A stretch of DNA of 64,000 bases, from assembly GCA_009838525.1 (NCBI GenBank), contig VXRJ01000035.1:133462-197461 (forward strand), given 5' to 3'. Positions 1 to 64,000 of this stretch are shown piece after piece. The position numbers were made by a program, and so were the translations under genes. Position 1 is the stretch's first letter, and each line of letters begins with the position of its first letter. Below the pieces are notes generated by a model, which did no database searches, was not told the origin of the DNA, and saw only the letters and a list, made by a program, of their open reading frames with translations. Source of the DNA: Acidobacteriota bacterium. GTDB taxonomy: Bacteria > Acidobacteriota > Vicinamibacteria > Vicinamibacterales > UBA8438.

Positions 1-1536
1 CCGAGCATCGCGTCGGTCTCCCACTTCCGGTTGCGGACGCGCGCGCGAGGCGAAGCAAGCGGCACCGAGGTGCGCGTGGACGGCGGCGGGAAACCGGAGG
101 CGACCGAGACCGGCGCGCCCGAGGGCACGCTGGTCGAGGTGCGCGACCTTTTCTACAACGTTCCCGCACGGCGGAAGTTCCTGAAGTCGGACGGCGCGGA
201 AACGACGCACATCTCGCGGGCGATGACCCAGGTCGCGCTCGGCTACGTCGGCGTCGGGTTTCTCCTGAAGAGCGGCAACCGAACCCTGATCGACTGCCCG
301 CCGGCGTCTGACTTCGACGAGCGTTTCTTCCAGATCTACGGCGAGCGGCCCGATCTCGTGCCGGTCAGGAAGCAGGCCGGAGGCGTTCGCCTCACCGGTC
401 TCGCCGCGGCCCTCGCCGAGGAGGGATCGACGCGCGGCCCGCAGCACCTGTGGGTGAACCGCCGCGCGGTGAAGGACAAGACGATCCTGCACGCGGTGAA
501 CGAAGGCTACCGGCGCGCCACGATCAAGCCGCGCAGCCCGGAGGTGCATCTGTTCATCGAGCTGCCGCCCGACCGGGTCGACGTCAACGTCCATCCCGCG
601 AAGGCGGAGGTCCGCTTTCTGGAGCAGTCGCTGGTGCACGAGGTGGTGCGCCGCGGGATGCTGGAAGCGCTCGGCGGGGACGCGGTGCCGACCCTGTCGC
701 TCGAACCGCCGGGCGCGCCGGCGCCCGAACCGCGCGACCGGTCGATACCCGGTATCGTCAGCACCCTTGGCGCCGGGGGCGGCTGGAAGCCGGCGGCTGG
801 CGGTTCGCGCGGGCCGGGTGGCGCATCCGTGGCGCATGACCGCGCGGACGCCGCGAGCGGGGCGCCGGGCGGACGCCGGCAGGACGCCGTGGAGTCGGCG
901 GCGGTCTCGCCGACGGTCACCTGGAGGCCGGCCGGCATGGAGGCGGGAGGCGCCGAGACGGCGCCGCTCATCCCGCTCGGCCAGTTCCGCGACACCTTCA
1001 TCGTGGCGGTGGACAACGATGGAGTCGTCCTGATCGATCAGCATGTGGCCCATGAGCGGATCCTTTACGAGCAGGTGAAGGAGCGGCTGACGTCGGGCCG
1101 CCTCGAGTCGCAGCGCCTGCTCGAGCCGCTGCTGATGGATCTTCCCCCCGGCGCGCGCGAGGCGCTCGCCGCCCACGCCGCCGAGCTGGACCGCCTCGGC
1201 TTCGAGATCGAGCCGTTCGGCGGTGACAGTATCCGGGTCGCGGCGGTTCCGGCGCTCTTCGACCGTGCCGCCTGCGAGGCGACGGTCCGTGCCCTGGCGA
1301 ACGACCTGGAAGGGTTCGAACGGGGCGCCAACGTCGAGGACGCGATCAGCCGGATAGCCGCCACGACTGCCTGTCACGCCGCCGTGAAGGCGCATGACAC
1401 GCTGACTCGCGAGAAAATGACCTGGATCCTGCAGGAGCTCCGCCGGACGTCGTACTCCACCGTCTGCCCCCACGGACGCCCGGTGCTCCTTCGTATTCCC
1501 CGGCTGGAGATCGAACGCCGCTTCGAGCGCATCTAG
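1..1536 (+). CDS. mutL: DNA mismatch repair protein MutL, 3' part
   Basis: The reading frame is open from base 1, so the N-terminal ATPase start lies outside the window. Visible are the end of the ATPase/transducer domain (NRRAVKDKTILHAVNEGYR, then VDVNVHPAKAEVRF), a Pro/Gly/Ala-rich linker (about bases 690-950) and the C-terminal dimerisation domain. The latter has DQHVAHERILYE, matching the DQHA(x)2E(x)4E endonuclease motif apart from Ala to Val, plus ACHAAVKA and CPHGRP. These are the metal-site motifs of nicking-competent MutL, so strand discrimination probably does not use MutH. A palindromic repeat follows the stop by 18 bases. Confidence 0.95.
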   Translation, partial: PSIASVSHFRLRTRARGEASGTEVRVDGGGKPEATETGAPEGTLVEVRDLFYNVPARRKFLKSDGAETTHISRAMTQVALGYVGVGFLLKSGNRTLIDCPPASDFDERFFQIYGERPDLVPVRKQAGGVRLTGLAAALAEEGSTRGPQHLWVNRRAVKDKTILHAVNEGYRRATIKPRSPEVHLFIELPPDRVDVNVHPAKAEVRFLEQSLVHEVVRRGMLEALGGDAVPTLSLEPPGAPAPEPRDRSIPGIVSTLGAGGGWKPAAGGSRGPGGASVAHDRADAASGAPGGRRQDAVESAAVSPTVTWRPAGMEAGGAETAPLIPLGQFRDTFIVAVDNDGVVLIDQHVAHERILYEQVKERLTSGRLESQRLLEPLLMDLPPGAREALAAHAAELDRLGFEIEPFGGDSIRVAAVPALFDRAACEATVRALANDLEGFERGANVEDAISRIAATTACHAAVKAHDTLTREKMTWILQELRRTSYSTVCPHGRPVLLRIPRLEIERRFERI

Positions 1537-1554
1537 GGCGCCGACGCCCGGTGC

Positions 1555-1572
1555 GCCGGCCTCCTGGCCGGC
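1555..1572. repeat. Palindromic repeat family A, copy 1 (terminator-like)
   Basis: GCCGGCC-TCCT-GGCCGGC: a 7-bp perfect stem with a 4-base loop, 18 bases after the mutL stop. The same core recurs after other stop codons at 14739, 22925, 22960 and 53743. It may act as a transcription end or a REP-like element. No T-run follows. Confidence 0.6.
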
Positions 1573-1605
1573 ACAATCACGCGGGTTGTGGTCAGGTCAA
1601 CTCGC

Positions 1606-1611
1606 TACAAT
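1606..1611 (+). promoter_or_regulatory. Possible -10 element for the first PQQ dehydrogenase
   Basis: TACAAT lies 39 bases before the ATG at 1651. No convincing -35 is seen at 17 bp. The predicted leader holds AGGAG at 1639-1643, 7 bases before the ATG. Confidence 0.4.
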
Positions 1612-1650
1612 AGGAGCCGCCATACGCTGCGAGGCTCCAGGAGTTTCATC

Positions 1651-3615
1651 ATGCAGACAACTCGGCTCGCCCTGGCGCCAGGGCTGCTAGCGGTTCTCGC
1701 CGTTCTCGCGGCGCCCGCGATGGCGCAGACCGACAACGGCGAGTGGCGGAGCTACGGGGGCGACATCGCCAATACGCGGTACGCGCCGCTCGATCTGATT
1801 GACGGCTCCAACTTCAACGACCTCGAGGAGGTGTGGCGCCTCCAGACCCGCAACTTCGGACCCGAGCCGGAGTTCAACTTCCAGGCGACGCCGCTGATGG
1901 TGGACGGCGTCGTCTACTCGACGGCCGGTCTGCGCCGGGCGGCCATCGCGGCCGATGCCGGCACCGGCGAACTGCTCTGGATGCACCGGCTGGACGAGGG
2001 GGAGCGGGCGGAAGTGGCGCCGCGCCGCCGGTCCGGCCGCGGCCTTGCCTACCGCGACGACGGAGGCGATGGCCAGATCTTCTATGTGACGCCCGGCTAC
2101 CGGCTGGTCGGCCTGAACGCCCGGACCGGCGAGCGCCTGCCCGGCTTCGGCGAGGATGGCATCGTGGACCTGATGCAGAACATGGACCAGGAAATCGATC
2201 CCCTCTCGGGTGAGATCGGCCTGCACGCGACGCCGCTGGTGGCGGGTGACACCATCGTCGTCGGCGCCGCGCACGTTCCCGGAAGCGCACCCCGTTCGAT
2301 GCGGAACACGAAGGGCTATATCCGCGGCTTCGATGCCGACTCGGGAACCCGGAAGTGGATCTTCCACACGATTCCGGGCGCCGACGAGTTCGGTAACGAC
2401 ACGTGGCTGAACGATTCGTGGCGTTACACCGGCAACACCGGGGTCTGGGGGCAGATTGGCGCCGACCTGGAACTCGGCATCGTCTATCTGCCGACCGAGA
2501 TGCCGACCAACGACTACTACGGCGGTCACCGCCATGGCGACAATCTGTTCTCGGACAGCATCGTCGCGGTCGATATCGAAACCGGCGACCGCCTCTGGCA
2601 CTACCAGGTGATCAAGCACGACGTCTGGGACTGGGACTTTCCCTGCGCGCCGGTCCTCGTCGACGTGACGATGAACGGTGTCGAGCGGAAGCTGATCGCG
2701 CAGCCGAGCAAGCAGGCATGGCTGTATGTGCTCGACCGCGAGACGGGCGAGCCCATCTGGCCGGTCGAGGAGCGCGAGATGCCGGCCTCCGACGTGCCCG
2801 GAGAGCTCCTTTCCCCGACCCAGCTCTTCCCGACGAGGCCGCTGCCGTACGACCGGCAGGGGGTGAGCATCGACGATCTGATCGACTTCACGCCGGAGCT
2901 GCGGGCCGAGGCGGTGGAGCGGGTGGCGAACTTCCGGATGGGTCCGATCTTCACGCCGCCGGTGGTCGCTGACCCGGCGAGCCCCTACGGTACGCTGATG
3001 CTGCCGTCGGCGGGCGGGGGGACCAACTGGCCGGGCGGGTCGGTCGACCCGGAAACCGGCATCTTCTACCAGTACTCGTTCACGCAGGTCACCTCGCTCG
3101 GCCTCGTGAACGACCCGGAGCGTTCCGACATGAACTACATCCGGGGGAATCCGCCCGGCGTGTCGGCCCGCCTGCGTTCGCTCACCATTGATGGCCTGCC
3201 CCTGATTCAACCGCCGTGGGGGCGCATCACGGCGATAGACCTGGCGACCGGCGAACACGTCTGGCAGATTCCACATGGCGAGCCGCCGGACGCGGTGCGG
3301 AACCATGCCGCTATCGCCGGGCGGGCCCTGGGCCGCCTGGGCTGGATCGGCCGCGTCGGAACCCTGATCACGCCGACATTGGTGATCGCGGGCGATCCCG
3401 TCTCGTACACCACGGAGACGGGCGACGTGGGAGCCATGCTCCGCGCGTACGACAAGGCGACCGGAGAGGAACTGGGCGCCGTCTACATGCCGGCGGCCGT
3501 CTCGGGCGCGCCGATGACCTATCTGCATGAGGGACAGCAGTACATCGTCACCGCGATCGGCAACGGCGGTCACGTGGGCGAGCTGATCGCCTACCGGCTG
3601 CCGGAAACGGAATAG
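1651..3615 (+). CDS. PQQ-dependent dehydrogenase (quinoprotein), copy 1
   Basis: A periplasmic eight-bladed propeller enzyme that would oxidise an alcohol or sugar using pyrroloquinoline quinone and pass electrons to the respiratory chain; the substrate cannot be read from sequence. 654 aa, with a signal peptide ending near AMAQ. Family features include WRSYGGDIANTRYAPL at the start of the mature protein, repeated DAxTGExLW blade motifs, TEMPTNDYYGGHRHGD, KHDVWDWDFPCAP and the C-terminal AYDKATGEELG. The ATG at 1651 is chosen over an upstream GTG (1588) because AGGAG precedes it and the signal peptide follows directly. It is closely related to the next gene, so the pair is a tandem duplication. 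Confidence 0.9.
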   Translation: MQTTRLALAPGLLAVLAVLAAPAMAQTDNGEWRSYGGDIANTRYAPLDLIDGSNFNDLEEVWRLQTRNFGPEPEFNFQATPLMVDGVVYSTAGLRRAAIAADAGTGELLWMHRLDEGERAEVAPRRRSGRGLAYRDDGGDGQIFYVTPGYRLVGLNARTGERLPGFGEDGIVDLMQNMDQEIDPLSGEIGLHATPLVAGDTIVVGAAHVPGSAPRSMRNTKGYIRGFDADSGTRKWIFHTIPGADEFGNDTWLNDSWRYTGNTGVWGQIGADLELGIVYLPTEMPTNDYYGGHRHGDNLFSDSIVAVDIETGDRLWHYQVIKHDVWDWDFPCAPVLVDVTMNGVERKLIAQPSKQAWLYVLDRETGEPIWPVEEREMPASDVPGELLSPTQLFPTRPLPYDRQGVSIDDLIDFTPELRAEAVERVANFRMGPIFTPPVVADPASPYGTLMLPSAGGGTNWPGGSVDPETGIFYQYSFTQVTSLGLVNDPERSDMNYIRGNPPGVSARLRSLTIDGLPLIQPPWGRITAIDLATGEHVWQIPHGEPPDAVRNHAAIAGRALGRLGWIGRVGTLITPTLVIAGDPVSYTTETGDVGAMLRAYDKATGEELGAVYMPAAVSGAPMTYLHEGQQYIVTAIGNGGHVGELIAYRLPETE

Positions 3616-3680
3616 GAACTTGCGCCGTAGAAGTATCGCGTCAGCGAGACCTCCAACGCGCCCGTAAGGGCGCGCGTCCG
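3616..3680. repeat. Dispersed repeat family B, single copy
   Basis: Starts immediately after the TAG of the first dehydrogenase with GAACTTGCGCCGTAGAAG. It continues with a TCGCGTCAGCGAGACCTCC block and an inverted GCGCCC/GGGCGC end. Nearly the same unit is found at 47007-47148 after ftsB. Confidence 0.6.
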
Positions 3681-3732
3681 CAGGCGCAACGAGCCGCATC
3701 GACGCGCGGCCACAAACTTGAGGGAGGGGAGC

Positions 3733-5700
3733 GTGCCAACACGGGCGATGCAAGTTGCGGCGGGTGTCGTGGCCGGCGGGCTGCTGGCGGCGGCGCCATC
3801 CACGGCGGCGGCGCAGACCGACAACGGCGAGTGGCGGAGCTACGGCGGGGACATCGCCAACACGCGATACGCCCCGCTGGACCAGATAACGGGCGGCAAC
3901 TTCAACGAGCTGGAGATCGCCTGGCGGGTCAACACCGCCAACTTCGGGCCGGAGCCGGAGTTCAACTTCCAGGCGACGCCGCTGATGGTGGACGGGGTGC
4001 TGTACTCCACCGCCGGCCTGCGCCGCGCCGTGATCGCGGTGGACGCCGGCACGGGCGAGCTGCTCTGGATGTACCGCCTCGACGAGGGCGAGCGGGCGGA
4101 GGTGGCGCCCCGGCGGCGATCGGGACGCGGCCTCGCCTATCGGGACGACGGCGGCGATGGGGAGATCTTCTATGTGACTCCCGGCTACCGGCTCGTCGGA
4201 CTCAACGCCAGGACCGGCGAGCGCATCGCGAGTTTCGGCGAGGACGGCATAGTCGACCTGATACAGAACATGGATCAGGAGATCGATCCGCTCTCGGGCG
4301 AGATCGGCCTGCATGCGACGCCGCTCGTGGCCGGCGACACCATCGTCGTCGGCGCGGCGCACGTACCCGGCGGCCGGCCCCGCTCCATGCGCAACACGAA
4401 GGGGTACATCCGCGGTTTCGACGCGGATACCGGCACGCGCAAGTGGATCTTCCACACCATCCCGGGGGCGGACGAGTTCGGCAACGACACGTGGCTGAAC
4501 GACTCGTGGCGCTACACCGGCAACACGGGGGTCTGGGGGCAGATCAGCGCCGATCTGGAAGAAGGCATCGTCTACCTGCCGACGGAGATGCCGACCAACG
4601 ACTATTACGGTGGCCACCGGCACGGCGACAACCTCTATTCGGACAGCCTGGTGGCGGTCGACATCGACACCGGCGAGCGCCTGTGGCACTTCCAGTTCAT
4701 TCATCACGACGTATGGGACTGGGACCTGCCGTGCGCGCCGATCCTGGCCGACGTGATGATCGACGGCGAGCTTCGCAAGATCGTGGCGCAACCGAGCAAG
4801 CAGGCGTGGCTGTACGTCTTCGATCGCGTGACCGGGGAGCCGATCTGGCCGATCGAGGAGCGCGAGGTGGAACCGTCGAACGTGCCGGGCGAGCTGCTGG
4901 CGCTGACCCAGCCCTACGTGACGAAGCCGCCCGCGTATGACCGGCAGGGGGTCGACCTCGACGACCTGATCGACTTGACGCCCGAGCTGCGGCGGCGGGC
5001 CGAAGAGATCGCGTCGCGGCACCTGATGGGGCCCATCTTCACGCCGCCGACCGTCTCGGAGGCGGACGGGGTTTACGGCACCCTGATGCTGCCGTCGCAG
5101 GCGGGCGGAACCAACTGGCCGGGCGGCTCGCTCGACCCCGAGACCGGCATCATCTACCTGTACACGTTCACCCAGGTGGTATCGCTCGGTCTGATCAACG
5201 ATCCGGAGCTATCGGACATGAACTTCATCCGCGGGCGCGGAGAGGGGATTTCCGCCCGGGAAGCGTCGCTGGCCATTGAGGGAATCCCGATCGTCAAGCC
5301 GCCCTGGGGCCGCATCACCGCCATCGACCTCAAGGAGGGAGAGATCGTCTGGCAGGTCCCGCACGGCGAGACGCCGGACAACATCCGCAACCACCGGCTG
5401 CTCGAAGGCGTCGACGTCCCCCGCACCGGACGCATTGGGCGGGTCGGGACGCTGAACACTCCGACGTTGGTTATTGCGGGGGAGGCGGGTACGTTCACCA
5501 CGCCGTCCGGCGAAGTGGGAGCGATGCTGCGCGCCTACGACAAGATGTCGGGCGAAGAGGTGGGCGCCGTTTACATGCCGGCGGGAGTTACCGGGTCGCC
5601 GATGACCTACCTGCACGACGGCCGGCAGTACATCGTTACGGCGATTGGCGGCGCCGGGGTCCCGGGCGAGTTGATCGCCTACCGCCTGCCGGAGGAGTAG
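3733..5700 (+). CDS. PQQ-dependent dehydrogenase (quinoprotein), copy 2
   Basis: Paralogue of the preceding gene, with long identical stretches across the propeller (for example RNTKGYIRGFDAD, NDTWLNDSWRYTGNTGVWGQ and TEMPTNDYYGGHRHGD). 655 aa; the signal peptide ends near STAAAQ. A GTG start at 3733 is preferred because AGGGAGGGGA lies just upstream; ATG 3748 is possible. It presumably shares the quinoprotein chemistry of copy 1 but may differ in substrate. The two copies are separated by a repeat family B unit, so they could be transcribed together or apart. Confidence 0.9.
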   Translation: MPTRAMQVAAGVVAGGLLAAAPSTAAAQTDNGEWRSYGGDIANTRYAPLDQITGGNFNELEIAWRVNTANFGPEPEFNFQATPLMVDGVLYSTAGLRRAVIAVDAGTGELLWMYRLDEGERAEVAPRRRSGRGLAYRDDGGDGEIFYVTPGYRLVGLNARTGERIASFGEDGIVDLIQNMDQEIDPLSGEIGLHATPLVAGDTIVVGAAHVPGGRPRSMRNTKGYIRGFDADTGTRKWIFHTIPGADEFGNDTWLNDSWRYTGNTGVWGQISADLEEGIVYLPTEMPTNDYYGGHRHGDNLYSDSLVAVDIDTGERLWHFQFIHHDVWDWDLPCAPILADVMIDGELRKIVAQPSKQAWLYVFDRVTGEPIWPIEEREVEPSNVPGELLALTQPYVTKPPAYDRQGVDLDDLIDLTPELRRRAEEIASRHLMGPIFTPPTVSEADGVYGTLMLPSQAGGTNWPGGSLDPETGIIYLYTFTQVVSLGLINDPELSDMNFIRGRGEGISAREASLAIEGIPIVKPPWGRITAIDLKEGEIVWQVPHGETPDNIRNHRLLEGVDVPRTGRIGRVGTLNTPTLVIAGEAGTFTTPSGEVGAMLRAYDKMSGEEVGAVYMPAGVTGSPMTYLHDGRQYIVTAIGGAGVPGELIAYRLPEE

Positions 5701-5836
5701 CCGCCCGGGTGTCCCAGTCGTAACGCTCCGGAAAGCGGCCTTCCGGCGCAGCGCCGAAAGTGCTCCTGAGGGCGGTCGTTGGATCGACCGGCGCCGGAGG
5801 GGGCGGGGGGCGGGTTCGCGTCGGGCGACGACTTGG

Positions 5837-7102
5837 TCACGGCTGCTGCTCTTCGATGCGGTAGAGATGGGTGTCGGTGCGTATGAACGCCGCGCCGTCC
5901 GAGACCGCCATCGAAGCGAGCGTCGATCCATCGAGCCGGTTCCGGGCGAGCTCGCGGTACTCCGTTCCGGGCTCGATGACGATCGTTACGCCTTCCTCGT
6001 TCTGGAAGTAGATGCGCCCGCTGGCGAAGATCGGTGAGGCGGAGTGGTTGCCGCCGAGCCGCTGCTGCCAGTGAATCTCCCCGGTCAGCGCGTCGACGCA
6101 GGTCCCGATGCCGAAGTCGGTGACGATGTACAGCTCGTCGCCGACGAGAATCGGCGACGGAGTAAGCGGCGCGCCGCGGCGCAGCCGCCAGGCGACGTGC
6201 GAGCGTGTGACGTCGCCGGTGCCGTCCGCGCGGACGGCCATCAGCGTTGGTGTCTGGAAGCCGGTCGACAAGTAGACAAGCCCATGGCCGTAGACGGGAC
6301 GGGGAACGTTCGAGAAGCCGTTCGGGTAGCCGACGCTCCAGATCTCGTCTCCCGTAGCGGGGTCGTGGCCCGTCGTGCGGAACGCGCTGACGTTGACGAT
6401 CTGCTCGCGGTCCCCGACCTCGATGGCGAGGGGCGTCGAGTAGGCCTGCGACACCGGATCCGGCCGCATCGATCGCCAGCTTTCCTCCCCCGTGCGCGCA
6501 TCGACCGCGACGAGGTAGGCCGTGTCGTAGCCGTCGATGCTCACGATGAGCCGGCCGTCATGGAGGATCGGCGATCCGCCGTTGCCGTGCTGGGTGATGT
6601 GCGGAAAGTGCGTTCGCCAGAGCACCTCGCCGTCCGTGCTGACGGCGGCCGTGCCCGTCGCCCCGAAGTGGACGTACACCCGCTCGCCGTCCGGGTCCAG
6701 GACCGGCGTCGGCGAGGCGAGGCTGTTCTTCGGATTGAGCGGACTTACCTCGCTGCTGTCGAACACCGCCACGTCGAGCGTGTTCGAGCCGGTCGCGACA
6801 TCGTAGGCGAGCAGCCGCAGCGAGCTGCCTTCATCCGGATCGACGACGGCGGTCGTCATCCAGAGACGCCCGTCGGCAATGACCGGGGACGACCAGCCGA
6901 GGCCTGGAATCGGCGTCTTCCAGGTGACGTTGCGTGTCTCGCTCCATTCGAGTGGGACCGAGGCGTCGGGTGCATGTCCCTGTCCCGTCGGTCCTCGAAA
7001 CTCGGGCCAGTCGTCGGCCTGCGCGACGACGCCGTCGCCGGCGGCGCAGGCCACGATCGCGACGACCGCCGCGGCCAGCCGTGTCGATGCGGTCCCGTTC
7101 AT
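5837..7102 (-). CDS. PQQ-like beta-propeller repeat protein (BamB-like)
   Basis: 421 aa with a signal peptide (cleavage near VVAQ), then repeated propeller blades such as WPEFRGPTGQGHA, LLAYDVATGS, LVAVDARTGEESW and CVDALTGEIHWQQ. This is the WD40-like quinoprotein fold without the conserved dehydrogenase motifs of its neighbours. Such proteins often have structural or unknown periplasmic roles. The ATG at 7102 is chosen because a signal peptide follows; the longer upstream frame is non-coding in character. It diverges from the small gene at 7205. Confidence 0.85.
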   Translation of the reverse strand: MNGTASTRLAAAVVAIVACAAGDGVVAQADDWPEFRGPTGQGHAPDASVPLEWSETRNVTWKTPIPGLGWSSPVIADGRLWMTTAVVDPDEGSSLRLLAYDVATGSNTLDVAVFDSSEVSPLNPKNSLASPTPVLDPDGERVYVHFGATGTAAVSTDGEVLWRTHFPHITQHGNGGSPILHDGRLIVSIDGYDTAYLVAVDARTGEESWRSMRPDPVSQAYSTPLAIEVGDREQIVNVSAFRTTGHDPATGDEIWSVGYPNGFSNVPRPVYGHGLVYLSTGFQTPTLMAVRADGTGDVTRSHVAWRLRRGAPLTPSPILVGDELYIVTDFGIGTCVDALTGEIHWQQRLGGNHSASPIFASGRIYFQNEEGVTIVIEPGTEYRELARNRLDGSTLASMAVSDGAAFIRTDTHLYRIEEQQP

Positions 7103-7116
7103 TGTTCGCTGGCCGC

Positions 7117-7122
7117 ATTGTA
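7117..7122 (-). promoter_or_regulatory. -10-like element for the BamB-like gene
   Basis: TACAAT on the minus strand ends 14 bases before the ATG at 7102, which would give a leader of about 8 bases with no Shine-Dalgarno. It belongs to the short-leader pattern described in the findings. Confidence 0.35.
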
Positions 7123-7163
7123 TACACCGCTCCGGGAGTACGCCGAGTGGCCTTGGCCGGTCG

Positions 7164-7169
7164 TATAAT
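7164..7169 (+). promoter_or_regulatory. -10 element (TATAAT) for the small gene at 7205
   Basis: A perfect TATAAT in otherwise GC-rich intergenic DNA, 35 bases before the ATG at 7205. A strong GGGGAGGG ribosome site sits in the predicted leader. No clear -35 is visible. Confidence 0.5.
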
Positions 7170-7204
7170 CCGGTGGCGAATGGCGCCACCTCGGGGAGGG
7201 CGAG

Positions 7205-7552
7205 ATGCGTGACATGACGAACGCGGCGGTGCTTCGGCTGGCGTTGATCGGCGTGTTCGCCGGCGCGGCGATCGCGACGATGGTCGTGATCGGACAGGAA
7301 CCGGAGACGTTGAGCATCACGGAGGTCAAGGACGGCGGCGGCGTGATGACGCGCGCTGACGTCCAGGCGTTCCGGGATCAGTTCGTCGCGGTGCGCGAGC
7401 GCATGCACACGCTGATTGAGGGAGGCCTGCGCAAGGAGGACGCGGAGGCGCGGATCGTCACGCCGGAGCTGAGTTGGACCCAGGCGGAGAACGGACTGTT
7501 CATGCGCCGCAGCATCCCCGGCTTCTACGATGAGATCGCGGCGGAGCGGTAG
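7205..7552 (+). CDS. Small membrane-anchored or secreted protein of unknown function
   Basis: 115 aa. An N-terminal hydrophobic segment (about residues 8-30) acts as a signal anchor or signal peptide. A charged region (TRADVQAFRDQFVAVRERMH) and a C-terminal part ending SIPGFYDEIAAER follow. I do not recognise the family. The start is well supported by GGGGAGGG four bases upstream. It lies 16 bases before the third quinoprotein and is probably cotranscribed with it, so an accessory role is possible but unproven. Confidence 0.7.
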   Translation: MRDMTNAAVLRLALIGVFAGAAIATMVVIGQEPETLSITEVKDGGGVMTRADVQAFRDQFVAVRERMHTLIEGGLRKEDAEARIVTPELSWTQAENGLFMRRSIPGFYDEIAAER

Positions 7553-7568
7553 GACTCGGAGGATGACG

Positions 7569-9560
7569 ATGCCGATCTGGAGGGGGCGGGCGGCCCTAGC
7601 CGCCGTCGTGATGTTCTGCGGACTGGTCCCGGCGCCGGCCGCGGCCCAGGATGTCGAATGGCGGTCGTACGGTTCGGACGCCGCCAGCAGCAAGTACTCG
7701 CCGCTCGATCAGATCAATGCCGACACCGTCGGCGACCTGGAAATCGTCTGGCGACAGTCGGTGGTCCCGGAGGCGATCCGGCCGGACGCCGACTTCACGC
7801 CGCCGATCGCATCGCAGAACACGCCGTTGATGGCGGACGGCCGCCTCTACATCAGCACCGGCCTCGGCACCGTCGCCGCCCTCGACGCCACGACCGGCGA
7901 GTTGCTCTGGCACGATCTCCCGCCGGGGCGCGACGGCGAGCCGTTCACGCGGGTTCGCCAGACGCGGGGAGTGGCCTACTGGGACGATCCGCAGAGCGAC
8001 GACGCCCGCGTCCTGGCCGTGGTCGGCTCGTCGCTGGTGGCCTTGAACGCAAGCACCGGCGAGCGCTATCCCGACTTCGGCGACGGCGGGGAAGTCGACC
8101 TCCGGGAAGGATTCCGCCGCCCCGTGGAGACGTTCGGCTGGGGCTCGGCGCCGCTCGTTGTCGGCGATATCGTCGTCATCGGCTCGTTCATGACCGACGT
8201 GACGAACGCGTCGATGCCGGCGCTCAAGGAAATGCCGCCCGGCGACGTCCGCGGCTTCGACGTGCGGACCGGCCGGCAGGTCTGGATCTTTCATACCGTC
8301 CCGCAGGAAGGGGAGCCGGGCAACGAGACGTGGCTCACGGCCATCAACGAGGACCGGGCGTCCTGGGAATACACCGGCAATACCAACATGTGGGCGTGGC
8401 CGAGCGCCGACGAGGAACTGGGCTACGTTTATCTGCCGCTGTCGACCCCCACCAACGACTACTACGGCGGGTACCGGCCGGGGGACAACCTCTTTGCCGA
8501 GAGCATCGTTTGCCTGGATGCGCGGACCGGCGAGCTGGTCTGGTACTTCCAGGCCGTGCACCACGGCATCTGGGACTATGACTTCGCGGCCGCGCCGAAC
8601 GTCGTCGACATCCGGCTGCCGGGCCGCGCCGAGCCCGTGCGCGCGCTCGCCGCGGTGAGCAAGCAGGCGTTCACCTACGTCTTCGACCGGGCGACTGGGG
8701 ATCCGATCTGGCCGATCGAGGAACGGCCGGTCGCGGCGGGCAACGTGCCGGGCGAGTGGTACGCGGAGACGCAACCCTTCCCGACGAAGCCGCCGCCCTT
8801 CGATCAGCAGGGGACGGCAATCGACGACCTGATCGATTTCACGCCGGAGTTGCGCCGCGACGCGCTGGAGGTGTTCGAGCAGTACGTCACGGGCCCGCTG
8901 TTCACGCCGCCCTCGTTGGTGGATCGCGAGCCCGGGGGCACCAAGGGCACGCTCCAGATGCCCGGAGTCGTGGGCGGCGCCGACTGGGGCGGCGCGGCGG
9001 TCGATCCGGAAACCGGCATCCTGTACGTTCCTTCCGTCCACAGCGAATCGGTGATCGGCATCGTCGAGTCCGAGCATCCCCGCTCGGACATGCGCCTGGT
9101 CGTGGAGACGCTGGCTACGCTGCAGGGACCGAACGAGCTTCCCCTCTTCAAGCCGCCCTATGGCCGCCTCGTCGCCATCGACCTGAACCGGGGCGAGATC
9201 CTCTGGTCGGTCGCCAACGGCGACGGCCCGCGCGACCATCCCGCCCTGCGCGACCTCGATCTGCCGAAGCTGGGCCAGCCGGGACGCGTGTCGCCGCTTG
9301 TCACGAAGTCGCTCGTCTTTCTGGGCGAAGGCGGCAACGCCGGCGTCGTCGTGCTGAACAACGTGTACGGCGGGGCCGGCGGGAAGATGTTCCGCGCCTA
9401 CGACAAGGCGACCGGCGACGTGGTCTGGGAGAAGACGTTGCCGGGCGGCACGACCGCCGCGCCGATGACGTACATGGTGGACGGCCGCCAGTACATCGTG
9501 GTTACGCTCGGCTGGGAAGACATGCCCTCGGAATACGTCGCCCTCGCGCTCCCGGACTAG
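7569..9560 (+). CDS. PQQ-dependent dehydrogenase (quinoprotein), copy 3
   Basis: 663 aa, more diverged from the two copies upstream but with the same family layout: VEWRSYGSDAASSKYSPLDQ, STPTNDYYGGYRPGDN, VHHGIWDYDFAAAPNV, MTYMVDGRQYIVV. The signal peptide ends near AAAQ. ATG 7569 is preferred over ATG 7563 because GGAGG (7558-7562) abuts the earlier ATG but sits a normal 6 bases from the later one. It probably oxidises an alcohol or sugar in the periplasm; the substrate is unknown. Confidence 0.9.
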   Translation: MPIWRGRAALAAVVMFCGLVPAPAAAQDVEWRSYGSDAASSKYSPLDQINADTVGDLEIVWRQSVVPEAIRPDADFTPPIASQNTPLMADGRLYISTGLGTVAALDATTGELLWHDLPPGRDGEPFTRVRQTRGVAYWDDPQSDDARVLAVVGSSLVALNASTGERYPDFGDGGEVDLREGFRRPVETFGWGSAPLVVGDIVVIGSFMTDVTNASMPALKEMPPGDVRGFDVRTGRQVWIFHTVPQEGEPGNETWLTAINEDRASWEYTGNTNMWAWPSADEELGYVYLPLSTPTNDYYGGYRPGDNLFAESIVCLDARTGELVWYFQAVHHGIWDYDFAAAPNVVDIRLPGRAEPVRALAAVSKQAFTYVFDRATGDPIWPIEERPVAAGNVPGEWYAETQPFPTKPPPFDQQGTAIDDLIDFTPELRRDALEVFEQYVTGPLFTPPSLVDREPGGTKGTLQMPGVVGGADWGGAAVDPETGILYVPSVHSESVIGIVESEHPRSDMRLVVETLATLQGPNELPLFKPPYGRLVAIDLNRGEILWSVANGDGPRDHPALRDLDLPKLGQPGRVSPLVTKSLVFLGEGGNAGVVVLNNVYGGAGGKMFRAYDKATGDVVWEKTLPGGTTAAPMTYMVDGRQYIVVTLGWEDMPSEYVALALPD

Positions 9561-9641
9561 AGCGAAGCCGGAATCTAGGTGCAGCCTGGGCGTCGATCGT
9601 CCGATACAACGGACGATGATCGGGGGACAGGAGTGAGCCCG

Positions 9642-10238
9642 ATGCTGCAGCCGCCGCTACCGTTCGATCTCCTAGGCGCGGCCTCGATCCCGAAGCGGGT
9701 TGCCGCGACGGCGGCCGGGTCGGATTCGACGCGATTCGTTTCCGGCGAGAGGCTGCCCTTCCTGGGCCGCGGCATTCCGCTGGCAATCGAAACCGACCGG
9801 GAGATCCGCACGCCGCAGGTGCATTTCGAGATGAAGCGGTTCCGCGTGGTCCTGCCGCCTGGTCTGCCGGCTGACGATCGCGCCGACCGGATCCGCCACG
9901 CCTTCGTTGCCTGGTACCGGCGCGAGGCGGACCGGCGGCTGAACGACAGCGTCGAACGGTGGTACCCCCGATTCGACGTGGCGACGAAACCGCGGGTGCT
10001 CATTCGGGATCAGCGGCGGCGGTGGGGGAGTTGCGACCGGGACGGCACGCTGCGCCTCAACTGGCGAAACGTGATGCTGGAGCCGGGGCTGTTCGACTAT
10101 GTAGTCGCGCACGAACTGGCGCACCTGGCCGTCAGGAATCACTCGGACGCCTTCTGGAAGCACCTCACGAGCGTCATGCCGGACGCGCGCGCCCGCAGGC
10201 AGCGGCTGGCCGACGCGGGACGCCGCTTGCCCTTCTAG
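9642..10238 (+). CDS. YgjP-like metallopeptidase (DUF45 family)
   Basis: 198 aa. The C-terminal zinc peptidase core shows RRRWGSC, then DYVVAHELAHLAVRNHS (HExxH zinc site) and a downstream FWKHLTSVMPD helix, the arrangement of the YgjP/SprT-like DUF45 family. The natural substrate of the family is unknown. The ATG at 9642 has AGGAG (9629-9633) 8 bases upstream; an overlapping GTG at 9633 is less likely. Codon use resembles the neighbours. Confidence 0.85.
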   Translation: MLQPPLPFDLLGAASIPKRVAATAAGSDSTRFVSGERLPFLGRGIPLAIETDREIRTPQVHFEMKRFRVVLPPGLPADDRADRIRHAFVAWYRREADRRLNDSVERWYPRFDVATKPRVLIRDQRRRWGSCDRDGTLRLNWRNVMLEPGLFDYVVAHELAHLAVRNHSDAFWKHLTSVMPDARARRQRLADAGRRLPF

Positions 10239-10242
10239 CAGG

Positions 10243-10407
10243 CTATCGGCGGCGCACGAGCAGCCAGCCGAGGACGAAGACGGCGACGCCGGCGCCGAAG
10301 ATTCTCGGACTGGGTCCGAGCGGTCCGGCGGTGACGATCGAGACGAGCAGCAACCACATCCCGAGGAGCTGAAGGCCGCGGCCGACGTAGTAGACGACAC
10401 TGGGCAT
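10243..10407 (-). CDS. Small two-helix membrane protein, coupled to rarA
   Basis: 54 aa: MPSVVYYVGRGLQLLGM opens the first hydrophobic segment, then a PLGPSP turn, a second hydrophobic segment and a terminal RRR. Its ATG (10407-10405) shares one base with the rarA stop (TGATG), so translation is probably coupled. Hydrophobic helix-turn-helix character and the positive-inside tail support a real membrane protein. I cannot assign a family. Confidence 0.65.
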   Translation of the reverse strand: MPSVVYYVGRGLQLLGMWLLLVSIVTAGPLGPSPRIFGAGVAVFVLGWLLVRRR

Positions 10408-11774
10408 CAGCTCTCGCTTTCCTCGTCCGGGCGGCGCTTCTTCGCCTTCAACCGGATCCAGGCGTCCAGCCGGCGTGCAAGTTCCTTCTCGAAGCCGCGG
10501 CTCGCGGGACGGTAGTAGCGTCGGCCGGAGAGCACAGAGGGAAGACAGTCCATGCCGGTGACGGCGTCGGGGTCGTCGTGAGCGTACCGGTAGCCCTTTC
10601 CGTAGTCGAGCTCCCGCATCAGTCGGGTCGGGGCATTCCGGAGATGGAGGGGCACCGGCTCCGCGACGTCCTTCTGCGCATCCGCCGCCGCCTGGTTGTA
10701 GGCGGCATACACGGCATTGCTCTTCGGCGCGGTCGCGAGGTACGTGACGGCCTGGGCCAGCGCCGTGTTTCCCTCCGGCATGCCGATGAAGTGGGCGGCG
10801 TCCTTGGCCGCCACCGCAAGCGTCAGAGCCGCAGGATCGGCGTTGCCGACGTCTTCCGATGCGAAGCGGATGAGGCGCCGCGCGATGTAGAGGGGATCCT
10901 CGCCGGCCTCGAGCATTCGCGCGAGCCAGTAAACCCCCGCGTCCGGGTCGCTGTTCCGGAGTGACTTGTGGAGGGCCGAGATCAGGTTGAAATGTTCCTC
11001 GCCCGACTTGTCGTAGAGGAGCGAGCGTTTCTGCAGGGCCTTGGCGAGGAGCGTGCTGTCGATCCGGCCTCCGCCGTCCGGCCCCGCGGCGAGCGTCACC
11101 GCCAGCTCAAGCAGGTTCAGCCCGACCCGGGCGTCGCCGTTCGCATGCCGCGCGATCGCGGCCAGAGCCTCGTCGTCCGCCGCAACGCCGGTTCCGCCCA
11201 GTCCGCGCTCCGGGTCGTCGAGAGCGCGCCGGAGGATTGACGTCGTCGCCTCCGGCGCGAGCGGCTGCAGGACGAATACCCTGGATCGCGAGAGCAGGGC
11301 CGCGTTCACCTCGAACGAGGGGTTCTCGGTCGTCGCACCGATCAGCGTGATGTCGCCGGCCTCGACGCGCGGCAGGAAGGCGTCCTGCTGCGCCTTGTTG
11401 AAGCGGTGGATCTCGTCGACGAACAGAATGGTCCTGCGTCCCAGCCGGCGGCGCGCATCCTCGGCTTCCGCCATGACTCCCTTGATGTCCTTGATGCCCG
11501 AAAGAACCGCGCTGAACGCGATGAAGTGGGCCTCGGTCGCGCCGGCGATCAGACGCGCTATCGTCGTCTTCCCGGTGCCGGGCGGTCCCCAGAAGATGAT
11601 GGACTGGAGTGCGTCCTGTGCGATTGCCTCTCGCAGGGGCTGCCCCGGGGCGAGCAGTTCGGGCTGTCCTTCGATCTCGTCGAACGTCCGCGGCCGCATT
11701 CGTTCGGCGAGCGGCGCCCTTGCCGCGCTCCCGTGGTCCGGGTCGTCGAGATCGAACAGGCCGGCCGGCTTCAT
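10407..11774 (-). CDS. rarA: Replication-associated recombination protein A (AAA+ ATPase)
   Basis: 455 aa, the usual RarA/MgsA length. AAA+ motifs: Walker A GPPGTGKTTIARL, Walker B ILFVDEIHRFNK, sensor GATTENPSFEVN with arginine finger SRSRVF, and the C-terminal tetramer domain with LISALHKSLRNSDPDA. RarA acts at stalled replication forks. The ATG at 11774 overlaps the stop of the upstream methyltransferase by 4 bases (ATGA), so the two are translationally coupled, and a small membrane protein follows in the same operon. Confidence 0.95.
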   Translation of the reverse strand: MKPAGLFDLDDPDHGSAARAPLAERMRPRTFDEIEGQPELLAPGQPLREAIAQDALQSIIFWGPPGTGKTTIARLIAGATEAHFIAFSAVLSGIKDIKGVMAEAEDARRRLGRRTILFVDEIHRFNKAQQDAFLPRVEAGDITLIGATTENPSFEVNAALLSRSRVFVLQPLAPEATTSILRRALDDPERGLGGTGVAADDEALAAIARHANGDARVGLNLLELAVTLAAGPDGGGRIDSTLLAKALQKRSLLYDKSGEEHFNLISALHKSLRNSDPDAGVYWLARMLEAGEDPLYIARRLIRFASEDVGNADPAALTLAVAAKDAAHFIGMPEGNTALAQAVTYLATAPKSNAVYAAYNQAAADAQKDVAEPVPLHLRNAPTRLMRELDYGKGYRYAHDDPDAVTGMDCLPSVLSGRRYYRPASRGFEKELARRLDAWIRLKAKKRRPDEESES

Positions 11775-12619
11775 GGGTGCGCCATCCCGGCCGGCGCCGG
11801 CCGGTCCGCCGCGGTGCGCTGCCGGCGCGCCTCGTACGCGACGAGAGCCGCGGCAACCGCCGCATTGAGTGAATCGACGCCATCCGCCATCGGGATGGAG
11901 AGAATCACGTCGGCGGCGTCCGTCACCCCCGGATCGATCCCACCTCCCTCGCCGCCGATCATGACGACGGTCGGCGGCCGCAGATCCACCGCGTAGAGGG
12001 ACTCGCCGCCGCGCGGCGTCGCGGCGACGACGCGGCACCCTGCCGCCGCGGCGTGCGCGGCAAGGTCGTCGGCCCGCCCGACGTCCGCCACGGGAATCCG
12101 AAAGGTGCTGCCCATCGCGCCCCGCAGCGCCTTGTCCCCGAACGGATCCGCGCTCTCCGCCGAGACGATGACGCCGCTCGCCCCCGCCGCGTCCGCCGCC
12201 CGGACGATAGCCCCGAGATTGCCGGGGTCCTGCACTCCCGCCGGCGCCAGCACGCACCCTCTCGCGAGGACCGTGCGCCGTAACAGGTCGTCCACGGCGA
12301 TGGGGCAGTGTGTTGCCAGGGCGACCGCTCGTGACGGCGAGGCGGCACGGCTTACGGCGGACATCACCCGTTCGCTGCCGGCAACCAAGGCGACCCCGGC
12401 GGCCTGGCATGCCCGGACCAGCGCCGCCACCGCGGGGTCCGACTGGCGAAAGGCGGCCTGCGCCACGATCGCGGCCTCGATCTCCACCATCGCCCGAAGC
12501 GCGTCGGTCACGAGACGGACGCCGTCCAGCAGCAGATGGGTCCGAGCGCGGCGGCGGGCACGGGTCACCTCGCGGAAACGGATGACGAGTGGGTTCTGCC
12601 GGCTGCTGATTGTCTCCAA
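11771..12619 (-). CDS. TrmH/SpoU-family RNA 2'-O-methyltransferase
   Basis: 282 aa with an N-terminal substrate-binding domain (NPLVIRFREVTRARRRAR) and a SpoU catalytic domain: PGNLGAIVRAADAAGASGVI, MIGGEGGGIDPG and IPMADGVDSLNAAVAAAL are the three knot motifs. It probably methylates a ribose in 23S rRNA or a tRNA; the exact site is not readable. A TTG start at 12619 is proposed because a TACACT -10 lies 13 bases upstream and no coding character exists beyond it. An upstream ATG (12703) would run into the greA start region. First gene of an operon with rarA. Confidence 0.85.
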   Translation of the reverse strand: METISSRQNPLVIRFREVTRARRRARTHLLLDGVRLVTDALRAMVEIEAAIVAQAAFRQSDPAVAALVRACQAAGVALVAGSERVMSAVSRAASPSRAVALATHCPIAVDDLLRRTVLARGCVLAPAGVQDPGNLGAIVRAADAAGASGVIVSAESADPFGDKALRGAMGSTFRIPVADVGRADDLAAHAAAAGCRVVAATPRGGESLYAVDLRPPTVVMIGGEGGGIDPGVTDAADVILSIPMADGVDSLNAAVAAALVAYEARRQRTAADRPAPAGMAHP

Positions 12620-12632
12620 GGCAGGCGCGGTC

Positions 12633-12638
12633 AGTGTA
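12633..12638 (-). promoter_or_regulatory. -10-like element for the SpoU methyltransferase
   Basis: TACACT on the minus strand ends 13 bases before the proposed TTG start at 12619. The predicted transcript would begin about 7 bases before it, and there is no Shine-Dalgarno. Confidence 0.35.
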
Positions 12639-12710
12639 GCACCCGTGGCGAAACCCTCCACAAACTGTGCTACGCTGTGAATCGCCTCTGGATCCCGGTC
12701 CATCGCCCGC

Positions 12711-13175
12711 ATGAAGGCACGGCTCATCAAACGGTTCGAAGACGAAATCGCCACGCTCGATCGCGAGCTGAAGCACGAACTCCCGAAAGAGATCCAGCGT
12801 GCGCGGGAGCTGGGTGATCTGCGCGAGAACGCCGAGTACCATGCCGCCAAGGAACGGCAGCGCCTGGTGGAAGCGCGTATCGGCATGCTGCGGGCCCGCG
12901 TGTCGGAACTGTCGCTCATGAACCTCGACAGCCTCCCGCATGACCGGGCCGGTTTAGGTTCCCGGGTGGAGTTGCGCGGCGTCGATGGGGAGACGGTCAG
13001 CTACGAGCTGGTGATGCCGGAGGATGCCGACCCGTCCAAGGGGTGGGTCTCCACCGCGTCGCCGATCGGCCGGGCGATCGTCGGTAGGGAAGAAGGGGAC
13101 GAGATTCAGGTGACCACCCCGGCGGGCGTTCGTGACTTCGAATTGATCAGGTTGACCACCCTCCACGAGGTGTAA
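12711..13175 (+). CDS. greA: Transcription elongation factor GreA family
   Basis: 154 aa, near the usual 158. The N-terminal coiled coil carries the acidic tip DLRENAEYHAAKERQ that stimulates transcript cleavage by stalled RNA polymerase. The C-terminal FKBP-like domain shows GSRVELR, SPIGRAIVGREEGDE and IQVTTPAG. The gene diverges from the methyltransferase operon. No clear Shine-Dalgarno precedes the ATG. Confidence 0.93.
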   Translation: MKARLIKRFEDEIATLDRELKHELPKEIQRARELGDLRENAEYHAAKERQRLVEARIGMLRARVSELSLMNLDSLPHDRAGLGSRVELRGVDGETVSYELVMPEDADPSKGWVSTASPIGRAIVGREEGDEIQVTTPAGVRDFELIRLTTLHEV

Positions 13176-13184
13176 CGTCCGGCC

Positions 13185-14723
13185 GTGCCAGTTGCCGAGT
13201 CGTCGCATCGCTACATACCGCAGTTGCGAACCGCGCTCGTGTTGACGGGCACCGGCACCGCCGGCGCGTACCACGCCGGCGTGCTCCGCGCCCTTTCGGA
13301 GGCGGGCGTGAAGATCGACTTGATTGCCGGGCGCGGCATCGGGGCGGTCGGTGCGCTGTTCGCAGCGGTGGACGGCGGCGCGCGGCTCTGGGAGGACGGC
13401 GGCCGATGGCGGGGGCGCGGCGTCCGCAAGCTGTATCGGTGGCGCCGCTCGCTCCGGATCGCCACGTGGATTCTCGCCGCCATTCTCGCCGCCCTGGCAG
13501 TCCCGCTGCTGGCGTTGGCCGGAGCGGCGGTCGTCTATCCCGCGAGCTACTTCCTCGGGCTTCTGGGGATCGACGCGGGGGCGGCGGTGGCCGCCGCGTA
13601 CGGCCGACTGCTTGCGGCGCAGTTCGATCCGTCCGGCCTCTCCGGCTACATCTCGCGGCTCGTGGTAGCGGCCGTCGCGACGCTTCTGGCGTTTCTGCTG
13701 ATTGACGCATTCCAGACCAAGACCCGATCGCATCGGCGCCGCCGTGCCCGGGGCGGCCTTTGGTGGCGGCTGGTCGGCACGCCGCTAGACCGGCAGGCGC
13801 CGGCCGACTGGTTCATCGGCGGGCTCTGGGAATTGATGCGTGGAGCCGCGTCCGTCGCTCCGCCCGGGCGGGACGACCTGGGAAAGCGCTACGCCGAGTT
13901 GTTGTCCGACAACCTGGGGCATCCCGGTTTCCGCGAGCTGCTCGTGCTTGTGCACGATGTCGACGCCCGGCGGGACATCGCGTTCGGCCTGCTGGGCGAA
14001 CCGTACCGCGCGGCCTTCTTTCAGGGCGCCGCGGACGACCCTGACCGGCCGCTGGAAGCGATCGACGCGAGCGGCGATGCGGGCCGCCATCTGATGGACG
14101 CGCTGGTGGGTGCGCTGAGCGTTCCGGTGGTGACCGACCCGCATCTTGTGGCGTTCGCGGCGGAGAGCGCCTGGCGGGGCGAGACGCATCGGCTGTGCGA
14201 CCGGTTCGAGGGGACCGCGCGCCTGCTCGACGACGTGGCGCGGGCCGGAGCGACGCAGGTGATCGTTGTTTCCGCCGTTCCCGCCGCCGCCGGCCCGCAC
14301 GCGCTGGATGCCGATCGCCGCGACATGCGGGGCCGGGCGGGACAGTACCTGGTCGGCCTGGAGACCGCCGCGCTGCAGGACGCCATCGCGAGCCGGCGTG
14401 ATCGCTTCTCGGCGGTGTTCGAGGTGCGGCCCTCCCACAATCCGATCGGCCCTTTTGATTTCGACGGCTGCTACGACGAGCGCTCCGACCGGCGCGTTGC
14501 GCTCGCCGAGCTGCTCAACCGGGGCTACGAGGACGGGGGCTCGCAGTTCGTCGATGCGGTGGTGGGAGCCAGCGGCGAACTGATCGAAACGCCGCAGGGC
14601 GAGCGCTCGGCCGCAACGGAGCCGTCGCTGTCGGAACGCCTGGCGGGTCATGGCGGGACGCCCGTGATCGACCCGACGCCGCCCGGATCCGCCGGCCCGG
14701 CCAGCTTGTTCCCCGACGACTAG
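13185..14723 (+). CDS. Patatin-like membrane protein, probably catalytically inactive
   Basis: 512 aa, GTG start 9 bases after greA. The N-terminus has the patatin glycine loop (LVLTGTGTAGAYHAGVL), but the nucleophile elbow reads G49-R-G51-I-G53, so the catalytic Ser of GxSxG is Gly. Two or three hydrophobic segments (about residues 85-125 and 155-175) are inserted and would anchor it in a membrane. The C-terminal part (FDFDGCYDERSDRR) could be the region of the family's Asp. The patatin assignment is moderate; loss of lipase activity is inference. Confidence 0.7.
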   Translation: MPVAESSHRYIPQLRTALVLTGTGTAGAYHAGVLRALSEAGVKIDLIAGRGIGAVGALFAAVDGGARLWEDGGRWRGRGVRKLYRWRRSLRIATWILAAILAALAVPLLALAGAAVVYPASYFLGLLGIDAGAAVAAAYGRLLAAQFDPSGLSGYISRLVVAAVATLLAFLLIDAFQTKTRSHRRRRARGGLWWRLVGTPLDRQAPADWFIGGLWELMRGAASVAPPGRDDLGKRYAELLSDNLGHPGFRELLVLVHDVDARRDIAFGLLGEPYRAAFFQGAADDPDRPLEAIDASGDAGRHLMDALVGALSVPVVTDPHLVAFAAESAWRGETHRLCDRFEGTARLLDDVARAGATQVIVVSAVPAAAGPHALDADRRDMRGRAGQYLVGLETAALQDAIASRRDRFSAVFEVRPSHNPIGPFDFDGCYDERSDRRVALAELLNRGYEDGGSQFVDAVVGASGELIETPQGERSAATEPSLSERLAGHGGTPVIDPTPPGSAGPASLFPDD

Positions 14724-14738
14724 CTGGCGCGGTTGAAT

Positions 14739-14777
14739 GCCGGCCTGGAGGCCGGCGCACCGGAGGCCGGCGCACCG
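14739..14777. repeat. Palindromic repeat family A, copy 2
   Basis: GCCGGCC-TGGA-GGCCGGC at 14739-14756, 15 bases after the patatin-like stop, followed by a partial direct repeat of its right arm (GGAGGCCGGCGCACC twice, 14747-14761 and 14763-14777). It sits between two convergent genes and could terminate both. Confidence 0.6.
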
Positions 14778-14782
14778 TAGTG

Positions 14783-15838
14783 CTAGGAACGGCGGTCGGC
14801 GCCGCCACCGCGACGCGGCTCGGAAAGGAACTCCCGTGCGAGACTTCCGAGCCGTGAGGCGATCGCCTCCTCACCGGCGGCCCCGAAGGTCGTCTCGAAA
14901 TCTGCAAGCGGCATGACCGCCTTTGCCATCGAGCGGTGCCCCCCGGCGCTGCCGATCGTATTGAAGAGCCTGGTGACGAACCGGCCGGCGTTACGCGAGT
15001 AGCCCAGGTTGCGGACCGACACGATCAGATTCCCGTTCAGGACCCCGGAGACTACCGACCACTGCACCTCGTCGATCTGCAACAGGTAGTCGGCGACGAA
15101 GGGCACCAGGTCCTCGCGCGGCAGTTCCCCGAGGTGTGCGGCGAACACCTGATCGTGCACTTCGCCGGATTGCGCCGCGCGGGCGACGTAGCGCAGCCGC
15201 TCGAGGGTGATGGAGCCTTCCATCTTCCGGACCAGCGCGGTGTCGGCAAGCGGGTAGAGGTATGTGAACGCCTGGAGATCGCTTTGGTTGGTTTGCCGCG
15301 ACAGAAAGAGCGTGTCCGACTTGATCGCATAGAGCATCGCCGTCGCGATGCGCTCGGAGATGTTGACATCCACCGCCCGCAGGTGCTCCGTCAGAATCGT
15401 GGCGGTCGAGCCGTAGTCGGGCCGGATGTCCCGGAAGCGGGCCTTGTAGCCGGGCCGCTGGGGATGGTGATCCACCACCAGGTCGGCACTGTCGAGTAAA
15501 CCGCCGAAGTAGCTGGGCTGCACGTCGACCGTCACGATGCGGTCGTACGACCCGAGAGACTCCGCCGTCAGCGGTTCCACTTCGATGTCGAGCAGCTCCG
15601 CCATGCGCAGGTTCTCGGGGCGCGTGACGCCGTGGAACGCGCCCAGTATGGCCGTGGTCTTGTTCCGGTGAAGCAGCGCGCGCATGGCGAGACCGCTCGC
15701 CAGGGCGTCCGGGTCGGGATCGTGATGCAGAAGGATCAGGACGCGGCCGGCATCGTCGAAATGGTGTTGGTACCGCTCGACGAGCGTTCGAAGGGAGGGC
15801 TCGGCTTTCTCCGCAAGCTCCACCTTCGCCTGCTTCAT
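14783..15838 (-). CDS. DHH-family phosphoesterase (NrnA-like)
   Basis: 351 aa. The N-terminal DHH domain has LLHHDPDPDALASG (DHH-like metal site), IVTVDVQPS and LVVDHHPQ; a DHHA1-like C-terminal domain ends with GSAGGHRSMAKAVMP. This family includes oligoribonuclease/pAp phosphatase NrnA and c-di-AMP-type phosphodiesterases, and the sequence does not decide which. The start at 15838 is preceded by a TATAAT with only about 6 bases of leader. Confidence 0.85.
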   Translation of the reverse strand: MKQAKVELAEKAEPSLRTLVERYQHHFDDAGRVLILLHHDPDPDALASGLAMRALLHRNKTTAILGAFHGVTRPENLRMAELLDIEVEPLTAESLGSYDRIVTVDVQPSYFGGLLDSADLVVDHHPQRPGYKARFRDIRPDYGSTATILTEHLRAVDVNISERIATAMLYAIKSDTLFLSRQTNQSDLQAFTYLYPLADTALVRKMEGSITLERLRYVARAAQSGEVHDQVFAAHLGELPREDLVPFVADYLLQIDEVQWSVVSGVLNGNLIVSVRNLGYSRNAGRFVTRLFNTIGSAGGHRSMAKAVMPLADFETTFGAAGEEAIASRLGSLAREFLSEPRRGGGADRRS

Positions 15839-15850
15839 GACGACAAGAGG

Positions 15851-15856
15851 ATTATA
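15851..15856 (-). promoter_or_regulatory. -10 element (TATAAT) for the DHH phosphoesterase
   Basis: Perfect TATAAT on the minus strand, ending 12 bases before the ATG at 15838. The predicted leader is about 6 bases with no ribosome site. No -35 consensus is visible. Confidence 0.45.
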
Positions 15857-15911
15857 AGCGTGGTCGATACGGACCGGCGCGTGACGCTGCGCCGGCCCGT
15901 CGTCGCTGCGG

Positions 15912-15917
15912 TATCAT
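15912..15917 (+). promoter_or_regulatory. -10-like element for the VWA gene at 15927
   Basis: TATCAT ends 9 bases before the ATG, so transcription would start about 3 bases before it. There is no Shine-Dalgarno between. With the DHH promoter it forms a compact divergent pair. Confidence 0.45.
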
Positions 15918-15926
15918 CAGCGCACG

Positions 15927-16934
15927 ATGACGCGAGTCCGCCGGGGCGCCCAGCCGGGTTTCCTGCCCGCCACCGGCTGGATCGCGGCCCTGGCCATCGT
16001 GTTTAGCGCAACCGGGGCGGCGGCCCAGCGTCCCACCTTCACGAGCGGCATCGACCTGGTCCACGTCGGCGTGACGATCACCGACGACGACGGCAACCTG
16101 ATAACCGACCTCACGGTCGACGACTTCGACGTGCTGGAGGATGGCCAGCCCCAGGAGATCAGCTATTTCTCGGTCGGCCTGGAGAGCGACGCGGAACTGA
16201 TCCCTCTTCACCTCGGTCTGCTGTTCGACATGAGCGAGAGCATGGGACGGAGCGAACGGTTCCAGAAGACCGCCGCCATCCGTTTCCTCAACACGCTCAC
16301 CTATGCCGCCGACATGACGGTGGTTGATTTCGACACCGAAGTGCGCGTCGGCCGGTACGGCCAGGCGGATTTCGGCCGGCTCATCGAGCGGATTCGGGGC
16401 CGGCGCCCCGGGGGCTACACCGCGCTCTACGACGCGCTCGGCGTCTATCTGGACGGGGCCTTCGAGCAGGATGGACGAAAGGTGCTGGTGCTCTACACGG
16501 ACGGCGAGGATACCCGGAGCCGGTTGACGATCCGGGAAGCGCGCGACCTGCTGCGCGCGTCCGACGTCACCGTGTACGCGGTCGGATTCCAGGAGTCGCT
16601 CAGGTCGCGCCAACGGTTACGCCAGCGGGTGCTGCTGAACCAGTTGACGGAGCTCACGGGCGGCTATTCGTACTTCCCGAACACCGTCGACGAACTTGAC
16701 GAAATCTACGCCCGGATTGCCGAGGAACTCGACGGGCGCTACTCGCTCGGTTTCGTCTCGGCCAATGGGCGCCGTGACGGCACCTGGCGGGAGCTGGAGG
16801 TACGCCTGCGGGATCCGGATCGCCGCGACGAGCTGCGCGATGCGCGAATCCGGGTGCGCGAAGGCTACTTCGCTCCGTGGAGCGAGGCGGAGGCCGAGGG
16901 CGAAGCCGCGCCGGACCGCGACGACGGGCGCTGA
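15927..16934 (+). CDS. VWA-domain protein, acidobacterial type, intact MIDAS
   Basis: 335 aa with a signal peptide ending near AAAQR. An N-terminal module ([19 protein letters not shown]) is followed by a von Willebrand A domain with a complete metal site ([10 protein letters not shown] gives DxSxS) and [11 protein letters not shown]. The C-terminal part ends [16 protein letters not shown]. The layout matches the VWFA-related family common in Acidobacteriota. Probably exported and a binding or adhesion protein; the partner is unknown. The uvrB start follows 8 bases after its stop. Confidence 0.85.
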
Positions 16935-16942
16935 TCGCTCGC

Positions 16943-18952
<2,010 letters not shown>

Positions 18953-19007
18953 AACGGCGCCTGCGTCCGAGAAGAATATGAGAAGATCAAACAGGAGGAA
19001 AGACGGG

Positions 19008-19331
19008 ATGAGCAGAGATTCTGATGGTAATGCGGCGATGGTCCTCGTGGCTTTCGTCATGGGTGCGGTAACCGGCGCGGCGGTCGCGCTGCTCTGTGCG
19101 CCGGCGACCGGCGAGGAGACCCGGCGTATGCTGAACGACCGGGCCCGTGAGGGGCGCGATCTCGCGGTGAATGCTGCGGAGAAGGGACGCACCATGGCGG
19201 TCGACGCCGCGCAGCGCGGCCGTGAGTTCGTGCGCGAGCAGCGGGAGCACCTGACCGAGGCCATCGATCGCGGCAAGGCTGCCTACGCCCGGGTCTCGGG
19301 CGGCCCGGACGTGGAAGACGAGCAGAGCTGA
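19008..19331 (+). CDS. YtxH-like membrane protein
   Basis: 107 aa. An N-terminal transmembrane segment (MVLVAFVMGAVTGAAVALL) is followed by APATGEETRRML, the signature stretch of YtxH-type proteins, and then an amphipathic, alanine-rich charged helix. Role unknown; often described as stress-related. ATG 19008 has AGGAGG (18993-18998) upstream. The next gene starts 4 bases later and encodes a similar anchored coiled coil. Confidence 0.8.
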   Translation: MSRDSDGNAAMVLVAFVMGAVTGAAVALLCAPATGEETRRMLNDRAREGRDLAVNAAEKGRTMAVDAAQRGREFVREQREHLTEAIDRGKAAYARVSGGPDVEDEQS

Positions 19332-19334
19332 CGG

Positions 19335-19775
19335 ATGCTCGCGGACCCACAGTCGCTGCAGTTGACGCTGCTGGCCGTGATCGCGGGGGCCACCGCCATC
19401 ATGGCGATCGTGCAGATCGCGCTGCTGATCGCCGGCGTCCGGCTCGCCCGGCGGGTGCAGGATCTCGCGGATACGGTTGAGAACGACATCCGCCCGGCGC
19501 TCGGAAAACTCGAGCGCGTGAGCGATGAGGCGACTCGAGTCGTCACTGCGGCGGCCGATCTCGCGGAGCAGTCGAAAGCGTTTCTTGATCGCGTGGGCGG
19601 TCGCGTGGACGGCCTCATGTCCGCCGCGCGCCTCGTCCTGGGAGGACGGGGTATGGCTGCCTTTGCCGGTGTTCGCGCTGCGGTCGAGTCGTTCGTGGGC
19701 GGTAACGGGCCCGCCCCGGCGACGGGAGGGCAGACGCCGCCCGGACCGCGGTCCGGAGACGCCGTTCAACGCTGA
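19335..19775 (+). CDS. Membrane-anchored coiled-coil protein (DUF948-like)
   Basis: 146 aa. One N-terminal transmembrane segment (TLLAVIAGATAIMAIVQIAL), then a predicted helix with heptad-like spacing (ARRVQDLADTVENDIRPALG) and a Pro/Gly-rich tail. It resembles DUF948 proteins, which often neighbour YtxH genes, as here. The function is unknown. Confidence 0.7.
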   Translation: MLADPQSLQLTLLAVIAGATAIMAIVQIALLIAGVRLARRVQDLADTVENDIRPALGKLERVSDEATRVVTAAADLAEQSKAFLDRVGGRVDGLMSAARLVLGGRGMAAFAGVRAAVESFVGGNGPAPATGGQTPPGPRSGDAVQR

Positions 19776-19857
19776 TCTTGTGTTCCGGCGTTGACGACGC
19801 GCCCCGGCGGTGGTAGAAACGGGTTGTTACGAACCGATGTCGGGGAGGAGAGTCGCC

Positions 19858-20331
19858 ATGACTATCCAAGAGAGATTCCGTGTAGTGTCGGTGGTGCTGG
19901 CTGCAACGGCGGTCGTGTTGAGCGGCTCGGTGGCGCTGGCTCAGGAGTCGGGCAGTCTGGCGAGCGAGCTGTCGGAGGTCCTCAACGCGGCGGGCCTCGA
20001 CGCCATCGCGGCGCAGGATACGGAGGGCGATGACCGGTTTGTCGCCGCCCTTGCGTTTCCTGGGCAGCTCCTGGTGGTATCGGCCCGCTACGAAGTGCCG
20101 ATGTACGTGCAGCAGAAGATAGAGGACGCGCAGTACCGCGAGGTCTATATCGACCTGAACGCGGCGTCGATAGCGGAAACGAAGATCCTGATCACCGATG
20201 TCGGCGCCGACGGGCTCACCGAGTCCGACATGGTCGACACCGGTGCCGGTCCCGCGCCGTTCGACGGCGACGCGGACGCCGACGCCCAGTACGCGCGGAT
20301 GTTGCGTGCGTTGATCGAACAGGCGCGGTAG
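19858..20331 (+). CDS. Secreted hypothetical protein
   Basis: 157 aa with a signal peptide ending near VALAQES. The mature part is acidic, with alternating hydrophobic strands (FPGQLLVVSARYEVPMYVQQ) and VYIDLNAASIAETKILITDV, then an Asp/Ala-rich loop. I do not recognise the family. The ATG at 19858 is supported by GGGGAGGAG upstream. A tRNA gene follows 14 bases after the stop. Confidence 0.75.
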   Translation: MTIQERFRVVSVVLAATAVVLSGSVALAQESGSLASELSEVLNAAGLDAIAAQDTEGDDRFVAALAFPGQLLVVSARYEVPMYVQQKIEDAQYREVYIDLNAASIAETKILITDVGADGLTESDMVDTGAGPAPFDGDADADAQYARMLRALIEQAR

Positions 20332-20345
20332 TCGTTCCCAAGGTC

Positions 20346-20420
20346 GGGCGCTTGGCTCAGCGGTAGAGCATCGCCTTCACACGGCGGGGGTCAGTGGTTC
20401 GAATCCACTAGCGCCCACCA
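20346..20420 (+). tRNA. tRNA-Val (anticodon CAC)
   Basis: A 75-base cloverleaf read by eye: acceptor GGGCGCT/AGCGCCC, D-arm GCTC/GAGC, anticodon stem TCGCC/GGCGG around loop TTCACAC, T-arm AGTGG/CCACT with TTCGAAT. The CCA end is encoded. The CAC anticodon reads GUG (valine). Confidence 0.95.
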
Positions 20421-20445
20421 TTCTCCGGCCTCAGCCCAAGGCTTC

Positions 20446-21291
20446 TCAGCCCACCAGCGGGGATTCCTGCACCCGGCGTTCGCCCGGTCCGTCGTAGGCG
20501 TGCTTCGACGGATCGATCAGGCGCATGGCCTCCTGGCGGCGCGTTTCCTCGATCGCATGAGCCACGAGGCCCGGGACGCGCGCGATGGTGAAGAGCATCG
20601 TTGCCGTCTCGGCGTCGAGTCCCAGGTCGCCCGCGACGGCGGCGATGGCGCCGTCGACGTTCAGCGAAACGGTCGGCAGTCCGCTTGCTGCCCGGCGTTC
20701 GATCAGCTCCTGCTCGATCGCTCGGGCGAGTTGCGTGTGACCGCCTTCGAGCTCCAGCTCGAACGCGAGTTGCATCAGCCGTGCCGCCCGCGGGTCGCGC
20801 ATATGTTGGCGGTGGCCGAAACCGGGCGGCGTCTGTCCGGTGGCGCTCATCTGATCGAGCAGCCGACGGGCGGCGTCGTCGTACGACACCCAGTCACCCA
20901 CCAGCGCAAGTCCGTCATCCAGGAGGCGCATGCAGCTCTCGATGCTGCCGCCACCGCCAAGCCGTGAGCCGAGGGCGAGAAGGCCGGCCGCCGCCGCCGC
21001 GCGGAGCGGCGCCCCCGTGCTCGCGACGTTTCGGGCCGCGACGGTGGCGGGCGGCGTCGCACCATGGTCAATCGTCGAGATCAGCAGCGCGTCCATTACG
21101 CGGCTGACGGTACGGTCCGGCAGCTCCCCCGTCAGGACCAGATAGATGGCGTCGCTGAACGACACCCGTCCCATCAACTCGTCGACCGGATAGCCACGCA
21201 GCAACACCTTGTTGGGTTCCACCTGCGTGATAGCGGTCGGCCAGCGCTCGGACGGCTCGGCGCGTGTCGTCGTCGAAGGGGGAGTACTCAT
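20446..21291 (-). CDS. Short citrate synthase-like protein (citryl-CoA lyase-type)
   Basis: 281 aa, much shorter than citrate synthase (about 430) and close to the length of the citrate synthase-like domain of ATP-citrate lyase. Catalytic residues are visible: His76 in STIDHGATP, His160 in PGFGHRQHMRD and Asp213 in SLNVDGAIAAV. It may cleave or form citryl-CoA or a methylcitrate-like compound; the direction cannot be told. The N-terminus ITQVEPNKVLLRGYPVDELM fits the family. It diverges from the DUF3179 gene. Confidence 0.75.
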   Translation of the reverse strand: MSTPPSTTTRAEPSERWPTAITQVEPNKVLLRGYPVDELMGRVSFSDAIYLVLTGELPDRTVSRVMDALLISTIDHGATPPATVAARNVASTGAPLRAAAAAGLLALGSRLGGGGSIESCMRLLDDGLALVGDWVSYDDAARRLLDQMSATGQTPPGFGHRQHMRDPRAARLMQLAFELELEGGHTQLARAIEQELIERRAASGLPTVSLNVDGAIAAVAGDLGLDAETATMLFTIARVPGLVAHAIEETRRQEAMRLIDPSKHAYDGPGERRVQESPLVG

Positions 21292-21365
21292 TTTCTTCGC
21301 CTCGCTTCCTGAGCCTCGCGGCAGGGGCTATGATGGCTGACAGCCGCGAGATAGGGAAGTTGAAG

Positions 21366-22904
21366 ATGCAACCGGAGCGTACATCATCGCCCGTCGGATT
21401 CCGTATGACGGTACTGCTGTTGGCGACGGCCCTCTGGCTGCTGCCGGTGGCGGCCGCCACGCCGGTGGCCGCACAGCCGCGCGCCACAGAAGGGGATCAC
21501 CCCGACATTCGTCTTTTCTTTCTGGCTCTCGACCAGGACCGTGACAAGGCCGCGGAGGCGCTCGACCAGATTGCCGAGCAGTGGCGCGACGGCTACGCGG
21601 GCATGCTCTGGGACCTTATCCGGTTCTACCCTCCGCCGCGCGATCCGGCGCCAGCGTTCTCGACGGATCCGACCGACCCCACTAATCAGACCCGCGAGTT
21701 GGAGCCGCCGCCGGTAGAGTCGCCCGGTACGCGGGTCTGGCGCGACCTGATGGGGTTCCTGGAGGACCAGACAGGCCAGCGATTCCGCGGCAGTCTCGTG
21801 CGCGCGCACCAGTGGATCTGGGCCCAGCCGTACGATCCGCACCCCGACTACCCCTTCTTCAAGGGCGTCTGGTACCGCGAGATAGACCCTGCGTTTGCCG
21901 ACTTCTTTCCTCCCGGCACGGAGACGTTGATTCGGCTCGACGAGATTGACTGGGGCGGCGTTCCGGTCAACGGCATTCCTCCGCTCGAGTACTCCGAGTA
22001 CGTCGGCGCGAACGACGATGCCGCCGACTACCTGGACGACGACGACATCGTCTTCGGCATCGCCGCCGGTGGAGAGATGCGAGCCTATCCGAAACGAATC
22101 CTGGCGTGGCACGAGATGGCGCTCGACCAGGTCGGCGGCATCGAGTTGACGATCGTCTACTGCACGCTCTGCGGTACGGTCATCCCGTACGAGAGCGTTG
22201 TCGATGGCCGGCACATCAAGTTCGGCACGAGCGGCCTGCTCTACCGGTCGAACAAGCTGATGTTCGACCATGGCACCAAGAGCCTGTGGAACACGTTCGA
22301 GGGGGTGCCGGTGGTGGGTGCGCTGGTGGGCAGCGGACTCCGGCTTACGCATCGCGCCGTAGTGACCACGACGTGGGGCGAGTGGCGGCGGATGCACCCC
22401 GGGACGACGGTGCTCACCCTCGCCACCGGCCACGAGCGGGACTATGGCGAAGGCGTGGCGTACCGCGACTATTTCTCGACGGATGCGCTGATGTTCCCCG
22501 TTCCGGACCTGGACGACCATCCGGACGGCGAACTGGACAACAAGGACGAGGTGCTGACGCTGCTGCTCGAGGATGCGGCCGGACAACGCCAGCCGCTTGC
22601 GATTTCGACGGAGTTTCTCGAGGACAACCGGCTCCACCCGGAACAGCATGCCGGTCGGCGCCTGCTGGTGGTGACGACCGGGGAGGGTGCGAACCGCGTC
22701 TTCGACCCGGGCGACAGCAACTTCGTCCGGCTCGAGGGCGACCTCGTGGTGGTGGACGCGGACGGCGGGCGATGGCAGGTGACGGAGGATGCACTGGTGC
22801 ACGCGGACAATCCGTCCCGGCGCCTCCCGCGGGTGGCGGCGCAGCGGGCGTTCTGGTTCGGCTGGCGGGCCCAGTTCCCGGAGACCCGCCTGGTGCGCGA
22901 CTAG
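21366..22904 (+). CDS. DUF3179 domain-containing secreted protein
   Basis: 512 aa with an N-terminal hydrophobic export signal (residues 15-35, ending VAAQPR). The DUF3179 core has IVYCTLCGTVIPYE, KFGTSGLLYRSNKLMFDHGT, LWNTFEGVPVVG and the Cys pair CTLC. The biochemical role of the family is unknown; the Cys pair could bind a metal or be redox-active (inference). The ATG at 21366 has AGGGAAG upstream. Two inverted repeats of family A follow the gene. Confidence 0.85.
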   Translation: MQPERTSSPVGFRMTVLLLATALWLLPVAAATPVAAQPRATEGDHPDIRLFFLALDQDRDKAAEALDQIAEQWRDGYAGMLWDLIRFYPPPRDPAPAFSTDPTDPTNQTRELEPPPVESPGTRVWRDLMGFLEDQTGQRFRGSLVRAHQWIWAQPYDPHPDYPFFKGVWYREIDPAFADFFPPGTETLIRLDEIDWGGVPVNGIPPLEYSEYVGANDDAADYLDDDDIVFGIAAGGEMRAYPKRILAWHEMALDQVGGIELTIVYCTLCGTVIPYESVVDGRHIKFGTSGLLYRSNKLMFDHGTKSLWNTFEGVPVVGALVGSGLRLTHRAVVTTTWGEWRRMHPGTTVLTLATGHERDYGEGVAYRDYFSTDALMFPVPDLDDHPDGELDNKDEVLTLLLEDAAGQRQPLAISTEFLEDNRLHPEQHAGRRLLVVTTGEGANRVFDPGDSNFVRLEGDLVVVDADGGRWQVTEDALVHADNPSRRLPRVAAQRAFWFGWRAQFPETRLVRD

Positions 22905-22924
22905 CAGCTCGGGTTGCCAGGTCC

Positions 22925-22977
22925 GCCGGCCTCCAGGCCGGCAAGAGAAAAAAGTCGATGCCGGCCTGGAGGCCGGC
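22925..22977. repeat. Palindromic repeat family A, two copies in opposite orientation
   Basis: GCCGGCC-TCCA-GGCCGGC at 22925-22942 and GCCGGCC-TGGA-GGCCGGC at 22960-22977, separated by 17 A-rich bases. The loops are complementary, so the two units also form one large inverted repeat. They lie 20 bases after the DUF3179 stop. Confidence 0.65.
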
Positions 22978-23088
22978 GCACCGTAGTGAAGCCGCTAGGC
23001 GAATCGGGTTCGGATCGGCTAGGCTAGTGCCTTCCGAGCGGCGGTATCTTGTAGTGGCGGTGACGGGAGACTCGAAGGAGCAGGCACG

Positions 23089-23619
23089 ATGAAGCTACTC
23101 TGGACCCTGACTCTGGCGGCGGCGGTTCTTGCGCTCGGCGCGACCGGCGCCCAGGCGCAAGATCTGCAGGTGGGTGACGACGCGCCCGCCTTCGACCTGC
23201 CGGGGAGCGACGGAAATACCCACAGCCTCGGGCAGTACGCCGGACGCACCGTCGTGCTGGCGTGGTTCCCGAAGGCCTTCACCGGTGGTTGAACGGCCGA
23301 ATGCAAGTCGCTGCGTGAGTCCAGCGACCAACTTCAGCAGTTCGATCTGGCGTACTTCATGGTGAGCGTTGACGATGCGCAGACGAACCGGGAGTTCGCC
23401 GAATCGCTCGGGGCCGATTTCCCGATCCTGAGCGATCCCGGCAAGGGCGTGGCCCGGGCCTACGGCGTCGTTAACGCCGAGCGGGAGTTGCCGTTCCGGT
23501 GGACATACATCATCGGCGCGGACGGCAAGATCCTCTCGATCGACAAGGACGTGACCCCCAACACGGCGGGTGCGGATCTCGTGGCGGACTTGACGCGGCT
23601 GGACGTTCCGCGTCAGTAG
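23089..23619 (+). CDS. Peroxiredoxin, probable selenoprotein (TGA = Sec68)
   Basis: 176 aa if the TGA at 23290-23292 is read as selenocysteine. A signal peptide (ending QAQ) precedes a thioredoxin-fold AhpC/TSA domain: VGDDAPAFDLPGSDG, then WFPKAFTGG-U-TAECKSLRE, VSVDDAQTNREFAESLGADF, YIIGADGKILSIDK. Reading through the TGA keeps frame and homology on both sides. The Sec takes the place of the peroxidatic Cys of BCP-type peroxiredoxins, with Cys72 as possible resolving residue. A 7-bp hairpin stands 14 bases after the TGA. It would reduce peroxides in the periplasm. No selA, selB, selC or selD is in this window. Confidence 0.85.
23307..23328 (+). promoter_or_regulatory. Candidate bacterial SECIS hairpin
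   Basis: Stem GTCGCTG (23307-23313) pairs perfectly with CAGCGAC (23322-23328) around an 8-base loop CGTGAGTC. The loop starts 21 bases after the TGA and has G in its second position, as expected for SelB-binding hairpins within coding sequence. Confidence 0.65.
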
Positions 23620-23758
23620 CGAAGACCGGAACGGGCCGCGGGAACGCACGCTGGTGGAGGCGACGCAAGATCCGCCGACATCGGGCCCGGGCCCGCCGGC
23701 AATTGCACTACCGTGTCCAGGAGCTATGGACAGCGCGGCCGCTGTGCGCAGCGTGGCG

Positions 23759-23980
23759 TCAGTCGGATGACCGGGAGGAAGAAGACGATGACGCTTCCGA
23801 GGACTGCGCCTTCTCGTCGATGCGAACCTCTTCCTTGAAGCCGCGAATCGCTTGACCGAGCCCCTTGCCGAGGCCTGACAGCCGCTTCGCACCGAAGATG
23901 AGGATCACGATGGCGAGAATGACGATCAGTTCCAACGGACCGACCGGCCCAAGCAGCGCGAGCATCAGTCCAGAGTGCAT
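23759..23980 (-). CDS. tatA: Sec-independent protein translocase subunit TatA/TatB-like
   Basis: 73 aa. A short N-terminal transmembrane helix (LELIVILAIVILIFGAKRL) with the conserved FG-hinge is followed by an amphipathic helix (GLGKGLGQAIRGFKEEV) and an acidic, Ser-rich tail. Size and motif fit TatA/E better than TatB. It would form the pore of the twin-arginine export system. A GAGAGG ribosome site precedes the ATG. Confidence 0.9.
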   Translation of the reverse strand: MHSGLMLALLGPVGPLELIVILAIVILIFGAKRLSGLGKGLGQAIRGFKEEVRIDEKAQSSEASSSSSSRSSD

Positions 23981-24075
23981 GTTCTGACCTCTCTTCCGGG
24001 GCGTTCCTGCCCTGGATCACGACCCGCCCCGCGAGCAGATCGTCCCCAGAATATCACGTCCGGCGGCGCATAGGG

Positions 24076-25596
24076 ATGACCGACAAGACCACAGCCCGCA
24101 ACCCGGACGTGCAGGCGACCGAAGCCGCGCAGGCCCGTTTTGACGCGGCCCGGCGGCGGGTCGGGCTGATCCTCGGTCCCGCGCTCTTCGTGCTGTTGCT
24201 CCTAGCGCCGCTCGAGGCGCTGACGCCGGAGGGACAGCGTCTGGCTGCCGTCACGGCGCTGGTTGTCGTTTTCTGGACCACCGAGGCGCTGCCGCTTGCG
24301 GTTACCGCACTGCTCGGACCGGTGCTCGCGGTCATTCTGCGCGTGGCGCCGGTCGGCACCGTACTGGCGCCATTCGCCCACCCGCTCATCTTCCTCTTCA
24401 TCGGAAGCTTCATCCTGGCCCAGGCGCTGTTCGTTCACCGCGTGAACGAGCGGATCGCGTACGCCGTGCTGTCGCTCCGCATGATCGGCGCCCGGCCGAC
24501 GCGAATACTGATCGCGTATGGCGCCCTCGCCGCGTTCCTGTCCGCCTGGATGAGCAATACCGCGACGACCGCGATGCTGGTACCCATCGGCATCTCGCTC
24601 GTCGTCTTCATGGAGTCGGCCGGCGACCTTCCGAAGCGTTACGCAACCGCGCTGATGCTGATGACGGCGTACGGCTGCTCGATTGGCGGCATGGCGACCC
24701 CGGTCGGGACGCCGCCCAACATCATTGCGATTGCCGCGATTCAGGAACAGCTCGGCGTCCGGATCTCGTTCGTCGAGTGGATGCTCTTTGCCGTGCCGAT
24801 CACGGTCGTGTTCATGGCCATCGTCTTCGTCTATCTCAATTGGGCGGGACGGACCGGCATCCGCGAGATCCCCGGCGCGGAGAAGATCATCGCGGAGCGC
24901 CGGGCGGCGCTCGGGCCCTGGAAGCCGGGCGAGCGGAACGCCATCATCGCCTTCGGGGTTACGGTCTCGCTCTGGGTCGGTCCCGGTCTCCTGCCGCTTG
25001 TGCTGGGCCGTGAACACCCGTTTGCCGTCGCCGTGCTCGGAAGCATGCCGGAGGCGGTCGCCGCGCTGACCGGCGCCATCCTGCTGTTTCTGTTGCCGAT
25101 CAGCCGGACCGAGCGAAGCACGCTCACGTGGAAGCAGGCGGCGCAGATCGACTGGGGCACCATTCTCCTGTTCGGCGGCGGGCTCTCGCTCGGTACGCTG
25201 TCGGGCGCGACAGGCCTGGCGCAGGTTGTGGGCGAGGGAATCACGGGCCTCGTTCCTTCCAACGACGTCGTACCGATCACCATCGCCGCGACGCTCTTCA
25301 CGGTAGTGCTTTCGAACACGATGTCGAACACCGCCGCCGCGAACATTGCCGTGCCGATTGTCATCGCCATCGCGGTCGCGGCCGGCGTAGACCCGATTCC
25401 GCCGGCCATCGCCGCCGCCCTCGGCGCGTCGGTCGCGGTCGTCCTCCCGGTCTCGACGCCGCCGAACGCCATCGTCTATGCCTCTGGCCGCATACCGATC
25501 ACCAAGATGATCCAGTACGGCCTCCTGATGGGCTTCCTCGCCATTGTGCTCGTTCCCATCGTCACGCTCGCGGTCCTGTCTGTCGTTCGCGGCTAG
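24076..25596 (+). CDS. SLC13/DASS-family sodium:anion symporter
   Basis: 506 aa with about 11-12 hydrophobic segments. The two inverted SNT motifs of the divalent anion:Na+ symporter family are present: SNTATTAMLVPIGIS and LSNTMSNTAAANIAVP, each followed by a proline hairpin (TPVGTPPNII and VSTPPNAIVYA). The substrate would be a di- or tricarboxylate, sulfate or phosphate; the sequence does not decide. The N-terminus is a cytoplasmic charged stretch. Confidence 0.9.
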   Translation: MTDKTTARNPDVQATEAAQARFDAARRRVGLILGPALFVLLLLAPLEALTPEGQRLAAVTALVVVFWTTEALPLAVTALLGPVLAVILRVAPVGTVLAPFAHPLIFLFIGSFILAQALFVHRVNERIAYAVLSLRMIGARPTRILIAYGALAAFLSAWMSNTATTAMLVPIGISLVVFMESAGDLPKRYATALMLMTAYGCSIGGMATPVGTPPNIIAIAAIQEQLGVRISFVEWMLFAVPITVVFMAIVFVYLNWAGRTGIREIPGAEKIIAERRAALGPWKPGERNAIIAFGVTVSLWVGPGLLPLVLGREHPFAVAVLGSMPEAVAALTGAILLFLLPISRTERSTLTWKQAAQIDWGTILLFGGGLSLGTLSGATGLAQVVGEGITGLVPSNDVVPITIAATLFTVVLSNTMSNTAAANIAVPIVIAIAVAAGVDPIPPAIAAALGASVAVVLPVSTPPNAIVYASGRIPITKMIQYGLLMGFLAIVLVPIVTLAVLSVVRG

Positions 25597-25694
25597 GAGC
25601 CCACTCGAGCGACTCGGGAGGGAAGGTCCGCCGGCGGTCCGCGGCGCGCGTCAACCTGAAGTCCGCATGCTATTCTGGCAACAGGTATCAGCGA

Positions 25695-27167
25695 GTGCGG
25701 GGACTGTTGCGACTGCCGGGTGTGCGACATCTGCACGAGCGGCAGTTGCTTTTTCCTGCGCTCGTGCTGCTTGTCGTGGCGGGTGTTCTGATCCACGGAG
25801 CGCTCGATCGCGAGCAGGCGGCACGGGCCGACCTGGGCAGCACCGATACGACCGCCGCGGAGTCGGTCGGCGCCGACCAGCGGGAGACGAGCGTTCCGGT
25901 GCGGGCGCCGTCCGGCCCGCTGCTGTCACTCCGGGGCGATCTTGAGAAGACGCCGCTGACCTACTTCTCGGACTACTGGGCACAGTTGGCTTCGGAGATG
26001 GGCGCGCACCTGCTGAAGGTGGGCGCGACGGGAGAAAGCGGCCTCGTGGTCGAGCCGGGACTGGCGGTCACGTCGATCGTCGCGGCGGACGCGTTGATGG
26101 CGGTGGAGGCGCGATCCCGGTTGAAAGCGGCGAGCCGCGAGACGGCCGAGACGACCGAGAACGTTGACGAGGCGACCGGCACGGCGACCGACGACGACGC
26201 CGATGTCGAGGCCGACCCCTGGGCGCTGGCGTCCTCGGGCGTCCGCGCCATCGATCGAGAGGAAGGCCTGGCGCTCGTTGAGGTTGATGACGGACTGCCG
26301 CAGTTCGCCCACGGCGATGCGCGGGGGCTTGCCTCCGGTTCGTATGTCGGCGCGGTGACGCTTGATCGCGCGGGAGCGCCTTCCATCACACCGGGCTACC
26401 TGGTTTCCGCAGCGGCCGACGGCAGCCTGGAGCTCTCCTTTGGGCCGCCTGCGAGCGGGCTGGCGGCGGTGGTCGATCTGGACGGCTTCCTGGTCGGCGT
26501 TACGTATCTTGCTCCCGACGGGGCGCGGGCAATGGCGGTTGACGCGCTCAGGCGCAAGCTGGATGCAATGGTCCAGCCGGAGCCCTGCCGCGCAATCTCG
26601 GTCGCGCAGCTCGACGTCGGCGTGCTTGACCTGCTTGGGAGACGCGGGCTGCTGATCGATCGGGTCGTTGCATCCGCGTTCGCGCCGGAGCCCTCGTTGC
26701 GCGCGGGCGACGTGTTGATCGAGTGGAACGGCGAGCCGGTCAACAGCGTCGAGGGGTTCGAAGCGAGCTACGACGCGCTGGAGGCGGGCCAACTGGTTCG
26801 CTATCGGGTCATCCGCGGTCGGCGGACTGTTGCGGGTGGTACGGTGCTGCCCGACGCTGAGTGCCGGGCCGAGGCGCCTGCCGTCGTGCGCCTCGCACGT
26901 CTCGGTCTGGAGGTCGAGTGGCGTGATGAAGCCGACGCGGGTGGCTGGATCGTGACGACCGTCGTGCCTGATGGTCCGGCTGGGCTGGCCGGGGTCGCCG
27001 AGGATGATCGGCTGCTGACCGTGGACGGACGCGCGGTCGCGGCGGGCGACAGCCCCCGGGCGCGCGCAGCGGTCGAACGTCTCGATACGAGCGACAGTCC
27101 GGTGCTCCTGAGTCTTGGCCGCGGAGACCGCGTTACGCTGGCTGCCATCACGCCCCCGGGCCTGTAG
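25695..27167 (+). CDS. PDZ-domain membrane protein with degenerate HtrA-like protease domain
   Basis: 490 aa. One N-terminal transmembrane helix (LLFPALVLLVVAGVLIHG, about residues 18-35), an acidic linker, a trypsin-like region and two PDZ domains (about 305-380 and 400-485; RAGDVLIEWNGEPV and AEDDRLLTVDGRAV). The protease region shows GESGLVVEPGLAVTSIVA, where the HtrA His is Val129, and PPASGLAAVVDLDGFLVGV, where the Ser loop is altered. It is probably an inactive scaffold or regulator. The GTG at 25695 is chosen because the helix follows; ribosome-site support is weak. Confidence 0.7.
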   Translation: MRGLLRLPGVRHLHERQLLFPALVLLVVAGVLIHGALDREQAARADLGSTDTTAAESVGADQRETSVPVRAPSGPLLSLRGDLEKTPLTYFSDYWAQLASEMGAHLLKVGATGESGLVVEPGLAVTSIVAADALMAVEARSRLKAASRETAETTENVDEATGTATDDDADVEADPWALASSGVRAIDREEGLALVEVDDGLPQFAHGDARGLASGSYVGAVTLDRAGAPSITPGYLVSAAADGSLELSFGPPASGLAAVVDLDGFLVGVTYLAPDGARAMAVDALRRKLDAMVQPEPCRAISVAQLDVGVLDLLGRRGLLIDRVVASAFAPEPSLRAGDVLIEWNGEPVNSVEGFEASYDALEAGQLVRYRVIRGRRTVAGGTVLPDAECRAEAPAVVRLARLGLEVEWRDEADAGGWIVTTVVPDGPAGLAGVAEDDRLLTVDGRAVAAGDSPRARAAVERLDTSDSPVLLSLGRGDRVTLAAITPPGL

Positions 27168-27175
27168 CCGTCGTT

Positions 27176-28621
27176 GTGTCTGCATCAGACCTCCTGGAAC
27201 GCGTCGGCGGCGCGCTCGCGCGGATCAGTTCGCGGCTCTCGGTCTGGCGCTGGGCCCGTGTCTGGCTGCGGAGTTCGTTCCTGCCGGAGCAGAACTACCT
27301 CATTATCCTGGCCGTCGTCGTCGGCGTCCTGACCGGCCTCGGGTCGGTCGGCTTCATCTACGTCCTGGAGATGGTCGCCGACTTCGCGCGCGGACCCGTC
27401 GCATCACTCTTCGATCGTTTCGGCGCGGCGCAACTGGTTCTCCTGCCGGCGCTTGGCGGATTGATGGTCGGCCCTCTCGTGCAGCGCTTCGCGAAAGAGG
27501 CGAAGGGCCACGGCGTGCCGGAGGTGATGACGGCGCTGGCGCGTTTCGGGGGCTACATTCGCAAGCGGGTGGTGACGGTCAAGGTAATCGCTTCCTCCCT
27601 CACCATCGGCTTTGGCGGCACCGCCGGCCGTGAAGGTCCGATGGTTCAGATCGGCGCTGCCATAGGGTCCATCGTCGGGCAGTGGACGCGGCTGACCACG
27701 ACGGATCTCCGCACTCTGGTGTCCTGCGGCGCCGCCGGCGGGGTGGCGGCGACGTTCAACGCGCCGATTGCCGGCGCCATCTTCTCGATGGAGGTCCTGA
27801 TCGGCCGGATCCGGACCGATTTCCTGCTGGTGCTGCTCACCTCGCTCAGCTCGTGCCTGGTGGCCCGCTACTTTCTGGGGAACTTCCCGGCGTTCATGGC
27901 GCCCACCTACAGCCTGGTGTCGCCGGCGGAAGTCCCGCTCTACTTCCTCATGGGGACCATCATGGGGGCGGCGGCAACTGCCTACGTCCGCATGCTCTAC
28001 TGGTCGGAAGACGTGTTCGGCCGGTGGCGGTTTCCCGAGTGGCTGAAGCCGGCGGTGGGCGGCCTGATGGTCGGTCTGGTAATCCGGTTCTTTCCGGAAG
28101 TGTACGGTTCGAGCTTCGAGGCGATTGAATCGGCGCTCTGGGTCCGGTTCGACGCCGACCTGCTCTGGTGGCTCTTCATTGCGGCCCTCGTCGCCAACTG
28201 CGCAACCCTCGGCTCGGGCGGGTCGGGTGGCGTGTTCGCGCCGAGCCTGTACATGGGGGCGATGCTGGGCGGTGTCTTCGGGTCCTTCGCGCACGCCTGG
28301 TTTCCTGACTGGACGGCCGGTTCCGGTGCCTATGCGATGGTGGGGATGGCCGCGTTCTTCGCAGCGGCCGCGAAGGCGCCGACCACGGCGATCATCATCC
28401 TCTTCGAGATGACGAACGACTATCGGATCATGCTGCCCCTGATGGCGGCCGTGGTGGGGAGCGTCTATATCTCGCACCGGTACTCGCCGTTCAGCATCTA
28501 CACGCTGCGGCTGCACCGGCGCGGAATCCCGTTCCCGTACGTCGACACGGAACAGCGGCCTACGTCGGAGGAGGCGCCGGCGACCTCCGGGCGTACGCCT
28601 CCCGAGACTGCCGGGGCGTGA
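27176..28621 (+). CDS. CLC-type chloride channel/antiporter
   Basis: 481 aa with about 10 hydrophobic segments. Selectivity motifs: KGHGVPEVM, GGTAGREGPMVQIGA (gating Glu in GREGP) and GSGGSGGVFAPSLYMGAMLG (GxFxP). No CBS domains follow, so it is the short bacterial form. It moves chloride, in many bacteria in exchange for protons. The GTG start lies 9 bases after the PDZ protein stop, so the two are probably cotranscribed. Confidence 0.93.
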   Translation: MSASDLLERVGGALARISSRLSVWRWARVWLRSSFLPEQNYLIILAVVVGVLTGLGSVGFIYVLEMVADFARGPVASLFDRFGAAQLVLLPALGGLMVGPLVQRFAKEAKGHGVPEVMTALARFGGYIRKRVVTVKVIASSLTIGFGGTAGREGPMVQIGAAIGSIVGQWTRLTTTDLRTLVSCGAAGGVAATFNAPIAGAIFSMEVLIGRIRTDFLLVLLTSLSSCLVARYFLGNFPAFMAPTYSLVSPAEVPLYFLMGTIMGAAATAYVRMLYWSEDVFGRWRFPEWLKPAVGGLMVGLVIRFFPEVYGSSFEAIESALWVRFDADLLWWLFIAALVANCATLGSGGSGGVFAPSLYMGAMLGGVFGSFAHAWFPDWTAGSGAYAMVGMAAFFAAAAKAPTTAIIILFEMTNDYRIMLPLMAAVVGSVYISHRYSPFSIYTLRLHRRGIPFPYVDTEQRPTSEEAPATSGRTPPETAGA

Positions 28622-28645
28622 CGCTCCGCTACCGGGCGTGACGCC

Positions 28646-29101
28646 TTACTGCGATTCCTGGCTGATGATGATCGACTCGAGCTCGGTCTGGTCGGTCGGA
28701 AGTTCCGTGTCGCCGGCAGGGAAGTCGTTCACCTCGAGCATGTAGGCGACAATATCGACGTAAGCCTGCGGACTGAGGCTCGCGGGAGCCCCCTGCGGCA
28801 TCGTCGTCCGTATGGCGACCACCATGTCGCCCACCGACAGGTCGCTCCAGCGGAAGTGGAACGGCGCGCCAATCAGCGCCGGGGCGATACCGTCGCCGAG
28901 CAGGTCGTCCAGGTGGCATTGCGCGCATTCCTGCTGGTACGACTCCAGGCCGCGCATCGCCTGCTCCGCGGTATAGACGGAGTCCATCGTGGTCTTCTGC
29001 TGCGCTGCCGCGTGCAGCGTGAACGCACCTGTCGCTGCCAGGAGCAGCGCCGCCGCTGCGACCGTCACCGTCACCCTGCCGTTCATCCGTGCTGCGCTCA
29101 T
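28646..29101 (-). CDS. Periplasmic c-type cytochrome, single heme
   Basis: 151 aa with a signal peptide ending near HAAAQQ. The heme site is C59-A-Q-C62-H63, and the distal Met is probably in TTMPQGAPASLS. The pattern YVDIVAYMLEVNDFPAG is typical of class I cytochromes that accept electrons from quinoproteins. ATG 29101 is chosen; an internal ATG 15 bases later would also keep the signal. It could serve the PQQ dehydrogenases encoded 20 kb away (inference). Confidence 0.88.
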   Translation of the reverse strand: MSAARMNGRVTVTVAAAALLLAATGAFTLHAAAQQKTTMDSVYTAEQAMRGLESYQQECAQCHLDDLLGDGIAPALIGAPFHFRWSDLSVGDMVVAIRTTMPQGAPASLSPQAYVDIVAYMLEVNDFPAGDTELPTDQTELESIIISQESQ

Positions 29102-29242
29102 GGCCCCCTCGTCAGTCGTGTCGATCAGTGAGATCCGTGCCGCCGGGCCGGTCGTGCAACGCCGGCCAAACCCGGTCACTATACCAGTACGCGGTGGATG
29201 GCTGCGGGGCGGCTGCCGGCCCGCTGGGCCGGATTGCCCGCG

Positions 29243-29665
29243 TCAGTCCGGCGCGGGCAGGAAGAGCAGCAGGCAGCAGAGCGACGCGTTGATTCCGTGC
29301 GACGCGAAGCAGAGCGGACAGGGTACCCGCAGCACGACCAGCAGCGCGTAGCTGAGGTAGATGCCCAGCCCGACGGTTGCGAGGCTGCTCGCCACGCACA
29401 GCCGCCAGACCCACGGATCGCCCAGGATACCCAGGGCCGCGCCCGCCATCAGCGCCACGTAGTACACCTGCCCCAGCAGCGAGTTGGGCGGCCCGAACAC
29501 CCGGGCGTCCCGAGTGAAGATGACCGTAGCGCACGTGCGCTCGTCCATCCGGCAAACACGGGGGATCCAGCGCGCATCGGCTGGCGTCCACCGCCAGGCG
29601 ACCGCCGTGAAGTAGCTGGCGATCGCGAAGCCGGCGGCGGCGAGCAGCGCGATCGCGATCGTCAT
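29243..29665 (-). CDS. Vitamin K epoxide reductase (VKOR) family protein
   Basis: 140 aa with four hydrophobic segments. The active-site pair C116-P-L-C119 (VPCPLCFASHGINASL) and the loop pair C38/C45 (CRMDERTC), with FGPPNSLLGQVYY between, are the VKOR pattern. In bacteria these proteins reoxidise the thiol oxidase DsbA using quinone, so this one probably drives periplasmic disulfide formation. No fused thioredoxin domain is present. Confidence 0.85.
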   Translation of the reverse strand: MTIAIALLAAAGFAIASYFTAVAWRWTPADARWIPRVCRMDERTCATVIFTRDARVFGPPNSLLGQVYYVALMAGAALGILGDPWVWRLCVASSLATVGLGIYLSYALLVVLRVPCPLCFASHGINASLCCLLLFLPAPD

Positions 29666-29729
29666 GATGCGCCGTGAGCGGCCCGGCCCGAAGCGCGTGG
29701 CGCCGCCCGTGGGCCGCCGCCGGTTCGGC

Positions 29730-30770
29730 CTACCGGAACGTGTCGCGGTACGGCTGCAGATGCCACTCGAGGAAGGTCCAGATCCGGTTCCACGAGTCGC
29801 GCTGCTGCGGGCTGTCCACGCGCTGGTAGCCCCGGTCGGGATCCACCCGCCGGTTGAACCGGTGGCCGCCGCCGAACTGATCGATCGGCGGATCATGGTA
29901 GATGCGGGTCTCGGCCAACTCCGGCTTGTGGTACTCCAGCGCGTGGATGAGCTGCTGCGCCTCTTCGAAGTTCACGTCACGGTCGTTGTCGGCGACATGC
30001 ACGAGCAGTGGCGTTTCCAGTCGCTCGACCTGGAACACCGGTGAGCGCTCGACATAAACGTCGCGCCGTTCGTGCACCCGGCCGCCTATCCGTTCCTGCG
30101 CGACGAAGAGCCGCTCGTACCGCGGCCCCTTGTACGACAGCCGGTGGACCAGATTGCTGACCGGCACCAGCGCCGCCGCCGCGCTGAAGGCGCCCTGGTC
30201 GCGAAACACGGAGTGAAGCGCAATGAAGCCGCCGTGGCTCCAGCCGATGACGCCGACGCGCTCCGGGTCGACGTACGGCATGCGGTCCCGCATTTCGTCG
30301 AGCGCCGTCAGGCAATCCTCCACCTCGTGACCGCCGTAGTCGATGGCCTCATGGTGCGTCCGGCCGTAGCCGGTGCTGCCGCGGTACTCCGGCGCGACGA
30401 TGACGTAGCCGCGCGCCACCGCTTCCCGGATGAACGGGAAGTAGGTCGGATCGAGGTCGCCGTGGACGCCGCCATGAATCCAGACGAGAGCCGCATGGCC
30501 CCGCGGTCCGCGCACGCGGAGCGGCTCGAATACGTAGAAGGGAATCTCCAGTCCATCGGCGCGGCTGGCGTAGGTCGATTTCCGCATGGAGATCACGCCT
30601 TCACTCAGCTCGCGGAAGATCCGATCGCGTTCCGCCTTGCGATCGATGTCGGCGGCAAAGCGATCGATATCCGACTGGGCATGGAGCGGCTGGGCTCCGG
30701 AGCCCAGGACGAGCAGCAGGAGGGTTGCGCCGACGGCGCGACGAATCGTCATGAGAATGTGCCTTGTCAT
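29730..30770 (-). CDS. Secreted alpha/beta hydrolase, S9 peptidase-like
   Basis: 346 aa with a signal peptide ending near LHAQS. The catalytic Ser is in GVIGWSHGGFIAL (GxSxG); the Asp is probably in HVADNDRDVNFEEAQ and the His in GGGHRF. IHGGVHGDLDPTYFP and EYRGSTGYGRTHHEA are typical of prolyl oligopeptidase/dienelactone hydrolase domains. It lacks the N-terminal propeller of full S9 peptidases. Its ATG overlaps the hisC stop by 4 bases (ATGA). Confidence 0.87.
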   Translation of the reverse strand: MTRHILMTIRRAVGATLLLLVLGSGAQPLHAQSDIDRFAADIDRKAERDRIFRELSEGVISMRKSTYASRADGLEIPFYVFEPLRVRGPRGHAALVWIHGGVHGDLDPTYFPFIREAVARGYVIVAPEYRGSTGYGRTHHEAIDYGGHEVEDCLTALDEMRDRMPYVDPERVGVIGWSHGGFIALHSVFRDQGAFSAAAALVPVSNLVHRLSYKGPRYERLFVAQERIGGRVHERRDVYVERSPVFQVERLETPLLVHVADNDRDVNFEEAQQLIHALEYHKPELAETRIYHDPPIDQFGGGHRFNRRVDPDRGYQRVDSPQQRDSWNRIWTFLEWHLQPYRDTFR

Positions 30771-31816
30771 CCGATGAGCCGCGCCAGCGCGGCCGTCAGC
30801 CGCTCGTGCTGCGGGTCGGTTCCGACGGTGATACGGAGCTTGTCGTCCAGACCCGGTTCCGCGAAGTATCGCACAAGGATACCGTCCGCCCGCAACGCCT
30901 CATGGAGGCGGCCGGCGTCACCGCCTGGAGGCCGTACGAGGACGAAGTTGGCCTCGCTCGGCCATACCCGGCAACCGAGTCCGTTCAACCGTGCAATCAG
31001 CCGGTCGCGTGATGCGCGGATGCGCGCGACGGTCCTGCTGGTGTAGTCGGTGTCGCGGATTGCCGCGGCCCCGGCGCGCGCCGCCAGGGCGTCGACGTTG
31101 TAGCTGTCCTTTACTCTGGCCAGGCCGGCGAGCAGATCGGGGCGCCCGACGCCGTAGCCGATCCGGAGGCCCGCCAGTCCATGGCCTTTCGACAGCGTGC
31201 GAAGCACGAGCACGTGGTCATGCCGCCGGACCAGATCGAGGGCGTCGTGATCGGCGAACGCGACGTACGCTTCATCGACCGCCAGCACGCCGGTGGTTCG
31301 TTCGGCCAGCTCCGCCAGTTCGTCCGGCGTCGCGGCGGTACCGCTGGGCGAGTTGGGATGGGCGACGATCGTCAGGGCGGCGCGCGCCGCCACCAGCGTA
31401 TCGACCGGCACGGCGTAGGCCTCGTCGTAGCGCGCCTCCATCACCGGGGCTTCCTGCATCGCCGCAAGCGTGCGATACAGCACGTACGTGGGCGTCGCGT
31501 AGGCGACGGGCCGCCCCGGACCGGTCACGGCCCGGAACAGCATGGTCAGCAGGTCATCGCTCCCGTTGCCGGCCAGGATCCAGTCCGGATCGACACCGAG
31601 CGCATCGCCCGCGGCGCGGCGAAAGTCGTCCGCCATCGGCTGCGGGTAGCGGCGCAGCGCGTCGGGGTCCGCCGTTCGGATCGCCTCGAGCGCCCGCGGG
31701 CTCGGCGGATACGGGTTCTCGTTCGTGTTCAGCTTGACGACCGCCGCGTCGTCCGGGGGCTGTTCCCCGGGGACGTAGGGGTCGAGACGCTCGACGGCGG
31801 GGCGAAACCGGGACAT
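30767..31816 (-). CDS. hisC: Histidinol-phosphate aminotransferase
   Basis: 349 aa, a PLP enzyme of fold type I. LNTNENPYPPSP opens the N-terminus, NSPSG and VDEAYVAF bind the cofactor, and the Schiff-base Lys is in RTLSKGHGLAGLRIGYG. It transfers the amino group of glutamate in histidine synthesis (imidazole acetol phosphate to histidinol phosphate). The other his genes are not in this window. A TACAAT -10 lies 11 bases before the start. Confidence 0.93.
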   Translation of the reverse strand: MSRFRPAVERLDPYVPGEQPPDDAAVVKLNTNENPYPPSPRALEAIRTADPDALRRYPQPMADDFRRAAGDALGVDPDWILAGNGSDDLLTMLFRAVTGPGRPVAYATPTYVLYRTLAAMQEAPVMEARYDEAYAVPVDTLVAARAALTIVAHPNSPSGTAATPDELAELAERTTGVLAVDEAYVAFADHDALDLVRRHDHVLVLRTLSKGHGLAGLRIGYGVGRPDLLAGLARVKDSYNVDALAARAGAAAIRDTDYTSRTVARIRASRDRLIARLNGLGCRVWPSEANFVLVRPPGGDAGRLHEALRADGILVRYFAEPGLDDKLRITVGTDPQHERLTAALARLIG

Positions 31817-31827
31817 GGCAGGCGGCG

Positions 31828-31833
31828 ATTGTA
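31828..31833 (-). promoter_or_regulatory. -10-like element for hisC
   Basis: TACAAT on the minus strand ends 11 bases before the ATG at 31816. The predicted leader is about 5 bases and no Shine-Dalgarno is visible. Confidence 0.45.
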
Positions 31834-31869
31834 ATCGCTGGGGGCGGATGGTCTACCGGAGGCGGGCGA

Positions 31870-31875
31870 TATACT
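31870..31875 (+). promoter_or_regulatory. -10-like element for the VWA gene at 31885
   Basis: TATACT ends 9 bases before the ATG at 31885, predicting a transcript start about 3 bases before it. It is the partner of the hisC promoter in a divergent region of only 68 bases. Confidence 0.45.
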
Positions 31876-31884
31876 CGGATCGGA

Positions 31885-32838
31885 ATGCGAGCGCTTTGCC
31901 GCTCTCTGTGCTACGCGGGGTTTCACCACCGGCTGCCAGCGGGTGGCCTGCTCGTCCTCGCCGCGGCGGTCGTTCTGGCGTTGTCTGCCGCCGCGGCGCA
32001 GGGGCAGGCTCTCGGCCAGTTGTACATCGAGGCCCTGGACGACGAGGGGCAGGTGGTCCCCGACCTGACGGCGCGGGACTTCATCGTGCTGGAGGACGAC
32101 ACGCGGGTCAACATCGTCTCGGCCGAGCGGGTCGGCCCGATGAAGGTGGCGCTGCTTGTCGACAACGGCGAGCGGATGTCGGAGCTCGCCGCGTACTACC
32201 CGGCGCGGGACGCGGTTGGGGCCTTTCTCGACACCCTCGGGCCGGAACACGAGGTTGCCCTGTTCACGATCGCCCGGAGCATTCAGCGCCGGGTCGACTT
32301 CACGATGGACCGCGCGGCGTTGCGGCAATCGGTCGAGGACATGGTTCTGGATTCGGGGGGAGGCACGCTCCTGCTCGACGGCATCCGGGAGATCTGGGAC
32401 AGCTACTACGAGGGTGACGATACGCTGCCGGCAATGGTCGTCATCCTGACCGATGGCCCCGAGGGCAGCAGGAACTACAACGACGCCGAATTCGCGGAAC
32501 TCGTCGACCGGCTCATCTTCAACGGCATCATGGTTAACGTCGTGCAACTGTCTGGCCTCAGCGGCAGAAGCCGCGGCGGCGAGATCAGCACGATGCCCGA
32601 GTACGCCCGCAGCATCGCCGAGAACACGGGCGGCGTCTACGAGACCATCACCACCGCGACCGGTATGCCGGAGTGGATGGAGAGGTATGCGGAACGGCTG
32701 AACACCCACTACGCGGGAATGTCGAAGCGCTACCGCCTGCGGTACGAGCCGCCCGATCCGCGCGGCGCGCAGATCTCCGCGGGAGCGCGCCCCGGCGTCA
32801 ACATCCGCCTTTTTACCGACGTCCGTATGGAGCAGTAG
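31885..32838 (+). CDS. VWA-like secreted protein, degenerate MIDAS, copy 1
   Basis: 317 aa with a signal peptide ending near AAAQGQ. The mature part follows the acidobacterial VWFA-related layout: LYIEALDDEGQVVPDLTARD, then a Rossmann-like VWA domain and a C-terminal SKRYRLRYEPPDPRG. The metal site is degenerate: ALLVDNGERMSE has D-N-G-E-R instead of DxSxS. It is paralogous to the next gene. Role unknown; surface binding is plausible. Confidence 0.85.
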   Translation: MRALCRSLCYAGFHHRLPAGGLLVLAAAVVLALSAAAAQGQALGQLYIEALDDEGQVVPDLTARDFIVLEDDTRVNIVSAERVGPMKVALLVDNGERMSELAAYYPARDAVGAFLDTLGPEHEVALFTIARSIQRRVDFTMDRAALRQSVEDMVLDSGGGTLLLDGIREIWDSYYEGDDTLPAMVVILTDGPEGSRNYNDAEFAELVDRLIFNGIMVNVVQLSGLSGRSRGGEISTMPEYARSIAENTGGVYETITTATGMPEWMERYAERLNTHYAGMSKRYRLRYEPPDPRGAQISAGARPGVNIRLFTDVRMEQ

Positions 32839-32884
32839 CCCGCGCCAGCCGGCGTGCCTGCGGCCCGCTCCGGGAGATAAGGCG

Positions 32885-32890
32885 TATACT
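32885..32890 (+). promoter_or_regulatory. Possible -10 element for the second VWA paralogue
   Basis: TATACT, identical to the element before the first paralogue, but here 133 bases upstream of the ATG at 33024. The leader contains AAGGAGG. No -35 is clear. Confidence 0.3.
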
Positions 32891-33023
32891 TCGGACGAGC
32901 GACGGCACGCGGCCGGAGCTAGCGCCCTTGCGGGCGCACCAGCGCCAGCGCCTGGCCGGCAGTCGCCCGGGCGGCGTCCGACTTGACGCGCCCGGCCGCC
33001 GGGAAAGAGCAAGGAGGAACCAG

Positions 33024-33929
33024 ATGCATCGTTCCGTAACCGGCGGCGGGTTGATCCTGTTCGTGGCCGTCACGCTGGGGCTGTCGGCGCCCGCGACCGC
33101 GGAGGCGCAGGACCTCGCACAACTGTTCATCGAGCCGCTGGATGCCAACGGAGAGGTGATTTCCGGCTTGGGGGTCGACGACTTCATCGTGCAGGAGGAC
33201 GACACGCCGGTCACCATCGTGTCGGCCGACCGGGTCGGTCCGATGAAGATCGCGCTGCTGATCGACAACGGCCAACAGATGTCGGAGATGAACGCGCTCA
33301 ACTCGTTGCGGGCCGGCATGGACGGGTTCTTCGACACCCTCGGGCCGGAGCACGAGGTGTCCCTCTTTACGATCGGCCGCAACATTCAGCACCGGGTCGA
33401 CTTCACCACCGACCGCGACGAGCTGAAGGACTCGGCCGGGTCGATCTTCCTGGATCAGGGCGCGGCCTCCATCATGCTCGATGGCATCAGGGAAACCTGG
33501 GAGCGCCGCTACGAGGAAACCGATGTGTTTCCGGTAATGATGATGGTCCTGACCGACGGCACGGAGAACAGCAGCAACTACAGCGACCCGGAGTACCTGG
33601 CGCTCATGCAGACGCTCATCGACAACGGGGTTACCGTGAACATCCTGCAGCTCTCGAGCCGCGGCGGTAGCGTCATGTCGCAGTACGCTCTCAACTTCAC
33701 CGAGAATACGGGCGGAATATACGAGAGCATAGCCGCCGCGAGCGGCCTGGCGCAGTGGCTGCCGACATTCGCCGAGCGCCTGAACGCCCACCACGCGGAA
33801 ATGTCGAAGCGCTACCGCCTGCGGTACGAACCGCCCGACCCGCGTGGCGCGGCGATCGCCGCGGGGGCGCGTGGCGCCCAGGACATCCGCCTCTTCGCCA
33901 GCCTCCGCGTGGAGGAGCCGGAGCAGTAG
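33024..33929 (+). CDS. VWA-like secreted protein, degenerate MIDAS, copy 2
   Basis: 301 aa, a tandem duplicate of the gene upstream, sharing for example the DTLGPEHEV and SKRYRLRYEPPDPRG stretches. The signal peptide ends near AEAQD. The MIDAS position reads ALLIDNGQQMSE, so D-N-G-Q-Q replaces DxSxS. The ATG has AGGAGG at 33012-33017. The shared metal-site loss argues it predates the duplication. Function unknown. Confidence 0.85.
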   Translation: MHRSVTGGGLILFVAVTLGLSAPATAEAQDLAQLFIEPLDANGEVISGLGVDDFIVQEDDTPVTIVSADRVGPMKIALLIDNGQQMSEMNALNSLRAGMDGFFDTLGPEHEVSLFTIGRNIQHRVDFTTDRDELKDSAGSIFLDQGAASIMLDGIRETWERRYEETDVFPVMMMVLTDGTENSSNYSDPEYLALMQTLIDNGVTVNILQLSSRGGSVMSQYALNFTENTGGIYESIAAASGLAQWLPTFAERLNAHHAEMSKRYRLRYEPPDPRGAAIAAGARGAQDIRLFASLRVEEPEQ

Positions 33930-33956
33930 AGGGCGCCGGCGCGGCCGTGTTGGGCA

Positions 33957-33975
33957 GGCTCCTCTCACTGGAGCC
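33957..33975. terminator. Hairpin between convergent genes
   Basis: GGCTCC-TCTCACT-GGAGCC: a 6-bp stem with a 7-base loop, 27 bases after the VWA stop and 12 bases beyond the LytTR gene stop. It could end transcription from both sides; there is no T-run. Confidence 0.45.
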
Positions 33976-33987
33976 GTAGCACTTACG

Positions 33988-34740
33988 TCACAGTATGAGC
34001 TGTTTCAGGGCCTGGGCACGGCCACGGCTAACGGTCAGGGTTGCACCGCCCTGCAGAGTCACACGATAACGGCTGCTTCCGGCGGGGTGTACTTCCAGAA
34101 TCCGATCGAGCCGCACGATCGCGGAGCGATGCACGCGCAGGAATTCGGCTGGATCCAACCGCTCTTCAAGTTCGTTGAGCGTGCGGTACACGAGGTAACT
34201 CTTGGCGTCGGCGTGAATCCGCGCGTAGTCCCCTTCGGCTTGTATCCAGCTTATGGCTGAGACGGCGACGGGTACGATGCGGCGCCCCTCAGGCACGAGC
34301 AACCGGTCAGGGCGGCGGCCAAGATCGCGCAGAAGGCGCGGGACACCGTCGGCAGGCGTGCCGCGCCGCTGGTATTCCCGCAGTCGCCCGATCGTCTCCG
34401 CGAATCGAGATTCCGTGAAGGGCTTCACGAGGTAGTCCACCGCGTTCATCTCGAACGCGCGCACGGCGTAACGGTCATACGCGGTCGCAAAGACAAGGGC
34501 GGGCAGCGGTTGCTCTTGCCGAATGTAGTCAAGGACTTCGAACACGTCGCGTCCCGGCATTCGGATGTCGAGCATGGCCGCGTCCGCTCCCCCCTGTTCG
34601 AGTGCGGCAGCCAATGTCTCGACGTCGATGCACTCGTGCACGATGCTCACGCCGGTACATCGGGCCGCGTAGTCCCGCACGAGCCCTCGGGCCAGTGCCT
34701 CGTCGTCGGCCACGATCAGGCGGAGGCGGTCAGGAGCCAT
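33988..34740 (-). CDS. LytTR-family response regulator
   Basis: 250 aa. The N-terminal receiver domain has acidic residues in LIVADDE, the phosphoacceptor Asp58 (AMLDIRMPG), T in VFATAYD and Lys in LVKPF. The C-terminal LytTR DNA-binding domain (about residues 145-245) shows ISWIQAEGDYARIHAD and FLRVHRSAIVRLDRI. It would bind short direct repeats at its targets. It overlaps the kinase gene by 11 bases, so the two form a two-component system. Confidence 0.93.
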   Translation of the reverse strand: MAPDRLRLIVADDEALARGLVRDYAARCTGVSIVHECIDVETLAAALEQGGADAAMLDIRMPGRDVFEVLDYIRQEQPLPALVFATAYDRYAVRAFEMNAVDYLVKPFTESRFAETIGRLREYQRRGTPADGVPRLLRDLGRRPDRLLVPEGRRIVPVAVSAISWIQAEGDYARIHADAKSYLVYRTLNELEERLDPAEFLRVHRSAIVRLDRILEVHPAGSSRYRVTLQGGATLTVSRGRAQALKQLIL

Positions 34741-35848
34741 TGCCAGCAGCCGCGGAGGAACCAACCAGGTCCTCGGGCTCCACAGGGAGGTCTAGACGCA
34801 CTGTAAAGCCCGTGAAGCCTCCACTCTCTTCGCGGGACATGCTCAGCGAGGCCCCATTGTCACCGTATGTTGCACGGAGTCGCCGTCGAGTCAGGTCGAT
34901 ACCCCTGCCGCTCGTACCATGCGAGGCGCTCGGGCCGCTCCCGGTGTCGGATACAGCGACATGGACGCGGGAGCCCCGACGATGCGCCGTGACGCGCACC
35001 TCGCCTGGACGCGCGTGCGGCTGGATACCATGCTTGACGGCGTTCTCTACGAGCGGTTGCAGCAAGAATGGGGGGACGGTTACCTGCTCCGCTTCATCAT
35101 CTGCTTCGATGGTGAAACGCAGCCGATCCTCGAATCGGACTTGCTCGATCTTCAGGTAATCACGAATCGTATCCAGTTCGCGGTGCAGAAGGACGACCGG
35201 TTCGTCGAGACGATCGAATACGGACTGCAGGAGTGAGGCCAACCGTTCGAGCATGGCCTTGGCCTTCGTCGAGTCATGCTCGACGAGGGCCAGGATCGAG
35301 TTGAGCGAGTTGAGCAGGAAGTGCGGCTGCAGTTGCGACTTGATGGCGGTCAACTCCGCGTCCCGCGCCAGGAGTTCGACTTCGGCTTCGCGTTGCCGGC
35401 GGAGCCGCTCCCGATCGAAGCTCTCGACGATGACGCCGAGTCCAACCGCCGCGGTATACAAGGACGCGGCACTGAGTAGCTGCAGCGTCCAGCTATCGGC
35501 GTACACGACTTGCCAGAAGTTCTCCCCGTACCTGAGACGCGCGAAGGTCGCTTCGGCCGCGCCCCAGATCGCGAGCGCGCCAACCCCCACGGCGACATGA
35601 ACGGACGTCGCGTACAGGGGGCGGCGCTTCCAGAGCTCCAGTCGGGCATGCGCGCGCCACACCTGCCAGACCACGATGCCCAGGACCGCATGGCTGATAA
35701 TCGAGTTCGGGAACCCGTGCTCGAACGACACCGCCCCGGACGCATCCAGAGCGACTGCGTGGATCACGGCAACCGTACTCCAGCCGGCCACCACCAACCA
35801 GATGCGGTAGCGCTTGCCGGAAGCCGACGGATCGATAGCATGTGCCAC
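34730..35848 (-). CDS. LytS-type sensor histidine kinase
   Basis: 372 aa. About four hydrophobic segments in the first 145 residues form the membrane sensor; a coiled coil leads to the His-kinase box QPHFLLNSLNSILALV with His176, then the ATPase domain with LQPLVENAVKHGIQ (N box), DTGSGPS and GRGIDLTRRRLRATYG. This is the HPK7-type kinase that partners LytTR regulators. GTG start with AGGGGG upstream, 9 bases after the TPR gene stop. Confidence 0.92.
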   Translation of the reverse strand: MAHAIDPSASGKRYRIWLVVAGWSTVAVIHAVALDASGAVSFEHGFPNSIISHAVLGIVVWQVWRAHARLELWKRRPLYATSVHVAVGVGALAIWGAAEATFARLRYGENFWQVVYADSWTLQLLSAASLYTAAVGLGVIVESFDRERLRRQREAEVELLARDAELTAIKSQLQPHFLLNSLNSILALVEHDSTKAKAMLERLASLLQSVFDRLDEPVVLLHRELDTIRDYLKIEQVRFEDRLRFTIEADDEAEQVTVPPFLLQPLVENAVKHGIQPHARPGEVRVTAHRRGSRVHVAVSDTGSGPSASHGTSGRGIDLTRRRLRATYGDNGASLSMSREESGGFTGFTVRLDLPVEPEDLVGSSAAAGNGS

Positions 35849-35857
35849 GTCTACCCC

Positions 35858-36631
35858 CTAAGGTCGTCCGGCGCCGTTCAGGGCCGGCAGCAGCACGAAC
35901 TTCACCCACCCCGAATCGGGCGCCAGTGACAGGGCCGTATCGTACTCGGCACGGGCGCCCGAAGGGTCGTTCTGTCTGGCGAGTGTCTGGCCAAGCCAGA
36001 CGTGGGCGTCGAACCGGCCCCAGTTGGGCCACGGCTTGTCCGGAGGCTCACGCGAGAAGAGATCGAGGCTGCGCCTCAGCAGCCGCTCTGCTCTGTCGAG
36101 GCCACCCCCGAATCTGGCTGGTTTGTGGAACGCGCTGATACCCTGAAGGAGCGCGGCGCGCGGGTTGTCGGGCGCCGCCGCCTCGGCGCGATCGTGAGCG
36201 TCCGAGGCGCGCACGCCCAGCACGACACCTTTGGATGAGTCCAGCCCGATCTGCAACCCGTAAAGCGATCCGAGCAACGCGCGCGCTTCGGCGTATTCCG
36301 GATCGTCGTTTACGAGGGCCTCCAGCCGCCCCACGGCGTCATCGAGAAGGTCGGCCTGTTCCTGCTCGGTGACGTCCGGCGCGTTAGCCAAACGCCATGC
36401 GACGTAGGCGATCGCGTAGTCCAATAGTGATTGCGCGGGTGTCTGTTCCGTGGGCTGCACCAGTTGTCTGAGAAGATCGACCCGAACGGCCCGGAGCTCT
36501 TGCCCGGACCCGGCAAGTGCCGCGCTTTCGAGTCGCTCGGTGAGCTCGGACCACGCGACCTCCTGCCGCAGGGAGAGTGCGGGCACAGTCATCGTTGCGA
36601 CCAATGCGAGTGCTAGGTGAGTCCTTGCCAC
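35858..36631 (-). CDS. Secreted TPR-like protein
   Basis: 257 aa with an N-terminal export signal (residues 1-22). Helical repeats resembling tetratricopeptide units include LLDDAVGRLEALVNDDPEYA, AEAAAPDNPRAALLQGISAF and ARAEYDTALSLAPDSG. It probably binds a protein partner in the periplasm. The GTG start lies 2 bases after the receptor stop, and its AGGAGG ribosome site is made by the last two Arg codons of the receptor, a tight coupling. Confidence 0.8.
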   Translation of the reverse strand: MARTHLALALVATMTVPALSLRQEVAWSELTERLESAALAGSGQELRAVRVDLLRQLVQPTEQTPAQSLLDYAIAYVAWRLANAPDVTEQEQADLLDDAVGRLEALVNDDPEYAEARALLGSLYGLQIGLDSSKGVVLGVRASDAHDRAEAAAPDNPRAALLQGISAFHKPARFGGGLDRAERLLRRSLDLFSREPPDKPWPNWGRFDAHVWLGQTLARQNDPSGARAEYDTALSLAPDSGWVKFVLLPALNGAGRP

Positions 36632-36633
36632 GA

Positions 36634-38844
36634 TTACCTCCTGAGGGACACCCCGACATACACCGAGCGGGGCGCCGCGTTGACGACCGGCTGGCGTGAC
36701 GCATAGTCGGGTGTGTAGACGTAGTCGAAGAAGTTGGCCCGTCCGAGGACGTTGTCGACGGTCGCGAAGAGGATCGCCACCCCGTCGCCAGCCGGTACGA
36801 GCCAGCTCGAGGAGACATCAAGCCGTTCGTAGCGTGGGAGGCGCTCGGAGTTGACGGGGCCGAAGACGGGAAGGAAGCGGTCGCCGATCGCGCGGCCATC
36901 GACGATCGGGGTATGGGGCCGTCCGGCGGCCGACCGCCACGACGCACTCACGTTCATGCTGTTCGAGAGGGGCACGGTGGTGATGATCTGCACCCACCAG
37001 GGAATCTCGAAGTCCGGTGTCCAGGTCCCGTCCGGAAGGTCGTAGCGCTCGCGCTGATCGACTGGAGTCCATCGCCGCTTGGCTCGCAGCCAGCTGGCGG
37101 TGCCGCGCACCTCGAGTCGGCTTGACAGCCACTGAACGAAGAGATCGACCCCGCGGGCCGAGCCGTACCCGTCGGCGGTATACCCTCGGACTTCCTCTTC
37201 CAGGGGAAGGTCCGCGTACGTCTTAACGAACCCCTCGGCCCGAACGTAAATGCCTTCGGTTTCGCGACCGGCCTCGTATCCGGCGACATAGTGCAGCGCC
37301 CGCATGGGCGGCAGGCGCGAAGCCCCTCGCTCGCGGTCGTAGTACGAGGGGGAAGGGGCCTGGTGGTACACACCGGTTGCGAAGCGGAGCGCATGCGTGC
37401 GGCCCAGACCGATGCGAACGTTGAGCCGTGGATCGACGGTGGTCGCGCGCGCCAGACCGAACCGATCAGCGCGTGCCCCGATCGTGGTCGACACGGCCCC
37501 GGTGTGTGCCGTGGCCTCCAGATACGCGCCGCCATACCAATCATCGACGACGGCATCAAACCGAACGTCACCAGAAACGCCAGCCAGGTCGCCGCCTCTC
37601 ACTGGCACACGCCCCGCAATCGCCGTCTCGGCGAGGGAGCCATTGGCGCCGACGCGCCACTCGACCACACTGGTCGTTGGTGCACTGAGATCCATCCGCC
37701 ACGATGTCACTCGGTCCGTAGTCGTCCGGTCGAGGATGCCGACGCGGGTACCGCGCTTGTAGTCGTCGTGGCCGAAAGACGCCGCGGCCGCCCAGTCTCC
37801 GAGGGCGCCATCCCACCGCGTGCCGACGAACCCGTGCGCGGTTGAGGATTGCAACAGCCCCGTGAACGCGTCCTGCTCGATTCCGACGCCCACTCGATCC
37901 CGCTGCATCAACGAGAAGCCCTTCAGTCGACCGCCTCTTCCCAGATTCCAGGCAAACCCGGCGGACCCATCCCAGCCTTCGGGTGGCGGATCAAACGGGC
38001 GCGGGCTACCGTTGACGGCGAAGAGGACGCCGGTGAAGGTCCGATTGAACGCGCCGTGCACGCCGAATCGGTCGCCGGCTGGTGCGGCGATGGAGGCAGA
38101 GGCACCGGCGAGTCCGAACGTCGCGGTTGTCTGCGGTGCCTCGGGGCGCTCGAGCCCTCGCAGGTCGAGGATGCCACTGAGGGCGTTGCCGTACCGAGCG
38201 GAGAAGCCGCCTGTACTGAAGCTGAGCCCTGAAATGAGGAGTGGGTCGACGGCGCCCCGATATCCGCCGGTCGGTGTCTCATACCGGTAGGGATGGGCGA
38301 TTACAGCGTCATCAAGCGACACCAGCACTTCGCTGACGTCGCCGCCCCGCACAAACAGACCAGCGGCGTCGTCAGGTGCGGCGACACCCGGCAGGGTCTG
38401 CAGGGCTCTGAAAACGTCAGCGCGTGCGCCGGGCGTCCGGTAGACCTGGACGGGTTCGAGCAGGAAGAGACGCGTGACCGCTTCCTCGGGTGACGGGGCC
38501 GTGACGGTGACTTGATCCTGCATGCGGCTGACCGCCAGCACGACGTTGAGTCGCACGCCCCGGCTCACCTCGAGAACGGATTCGTGTGGGTCAAACCCAG
38601 GTAGTGTCACGACCGCTCGGTAGCGCGCACCGGACGCCAAGTCGATCTCGAAGCGGCCTTCGGCGTCCGAAACGGCAACGAGAGAATCGTCGATTTCGAT
38701 CATGGCGCCAGGCAGCGGCAAACCGGTCGTGTCGCGAACTGTGCCCACGACGTGAGTCGAGACGTCTGGTTGGATCGGACGCTGCTCAGCGGCGAATGCG
38801 GCGAAGGGCTGAGCCAGGAAGAGGACCAGTGCCAGCGTTGTCAT
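36634..38844 (-). CDS. TonB-dependent outer membrane receptor
   Basis: 736 aa. The signal peptide ends near AFAAEQ. A carboxypeptidase-like regulatory domain (VVGTVRDTTGLPLPGAMIEI) precedes the plug (FRALQTLPGVAAPDDAAGLF, then FVRGGDVSEVLVSLDD) and a beta-barrel that ends with a hydrophobic strand (SVYVGVSLRR). It imports a ligand bound at the surface; the ligand is unknown. First gene of an operon with a TPR protein and a LytS/LytTR pair, which suggests a role in sensing the same ligand. Confidence 0.9.
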   Translation of the reverse strand: MTTLALVLFLAQPFAAFAAEQRPIQPDVSTHVVGTVRDTTGLPLPGAMIEIDDSLVAVSDAEGRFEIDLASGARYRAVVTLPGFDPHESVLEVSRGVRLNVVLAVSRMQDQVTVTAPSPEEAVTRLFLLEPVQVYRTPGARADVFRALQTLPGVAAPDDAAGLFVRGGDVSEVLVSLDDAVIAHPYRYETPTGGYRGAVDPLLISGLSFSTGGFSARYGNALSGILDLRGLERPEAPQTTATFGLAGASASIAAPAGDRFGVHGAFNRTFTGVLFAVNGSPRPFDPPPEGWDGSAGFAWNLGRGGRLKGFSLMQRDRVGVGIEQDAFTGLLQSSTAHGFVGTRWDGALGDWAAAASFGHDDYKRGTRVGILDRTTTDRVTSWRMDLSAPTTSVVEWRVGANGSLAETAIAGRVPVRGGDLAGVSGDVRFDAVVDDWYGGAYLEATAHTGAVSTTIGARADRFGLARATTVDPRLNVRIGLGRTHALRFATGVYHQAPSPSYYDRERGASRLPPMRALHYVAGYEAGRETEGIYVRAEGFVKTYADLPLEEEVRGYTADGYGSARGVDLFVQWLSSRLEVRGTASWLRAKRRWTPVDQRERYDLPDGTWTPDFEIPWWVQIITTVPLSNSMNVSASWRSAAGRPHTPIVDGRAIGDRFLPVFGPVNSERLPRYERLDVSSSWLVPAGDGVAILFATVDNVLGRANFFDYVYTPDYASRQPVVNAAPRSVYVGVSLRR

Positions 38845-39060
38845 ACTTCTTGCTAACACGGGGCACGACGCCTGGGGATCCGGTTTTCGGTGAACGGCAC
38901 CAGGAGTCGCCCAACGGCACGCCGGACGCCCGACAACGCTTGTCCGGTGTGTCGTAAGTGCAGCTCCATCGCACGAGTCGCGCCAGCGCCTGCTTTGTCA
39001 CTCGGCGGCGAGTGCAAGCGAACACCGAGGAAACGACGGCGGGGTGAGTCCAGATTCGGC

Positions 39061-39090
39061 TTGGTTGAATTACTACATACGTGGTAGTGT
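39061..39090 (+). promoter_or_regulatory. Predicted promoter of the blaI-like/blaR1-like operon
   Basis: TTGGTT (39061-39066) and TAGTGT (39085-39090) with an 18-base spacer. The transcript would start about 7 bases before the GTG at 39104. An inverted repeat lies in the spacer and overlaps the -10. Confidence 0.5.
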
Positions 39091-39104
39091 GGCTACGCTT
39101 GTAG
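39072..39104. promoter_or_regulatory. Tandem BlaI-type operators
   Basis: Two dyads: ACTAC-7-GTAGT at 39072-39088 and CTAC-GCTT-GTAG at 39093-39104. Both contain the TAC/GTA arms typical of BlaI/MecI boxes. They cover the promoter and the start codon, so the repressor probably controls its own operon. Confidence 0.6.
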
Positions 39105-39490
39105 TGGACAGAAACCTCAGGCGACCGCTCTCGCGAACCGAATGGACCATCATGCAGATCTGCTGGAGGCTCGGGCGGGCGACCGCCCGGCAGGTCCATG
39201 ACGCATCGGACCGGACGCGAGACTACCGTACCGTCAAGACCCTGCTCGATCGCATCGCCGCCAAGGGCTTTCTGCGTATCGAGAAGCTGGGGCGGCTGAG
39301 TCTCTTCGTGCCGGCCGTCACGCGGCAGCGCGCTCTCTCCGCGGTCATCGCGACCTTCGTCGATGACGTACTGGAGCGATCCGTGACTCCGCTGTACCTG
39401 CACCTTGCGGAGCGCGACGACCTGAGCCGCGAGGAGGTCGCCTTCTTCCGGCGCCAACTGGAGACGGAGGAAGAGGGGAACGAGTCGTGA
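39104..39490 (+). CDS. BlaI/MecI-family transcriptional repressor
   Basis: 128 aa. A winged helix is visible in LSRTEWTIMQICWRLGRATA, RTVKTLLDRIAAKGFLRIEK and LFVPAVTRQRAL, followed by a dimerisation helix. These repressors are cut when the partner sensor protease is activated. The GTG at 39104 is chosen since it follows the operators and matches the family N-terminus. The stop overlaps the next start by 4 bases (GTGA). Confidence 0.88.
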   Translation: MDRNLRRPLSRTEWTIMQICWRLGRATARQVHDASDRTRDYRTVKTLLDRIAAKGFLRIEKLGRLSLFVPAVTRQRALSAVIATFVDDVLERSVTPLYLHLAERDDLSREEVAFFRRQLETEEEGNES

Positions 39491-41775
39491 CCGAAACGCT
39501 CGCCCAGCAGTGGCTCGCGGCGATGTTCGGCGTGAGCATCCAGTTCACCGTCCTCGCCGCCATCGTGGCGGCCGCGCTCTACATCCTGCGCCCGCTGCCT
39601 CCGCCCATCCGCTACGTCGTGTGGCTCCTGGTGCTGGCGCGGCTGGCGATACCCGTGGGTCTCACGTCTCCGTGGGGGGCGGTGCCTGCATCTCTCACGC
39701 CATCACGCATCGTCGAGGCTCCGTCCAGCGGCCACGCGCCGGCGCTCGAACCCGTCGAGACGACGGCGTACGATGGTGCTGCGAGCACGACTGCGGTCGG
39801 CGCCGTGGCGGGTCCCCGCGCCGGCCCTGGCCGCACGGTCTCGCTCGCCGTCGTGCTCTTCCTGGCCTGGGGCATCGGCGTGCTCGGTCTCGTCACCGTC
39901 CAGGTGGCGCGGTCTGCGCGGCGGCGAGCCCGCCTGCGCGCGGCGATGGAGCCGCTGCCGCCCGAGGTCGAGCGGCGCATCGACGAGCTTCGCGCCGAGC
40001 TGGGCCTGCGTCGTGCGGTGCACGTCCTGATCGTGCGCGACGAGGCCATTGACGGACCGCTGGTTCAAGGATGGGTGAAGCCGCGCATCCTGCTGCCGGC
40101 GTCGCTGGTCCGGTCCTGGAGCCGGAAGGCACTCGACGCGGTGCTGCTCCACGAGCTTGTCCACCTCCGGCGGCTGGACCCCGCGGCCCGTGCGCTCGGC
40201 AACCTGCTGCAGATCGTCTACTTCTTCCATCCCGTCGTCTGGTGGGTCCACCGGCGTCTGGCCGAAGAGCGGGAGAAGGCCTGTGACGACGCGGTGGTGC
40301 GACTCCTGGGTGGAGACAAGCGCATCTACATGAAAGGCCTGCTGCGCCTGGTCGAGGAACGCGCCGGGGGAGGGCTCGGTATGCACCCCGAGCTGCGGAT
40401 GGCCGCCGGCCGTCGGCCACTGGCAAGGCGTCTGAAGCGCATGTTGCAGCGCCACTACAATCCGAGTCCCCGCGTCGGTGCCCTTGTCATGGCCGGGCTC
40501 GCTCTCGGCGTCGGCCTCGGCTGCGCGCTCTCCACGGGAGCGCCCGCGCAGCCGCCCGCTCAGGAGGCTCCGTTGGAGGAACCACAACGGCGGTCACTCT
40601 ATGAGAGGGGGCAGGCGTTTGCAGGGGACGAGGTGGCCGATGTCTTCTTTCTAGTCGCGCAGTTCCTCCCACCCCGAGGAGGGTTCCCCCTCCATGCCAC
40701 AGTGCTGCAGAAGGGCGAGCCGCCCGTACTGGACGTGGGTGACGAAGAGTGGATCCTGTCGTTCACGCTCTGGCTGGATGCTCGCGGCAGCGTCGAGTCG
40801 GCCACGCTGCTCCGGGACTCGCGCGCCAATCCGTTGGAGGAGACTCACGAGTCGACGCCGGCGAGCGAGCGCCTGGCTGCGTATCTCAAGACCTTTCGCT
40901 TCGAGCCGATTGTCCCGAGCGACGGTACGCCGGAACGGGTCGGGGCGATGATCGATCTGCGCGTGTCGGCGCGCGGCGTGGAGGTCGCTACGCGGGGCGG
41001 GGAGGAGTGGGAGCGGCGCCTCGCCGAGGCCTATCGCCTGCCTGACGGCCGGAATCTCGATCTTCGGTCTCCGCCGCACCCTCCCGAACGCACAGCCCTT
41101 TACCGCGCGGGACACCCCGTACAGGCGCGGATGGTTCCGTGGGGACCAGACATGATGACGGTCGTGTGGACGGACGGCCGCCCTGCGTTTCGGGGCGCAC
41201 AGTTCACGTCGGCGGGCACGGACCTGCTCTCGCTGATGCAGTCCCTCGGCGTGCGCCCCAGCGCCGTTCGCTTCGAGGGCGGAGCTCGGAATGTGCGGAT
41301 CACCGCCGACGTCGTCAGGCGTGACGGCGCTTCGGAGGAAGCGCTCGTCGACGACCTTCCCTACGTGCTGGGGGAACGCCTGGACCTGGGTCTCAACTTC
41401 CGAGTCGTTTCCGAACCCGCCGCAACGCTCGTCCTCAGAGGCTCCATAGGCGACGTGGTGCCGGATAGCGAGCAGGACGGCGCACGCGTGCTGCACGTGT
41501 TCGCCGACCGCAGGGACGAAGACCCGCGAAGCGGCGCTGGCGGGCAGGTCTCGGATATGGCCGCGCTGGCCGACATGCTGTCGCGCCATCTCGACATGCC
41601 GGTCGTGGACGAGACCACCGGCCCGGTCGCGGAGCCGTTCCGCGTGCGACTGCATGGCGAAAGTCAGATGCCGCAAGACCTGGACCCGCTGATCGAGAAC
41701 CTCGAGGCCCAGTCCGGGCTCGACATCGCAGTGGAGCAGCGCCCCAACCGGGTCGTAGTCGTAAGCCCCTCCTAG
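39487..41775 (+). CDS. M56-family (BlaR1-like) sensor peptidase with TIGR03435/DUF3738-like C-terminus
   Basis: 762 aa. N-terminal transmembrane helices, then a cytoplasmic zinc peptidase with HELVH (His222-His226) and EKACDDAVVRLLG, the BlaR1 pattern. After a further helix (near residue 340) comes a long exported region with a TonB-C-like stretch (FEPIVPSDGTPERVG). The end, LSRHLDMPVVDETTGPV, PLIENLEAQSGLDIAVEQR and VVVVSPS, resembles the acidobacterial TIGR03435/DUF3738 family. No penicillin-binding domain is present, so the signal is probably not a beta-lactam. Confidence 0.85.
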   Translation: MTETLAQQWLAAMFGVSIQFTVLAAIVAAALYILRPLPPPIRYVVWLLVLARLAIPVGLTSPWGAVPASLTPSRIVEAPSSGHAPALEPVETTAYDGAASTTAVGAVAGPRAGPGRTVSLAVVLFLAWGIGVLGLVTVQVARSARRRARLRAAMEPLPPEVERRIDELRAELGLRRAVHVLIVRDEAIDGPLVQGWVKPRILLPASLVRSWSRKALDAVLLHELVHLRRLDPAARALGNLLQIVYFFHPVVWWVHRRLAEEREKACDDAVVRLLGGDKRIYMKGLLRLVEERAGGGLGMHPELRMAAGRRPLARRLKRMLQRHYNPSPRVGALVMAGLALGVGLGCALSTGAPAQPPAQEAPLEEPQRRSLYERGQAFAGDEVADVFFLVAQFLPPRGGFPLHATVLQKGEPPVLDVGDEEWILSFTLWLDARGSVESATLLRDSRANPLEETHESTPASERLAAYLKTFRFEPIVPSDGTPERVGAMIDLRVSARGVEVATRGGEEWERRLAEAYRLPDGRNLDLRSPPHPPERTALYRAGHPVQARMVPWGPDMMTVVWTDGRPAFRGAQFTSAGTDLLSLMQSLGVRPSAVRFEGGARNVRITADVVRRDGASEEALVDDLPYVLGERLDLGLNFRVVSEPAATLVLRGSIGDVVPDSEQDGARVLHVFADRRDEDPRSGAGGQVSDMAALADMLSRHLDMPVVDETTGPVAEPFRVRLHGESQMPQDLDPLIENLEAQSGLDIAVEQRPNRVVVVSPS

Positions 41776-41938
41776 CAGCCCGTTCTCTTCCTTCGCCGGG
41801 GGGCACGCGGCGCCTCCCTGCTGCGGTATCAGCGCACGGATCGCAAGTTCCGGATCCGCACTTCGAGACCCGGCGGCGCCCGGAAGAGCACGTCAGGTAG
41901 ACGTGAATTCTGACTCGTAGGCAACGGGTGACCGATTC

Positions 41939-43060
41939 CTATCGCGATTCCCCGTTGTGCCCGGTGATCCATGCCGCGAACTCCGGGTCGACGAGCGCCC
42001 AGCGGCCGGTATGGGTGTCCGCGAGTCCCGCCCGCTCGAGCCGGCGCAGCGCCGCCTGAACGCGTCCCGCGGACAGCGCCGCTTCCCCGATCTCCTCGCC
42101 GACCCGTCGGCGGAACGGCTGGCCGAACGGCCGGTCGGCGCCCGCGGCCAACGCTCGCGCCGTCGCGCGCTGAATCGCGGTGAGGGTCAGCCACGTCTCG
42201 GGATAGCCGAGGTCGAGAGCGATTCGCTCGCGTACCGCGGCGAGAGCCGGCTCGACGGCCAGATCGGGATCGTGCAGCAGTTGCTCGATCAGCACGCGGA
42301 AGAAGTGGGGGTTGGCGTGCAACCGGTCGAAGGCGGCGAGCGCATCCCCGCGGCTCAGCGTCCGCCGCGACACCCGGTGGAACGTCTCGAGGATGTGATC
42401 GACGAACGGCTCGGCGAGGGGCGGCAGATCGATCGGCGTCGCGAAGTGGAAGAACGGCGCCTGGCGCGCCGAGAACATCGCCGCCAGCCCTTCGCGGCTC
42501 GATCCGGTGAACACGGTCCGGAGTCGCCTGTCGCGCGTGTCGAGGCTGGTCCGCAACGCCGCCACGAGGGGCGCATTGTCACGGCTGCGGGCCAGCTCCT
42601 GCACCTCGTCGAGGAGCAGGATCGTCGCCCTCCGTCTTCTGGAGAGACGATCCAGCAGATCGTCCATGTGGAGCAGCAGATCGGCCGGTGGCGCGCCCCG
42701 GATCGCGGTGAGATCGAACGTTGCTTCCATGCCCGTCGCCGGCGCCGACAGCTTGAGCTTCGGGGCCAGGGCCAATGCCGAACTGCGCAGGCGATCGCGG
42801 AGAGTGCCCTGCCGGAAAGACGTTTCCAGGGCATGCAACAACACCGCCAGTGGGGAGAGCGGCGCCTGCCAGAACGACGCGTAGACCACGCGGTGTCCTC
42901 GCGCCTCCGCGAGCGGCGCCAGGTCCTTGAGCAGGAACTCCGTCTTGCCGGTCCGCCGGGGCGCGAACAGGGTGAGTGCCTGCCCCGGACCGCCGACCAG
43001 CAGCGTCAGCACGCGCGACGTGAACTCGCCGCGCTCGAAGTGCCACGGGTCCACCGCCAT
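41939..43060 (-). CDS. AAA-type ATP-binding protein
   Basis: 373 aa. P-loop APRRTGKTEFLL (Walker A), Walker B ATILLLDEVQELA, sensor TVFTGSSREG, then a helical lid and a C-terminal winged-helix-like part (VQAALRRLERAGLADTH). This resembles the ATPase domain (PF01637-type) of MoxR/Orc-like, stress or toxin-related proteins; no partner gene is next to it. The ATG at 43060 abuts a 16-bp perfect palindrome. A more upstream TTG (43087) lies in the promoter region and is less likely. A tRNA-Phe gene lies 142 bases upstream. Confidence 0.75.
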   Translation of the reverse strand: MAVDPWHFERGEFTSRVLTLLVGGPGQALTLFAPRRTGKTEFLLKDLAPLAEARGHRVVYASFWQAPLSPLAVLLHALETSFRQGTLRDRLRSSALALAPKLKLSAPATGMEATFDLTAIRGAPPADLLLHMDDLLDRLSRRRRATILLLDEVQELARSRDNAPLVAALRTSLDTRDRRLRTVFTGSSREGLAAMFSARQAPFFHFATPIDLPPLAEPFVDHILETFHRVSRRTLSRGDALAAFDRLHANPHFFRVLIEQLLHDPDLAVEPALAAVRERIALDLGYPETWLTLTAIQRATARALAAGADRPFGQPFRRRVGEEIGEAALSAGRVQAALRRLERAGLADTHTGRWALVDPEFAAWITGHNGESR

Positions 43061-43076
43061 TGGCCAATATTGGCCA
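43061..43076. promoter_or_regulatory. 16-bp perfect palindrome at the ATPase start codon
   Basis: TGGCCAATATTGGCCA, directly adjacent to the ATG and downstream of the predicted promoter. The position suits an operator for autoregulation; no regulator is adjacent. Confidence 0.45.
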
Positions 43077-43086
43077 TAAATGGACA

Positions 43087-43115
43087 ATTATTCAAGAGTG
43101 ACTAACCACGGACAA
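43087..43115 (-). promoter_or_regulatory. Predicted promoter of the AAA ATPase gene
   Basis: Minus-strand TTGTCC (43115-43110) and AATAAT (43092-43087) with a 17-base spacer, one of the best sigma-70-like promoters in the window. A TTGTCC recurs just downstream. Confidence 0.6.
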
Positions 43116-43201
43116 TGCAATCCTGCCTGCGGCCCTCGCCGCAATGCCTGTGACCTGAAGGTGACTCTCGGGAAACTACGAGGCGGCAGGAAAACGTGAA
43201 G

Positions 43202-43277
43202 TGGTGCCGAGGGGCAGAATCGAACTGCCGACACCATGATTTTCAGTCATGTGCTCTACCGACTGAGCTACCTCGGC
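43202..43277 (-). tRNA. tRNA-Phe (anticodon GAA)
   Basis: A 76-base cloverleaf on the minus strand: acceptor GCCGAGG/CCTCGGC, D-arm GCTC/GAGC, anticodon stem CATGA/TCATG around loop CTGAAAA, T-arm GGCAG/CTGCC with TTCGATT. The CCA end is encoded. Confidence 0.95.
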
Positions 43278-43345
43278 ATCCGGCGTGCAACGTAACCCCT
43301 GAGGTTACCGCAGCCCGCTCCGGGCGCGCAACCGCGCTAGGGTCC

Positions 43346-43363
43346 GCCGGCTTCCCGGCCGGC
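43346..43363. repeat. Degenerate family A-like palindrome
   Basis: GCCGGC-TTCCCG-GCCGGC between tRNA-Phe and the M16 gene. Similar to the family A core but with a changed centre and a 6-bp stem. Confidence 0.4.
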
Positions 43364-43411
43364 GTCCGGGGCTGGTGGCGTCCCACCGTCGACTGTGCGA
43401 CACTGATCCGC

Positions 43412-45157
43412 ATGACTGCACGGTTACTGGTTCTCTCTGTGCTGGCCGCCGTCCTTGTCCTGCCCGTTGCCGCGGGGGCGCAGGAGGTGGACGTCATCGA
43501 GCATCAGCTCGACAACGGCCTGACCATCCTGCTCGTGCCGCGCCCCGGCGACCCGAACGTGGCGGCCGGCTGGATCGCCAAGGTCGGCTCCGTCTACGAA
43601 CGCCCCGGCATCACGGGCGTGGCGCATCTCTTCGAACACATGATGTTCAAGGGGACGCACACGATCGGGACGCAGGACATCGACCGCGATCTGGCGATAA
43701 TCGACGAACTGGATGGCCTGCGCGTCGAGATTCAGGCGGAGGAGGCAGAGCTCGATCGCCGCTTCGCCCTGGGCGAAATCGACGATCCGGACGACCCGTC
43801 GGCCCGTAGCGCGCACCACCAGCAGTCGCTGGATCGATTCGAGACGCTCCTCGCCGAGCAGAGCGATCTGCTGATCAAGGAGGATTTCAGCCGGGTATAC
43901 ACCGCCGAGGGCGGTTCCGGCATGAACGCCGGCACGAGCTACGACTTCACCATCTATTTCATCAACGTTCCCGCCAACAAGCTGGAACTCTGGTTCTGGA
44001 TGGAGAGCGACCGGCTGGCCAACCCGGTGTTCCGCGAGTTCTACGCGGAGCGAAGCGTCGTCCACGAGGAGCGCCGGCTCCGGACCGACAGCACGCCCAT
44101 CGGGAAGTTCCAGGAACAGTTCGAGGCGATGTTCTGGCAGTCGTCGCCCTACAGTTGGCCGGTCATCGGCTGGCCGAGCGACCTCGAAGGGATCACGCGG
44201 GACGAGGCGCTCACGTTCTTCGACACCTACTACGCGCCGAACAATCTCGCGGCGGCGCTGGTGGGCGACTTCGATCCGGATGAGGCCATTGCCCTCGCCG
44301 AGCGTTATTTCGGCCGCCTGACGCGCGGCGAACGGCCGCCGCTGGAGCCGCGGACGCGCGAGATGCCGCAGTTGGCCGAGAAGCGGATGGTCGCGTACGC
44401 CGACACGAACCCGCAGGTCGTGGTCCGCTACCATTCGGTCCGGGACGGGCATGTGGACGAGCCGGCCCTCGTGGTGTTGGGCCAGTTGCTGAGCGGACGG
44501 ACCGGACGGCTGTACCGCGCCCTGGTCGAGGAGCAGGAGGTGGCCACCTCGGCGTCCGGGGGGCAGGCCGGCTTCAAGTTCGAGGGGATGTTCGAGCTGC
44601 GCGGCACGGCCCGGCAGGGACGCACCCCGGAGGAGGTGGAGGAGGCGATCTACGCCGAGCTGGAACGGCTCAAGACGGAACCGGTGGGAGAGCGCGAGCT
44701 GCAGAAGGTGAAGAACCAGAACGCGGCGCGGACCTTCCGCGACCTCGGCAGCAACTTCGGCCTCATGATGCAACTGCTCATCCGCGAGGGGAACCGTGGC
44801 TGGCGGCACATCAACACCGACCCGGCGCTGTACGACGCGGTCACGGCCGAAGATGTGATGCGCGTGGCCGACACCTATTTCACGCCGGAGACGCGCGCCG
44901 TAGCGGTCTACTACCGCGACGAGAGCGCGGCGGACGAGCCGGCCGATCCCCTCGAGGAAGGGCTCAGCGACGAGGAACGGCAGCAGTTCCGGCAGATGCG
45001 CACGATGCTCGGTCAGGTGCCGGTTGAGCAGTTGCAGGCGTTTCTCGCCCAGGTGGAGCAGCAGGTAGGCCAGGCGCCACCGGAGAGCCAGGACCTGGCG
45101 CGGGCGCTGGTGGAGTTGATCCGCCGGCGGATCGAAGAGACAGGAGGTGGGCAGTGA
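43412..45157 (+). CDS. M16-family zinc metallopeptidase, catalytic member
   Basis: 581 aa with a signal peptide ending near AGAQE. The inverted zinc motif H72-L-F-E-H76 is present, with the downstream acidic site in HEERRLR. SGQ/RR-type binding residues are near the C-terminal domain (SGRTGRLYRALVEEQEVA). It degrades peptides in the periplasm. ATG 43412 is chosen; the longer frame starts inside the tRNA and is not coding. It overlaps the second M16 gene by 4 bases (GTGA), so the pair is coupled. Confidence 0.9.
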   Translation: MTARLLVLSVLAAVLVLPVAAGAQEVDVIEHQLDNGLTILLVPRPGDPNVAAGWIAKVGSVYERPGITGVAHLFEHMMFKGTHTIGTQDIDRDLAIIDELDGLRVEIQAEEAELDRRFALGEIDDPDDPSARSAHHQQSLDRFETLLAEQSDLLIKEDFSRVYTAEGGSGMNAGTSYDFTIYFINVPANKLELWFWMESDRLANPVFREFYAERSVVHEERRLRTDSTPIGKFQEQFEAMFWQSSPYSWPVIGWPSDLEGITRDEALTFFDTYYAPNNLAAALVGDFDPDEAIALAERYFGRLTRGERPPLEPRTREMPQLAEKRMVAYADTNPQVVVRYHSVRDGHVDEPALVVLGQLLSGRTGRLYRALVEEQEVATSASGGQAGFKFEGMFELRGTARQGRTPEEVEEAIYAELERLKTEPVGERELQKVKNQNAARTFRDLGSNFGLMMQLLIREGNRGWRHINTDPALYDAVTAEDVMRVADTYFTPETRAVAVYYRDESAADEPADPLEEGLSDEERQQFRQMRTMLGQVPVEQLQAFLAQVEQQVGQAPPESQDLARALVELIRRRIEETGGGQ

Positions 45158-46677
45158 GCGGCGCGACGGGATGGCGGTTGACGTATTCTCTGGCCGTGGC
45201 CGGACTCCTGTTGGCGTCCGTTGCCGTCCCGGCCTTCGCGCAGACCCAGGGAGACGCGATACCGGCCCATCCCCGCGACCTCGTGTTCGACGCGCTGCAG
45301 TTCGATCCGCCCGACCAGGCGACGCACCGTCACGTCCTGTCGAACGGCGCCATCGCCTTCGTCGTGCCGGACCACGCGCTTCCGCTGGTCACTGTTTCGG
45401 TAGTCGTGCGGACAGGATCCTGGCTGGAGCCTCCCGAGAAGGCCGGACTGGCCTCGCTGACGGGCGGCCAGATGCGCGCCGGGGGCGCCGGCGACCGAGA
45501 CCCCGCCGCGTTCGACGAGGAAGCGGCATTCCTGGCCGCAAACCTGTCGAGCAGCATCGGCGACACCTCGGGCCGGGCCAGCGTCAATTCCCTGACGAAG
45601 GACCTCGACGCGTCACTCGATTTGCTGTTCGACATGCTGCGTCGGCCGCGATTCGATCCGGAGCGTCTTGAGCTGGCGAAGAGTCAGGCGCTACAGGGGA
45701 TGGAACGGCGCAACGACTCCACCCAGAGCATCGAGGTGCGCGAATGGGGGCGTCTGCTGCGCGGTGTCGATCACTTCACGACCACCCCGACGACGCGCGC
45801 GACGATCGAGGCGATCACGCGCGACGACCTGGTGGCCTTTCACGAGCGGTACTACCACCCGGGCAATTTCCTCTTCGCGATCTCGGGCGACGTCGGTCCG
45901 GAAGACATATTGCCCCGGCTCGAGGCGCGGATGGCCGACTGGCCGGCGCGCGAACCGGTAACCGAGCCGGTCCCGGCTCCAACCCACGAGCTTCAGCCGG
46001 GCATCTACGTTGTCGACAAGGACGATGTGAACCAGGGGCGCGTCGTCATCGGCCACCGGGGCACGATGCGGGACAATCCGGACCGCTACGCGCTGATGGT
46101 GATGAACGACATTCTCGGCGGCGGCGGCTTTGCGGCGCGGCTGTTGACCCGCATCCGTTCCGACGAGGGGCTCGCCTACAGCGCCTACTCGTCGTTCGGT
46201 CTCGGCACGTACTACCCTGGCGCCTTTCGGGCCAGCTTTCAGTCCCGCAGCGAGACGGTGGCGCGCGCGACGGCGATCGTGCTGGAGGAAATAGACCGTA
46301 TGCGGACCGAGACCGTCTCCGAGGCGGAGCTCCGCATTTCCAAGGCGTCTTTCATCGAGACCTTCAGCCGCAACTTCTCCAGCCCCGCGTCGACCGCCGG
46401 CCTGTTTGCGAACGACGAATACACGGGCCGCGATCCGGAGTACCTGGTCAACTACCGTGACAACATAGCCGCCGTCAGCGGTGACGACGTGCAGCGTGTC
46501 GCGCAGGAGTACCTCGACCCGGAGGGGTTGGTGATTCTGGTGGTCGGCGACCGGGCGACGATCGAGGCAGGCGACCCGGACAATCCGGAAATCCAGTTGG
46601 AGGGGCTTGCGGGCGGGGCGATTACCGTGATTCCGCTTCCGGATCCGTTTACCATGGAGTATCCATCGGCTCCGTAG
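45154..46677 (+). CDS. M16-family peptidase-like protein lacking the zinc motif
   Basis: 507 aa with an export signal ending near AFAQTQ. The M16 fold is clear (SVVVRTGSWLEPPEKAGLAS; DILGGGGFAARLLTRIRSDEGLAYS), but the HxxEH position reads SLTGGQMRAGG, so it is inactive. Active/inactive M16 pairs form heterodimers, as in mitochondrial processing peptidase and many bacterial pairs; that is the likely role here. Confidence 0.88.
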   Translation: MSGATGWRLTYSLAVAGLLLASVAVPAFAQTQGDAIPAHPRDLVFDALQFDPPDQATHRHVLSNGAIAFVVPDHALPLVTVSVVVRTGSWLEPPEKAGLASLTGGQMRAGGAGDRDPAAFDEEAAFLAANLSSSIGDTSGRASVNSLTKDLDASLDLLFDMLRRPRFDPERLELAKSQALQGMERRNDSTQSIEVREWGRLLRGVDHFTTTPTTRATIEAITRDDLVAFHERYYHPGNFLFAISGDVGPEDILPRLEARMADWPAREPVTEPVPAPTHELQPGIYVVDKDDVNQGRVVIGHRGTMRDNPDRYALMVMNDILGGGGFAARLLTRIRSDEGLAYSAYSSFGLGTYYPGAFRASFQSRSETVARATAIVLEEIDRMRTETVSEAELRISKASFIETFSRNFSSPASTAGLFANDEYTGRDPEYLVNYRDNIAAVSGDDVQRVAQEYLDPEGLVILVVGDRATIEAGDPDNPEIQLEGLAGGAITVIPLPDPFTMEYPSAP

Positions 46678-46694
46678 CCGAAGGTGAGCGCATA

Positions 46695-47021
46695 GTGGCG
46701 GTAACGACCACCTCCCAGCAGAAGCGCCCGCAGTGGCTTGGCTATCTGTTGCTGATAGTGAGCGGCGGGTTGGTCGTGAACCTCCTGGTGGGGGACAGCG
46801 GCCTGCTGGCGATGCGTGCCGCCAACCGTCAGTACGCTGAATTGGAAGCCCGAATCGCAGCGCTGCGGCAGGAGAACGAAGCGCTCCGGGAGGAGGCGCG
46901 CCGCCTCAGGGACGACCCTGGCCGGATCGAGGAGGTCGCTCGCGGCGAACTCGGGCTGATGCGTCCAGGCGAACAGGTGTTCATCATCCGTCCGGACGAA
47001 CCCCGGGAACTTGTGCCGTAG
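46695..47021 (+). CDS. ftsB: FtsB/DivIC-like septum formation protein
   Basis: 108 aa. A short cytoplasmic N-terminus, one transmembrane helix (WLGYLLLIVSGGLVVNLLVG), then a leucine-zipper-like coiled coil (YAELEARIAALRQENEALRE) and the conserved end VARGELGLMRPGEQVFIIR. It would join FtsL and FtsQ at the division site. GTG start with AAGGTGAG upstream. The last four codons (ELVP) and the TAG stop come from a dispersed repeat of family B. Confidence 0.85.
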   Translation: MAVTTTSQQKRPQWLGYLLLIVSGGLVVNLLVGDSGLLAMRAANRQYAELEARIAALRQENEALREEARRLRDDPGRIEEVARGELGLMRPGEQVFIIRPDEPRELVP

Positions 47022-47148
47022 AAGTTTCGCGCCAGCGAAACTTCCAACGCGCCGGGCACGGCGCGCTTTCGCGCCAGCGAGACTTCCAACGCGCCGGCAC
47101 GGCGCGCTTTCGCGCCAGCGGAACTTCCAACGCGTCCGCCGGGCGCGC
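47007..47148. repeat. Dispersed repeat family B with a three-unit tandem array
   Basis: GAACTTGTGCCGTAGAAG (47007-47024) followed by three units of 42, 41 and 41 bases (47025-47066, 47067-47107, 47108-47148). Each starts TTTCGCGCCAGCG, contains ACTTCCAACGCG and ends in a GC-rich inverted repeat. The array separates the convergent ftsB and recA genes and supplies the ftsB stop. A single related unit is at 3616-3680. Confidence 0.75.
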
Positions 47149-47152
47149 CGAC

Positions 47153-48229
47153 TCACACGGCCGCGGTTTCCGCCACCGGGGCGTCGCGCTCGCCGCCGGC
47201 CCTTTCGGGCTCCGAGGCGTCCATGCCGAGCGCCTTCCGCACCTCCGCCTCGATGGCGGCATACAGTTCCGGTTTCGTCTTCAGAAGCCCGCGGACGTTC
47301 TCGCGCCCCTGGCCGAGTCGCTCGCCGCGGTACGAGAACCAGGCGCCGCTCTTCTCGACGACCCGGTGCTCGACGGCGAGGTCGATCAGGTCACCTTCGC
47401 GCGAGATTCCCTCGCCGTACATCACGTCGAACTCCGCGATGCGGAACGGCGGCGCCACCTTGTTCTTCACCACCTTGATGCGCGTCCGGCCCCCGACGAC
47501 CCGGTCGCCGTCCTTGATGGCGCCGATCCGGCGAATGTCGATCCGCACCGAGGCGTAGAACTTCAGGGCGCGCCCGCCGGTGGTGGTTTCCGGATTGCCG
47601 AACATCACGCCGATCTTCTCGCGCAACTGATTGATGAAGATGAGGCAGGTGTTCGACTTCGCCACCACACCGGTCAGTTTCCGGAGCGCCTGCGACATCA
47701 GCCGAGCCTGGAGGCCGACCTGCGAGTCGCCCATCTCCCCCTCGATCTCGGCCCGCGGCACCAGCGCGGCGACCGAGTCGACGACGACGACATCGACCGC
47801 GCCGGATCGGATCAACGTCTCGGTGATTTCCAGCGCCTGCTCGCCATGATCCGGTTGTGACACCAGCAGGCTGTCGAGCACGACCCCCAGTTTGCTGGCG
47901 TAGATCGGATCGAGCGCATGTTCGGCGTCGACGAACGCGGCATTGCCGCCGTTCTGCTGCGCCTGGGCGATGACCTGCAGAGCGAGCGTCGTCTTGCCCG
48001 ACGCCTCCGGGCCGTACACCTCGACCACCCGGCCGCGCGGGACGCCCCCGATGCCGAGCGCATAGTCGATGCCGATCGAACCGGTGGAGATGCTCGGGAT
48101 CCTCGAAAGGCCCCCGGTCTGGCCCAGGCGCATGATCGACCCCTTGCCGAACTGCTTCTCGATTTGACCGACGGCCATGTCGATGGCCTTGCCACGCTCC
48201 TGCGCGATCTTGTCGGAGGACGTCCTCAT
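47153..48229 (-). CDS. recA: Recombinase RecA
   Basis: 358 aa. Walker [24 protein letters not shown], Walker [14 protein letters not shown]1 [17 protein letters not shown] and L2 [20 protein letters not shown] are all intact. It drives homologous recombination and the SOS co-protease reaction. The ATG at 48229 matches the family start ([18 protein letters not shown]) and has AAGGAG upstream. An imperfect dyad at 48293-48308 overlaps a likely -10. Confidence 0.97.
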
Positions 48230-48292
48230 CTTCGGTTCGCTCCTTGCTCCGGAATGGACGGGATGGATGCCGGGCTGCCGCCGCGACCAGTC

Positions 48293-48308
48293 TTCAATAG
48301 TAATCGAA
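48293..48308 (-). promoter_or_regulatory. Imperfect dyad over the recA -10 region
   Basis: TTCAATAGTAATCGAA (plus strand) has TTC/GAA arms and covers the minus-strand TACTAT, a possible -10 for recA. It could be an SOS operator, but the arms are short and the LexA box of this lineage is not known to me. Confidence 0.3.
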
Positions 48309-48377
48309 TCTGCGCAGTATGGCACCGGCCGGATTCCGGCCTCGGCCGGCGCCCGGTGGGCGCGCGCGGCGTCGTGG

Positions 48378-48383
48378 TACGCT
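48378..48383 (+). promoter_or_regulatory. -10-like element for the TPM gene
   Basis: TACGCT ends 7 bases before the GTG at 48391, so the transcript would start at or just before the start codon. No Shine-Dalgarno. Confidence 0.35.
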
Positions 48384-48390
48384 GGTTCGC

Positions 48391-49182
48391 GTGAGTCTGA
48401 CGCGAGCCGCCCGACTGGCGGCGCTGTCCCTGCTGCTGGTCGCGGTGTTGTTCGTCGAGACCGCTGTCGCGCAAGTAGCCCTCCCACCTCGCGCCGACCG
48501 TTCCGTCCATGACGTGGCCGGCGTCCTGTCGAACGAGGCGGTCGACACGATGGAGAGGTTGCACGGCGCACTGTTCGCGCAGACCGGCGTGGCGATTGTC
48601 GTCGTCACGATGCCGTCGCTCGAGGGAGAGCCGGCGGCCGATTTCGCGCTCCGGATCGCCGAGGCCTGGCAGCCGGGACGGGCCGGCGAGGATCGCGGGG
48701 TTGTCGTCGTCATTGCACTGGAGGAACGGGAGCTGTTCATCGCCACCGGTTACGGCGTCGAGGGCTTCCTGCCCGACGGTCGCGTCGGCGCGATCCGTGA
48801 TTTCGCGCGTCCGGCCCTGTCGCAGAACGACTTCTCTACCGGGCTGCTGCAAATCAGCCAGGCGCTGACCGCGGTCTCGGCCGCGGAGTTCAACGTCACC
48901 ATCGATGGAGCCACGCTCAGCACCGTGGCCGCCGCCGGTCAACGCCGCCCGCGTGACGACGGACGGGGCGGCATCCTCGGACTGCTCGTCATGCTCGGGA
49001 TGGGTTTCCTGCTCTTCCGCCACCCGTCGCTCTTCTTCCTGCTGATGTTCTCCGGCATGGGCGGCGGCTACGGCCACCGCGGCGCCGGCGGGTTCGGCGG
49101 CGGTGGGTTCGGTGGCGGCGGTGGATTCGGCGGATTCGGCGGCGGTGGATTCGGCGGCGGCGGCGCCGGGGGGAGTTTCTGA
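48391..49182 (+). CDS. TPM-domain membrane protein (YgcG-like)
   Basis: 263 aa. Signal peptide ending near TAVAQ, TPM domain ([40 protein letters not shown]), a hydrophobic helix ([14 protein letters not shown]) and a glycine-rich tail of GGGFGG repeats, typical of YgcG-type proteins. Role not firmly known. It often pairs with LemA, which is two genes downstream. The next gene overlaps by one base (TGATG). Confidence 0.87.
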
Positions 49183-49934
49183 TGACGACGGTGGACTTGA
49201 GCGACAGTCCGGTCCTGCAGAGGCTGGTGGAGGGCTTGCGCGGGGCGCTGGGGGACGAGCTCGTGAGCGTCGTCCTGTACGGTTCAGCCGCCCGCGGGGA
49301 CTACGACGCATCCACGAGCGACCTGAACATCCTGATCGTCGCGAGCGACCTGAAGCCGACCACGCTGGCGCGGCTCAGCGGTCCGATCCGCCGGTGGGAG
49401 CGAAGCGGGCAGCCCATGGTGCGATTGCTGTCGCCCGCCATCATCCGGGAGTCGGCCGATGTCTTTCCGATCGAGTTCCTCGATCTGCAGGCGTCACACC
49501 GCGTGCTTCACGGCAGCGATCCGTTCGCGACGTTCGAAGTGGAGCTTTCTCACCTTCGAATGCAGTGCGAACGGGAGTTGCGCGAGAAAATGATGCGCCT
49601 GCGTGAGGCCTATATCGAGGCCCACGATGCGCCACCGGCCCTCACCCGGCTCCTGACCCAGTCGTATTCCACGTTCGTCGCACTGTTTCGGGGCTGCCTC
49701 CGCCTGCACGGCGACCCGGTCCCGGCACACAATGAAGAAGTGGCGGCGGCGTTCGCCCGCGCGGCCGATATCGACCTGGCGCCTTTCGACGAGATAGCGC
49801 AACTGAAGCATGGCGAGGCGCCGCGGTCGGATCTGACCGAGTTGTTCGCGCGGTACTACGACGCTCTCACGGCGGCCGTGGCCCGGATCAACCGCTTTGC
49901 CCCGCCCGCCGGTGATCCGGCGGCGTCGGCTTAA
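49182..49934 (+). CDS. Nucleotidyltransferase-fold protein, probably inactive
   Basis: 250 aa. The N-terminal nucleotidyltransferase core has VVLYGSAARGDYDASTSDLN; the second metal-binding residue of DxD is Asn49 (D47-L-N49), so catalysis is doubtful. The rest is helical and resembles KNTase-C-like domains (RLLTQSYSTFVALFRGCLRL). It sits between a TPM gene and lemA in one operon. Substrate unknown. Confidence 0.75.
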   Translation: MTTVDLSDSPVLQRLVEGLRGALGDELVSVVLYGSAARGDYDASTSDLNILIVASDLKPTTLARLSGPIRRWERSGQPMVRLLSPAIIRESADVFPIEFLDLQASHRVLHGSDPFATFEVELSHLRMQCERELREKMMRLREAYIEAHDAPPALTRLLTQSYSTFVALFRGCLRLHGDPVPAHNEEVAAAFARAADIDLAPFDEIAQLKHGEAPRSDLTELFARYYDALTAAVARINRFAPPAGDPAASA

Positions 49935-49954
49935 CCGATCGGAGGAATGGAAGG

Positions 49955-50539
49955 ATGAAGAAGGGAATCATCGCGATGATCGCGATTGGCGTGCTGGGCG
50001 TCCTGCTGTTCGGCGTGCTGATCGTCGGGGGGCTGCTGGTTTCGCGCTACAACAGCCTGGTGACCGCCAACGAGCAGATCGACGGTGCCTGGGCACAGGT
50101 TGAGAACGTGCTGCAGCGCCGTGGCGATCTGATACCGAACCTCGTCGCCACGGTTCAGGGTTTCGCGGATCAGGAGCAGGAGATCTTCACCGACGTGGCG
50201 AACGCGCGAAGTCGCCTCGCCGGCGCGGTAACTCCGGCGGAGGCGGGAGCGGCCAACGCGGGGCTGACCGGCGCGCTGGGTCGGCTGCTGGCCATTTCCG
50301 AGAACTACCCGCAGCTCCGGTCGAACGAGAATTTCATCCGTCTGCAGGACGAACTGGCCGGATCGGAGAACCGAATAGCCGTCGAACGCCGGCGCTACAA
50401 TGACGCGGTCAGGGCCTACAACACGCAGGTCCTGAGGTTCCCCACCAACATGGTGGCCGGGATGTTCGGCTTTTCGGACCGCGAGTACTTCGAGGCGGAC
50501 GAGGCAGCAGCGGAGGTGCCGCAGGTAGCGTTTCAATGA
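49955..50539 (+). CDS. lemA: LemA family protein
   Basis: 194 aa. One N-terminal transmembrane helix, then the LemA helical domain with SRYNSLVTANEQIDGAWAQV, QRRGDLIPNLVATVQGFADQ and RRRYNDAVRAYNTQVLRFP. The function of the family is unclear; many members are membrane proteins with an outside C-terminus. GGAGGAATGGAAGG precedes the ATG. The next gene overlaps by 4 bases (ATGA). Confidence 0.93.
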   Translation: MKKGIIAMIAIGVLGVLLFGVLIVGGLLVSRYNSLVTANEQIDGAWAQVENVLQRRGDLIPNLVATVQGFADQEQEIFTDVANARSRLAGAVTPAEAGAANAGLTGALGRLLAISENYPQLRSNENFIRLQDELAGSENRIAVERRRYNDAVRAYNTQVLRFPTNMVAGMFGFSDREYFEADEAAAEVPQVAFQ

Positions 50540-52638
50540 TCAGAACATCGCTCGGCGGCGGCGATTTCGGAGCGGCGGGATGGCCGGCGCGGGGGATCGC
50601 CCTGGCGGTTGCCGCCGGGCTTGCCGGTGCGGTGCTGGGCGGGTCGCAACAGCCGGATGCCGCGGCTGCCCTGACGATCGAGGTAACGCCGGCGGAGTTG
50701 ACGCTCGAGGTGGGGGAGACGGTCCAGCTTTCCGCGACCGTCCGCGACGCCGACGGCAATGCGGTGGATGACCCTGCCCTCGTCTACTACTCGCGCGCCC
50801 GGCGCAGCGTCGGGGTGTCGCGCGAGGGGCTGGTGCGGGCAATGCGGCCCGGCACCCACACGCTGGTAGTGCTCGTCCCCGCCGACCGGAACGACCGGAG
50901 CCGGCGCCCGGAGGCCCGCGTTCGTACGGAGGTGCAGGTGACCGTGCCTCAACCGCCGATCGCGGACGTGGCATTCACCGATCTCCCGGACCGGTTCTAC
51001 GTGGGGACCCGTCCCCGCCTCGACGTGACGCTGACGGACACCACCGGCGCGCGCCGGGACGACGTTAGGCCGGCATTCAGTTCCGCTGACCCGGCGGTCG
51101 CCGCGATCGACCGCTTCGGCAATCTCGCCCTCCGTCGGCCGGGCATGGTCGACGTGACCGCAGCGGTCGACGGTGTGAGTGACGTGGTGACGATCGATGT
51201 CGTCACGAATCCAATCGCCGCGCTCGAGCTCCGCGCGAGCGCAGAGGGCGGCCGGACCGGCGACGTTATCCGCTTCACCGCGGCGGCGACCGACGAGTTG
51301 GGCCGCGAGGTCGATTCCGTTCCGATCGGCTTCGCGGTGGGTGGCGAGACGGCGTCCGGCATCGTCGCCTCCGGGGCGCCGGCGCAGATCGCCGCCGATG
51401 GGCGGTTCGTCGCGGAGCGGTCGGGCACCTACACCGTCATCGCCACGTCGGGAAGCCACAGCGCCGCCGCCACCGTCGCCATCGAACCGCGGGACGTCTA
51501 CCGCGAGATAGAGGTGGTGGGCCGCGGCAGGGTGCTCGATCGGCGATCGTCCGACCTCTGGGTCTGGGAGGGAACCGACGGCCGCGACTACGCCATCACC
51601 GGCACCTGGGGCGCTGATGGACACTCCTACTTCTGGGATGTGACGGACCCGGCCAACATCGAGAAGATTCAGGAAGTGCAGGTAGACGCCCGGACCGTCA
51701 ATGACGTGAAGGTATCGCCGGACGGCGAGGTAGCGGTGATCGGCCGCGAGGGGGCGTCGAACCGGCGGAACGGCATCGTCGTGTTGGGGGCCGGCAATCC
51801 GCGCGAAGGGGTCCCGGTGCTCTCGGAGTTCACGGATCAGCTTACCGGCGGCGTACACAACGTCTTCGTCGATGGAGACCACGTCTACGCCCTGAGCGCC
51901 GGTCGCCGCTATGACGTGATCAGCATCGAGGATCCGCGCGAGCCGCAACGGGTCGGCCGTTTCGAGCTCGACACGCCGGGCCACGCCGTCCATGACGTCT
52001 GGATTCAGGACGGCATTGCCTTCTCGTCCAACTGGGCCGACGGCGTGGTGGCGGTCGACGTCGGTGGCGGCGGCCGCGGCGGAACGCCGGAGCGCCCCGT
52101 CGAGCTGGGACGCTACGCCTATCCGAACGGCTGGAACCATGCGGCGTTTCCTTACCGCAGCCAGTCGACCGGCGCGTTCTACCTCTTTGCCGGTGACGAG
52201 GCATATCCCTACGGCGGCCTCGGCACGGACGACGACGGTTCGGACGACGAGCCGTTCCGGACCGCCGGGTGGATCCACGTCATCGAATGGAGCGACTGGG
52301 ACAACCCCCGCGAAGTGGCGCGCTACCAGGTGCCGGAGGCAGGCACGCACAACATCTGGGTGGAGGACGACCTGATGTACGTCGGCTTCTACTATCCCGG
52401 AGGCCTGCGGGTCGTCGACGTCTCCGGTGAGTTGATGGGCGACCTCTACCGGCAGGGACGCGAGGTGGCGCGGTTCGTGCCGTTCGATCACGAGGGCTTC
52501 ACGCCGAACGCGCCGTTCGTCTGGGGACCGCAGCCCTACAAGGGGCACGTCTTCTTCACCGACTACAACAGCGGACTCTGGGCGGTCCGGCTTATGGAGA
52601 AGACCGGTCCCGCGCCGGTGATCGGCGAACCGCAGTAA
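50536..52638 (+). CDS. Ig-like/LVIVD-repeat propeller protein
   Basis: 700 aa. An N-terminal hydrophobic signal, then Ig-like (BIG2-type) domains (TPAELTLEVGETVQLSATV; FSSADPAVAAIDRFGNLALR) and a C-terminal beta-propeller of LVIVD-type blades (YFWDVTDPANIEKIQEVQV; VRVVD-like GGLRVVDVSGELMG; YDVISIEDPREPQRVGRFEL). Probably a secreted or surface protein. Start overlaps the lemA stop; the YVTN propeller follows after 13 bases. Confidence 0.85.
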   Translation: MIRTSLGGGDFGAAGWPARGIALAVAAGLAGAVLGGSQQPDAAAALTIEVTPAELTLEVGETVQLSATVRDADGNAVDDPALVYYSRARRSVGVSREGLVRAMRPGTHTLVVLVPADRNDRSRRPEARVRTEVQVTVPQPPIADVAFTDLPDRFYVGTRPRLDVTLTDTTGARRDDVRPAFSSADPAVAAIDRFGNLALRRPGMVDVTAAVDGVSDVVTIDVVTNPIAALELRASAEGGRTGDVIRFTAAATDELGREVDSVPIGFAVGGETASGIVASGAPAQIAADGRFVAERSGTYTVIATSGSHSAAATVAIEPRDVYREIEVVGRGRVLDRRSSDLWVWEGTDGRDYAITGTWGADGHSYFWDVTDPANIEKIQEVQVDARTVNDVKVSPDGEVAVIGREGASNRRNGIVVLGAGNPREGVPVLSEFTDQLTGGVHNVFVDGDHVYALSAGRRYDVISIEDPREPQRVGRFELDTPGHAVHDVWIQDGIAFSSNWADGVVAVDVGGGGRGGTPERPVELGRYAYPNGWNHAAFPYRSQSTGAFYLFAGDEAYPYGGLGTDDDGSDDEPFRTAGWIHVIEWSDWDNPREVARYQVPEAGTHNIWVEDDLMYVGFYYPGGLRVVDVSGELMGDLYRQGREVARFVPFDHEGFTPNAPFVWGPQPYKGHVFFTDYNSGLWAVRLMEKTGPAPVIGEPQ

Positions 52639-52651
52639 TCCGGCGGGACAG

Positions 52652-53704
52652 ATGACGCTGCGCTCGACGCGGATCGCTCTGCTGCTGGGGCTGGCCGCCA
52701 TCGGCGCGGTGGCCGCCGCGACGCCACCCGACCCGCCGACACGCAGCTACTGGGTCTACGTCTGCGCCGAATCGGAGGACGAGGTGGCGCTGGTCCGCTA
52801 CGGCCCGGAGGGCGCCGCAGTGGAGAAGACCATCCGGGTCGGCAGCTTCCCGAACGAGATCGAGGGGCCGCACGGCATCACCGTCGATCCCGACGGCCGG
52901 CACTGGTACGTCTCCCTGGCGCACGGCGTCCCGTTCGGCAGCGTCCACAAGTATGAGACCGGGACCGACGACTGGGTGGGGGACGTCACCCTTGGCCTCT
53001 ATCCCGCGACGATGGATGTCTCGCCGGCGACCGGTCTGCTCTGGGTGGTCAATTTCAACCTCCATGGCGGCATGCAGCCGAGCAGCGTTTCGGCCGTCGA
53101 AACGGAGACCATGGCGGAAGTCGCGCGTATCGACAGCGGCGTCATGCCGCACGGTTCGCGCGTCAGCCGGGACGGCACGCGGCACTATTCCGTGAACATG
53201 ATGGGCGCGGAGCTGGTCGAGATGGATGCGCTCCACTTCGAGGTCGCCCGCCGCCTCCCGCTCGGGGACGGGGTGCAGCCTACCTGGGTCACGAGGCCCA
53301 CGCCCGATAACGTCGTCTACGTGACCGGCAACAACGTCGCGAAGATCTTCGAAGTCGATCTCGACGCGTGGACCATCACGCGTACCTTCGAGACGGGCCG
53401 TGGTCCCTACAACCTGGCTCTCACTCCGGACGACGCCACCCTGGTCGCGACCTACAAGACGGGCGACGCCGTCGCGTTCTGGGATCTGGCGTCGGGCGTC
53501 GAGCGGGCACGAATGACCACGTCCCGCACCATCCCGCACGGGGTGGTCATTACACCGGACGGCGCCTACGCCTTCGTCACCGTGGAGGGTGTGGGCAGCG
53601 ACCCCGGCACGGTCGAGATCTACGACGTCGCCGCCGCGGAACGGGTGGCCGCCGTCGACATCGGCAAGCAGGCGGGCGGTCTCGCGTTCTGGAAGATGAA
53701 CTGA
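52652..53704 (+). CDS. YVTN-type beta-propeller protein
   Basis: 350 aa with a signal peptide (residues 1-25). Seven-bladed propeller repeats such as GITVDPDGRHWYVSLAHG, MDVSPATGLLWVVNFN, GSRVSRDGTRHYSVNMMG and VVITPDGAYAFVTVEG. Related to surface-layer propellers and to lactonase/nitrite-reductase-like proteins; no catalytic motif can be assigned. Last gene of the operon starting at 48391. Confidence 0.85.
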   Translation: MTLRSTRIALLLGLAAIGAVAAATPPDPPTRSYWVYVCAESEDEVALVRYGPEGAAVEKTIRVGSFPNEIEGPHGITVDPDGRHWYVSLAHGVPFGSVHKYETGTDDWVGDVTLGLYPATMDVSPATGLLWVVNFNLHGGMQPSSVSAVETETMAEVARIDSGVMPHGSRVSRDGTRHYSVNMMGAELVEMDALHFEVARRLPLGDGVQPTWVTRPTPDNVVYVTGNNVAKIFEVDLDAWTITRTFETGRGPYNLALTPDDATLVATYKTGDAVAFWDLASGVERARMTTSRTIPHGVVITPDGAYAFVTVEGVGSDPGTVEIYDVAAAERVAAVDIGKQAGGLAFWKMN

Positions 53705-53742
53705 CGCGCCGGTGCGCCCCGCTTCGCGCCGCAGCCCGGTGC

Positions 53743-53760
53743 GCCGGCCTCCAGGCCGGC
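53743..53760. repeat. Palindromic repeat family A, copy 5 (terminator-like)
   Basis: GCCGGCC-TCCA-GGCCGGC between the convergent YVTN and DUF5916 genes, 38 bases after the YVTN stop. Same core and orientation as the copy at 22925. Confidence 0.6.
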
Positions 53761-53789
53761 AATAGGCTAGTGTTCCAGCACGTTGCCGG

Positions 53790-54479
53790 CTAGTACCGGA
53801 ACAGGTACGAGATCTTGCCGAAGACCGCGCGGTTCGTGCGCTGGAGGGCAGTGGTGGGGAAGAGGATGCTGTCGATCCGCGAGCCGCGCTGGAAGCGGTC
53901 GTCATAGCCGGCGAAAACCACCGTGCCCGCGTTGATCCGGTAGGTGAACAGGATGTTGTTGCCGACCGTCACCGACTGCGTGTTGTGCTCGGCGATGTGT
54001 CGCAACAGCAGCCGCTCGGTGAACTGGTAGGTCGTGCGCGTCCGGAAGATCTTGACGTTGAAGACGTCGACACCGTCGAGAGGGTTCGTGAAATCGCTCG
54101 AGATCATGGTGAACTCGGTCCGCAGGCGGGTCGTCGGCTGATAGCGGACGTTGACGTTTCCGATGGTCGAGCGTCCGAGGTACGGGCTGTCGGAGTAGAG
54201 GATGCCGTCACCCCAGTTGTAGCCGCCGTACAGCGAAACGGTGCGCGAACTGATGACGCCGAAGAAGCCGAAGCCCGTCTTGCGGAAGTCGACTTCCCCG
54301 TAGCGCTCCAGATCGCGGCTGACGAATCCGGTTATCGCCATGTTGTTGCGGAACGAGAAGTTGGCCATTCCCTGGAGTTGTTCGTCCTGCAATACGCCCG
54401 CGTGGTCGTAGAGGCGCAGGTAGGTGACCGAGGGCCCCCAGGTCATCAGGGTCGACTCGGGCCACCACTGGTACCCCAC
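53790..54479 (-). CDS. DUF5916 barrel protein, C-terminal fragment after an internal stop
   Basis: 229 aa from GTG 54479; homology continues back to 54581, directly after the TGA that ends the upstream fragment in the same frame. It contains amphipathic beta-strands (WPESTLMTWGPSVTYLRLY; NVNVRYQPTTRLRTEFTMI) ending in the Phe-rich FGKISYLFRY typical of outer-membrane barrels. It is the missing end of the protein at 54582-56783 and is unlikely to be made on its own. Confidence 0.75.
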   Translation of the reverse strand: MGYQWWPESTLMTWGPSVTYLRLYDHAGVLQDEQLQGMANFSFRNNMAITGFVSRDLERYGEVDFRKTGFGFFGVISSRTVSLYGGYNWGDGILYSDSPYLGRSTIGNVNVRYQPTTRLRTEFTMISSDFTNPLDGVDVFNVKIFRTRTTYQFTERLLLRHIAEHNTQSVTVGNNILFTYRINAGTVVFAGYDDRFQRGSRIDSILFPTTALQRTNRAVFGKISYLFRY

Positions 54480-54581
54480 GGTCCCGCTCGTCTGGCGCAG
54501 GTCGACGCGCGGGAGGAAGCCCGATCCGGTCGCGAAGTCCCGGTCGATGCTGCTGTGGGAGATGTTGTAGCTGAGGTTACG

Positions 54582-56783
54582 TCACTCCTTCGAAAAGTCC
54601 GCCTCGAACGCCCGGCCGGATCCGAACACCTTCGCCTCGCCGTCCTCTCCCGTGAGCAGACCCAGGGTGGTGTCGCGGGTTTCCGACGCCGCCGCAAGAA
54701 AGCTGACGCTGTGGGTGCGACCCAGGCGGAAGCGGCCGTCGACGCCGCCCACACGGTTGTATTCGTCGCCGAACTCGCGCGCCGTCGCGATGGCGCCGAG
54801 ATACGACTCCGCATAGAAGTCGTAGCGGGCGCGGCCGAGTAATGTCTGCGCCGTCTCTCCGCACCGCGCGGCGTCCGGCCCGTCGAGGCACCCTGCCTTC
54901 TCGTCGTCGGCCACGACGACGCCAATCGTGGTCTGGCCCACCTTTCCGGTCAGCTTCCCGCCGAACCGGGGATCGACGATCGTGCGGGTATGCACGAGCG
55001 TGAGCGGCGTCGCCGTCTGGAAGATCTCCTGTCCCTCGAGGAAGAACGGGCGCTGCTCCGGATAGAAGAGGTCAAAGCGCTGATTCGTCTCGATCTGCGG
55101 CCGGTCCGACTCGATCTGCGAGAAGTCGGGGTTGTAGGTGATGTCGGCGGTCAGGTTGGGAGTGAGGCCGTACTTGACGCCGAGTCCGAGGTCGCCGAGA
55201 GGATCGTTCGTGTTGAAGGCGCCGGTCGTCGTGTCGAGCGAACCGAATCCCAGGCCGGTCAGCTCCGGCAGGAACTCCAGGTTCCGGCTCCGCGACAGGT
55301 CCGTCATGCCCGTGAGCAGGCCGAACTGGGTGAGCTGGCCGGCCACGCCGCGCGAGATGGGCGCCCACGACTGCGCCTCCGACTTGTCCCGGATGATGCG
55401 AGTGATCTGAAAACCCCAGCGATGGTCCTGACCCGACGGGCGGGACGGGTAACGCAGGCTCTTGAACGGGATACGCATCTCGGCGGTCCAGCCGTCGGCG
55501 ACGATCTGGCCCCCGGTGTCGAAGAGCGCGTTCCAGGAGTCGTCGCCGCGGATGCCGAACTGGCCCGAGCGGCTCATTCCGCTCCCGCTTCTCCTCCGTG
55601 ATCCGCCGCTGCCCCGCAGGACGGAAGAACTGGCGCTGGACCTCGAGAAACCGGTGCTGCCATCCGCGTTGACCAGGGAATCCGCCTGCACGCCGTAGCC
55701 GTTCACTTCGAACTGGTAGGCGCGCTGCTGATCCAGGAAGGGGTCGAAGAGCACCGACATCCGATCGTCGCCCCTGATCTCCTCGCGGTCCGAGCGGTTG
55801 ACGCGCATGACTCCCGGGTCGGTGTAGTGGGCGTAGAAGGCGAAGTAGATGTGGTCGCTGTCGTAGGCGATCCATACCTCGGTCTGTTCCGAGCCCGGAG
55901 CACCTTCCACCGGTGCAATCTGGATGAAGTCCGTGAGGTGCGTCGCGGTTTCCCAGACCGCGTCGTCGAGCCGGCCGTCGATGCGCGGCGGCGTGGAGAT
56001 CCGCGCGACCGTGGCCGTCGGGCGCTCCCGGCCGGTCGGGATGAACCCGCCGCCGCCCGGCCCGCCGGGCCGCCCCCGCTGTGACGCCACGCTCCCGGCG
56101 CCAGGTTCCCCGAAGGCCAGTGCGCCCGTGACGGCGCGCTCGGGCTGCGCCCCCGGTGCCGCGGAGTCGGGGCCGGGCCCGGTTCCTGCGGGGGAGATAT
56201 CGGGCGGGGGCTCCACGGGAAGGAGGCCGGATGGAGCTTCCGAGTCAGCGAGTCGGGAAGGCGGAGCGGCCATTCCGCCCGACAGGTGCGTCACGAGCGC
56301 CCCTGCAACGTTGTCCTGTACGTCGAACAGCTCGTCGAGCGCACCGTCGGTCCGCGTGGCGAAGGCGACCGCGCCGGTTGCGACGTTCACGAGTCGGGCC
56401 GTGACCCGCAGCCGATTTCCCATGCGCTGCAGGGAGCCGTCGACGAGCCACGCGACTCCACGTTGCCGCCATTCGGCGAGCCCGGCCGCGGCGCCCCTCG
56501 CGCCGTTCCCGTTGCCATTGCCAGTCCGGTTCCGGTTTCCTGCGCGGGCCGGGTCACGGAAGTCCCGATCCACCACCGTCAGTCCAGCGGCCCGGAGGTC
56601 GGCAACGATCGTCGCCGCGAGGCCGTCGCCGATCCAACCGTCGGCCGGCTGCCGGCTGAGGTTGGTGAATGGGTTTACGGCTACCTTGGCGGACGGTTGT
56701 GCCGCTGCGGGAAGCGCCGGCCCGACGGCCGCCGTGAAGGCAAGAACCGCCGCAACGACGCCCTGGCGGGCGCAAAGGAGCAT
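54582..56783 (-). CDS. TolB-like/DUF5916 outer membrane protein, interrupted by TGA
   Basis: 733 aa, then an in-frame TGA (54584-54582) and a further 263 codons of the same protein. A signal peptide (ending PAAAQ) is followed by a TolB/FlgO-like domain (VAVNPFTNLSRQPADGWIG; IVADLRAAGLTVVDRD), a Pro/Gly linker, a CBM9-like DUF5916 N-domain (IDGRLDDAVWETATHLTDF; DSDHIYFAFYAHY) and part of the barrel. The stop falls at SKE-*-RNLSYNISHSS; a Trp codon there would suit the context. Either a recent nonsense change or a sequence error. Confidence 0.8.
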   Translation of the reverse strand: MLLCARQGVVAAVLAFTAAVGPALPAAAQPSAKVAVNPFTNLSRQPADGWIGDGLAATIVADLRAAGLTVVDRDFRDPARAGNRNRTGNGNGNGARGAAAGLAEWRQRGVAWLVDGSLQRMGNRLRVTARLVNVATGAVAFATRTDGALDELFDVQDNVAGALVTHLSGGMAAPPSRLADSEAPSGLLPVEPPPDISPAGTGPGPDSAAPGAQPERAVTGALAFGEPGAGSVASQRGRPGGPGGGGFIPTGRERPTATVARISTPPRIDGRLDDAVWETATHLTDFIQIAPVEGAPGSEQTEVWIAYDSDHIYFAFYAHYTDPGVMRVNRSDREEIRGDDRMSVLFDPFLDQQRAYQFEVNGYGVQADSLVNADGSTGFSRSSASSSVLRGSGGSRRRSGSGMSRSGQFGIRGDDSWNALFDTGGQIVADGWTAEMRIPFKSLRYPSRPSGQDHRWGFQITRIIRDKSEAQSWAPISRGVAGQLTQFGLLTGMTDLSRSRNLEFLPELTGLGFGSLDTTTGAFNTNDPLGDLGLGVKYGLTPNLTADITYNPDFSQIESDRPQIETNQRFDLFYPEQRPFFLEGQEIFQTATPLTLVHTRTIVDPRFGGKLTGKVGQTTIGVVVADDEKAGCLDGPDAARCGETAQTLLGRARYDFYAESYLGAIATAREFGDEYNRVGGVDGRFRLGRTHSVSFLAAASETRDTTLGLLTGEDGEAKVFGSGRAFEADFSKE

Positions 56784-56793
56784 GTGACCGCCA

Positions 56794-56799
56794 AGTCTA
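56794..56799 (-). promoter_or_regulatory. -10-like element for the DUF5916 gene
   Basis: TAGACT on the minus strand ends 10 bases before the ATG at 56783, within the maf stop region. The predicted leader is about 4 bases. Confidence 0.3.
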
Positions 56800-57393
56800 T
56801 CTGGATCCGCGGAGGTGGAAGACGGTCTCCGCCAGCTCGTGCAGGAGTGCTTCGAGGCGCGCGACCGGCAGCCCGACCACGTTCGTGTAGGACCCCTCGA
56901 TCCGTTCCACGAACCGCGACCCGAGACCCTGCGCGGCGTACGCCCCTGCCTTGTCATCCCCCTCCCCGGTCGCCACATACCAGGCGATCCGATCGGGGTC
57001 CAGGGGAACGAACGACACGCACGTCGTCTCCACCGCCTCAACGGTCTGCCCGCCCGCGATCACCGCGAGGCCGGTCAGCACCTCGTGGGTTCGCCCCGCG
57101 AGCCGGCCCAGCATCACGGCGGACTCGCGGCGGTCGGCCGGTTTTCCGAGCACGTCGCCGTCGACGACGACAATCGTGTCCGCGGCCACCACAGCCTTCC
57201 CATCCGCCTCCGCCAGGGCGCCGGAGACCACCGTCGCGGCCTTGGCCCGCGCCAGCCGGAGCACGTAGTCCCGAGGCGATTCACCCGGCAGACGGCGCTC
57301 GTCGACATCGGCCGGGATGACGTCGAAGTCGTACCCCGCTTCGCGCAACAGGTGGGATCGGCGGGGCGAGCGGGACGCCAGCACGAGGCGCAC
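56797..57393 (-). CDS. maf: Maf-like nucleotide pyrophosphatase
   Basis: 198 aa. LVLASRSPRRSHLL opens the protein, with ADVDERRLPGESP, VVAADTIVVVDGDVLGKP (DTIV) and GSYTNVVGLPVARLE, the Maf signature. It hydrolyses dTTP/UTP or modified nucleotides to limit their incorporation. GTG start at 57393 with a TATCAT -10 only 6 bases upstream. Confidence 0.92.
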   Translation of the reverse strand: MRLVLASRSPRRSHLLREAGYDFDVIPADVDERRLPGESPRDYVLRLARAKAATVVSGALAEADGKAVVAADTIVVVDGDVLGKPADRRESAVMLGRLAGRTHEVLTGLAVIAGGQTVEAVETTCVSFVPLDPDRIAWYVATGEGDDKAGAYAAQGLGSRFVERIEGSYTNVVGLPVARLEALLHELAETVFHLRGSR

Positions 57394-57399
57394 GGCGCG

Positions 57400-57409
57400 A
57401 TGATACACT
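57400..57409. promoter_or_regulatory. Overlapping divergent -10 elements of maf and the DciA-like gene
   Basis: In the ten bases ATGATACACT, the minus strand reads TATCAT (57405-57400) and the plus strand TACACT (57404-57409). Predicted starts are at 57393 (the maf GTG itself) and about 57416 (2 bases before the ATG at 57418). Confidence 0.5.
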
Positions 57410-57417
57410 CGCGACCG

Positions 57418-57771
57418 ATGGTCCCCGTGCAGCATCAGGCGGCACGTACGCTTGGGGTTCTGCTTCGCCGGCAGCCCCTGACGGAGGCGAAACTGCGCTT
57501 CGCCTGGCGGGCCGCGGTGGGGGATCGGATCGACCGCGCAACGACCGTCCGCCTCAGTCCCGGCGGCACGCTGACAGTCCGCGCCGACGAAGACGGCTGG
57601 GGTCGCGCCATTCGCGCCGCCCGCCGCCTGATCGCCGCGCGACTGCGCGACATCCTGGGCCCGGGACACGTCAAGCGGATCACCGTCAAGACCGAAGGAG
57701 ACGCGCATGCATTCCGCCGTCATCACCAGCGCCGTCCGGCTGCCGACCGGCAAGTTCCTCGGAGCGCTTAG
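57418..57771 (+). CDS. DUF721/DciA-like protein
   Basis: 117 aa. [39 protein letters not shown] and [18 protein letters not shown] with [13 protein letters not shown] follow the DUF721/DciA pattern. DciA proteins load the replicative helicase, and this could do the same; the short length and weak motif keep it tentative. The last 65 bases overlap the thiolase gene in another frame, which is unusual; the AAGGAGA ribosome site of that gene lies inside this one. Confidence 0.75.
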
Positions 57772-58891
57772 CCAGCTTCCCGCTACGGATCTGGGCGCAC
57801 GGGTCATCCGCGAAAGCGTCCGGCGGGCCGCCATCGACCCGGATGTCGTCGACGAGTGCATCATGGGCAACGTCGTCTCGGCCGGCCTCGGTCAGGCGCC
57901 GGCCCGGCAGGCGGCGCTCGACGCCGGCCTGCCCGACCACGTAGGCGCCCTCACCATCAACAAGGTGTGCGGATCGGGTCTGAAGGCGGTGATGCTCGCG
58001 GCGCAGGGAATCGCCACCGGGGACATCGAGGTGGCGGTCGCGGGCGGCATGGAATCGATGAGCAACTGCCCCTACGTCCTGCCGAACGCACGGAGCGGGA
58101 TGCGGATGGGGAACGGCCAGGTCCTCGACTCGATGATGCACGACGGGCTCTGGTGCGCCGTCGAGAACTGGTCGATGGGCGAGGCGGCCGAGGCCGTCGT
58201 CGAACGGTACGGGGTGACACGCGAGGACCAGGACGGCTTCGCGGCGGCAAGTCACCAGAAAGCCGCCGCCGCGATCCGCGACTGCCATTTCAGGGATGAA
58301 ATCCTCCCGGTCGAGATTCCCCAGCGGAAGGGCGATCCGATCCGCCTGGAGTACGACGAGGGGGTCCGGCCCGACTCCACGGCCGAAGCGCTGGCGAGGC
58401 TTCGCCCCGCGTTCGTGAAGGACGGCACGGTGACCGCCGGCAACGCGCCGGGCGTCAACGACGGCGCCGCCGCCGTTGTCGTGATGTCCGAGGCGAAGGC
58501 GGAAGCGCTGGGCCAGACGCCGATGGCGCGCATCGTCGGGCAGGCCGTGAGCGGCCGGCCGGCGAAGTGGCTCCTGATGACGCCGGTCGAAGCCGTCCAG
58601 AAGCTGCTCGCGAAGGTGGACTGGTCGCTCGACGATGTCGACCTGATCGAATTGAACGAGGCGTTTTCCGCCCAGGCGCTCGCCGTCATCCGCGAGCTGG
58701 GGGCCGACCCCGCGAAGGTGAACGTCAACGGCGGCGCCGTCGCGCTGGGCCATCCCATCGGCGCCAGCGGCGCGCGCATCCTGACGACGCTCCTGTACGC
58801 CCTCCGGCAGCGGAACCTGCGGCGCGGCGTCGCCACGCTCTGCCTCGGCGGCGGCAATGGCGTCGCTCTCGCCATCGAACGGCTGAACTAG
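57707..58891 (+). CDS. Thiolase (acetyl-CoA C-acetyltransferase)
   Basis: 394 aa. The nucleophile Cys is in [35 protein letters not shown] holds the His, and the second Cys is in [12 protein letters not shown]. Length and motifs fit biosynthetic or degradative acetoacetyl-CoA thiolase. AAGGAGA stands 6 bases before the ATG, inside the end of the DciA-like gene. Confidence 0.93.
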
Positions 58892-58995
58892 CGCGCCTGG
58901 GCGGGGACCATCCTGCCATCCGACCCGCGCGCCTGGGCCGCCGCGCCGAATTAGAATGAACCGGACGCCACGGTTCGCGGGACAGGGAGGCGGGC

Positions 58996-60180
58996 ATGAA
59001 GCGATGGACGCGGGCGGCGGTTGTTCTGGCCCTGGTCGACTTCGTTCCGGCGTGGCCCGGAGTCGCCTGCGGCGGCCAGGCACTGCCCGACGACATCCAC
59101 GACGAGTCGCGCAGCCGCCTTCCGACGATAGATCGCACCGAGCTGGATGCCGAGCGCCGGCGGGCGTACGACGCGGCGGTCGCCGGTGAGTCTGGCGCGC
59201 CTGCCGGCGCCGCGGCCCTGCGCCTGCACGGTTCGGGCGCGGACCTCCGGTTCGATGCGCCGATGGGACGCCGGCTGACCGAGCTGGCCATCCTGACGAC
59301 GGCGCGCGAGTACGATCAACCGTACGAGTGGGCGCTGCACGAGCTCGAGGCGCTCGCGGTCGGACTGGACGCCGAGATCATCGACATCGTTCGGCACCGC
59401 AAGCCCTTCACCGAACTGGCGGCCCGTGAAGCGATCATCATCGAACTGGGCCGGGAGCTTCTCGGCACCCGTCGGCTCCGGGCCGACACCTACGCGCGAG
59501 CACTGGCGCTTCTGGGCAAGACCAACCTGGTCGACGTCGTCGACGTGATGGGCCGGTACGCCAGCACAGCGGCCACCCTCACCGCGTTCAACCAGCGGAT
59601 GCCGTCCGGCTGGAGGCAGTCGCTCCCGCTGCCATTCACCCACCCCGAGGACATCCACCCCGATTCCCGAAGCCGCCTGCCGCTGCGGAGTCCGGAGAGC
59701 CGGACGTCGGTGTCGGTGCTCTACGGCCGCATGCTGTCGCCCTCCGGCATTGGTCCCGGCGTTATCCGCGGTTACGGGGACGGCCAGGCATCGCTGGAAG
59801 CCCGGGTCGGGCGACGGCTGATGCAGCTGGCGATACTGGTGACGGCGCGCACCCACGACTCCCAGTACGACTGGACGATGAACGAGCCGAGGGCCGCCGA
59901 GGCGGGCGTCGAGCCGGAGTTGATGGACATCGTCCGCCACCACCGGCCACTGGCCGGCGTCGACGCGGAGGACGCGGCGTTGATCGCGTTCGGACGCGAG
60001 TTGTTCAACGATCACAACGTCAGCGCGGAGACCTACGCGCGGGCGGAGCAGGCGTTCGGGGTGCGGGATCTGGTGGACATCGTCGGTCTCATGGGCTCCC
60101 ACGCGGCGGACGCCGCCGTACTGGCGGCCTTCGACCAGCATCTGCCGGAAGGAGTGGAGCCGCTGCTGCCGCTCGACTAG
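58996..60180 (+). CDS. Two-domain carboxymuconolactone decarboxylase-like secreted protein
   Basis: 394 aa with a signal peptide (about residues 1-31). Two tandem helical domains resemble the AhpD/CMD fold: RRLTELAILTTAREYDQPYE, WALHELEALAVGLDAEII and DIVRHRKPF in the first; RRLMQLAILVTARTHDSQYD and DIVRHHRPL in the second. Neither has the CxxC of AhpD, so the enzyme activity, if any, is not that of AhpD. GGGAGG precedes the ATG. Confidence 0.8.
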   Translation: MKRWTRAAVVLALVDFVPAWPGVACGGQALPDDIHDESRSRLPTIDRTELDAERRRAYDAAVAGESGAPAGAAALRLHGSGADLRFDAPMGRRLTELAILTTAREYDQPYEWALHELEALAVGLDAEIIDIVRHRKPFTELAAREAIIIELGRELLGTRRLRADTYARALALLGKTNLVDVVDVMGRYASTAATLTAFNQRMPSGWRQSLPLPFTHPEDIHPDSRSRLPLRSPESRTSVSVLYGRMLSPSGIGPGVIRGYGDGQASLEARVGRRLMQLAILVTARTHDSQYDWTMNEPRAAEAGVEPELMDIVRHHRPLAGVDAEDAALIAFGRELFNDHNVSAETYARAEQAFGVRDLVDIVGLMGSHAADAAVLAAFDQHLPEGVEPLLPLD

Positions 60181-60242
60181 CGGCGCCGCGTCGGTACGAG
60201 ATGATTCTTCGGAGCCGGGTTCGGCTCTCTCGGGAGGTTGGC

Positions 60243-61460
60243 ATGAAGGTCAGACGTTCGGTTCTCCTGGCAGCGTCTCTGGTGATCCTCTTCGGCGCGT
60301 TCGGCCATGCGCAGGAGGACGCGCCGATCGGCGTCCCGGTGCCGCCGCTGGGCGACGGCCCGTGGGTGATCGATACCGCGGAGCAACACAAGATCCGGGT
60401 CAACCTGGTGGCCAGGGGGCTGGAGAATCCCTGGGCTATCGCATTTATGCCGGACGGCGCCATGCTGCTCACCGAACGGTCGGGCCGGCTGCGCATCGTT
60501 CGCGACGGGGAGCTCGACCCGCAGTCCATCTCCGGCGTGCCGGAGGTCCGGACCGATGGCAATGGCGGCCTGATGGACGTGGCCGTCCATCCCGACTTCG
60601 CCGACAACGGTCTCGTCTATCTCACCTACACCAAGGGGCACGACGACGGCCGCGGCTCGCCGGCCCTCGCGCGGGGGAGGCTGGAAGGGTATGAGCTCCA
60701 TGACGTCAGGGACCTGGTCGTCACCGAACCCTTCCATACCAATTCGGGACTCAACGGACGCGTCGCCTTCGGCCGCGACGGGAAGGTCTACATGTCCACC
60801 GGCGGCCGGATCCGGTCGCCGGCCGGCGATCTGCTCAACGCCCCGCAGGATCCCATGAGCCTGCGCGGCAAGGTGCTGCGCCTCAACGATGACGGCTCGG
60901 CGCCGGACGACAACCCGTTCGTGAACGAGCCGGGGCACCGGCCGGAGATTTACACGATTGGGCATCGCAACACGCTCGGCCTCATGCTGCACCCCGAGAC
61001 CGGCGACATCTGGCAGCACGAGAACGGGCCCAACGGCGGCGACGAACTGAACGTTCTCCTCTCCGGGCGCAACTACGGCTGGCCCCTGATGAGCTTCGGA
61101 CGCCTCTATCCCGGCGCGCGGGTGTCACCGCATCCGACGCGCGACGGCTACGAGTCGCCAATCATCGTCTGGCTGCCCGCCATCGCGGCGGCCGGCATGG
61201 CGGTCTATACCGGCGATCAATTCCCGGCGTGGAAGGGCAACCTGTTCGTCGGAGCTCTCCAGCAGGGCGGAATACCGGGGACCGGCCATCTGCAGCGCAT
61301 CGTGTTCAACGAGCACCTCGAGGAGTTGCGGCGCGAGTCTATGCTGACCGAGCTGCGGCAGCGCGTTCGGGAGGTGCGCGAAGGCCCCGACGGGCTGCTC
61401 TACGTGCTGACGGACCACGACGACGACGGCACGCTTCTGCGTATCGAGCCGACCTCGTGA
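60243..61460 (+). CDS. PQQ-dependent sugar dehydrogenase (YliI/Asd-like)
   Basis: 405 aa with a signal peptide ending near GHAQED. A six-bladed propeller with LENPWAIAFMPDGAMLLTER, VAVHPDFADNGLVYLTY, FHTNSGLNGRVAFGRDGK, YTIGHRNTLGLMLHPET and ENGPNGGDELNVL is the soluble aldose-sugar dehydrogenase family. PQQ and calcium are the usual cofactors. ATG 60243 is preceded by GGGAGG. Confidence 0.93.
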   Translation: MKVRRSVLLAASLVILFGAFGHAQEDAPIGVPVPPLGDGPWVIDTAEQHKIRVNLVARGLENPWAIAFMPDGAMLLTERSGRLRIVRDGELDPQSISGVPEVRTDGNGGLMDVAVHPDFADNGLVYLTYTKGHDDGRGSPALARGRLEGYELHDVRDLVVTEPFHTNSGLNGRVAFGRDGKVYMSTGGRIRSPAGDLLNAPQDPMSLRGKVLRLNDDGSAPDDNPFVNEPGHRPEIYTIGHRNTLGLMLHPETGDIWQHENGPNGGDELNVLLSGRNYGWPLMSFGRLYPGARVSPHPTRDGYESPIIVWLPAIAAAGMAVYTGDQFPAWKGNLFVGALQQGGIPGTGHLQRIVFNEHLEELRRESMLTELRQRVREVREGPDGLLYVLTDHDDDGTLLRIEPTS

Positions 61461-61497
61461 GGACGTCCGGGCTGACGCGACGACCGGCAGATTGCAC

Positions 61498-61513
61498 CCA
61501 CCCGCGCGGGTGG
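61498..61513. terminator. Perfect 16-bp palindrome after the sugar dehydrogenase
   Basis: CCACCCGCGCGGGTGG, 37 bases after the stop and 53 before ccmE. It would fold into a GC-rich hairpin; no T-run, so factor-independent termination is uncertain. Confidence 0.4.
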
Positions 61514-61554
61514 TGGCGCCGCCGTGACCGTTGACGGGTTCGCAGCCGGGGCGA

Positions 61555-61560
61555 TATCCT
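61555..61560 (+). promoter_or_regulatory. -10-like element for ccmE
   Basis: TATCCT ends 6 bases before the ATG at 61567; the expected transcript start is the A of the start codon, so the message would be leaderless. Confidence 0.45.
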
Positions 61561-61566
61561 AGTCCC

Positions 61567-62028
61567 ATGCCGAGTACCGCACTGAAAGTCGTCCTGACCA
61601 CCGGCGTGCTCTGCGCCGCGTTCGCGGGACTGCTCTGGACCACGATGCAGGAGGGCGCGCAGTTCTACCTGGAGGTGGAAGAAGTGCTCGCCGAGCCTGC
61701 CGAGTGGGAAGGGAAACCGCTTCAGGTGCATGGCTACGCCGCCAACGTGATGCGCCGTCCGGACAGCCTTGACTGGCGTTTCGAGATCACCGACAGCGTC
61801 GAGAACCGGACGATGACGATGAACGCCGTCTACTCCGGAATCGTTCCCGACACGTTCGACAACCACGCCGAAGTCGTGGCGACGGGGCGGCTCGTGGGCG
61901 ACACGTTCCACATCGATCCCGACGGCATCATGGCCAAGTGTCCGTCGAAGTACGAGGAACAACCTTCCGTCGGCGAGGCGGCGGGTGGCTACGTGTCGGG
62001 CACCGGAACCGCCGGCGCCGGCAACTGA
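61567..62028 (+). CDS. ccmE: Cytochrome c maturation protein CcmE, Cys-type heme chaperone
   Basis: 153 aa. One N-terminal transmembrane helix and an OB-fold with PLQVHGYAANVM and RFEITDSVENRTM. The heme-binding motif is C125-P-S-K-Y129 (CxxxY) in place of HxxxY, a variant known from archaea and some bacteria whose Ccm system lacks CcmH. It would carry heme to CcmF, the next gene. Confidence 0.87.
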   Translation: MPSTALKVVLTTGVLCAAFAGLLWTTMQEGAQFYLEVEEVLAEPAEWEGKPLQVHGYAANVMRRPDSLDWRFEITDSVENRTMTMNAVYSGIVPDTFDNHAEVVATGRLVGDTFHIDPDGIMAKCPSKYEEQPSVGEAAGGYVSGTGTAGAGN

Positions 62029-62069
62029 CAATCGGCTCCTGACACCACGGCCCGGGGGCCGTCCTAGCC

Positions 62070-64000
62070 ATGGCGACACTCGGAACCTACACGCTTCTGG
62101 CCGCCTTCGTCGCCTGCGCGTACGCTGCCGCCGCCGCCGTCGCGGGTCATCGCCGGCGCAACGCGCGCCTGCTCGATAGTGGCGTCGGAGCCTTCTATCT
62201 GGTGACGGCGCTCATGACGCTCGCCTCCGCGGTGATCGTCCGCGCGTTCGTCATCGGCGATTACTCCATCCGCTACGTCGATCGCTACTCCGACGCGATT
62301 CAGCCGCTGTTCTACAAGCTGACGTCGTACTGGGGCGGCCTCGACGGGTCCATCATGTTCTGGGTCTTCCTGCTCTCGGTGTTCGGCGCGATCGCCGTCC
62401 ACACCAACCGGGAGCGCCACCGCGAGCTGGTCCCGTACGTCATCGCGACTATCGCCGTGGTGCAGATGTTCTTCCTGAGCGTGATGATCCTGAACAACAA
62501 CCCGTTCTCCACCTATCTGCTCCAGACGCCGGCGGACGGGCGCGGGCTCAACCCCCTGCTGCAGAACCCGTACATGGTGATCCATCCGCCGTCGCTCTAC
62601 ACGGGGCTGGTGGGGCTGACGATTCCGTTCGCGTTCGGGATGGCGGCCCTGATTACCGGCTACCTGGACGACTCGTGGCTCCGCGCCGTCCGCCGCTGGA
62701 CGATGTTCTCCTGGTTCTTTCTCTCGCTCGGCCTGACTCTCGGGATGATCTGGGCCTACGAGGAACTGGGCTGGGGCGGCTGGTGGGGTTGGGATCCGGT
62801 GGAGAACGCGGGCGCGCTCCCGTGGTTCCCGGCCACCGCGTTCCTCCATTCGGTGATGGTTCAGGAGCGGCGCAGCATGCTCCGGGTGTGGAACATCTCG
62901 CTCGTCATCCTTGCCTTCGCGCTGACCCTGTTCGCGACTGCGCTGACGCGGACCGGCATCGTGCAGTCGGTCCATGCATTCGGCGAGGACCCGCAGCTCG
63001 CGATGATGTTCGCGCTCTTCATCGGCGCCGTGATGCTGATCGCCTTCGGCCTGGTCATCTACCGCCTGCCGTTGCTCCGCGCACGGAACGACCTCGAGTC
63101 GTGGGCGTCGCGCGAGGCGGCGTTCCTCGTGAACAACTGGATCCTGCTGTTCTCTGCCTTCTTCATCCTGTTCGCGACGATGTTCCCAACGCTGAGCGAG
63201 GCGGTGACAGGGCAGCGGATCACGGTCGGGCCCCCCTTCTTCAACAAGTGGATGATCCCGATCGGGCTGACGCTGCTGCTGCTGACCGGCATCGGGCCGC
63301 TTCTCGCCTGGCGGAAATCGACACTGGCGAACCTCCGCCAGCAGTTCCTCTGGCCGGTGGCGTTCTCGCTCACCGTCACCGCCGTGCTCGTCGCGCTCGG
63401 CTTCCGCGTCTGGGTTGCCGGGATCTGCTTTGCGCTCTGCGCCTTCGTGGCCGGCACGGTCGGGCAGGAGTTCGTACGGGGCGCCGTCGTTCGCCGCGGA
63501 GTGACCGGCAGCGACATGGTCACCGCCATGATCGGCCTCGTGATGCGGTCGCGCCGGCGTTACGGCGGCTACGTCGTCCATCTCGGCATCGTTCTCATGA
63601 TGCTCGGCTTCGCCGGGTCCGGCTACCGGCAGAGCGAGCAGGTGCTCCTGAGTCCGGGCGAGTCGGTCGAGGTGGGCCGATTCAGCGTCCGGCACGATCG
63701 GCTGAGCGTCACCGACGACGGCGCGAAGGAGATGCACACCGCCCACGTCACCGTCTTCGAGGATGGCCAACAGGTGGCGCAGCTCTACCCGGCGCGCTGG
63801 TTCTACCGGAAGTACGAGGCCGAGCCGACCACCGAGGTGGCGATGCGGCGGACGATTGCCGAAGACGTCTACGTCGTGCTTGCCGCATACGACATGGGCG
63901 ATCAGTCGGCCAGCTTCCAGGTGACGGTCAACCCGCTGGTCAACTGGATCTGGTTCGGCTTCGGCATCCTGGCCCTGGGCACGGGTATTGCCCTTCTGCC
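62070..64000 (+). CDS. ccmF: Heme lyase CcmF/NrfE family, 3' end outside the window
   Basis: The open frame runs off the end (about 643 codons seen). Many hydrophobic segments, the tryptophan-rich WWD motif WGGWWGWDPVENAGALPWF and conserved HPPSLYTG with heme-ligand histidines. It joins heme to the CxxCH sites of c-type cytochromes. It lies 41 bases after ccmE and is probably cotranscribed. Confidence 0.93.
   Translation, partial: MATLGTYTLLAAFVACAYAAAAAVAGHRRRNARLLDSGVGAFYLVTALMTLASAVIVRAFVIGDYSIRYVDRYSDAIQPLFYKLTSYWGGLDGSIMFWVFLLSVFGAIAVHTNRERHRELVPYVIATIAVVQMFFLSVMILNNNPFSTYLLQTPADGRGLNPLLQNPYMVIHPPSLYTGLVGLTIPFAFGMAALITGYLDDSWLRAVRRWTMFSWFFLSLGLTLGMIWAYEELGWGGWWGWDPVENAGALPWFPATAFLHSVMVQERRSMLRVWNISLVILAFALTLFATALTRTGIVQSVHAFGEDPQLAMMFALFIGAVMLIAFGLVIYRLPLLRARNDLESWASREAAFLVNNWILLFSAFFILFATMFPTLSEAVTGQRITVGPPFFNKWMIPIGLTLLLLTGIGPLLAWRKSTLANLRQQFLWPVAFSLTVTAVLVALGFRVWVAGICFALCAFVAGTVGQEFVRGAVVRRGVTGSDMVTAMIGLVMRSRRRYGGYVVHLGIVLMMLGFAGSGYRQSEQVLLSPGESVEVGRFSVRHDRLSVTDDGAKEMHTAHVTVFEDGQQVAQLYPARWFYRKYEAEPTTEVAMRRTIAEDVYVVLAAYDMGDQSASFQVTVNPLVNWIWFGFGILALGTGIALL

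Follow-up and report, generated by a model that had tools for sequence, protein, structure and literature searches.

An in-frame TGA at the peroxidatic position of a predicted exported selenocysteine peroxiredoxin from Acidobacteriota

Selenocysteine (Sec) is known from bacterial peroxiredoxins, and here we describe a gene from an Acidobacteriota genome that almost certainly encodes an exported member of this kind. On the sequence evidence, the product would be a BCP/PrxQ-AhpE-like peroxiredoxin with Sec as its peroxidatic residue, the UGA being decoded via SelB and a hairpin. The gene lies at 23089-23619 on the plus strand of the window, by which we mean the whole stretch of 64,000 nucleotides that was analysed, and was assigned from its frame, the domain match, orthologues and an AlphaFold2 model. 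The sole internal stop of the frame is the TGA of codon 68 (23290-23292, plus strand), which is conserved across orthologues and relatives; the terminal stop is TAG, and the read-through product is 176 residues long and would carry Sec as residue 68. A Shine-Dalgarno-like GAAGGAG (23074-23080, plus strand), read from the sequence, stands 8 nt 5' of the ATG. An earlier note had claimed that the protein frame runs across the TGA, and indeed the flanks that it quoted are present (AWFPKAFTGG-U-TAECKSLRES) and both belong to one AhpC-TSA domain (PF00578, residues 28-148, E 1e-31, 109.8 bits against a cut-off of 26). It had also expected standard gene calling to split the gene. This is what happens in the open reading frame listing, where only an 86-aa 3' piece starting at 23359 passes the 80-aa cut-off, and automatic annotation will cut the Sec peroxiredoxin gene into two fragments. 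The acidobacterial setting that was guessed at is borne out by the nearest named relatives, which are Vicinamibacteria/Vicinamibacterales MAGs.

The active-site segment P61-K-A-F-T65-G-G-U68-T-A-E-C72 (23269-23304, plus strand) was delimited by its invariance among aligned relatives. It holds the complete motif P61-xxx-T65-xx-U68, and the conserved peroxiredoxin active-site Arg, R137, follows with its neighbours (RWTY) at 23497-23508 (plus strand). In 57 aligned relatives P61, T65, C/U68, C72, R137 and T139 are invariant, and the invariance of P61, T65, U/C68 and R137 therefore identifies a peroxiredoxin active site. The TGA was proposed to occupy the place of the peroxidatic Cys; the complete PxxxTxxU motif and the Cys found there in TGA-less homologues agree with this. 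The spacing U68-x3-C72 was likewise read correctly, residue 72 being the next Cys, and the protein has no Sec or Cys besides U68 and C72. The AlphaFold2 model, with Sec modelled as Cys, has a mean pLDDT of 91 and a peroxiredoxin fold. Its structural matches are BCP, AhpE and PrxQ, with Bcp1 (3drn) as the best PDB match, and it places U68 and C72 in the first part of helix 66-77. Because Cys72 is invariant we infer that it is the resolving residue. Peroxidase activity is predicted for the Sec peroxiredoxin as well. It is improbable that the protein is instead a Sec-containing thiol:disulfide oxidoreductase: the predicted export would fit such a role, as in many thioredoxin-fold disulfide exchangers, and UxxC proteins that are exported and contain a DsbD-N-like domain are encoded in the source genome, but the site here is PxxxTxxU with an invariant Arg137 and not UxxC, and the closest structures are BCP and AhpE peroxiredoxins.

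Sec-containing peroxiredoxins (TxxU) form a bacterial selenoprotein family that is known and has experimental support (PMC13188914, PMC9312934, PMC2398784), with 91 cases in PMC5029168 and 253 marine cases in PMC2398784, and Sec proteins of Acidobacteria were counted in 2006 (PMC1794560). The type is thus not new, as the earlier note had said with reference to PrxU; TxxU peroxiredoxins have long been catalogued among bacterial selenoproteins. With PrxU of Eubacterium acidaminophilum the window protein has in common the AhpC-TSA domain, the TxxU/PxxxTxxU motif and Sec at the peroxidatic position, whereas the conserved signal peptide and the Cys at U+4 set it apart. The NCBIfam PrxU model NF040737 has a cut-off of 270 bits and scores the protein at 50.6 bits, which is therefore not a PrxU equivalog. 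PRK09437 is the best NCBIfam match, with 72.2 bits against an equivalog cut-off of 140. The BCP/PrxQ proteins (Sulfolobus Bcp1, 3drn; PRK09437) share the fold and the active-site positions. BCP is a Cys-based enzyme with a C-x4-C arrangement and is not known to carry a signal peptide. Its two-Cys arrangement has the resolving Cys at CP+5, whereas the invariant Cys72 lies at +4. The BCP-type reading of the gene hence stands for the peroxidatic position but not for the spacing, which is x3 here as against x4 in BCP, including the separate ordinary Cys BCP (TPGCTTEAC) that the source genome holds near selD. AhpE of Mycobacterium tuberculosis, a cytoplasmic 1-Cys enzyme, is 33% identical in the structural alignment and has the FTGxC motif in common with the window protein but, unlike it, is without Sec. 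The Prx-like UxxC/UGC selenoproteins of marine metagenomes also combine an AhpC-TSA domain with Sec; in contrast to the window protein, they carry it within a UxxC disulfide-exchange motif, and the source genome encodes two proteins of that sort at other loci. In the open-access literature we found no description of an exported Sec peroxiredoxin or an exported U-x3-C subfamily, and no paper on the acidobacterial selenoproteome in particular, an absence that is weak evidence because the search covered open-access papers only.

The 28 genomes of the source family, own genome included, yielded 25 orthologues, and all 25 have TGA at the same codon. Those from other family genomes are 62-73% identical to the window protein, and the three genomes in which no orthologue was found are incomplete MAGs (83-89%). 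Among 119 distinct close relatives, a count that excludes lower-scoring paralogues (L041, L042, L044, L045 and L047, Cys proteins of other kinds), site 68 is TGA in 98 and Cys (TGC/TGT) in 21; where close homologues have a sense codon at the site, it always specifies Cys. Orthologues differ mostly at third codon positions, both upstream and downstream of the TGA, and the region after the TGA is therefore translated. When species genomes of bacteria and archaea were scanned, 80 loci of 48-76% identity were obtained, mainly from Acidobacteriota with Vicinamibacterales nearest, and further from Planctomycetota, Verrucomicrobiota, some Pseudomonadota and two labelled Acidimicrobiia; a plasmid collection contained only distant relatives (<60% identity), and the one of these that was inspected bore no annotation. 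As judged from these sequences, the predicted exported Sec peroxiredoxin subfamily is widespread in Acidobacteriota. The maximum-likelihood tree requires at least six Sec/Cys changes, and ten acidobacterial Cys proteins form a well supported clade amid Sec lineages. Since the backbone of the tree is weak, we assign no direction to these changes. A more distant group of about 41% identity with one in-frame TGA was seen in another acidobacterial family (G107, G124, G133 and others).

Family searches located the Sec genes of the source genome, a draft of 4.29 Mb in 38 contigs that is 96.85% complete. All four genes to be expected of a Sec-decoding organism, selA, selB, selC and selD, are present: the tRNA-Sec scores 60.6 bits, over the cut-off, and ARAGORN reports a tRNA-SeC with anticodon tca (UCA), while selA reaches 540.7 bits, selB 304 bits joined, in a 745-aa ORF, and selD 308.5 bits. 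On L134 (contig C27; genes at 527-1000 and 1088-2296, both minus strand) selD adjoins the ordinary Cys BCP gene, which reads TPGCTTEACEF. For a phylum sample of 297 genomes the TGA form was counted as best match at E <1e-39, and the genome counts were made by hand from the match listings. All 37 TGA-form genomes have selA or selB (selA in 34, selB in the remaining three), and of the 10 genomes with the Cys form as their only best match 6 are without both selA and selB. In this sample the TGA form and the Sec machinery thus co-occur (Fisher P 2e-5). The three TGA-bearing genomes without apparent selA were considered as counter-examples and rejected, as all three have selB. In one of them, G165, selA is split over two contigs. 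The other two, G120 and G070, are near-complete and have selB and the TGA peroxiredoxin with no selA match; their assemblies may have a gap at this point, or they may use another Sec synthase.

A bSECIS-like hairpin (23307-23328, plus strand) was recognised by folding, by covariation in relatives and by the bSECIS model. Its 7-bp stem (23307-23313 paired with 23322-23328) carries an 8-nt apical loop, CGUGAGUC (23314-23321), that starts 21 nt after the TGA, and its energy is -11.0 kcal/mol. The consensus bSECIS has a loop of 3-9 nt, a stem of 4-16 bp, an MFE <= -7.5, a G within the first two loop positions and a loop 16-37 nt after the UGA (PMC13188914). The window hairpin agrees with every one of these constraints, with G second in the loop and then U. 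Taken singly it is unremarkable against dinucleotide shuffles (z -0.54), and about 4% of synonymous recodings are as stable. All seven stem pairs are kept in 79 of 90 distinct TGA sequences versus 1 of 21 Cys sequences, the mean local energy is -10.4 versus -5.6 kcal/mol (P 1e-8), and the loop codon CGT occurs in 82 of 90 versus 1 of 21. In the larger group of relatives the stem covaries, with 17 cells changed on both sides and 0 of 500 shuffles as high. Sliding the helix as a control destroyed the covariation, and compensatory stem changes in this group also exceed 1000 codon-preserving permutations. The clade of the window itself has the 3' arm shifted by three nucleotides and a nearly invariant stem, so that no covariation signal arises there. 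An Rfam search of the window returned two tRNAs only and no SECIS family. Across relatives, the sequence comparison makes the hairpin a convincing bSECIS candidate.

Reading of the TGA as another amino acid, through a reassigned code (e.g. Trp) or leaky near-cognate read-through, is very unlikely. Homologues replace the TGA by Cys and never by Trp, and long neighbouring genes show no interruption when translated with table 11. The source genome encodes the full Sec machinery, which goes together with the TGA form in the phylum sample, and the bSECIS-like hairpin lies 3' of the TGA; we rejected reassignment of the genetic code on the Cys at the TGA site and the presence of the machinery. That the TGA is a Cys codon (TGC/TGT) mutated in a pseudogene or by a sequencing or assembly error might be suggested by the single base that separates these codons and by the draft state of the genome, but it is rejected as next to impossible by the conservation of the TGA in 25/25 family orthologues and 98/119 relatives, which span several phyla and come from many separate assemblies, and by purifying selection that persists 3' of the TGA.

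Sec insertion is inferred because the recoding signals are conserved and the whole machinery is present. SelB with Sec-tRNA(UCA) would bind the hairpin just 3' of the UGA, and Sec would be put in at position 68 in place of termination. An N-terminal signal peptide of the Sec type (about residues 1-23, 23089-23157, plus strand) without a lipobox is predicted from a hydrophobic core and an AxA site. The earlier note had postulated an export signal, and in support of it 82 of 88 distinct relatives likewise begin with a hydrophobic stretch, as judged by a simple hydrophobicity measure and with the relatives' start codons chosen by distance. The first 20 residues have low pLDDT in the AlphaFold2 model. 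The protein would thus leave the cytoplasm via the Sec pathway and lose its signal peptide by cleavage at the predicted AQA/QD site. Once in the periplasm, Sec68 would be activated by Thr65 and Arg137 and may reduce H2O2 or organic peroxides. This would leave a selenenic acid, from which a selenenylsulfide between Sec68 and Cys72 could arise inside the first active-site helix. The DsbD of the source genome, which has one DsbD_TM protein, might feed a thioredoxin-like protein of the periplasm, and this protein might then re-reduce the selenenylsulfide.

The gene is preceded by one for a DUF3179 protein (window 21264-22904) and followed by those for a TatA/E-type protein (window 23759-23980, minus strand) and a sodium:sulfate-type symporter (window 24076-25596). 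The DUF3179 and symporter genes lie near the Sec peroxiredoxin gene in close relatives only and therefore indicate no functional partner. Elsewhere in the source genome we noted two further likely selenoproteins (L130:484-1566, contig C33; L132:575-2056, contig C32). Each is an exported protein of the AhpC-TSA type that contains SADWUPYC (UxxC) and, towards its C-terminus, a DsbD_N-like region, and relatives interrupted by a TGA occur across the source family. At L131:271-1590 (contig C18) a further frame, which resembles peroxiredoxin/thioredoxin, contains an in-frame TGA (HRHLRULACRRHLLQLQ).

As a tentative wider reading, which we put forward as possible and somewhat short of an even chance, the protein may represent a distinct, undescribed exported peroxiredoxin subfamily with a Sec68-x3-Cys72 pair that is old in Acidobacteriota and common to Acidobacteriota, Planctomycetota and Verrucomicrobiota. 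It might form part of a selenium-based periplasmic peroxide defence, with the exported UxxC/DsbD-N-like selenoproteins as partners. The findings indicate that selenium would serve many uncultured Acidobacteriota in an antioxidant enzyme that is exported. The subfamily contains closely related Sec and Cys forms, some of them in genomes without Sec machinery, and these provide a natural comparison series for the question of what is gained from selenium in a peroxidase outside the cytoplasm.
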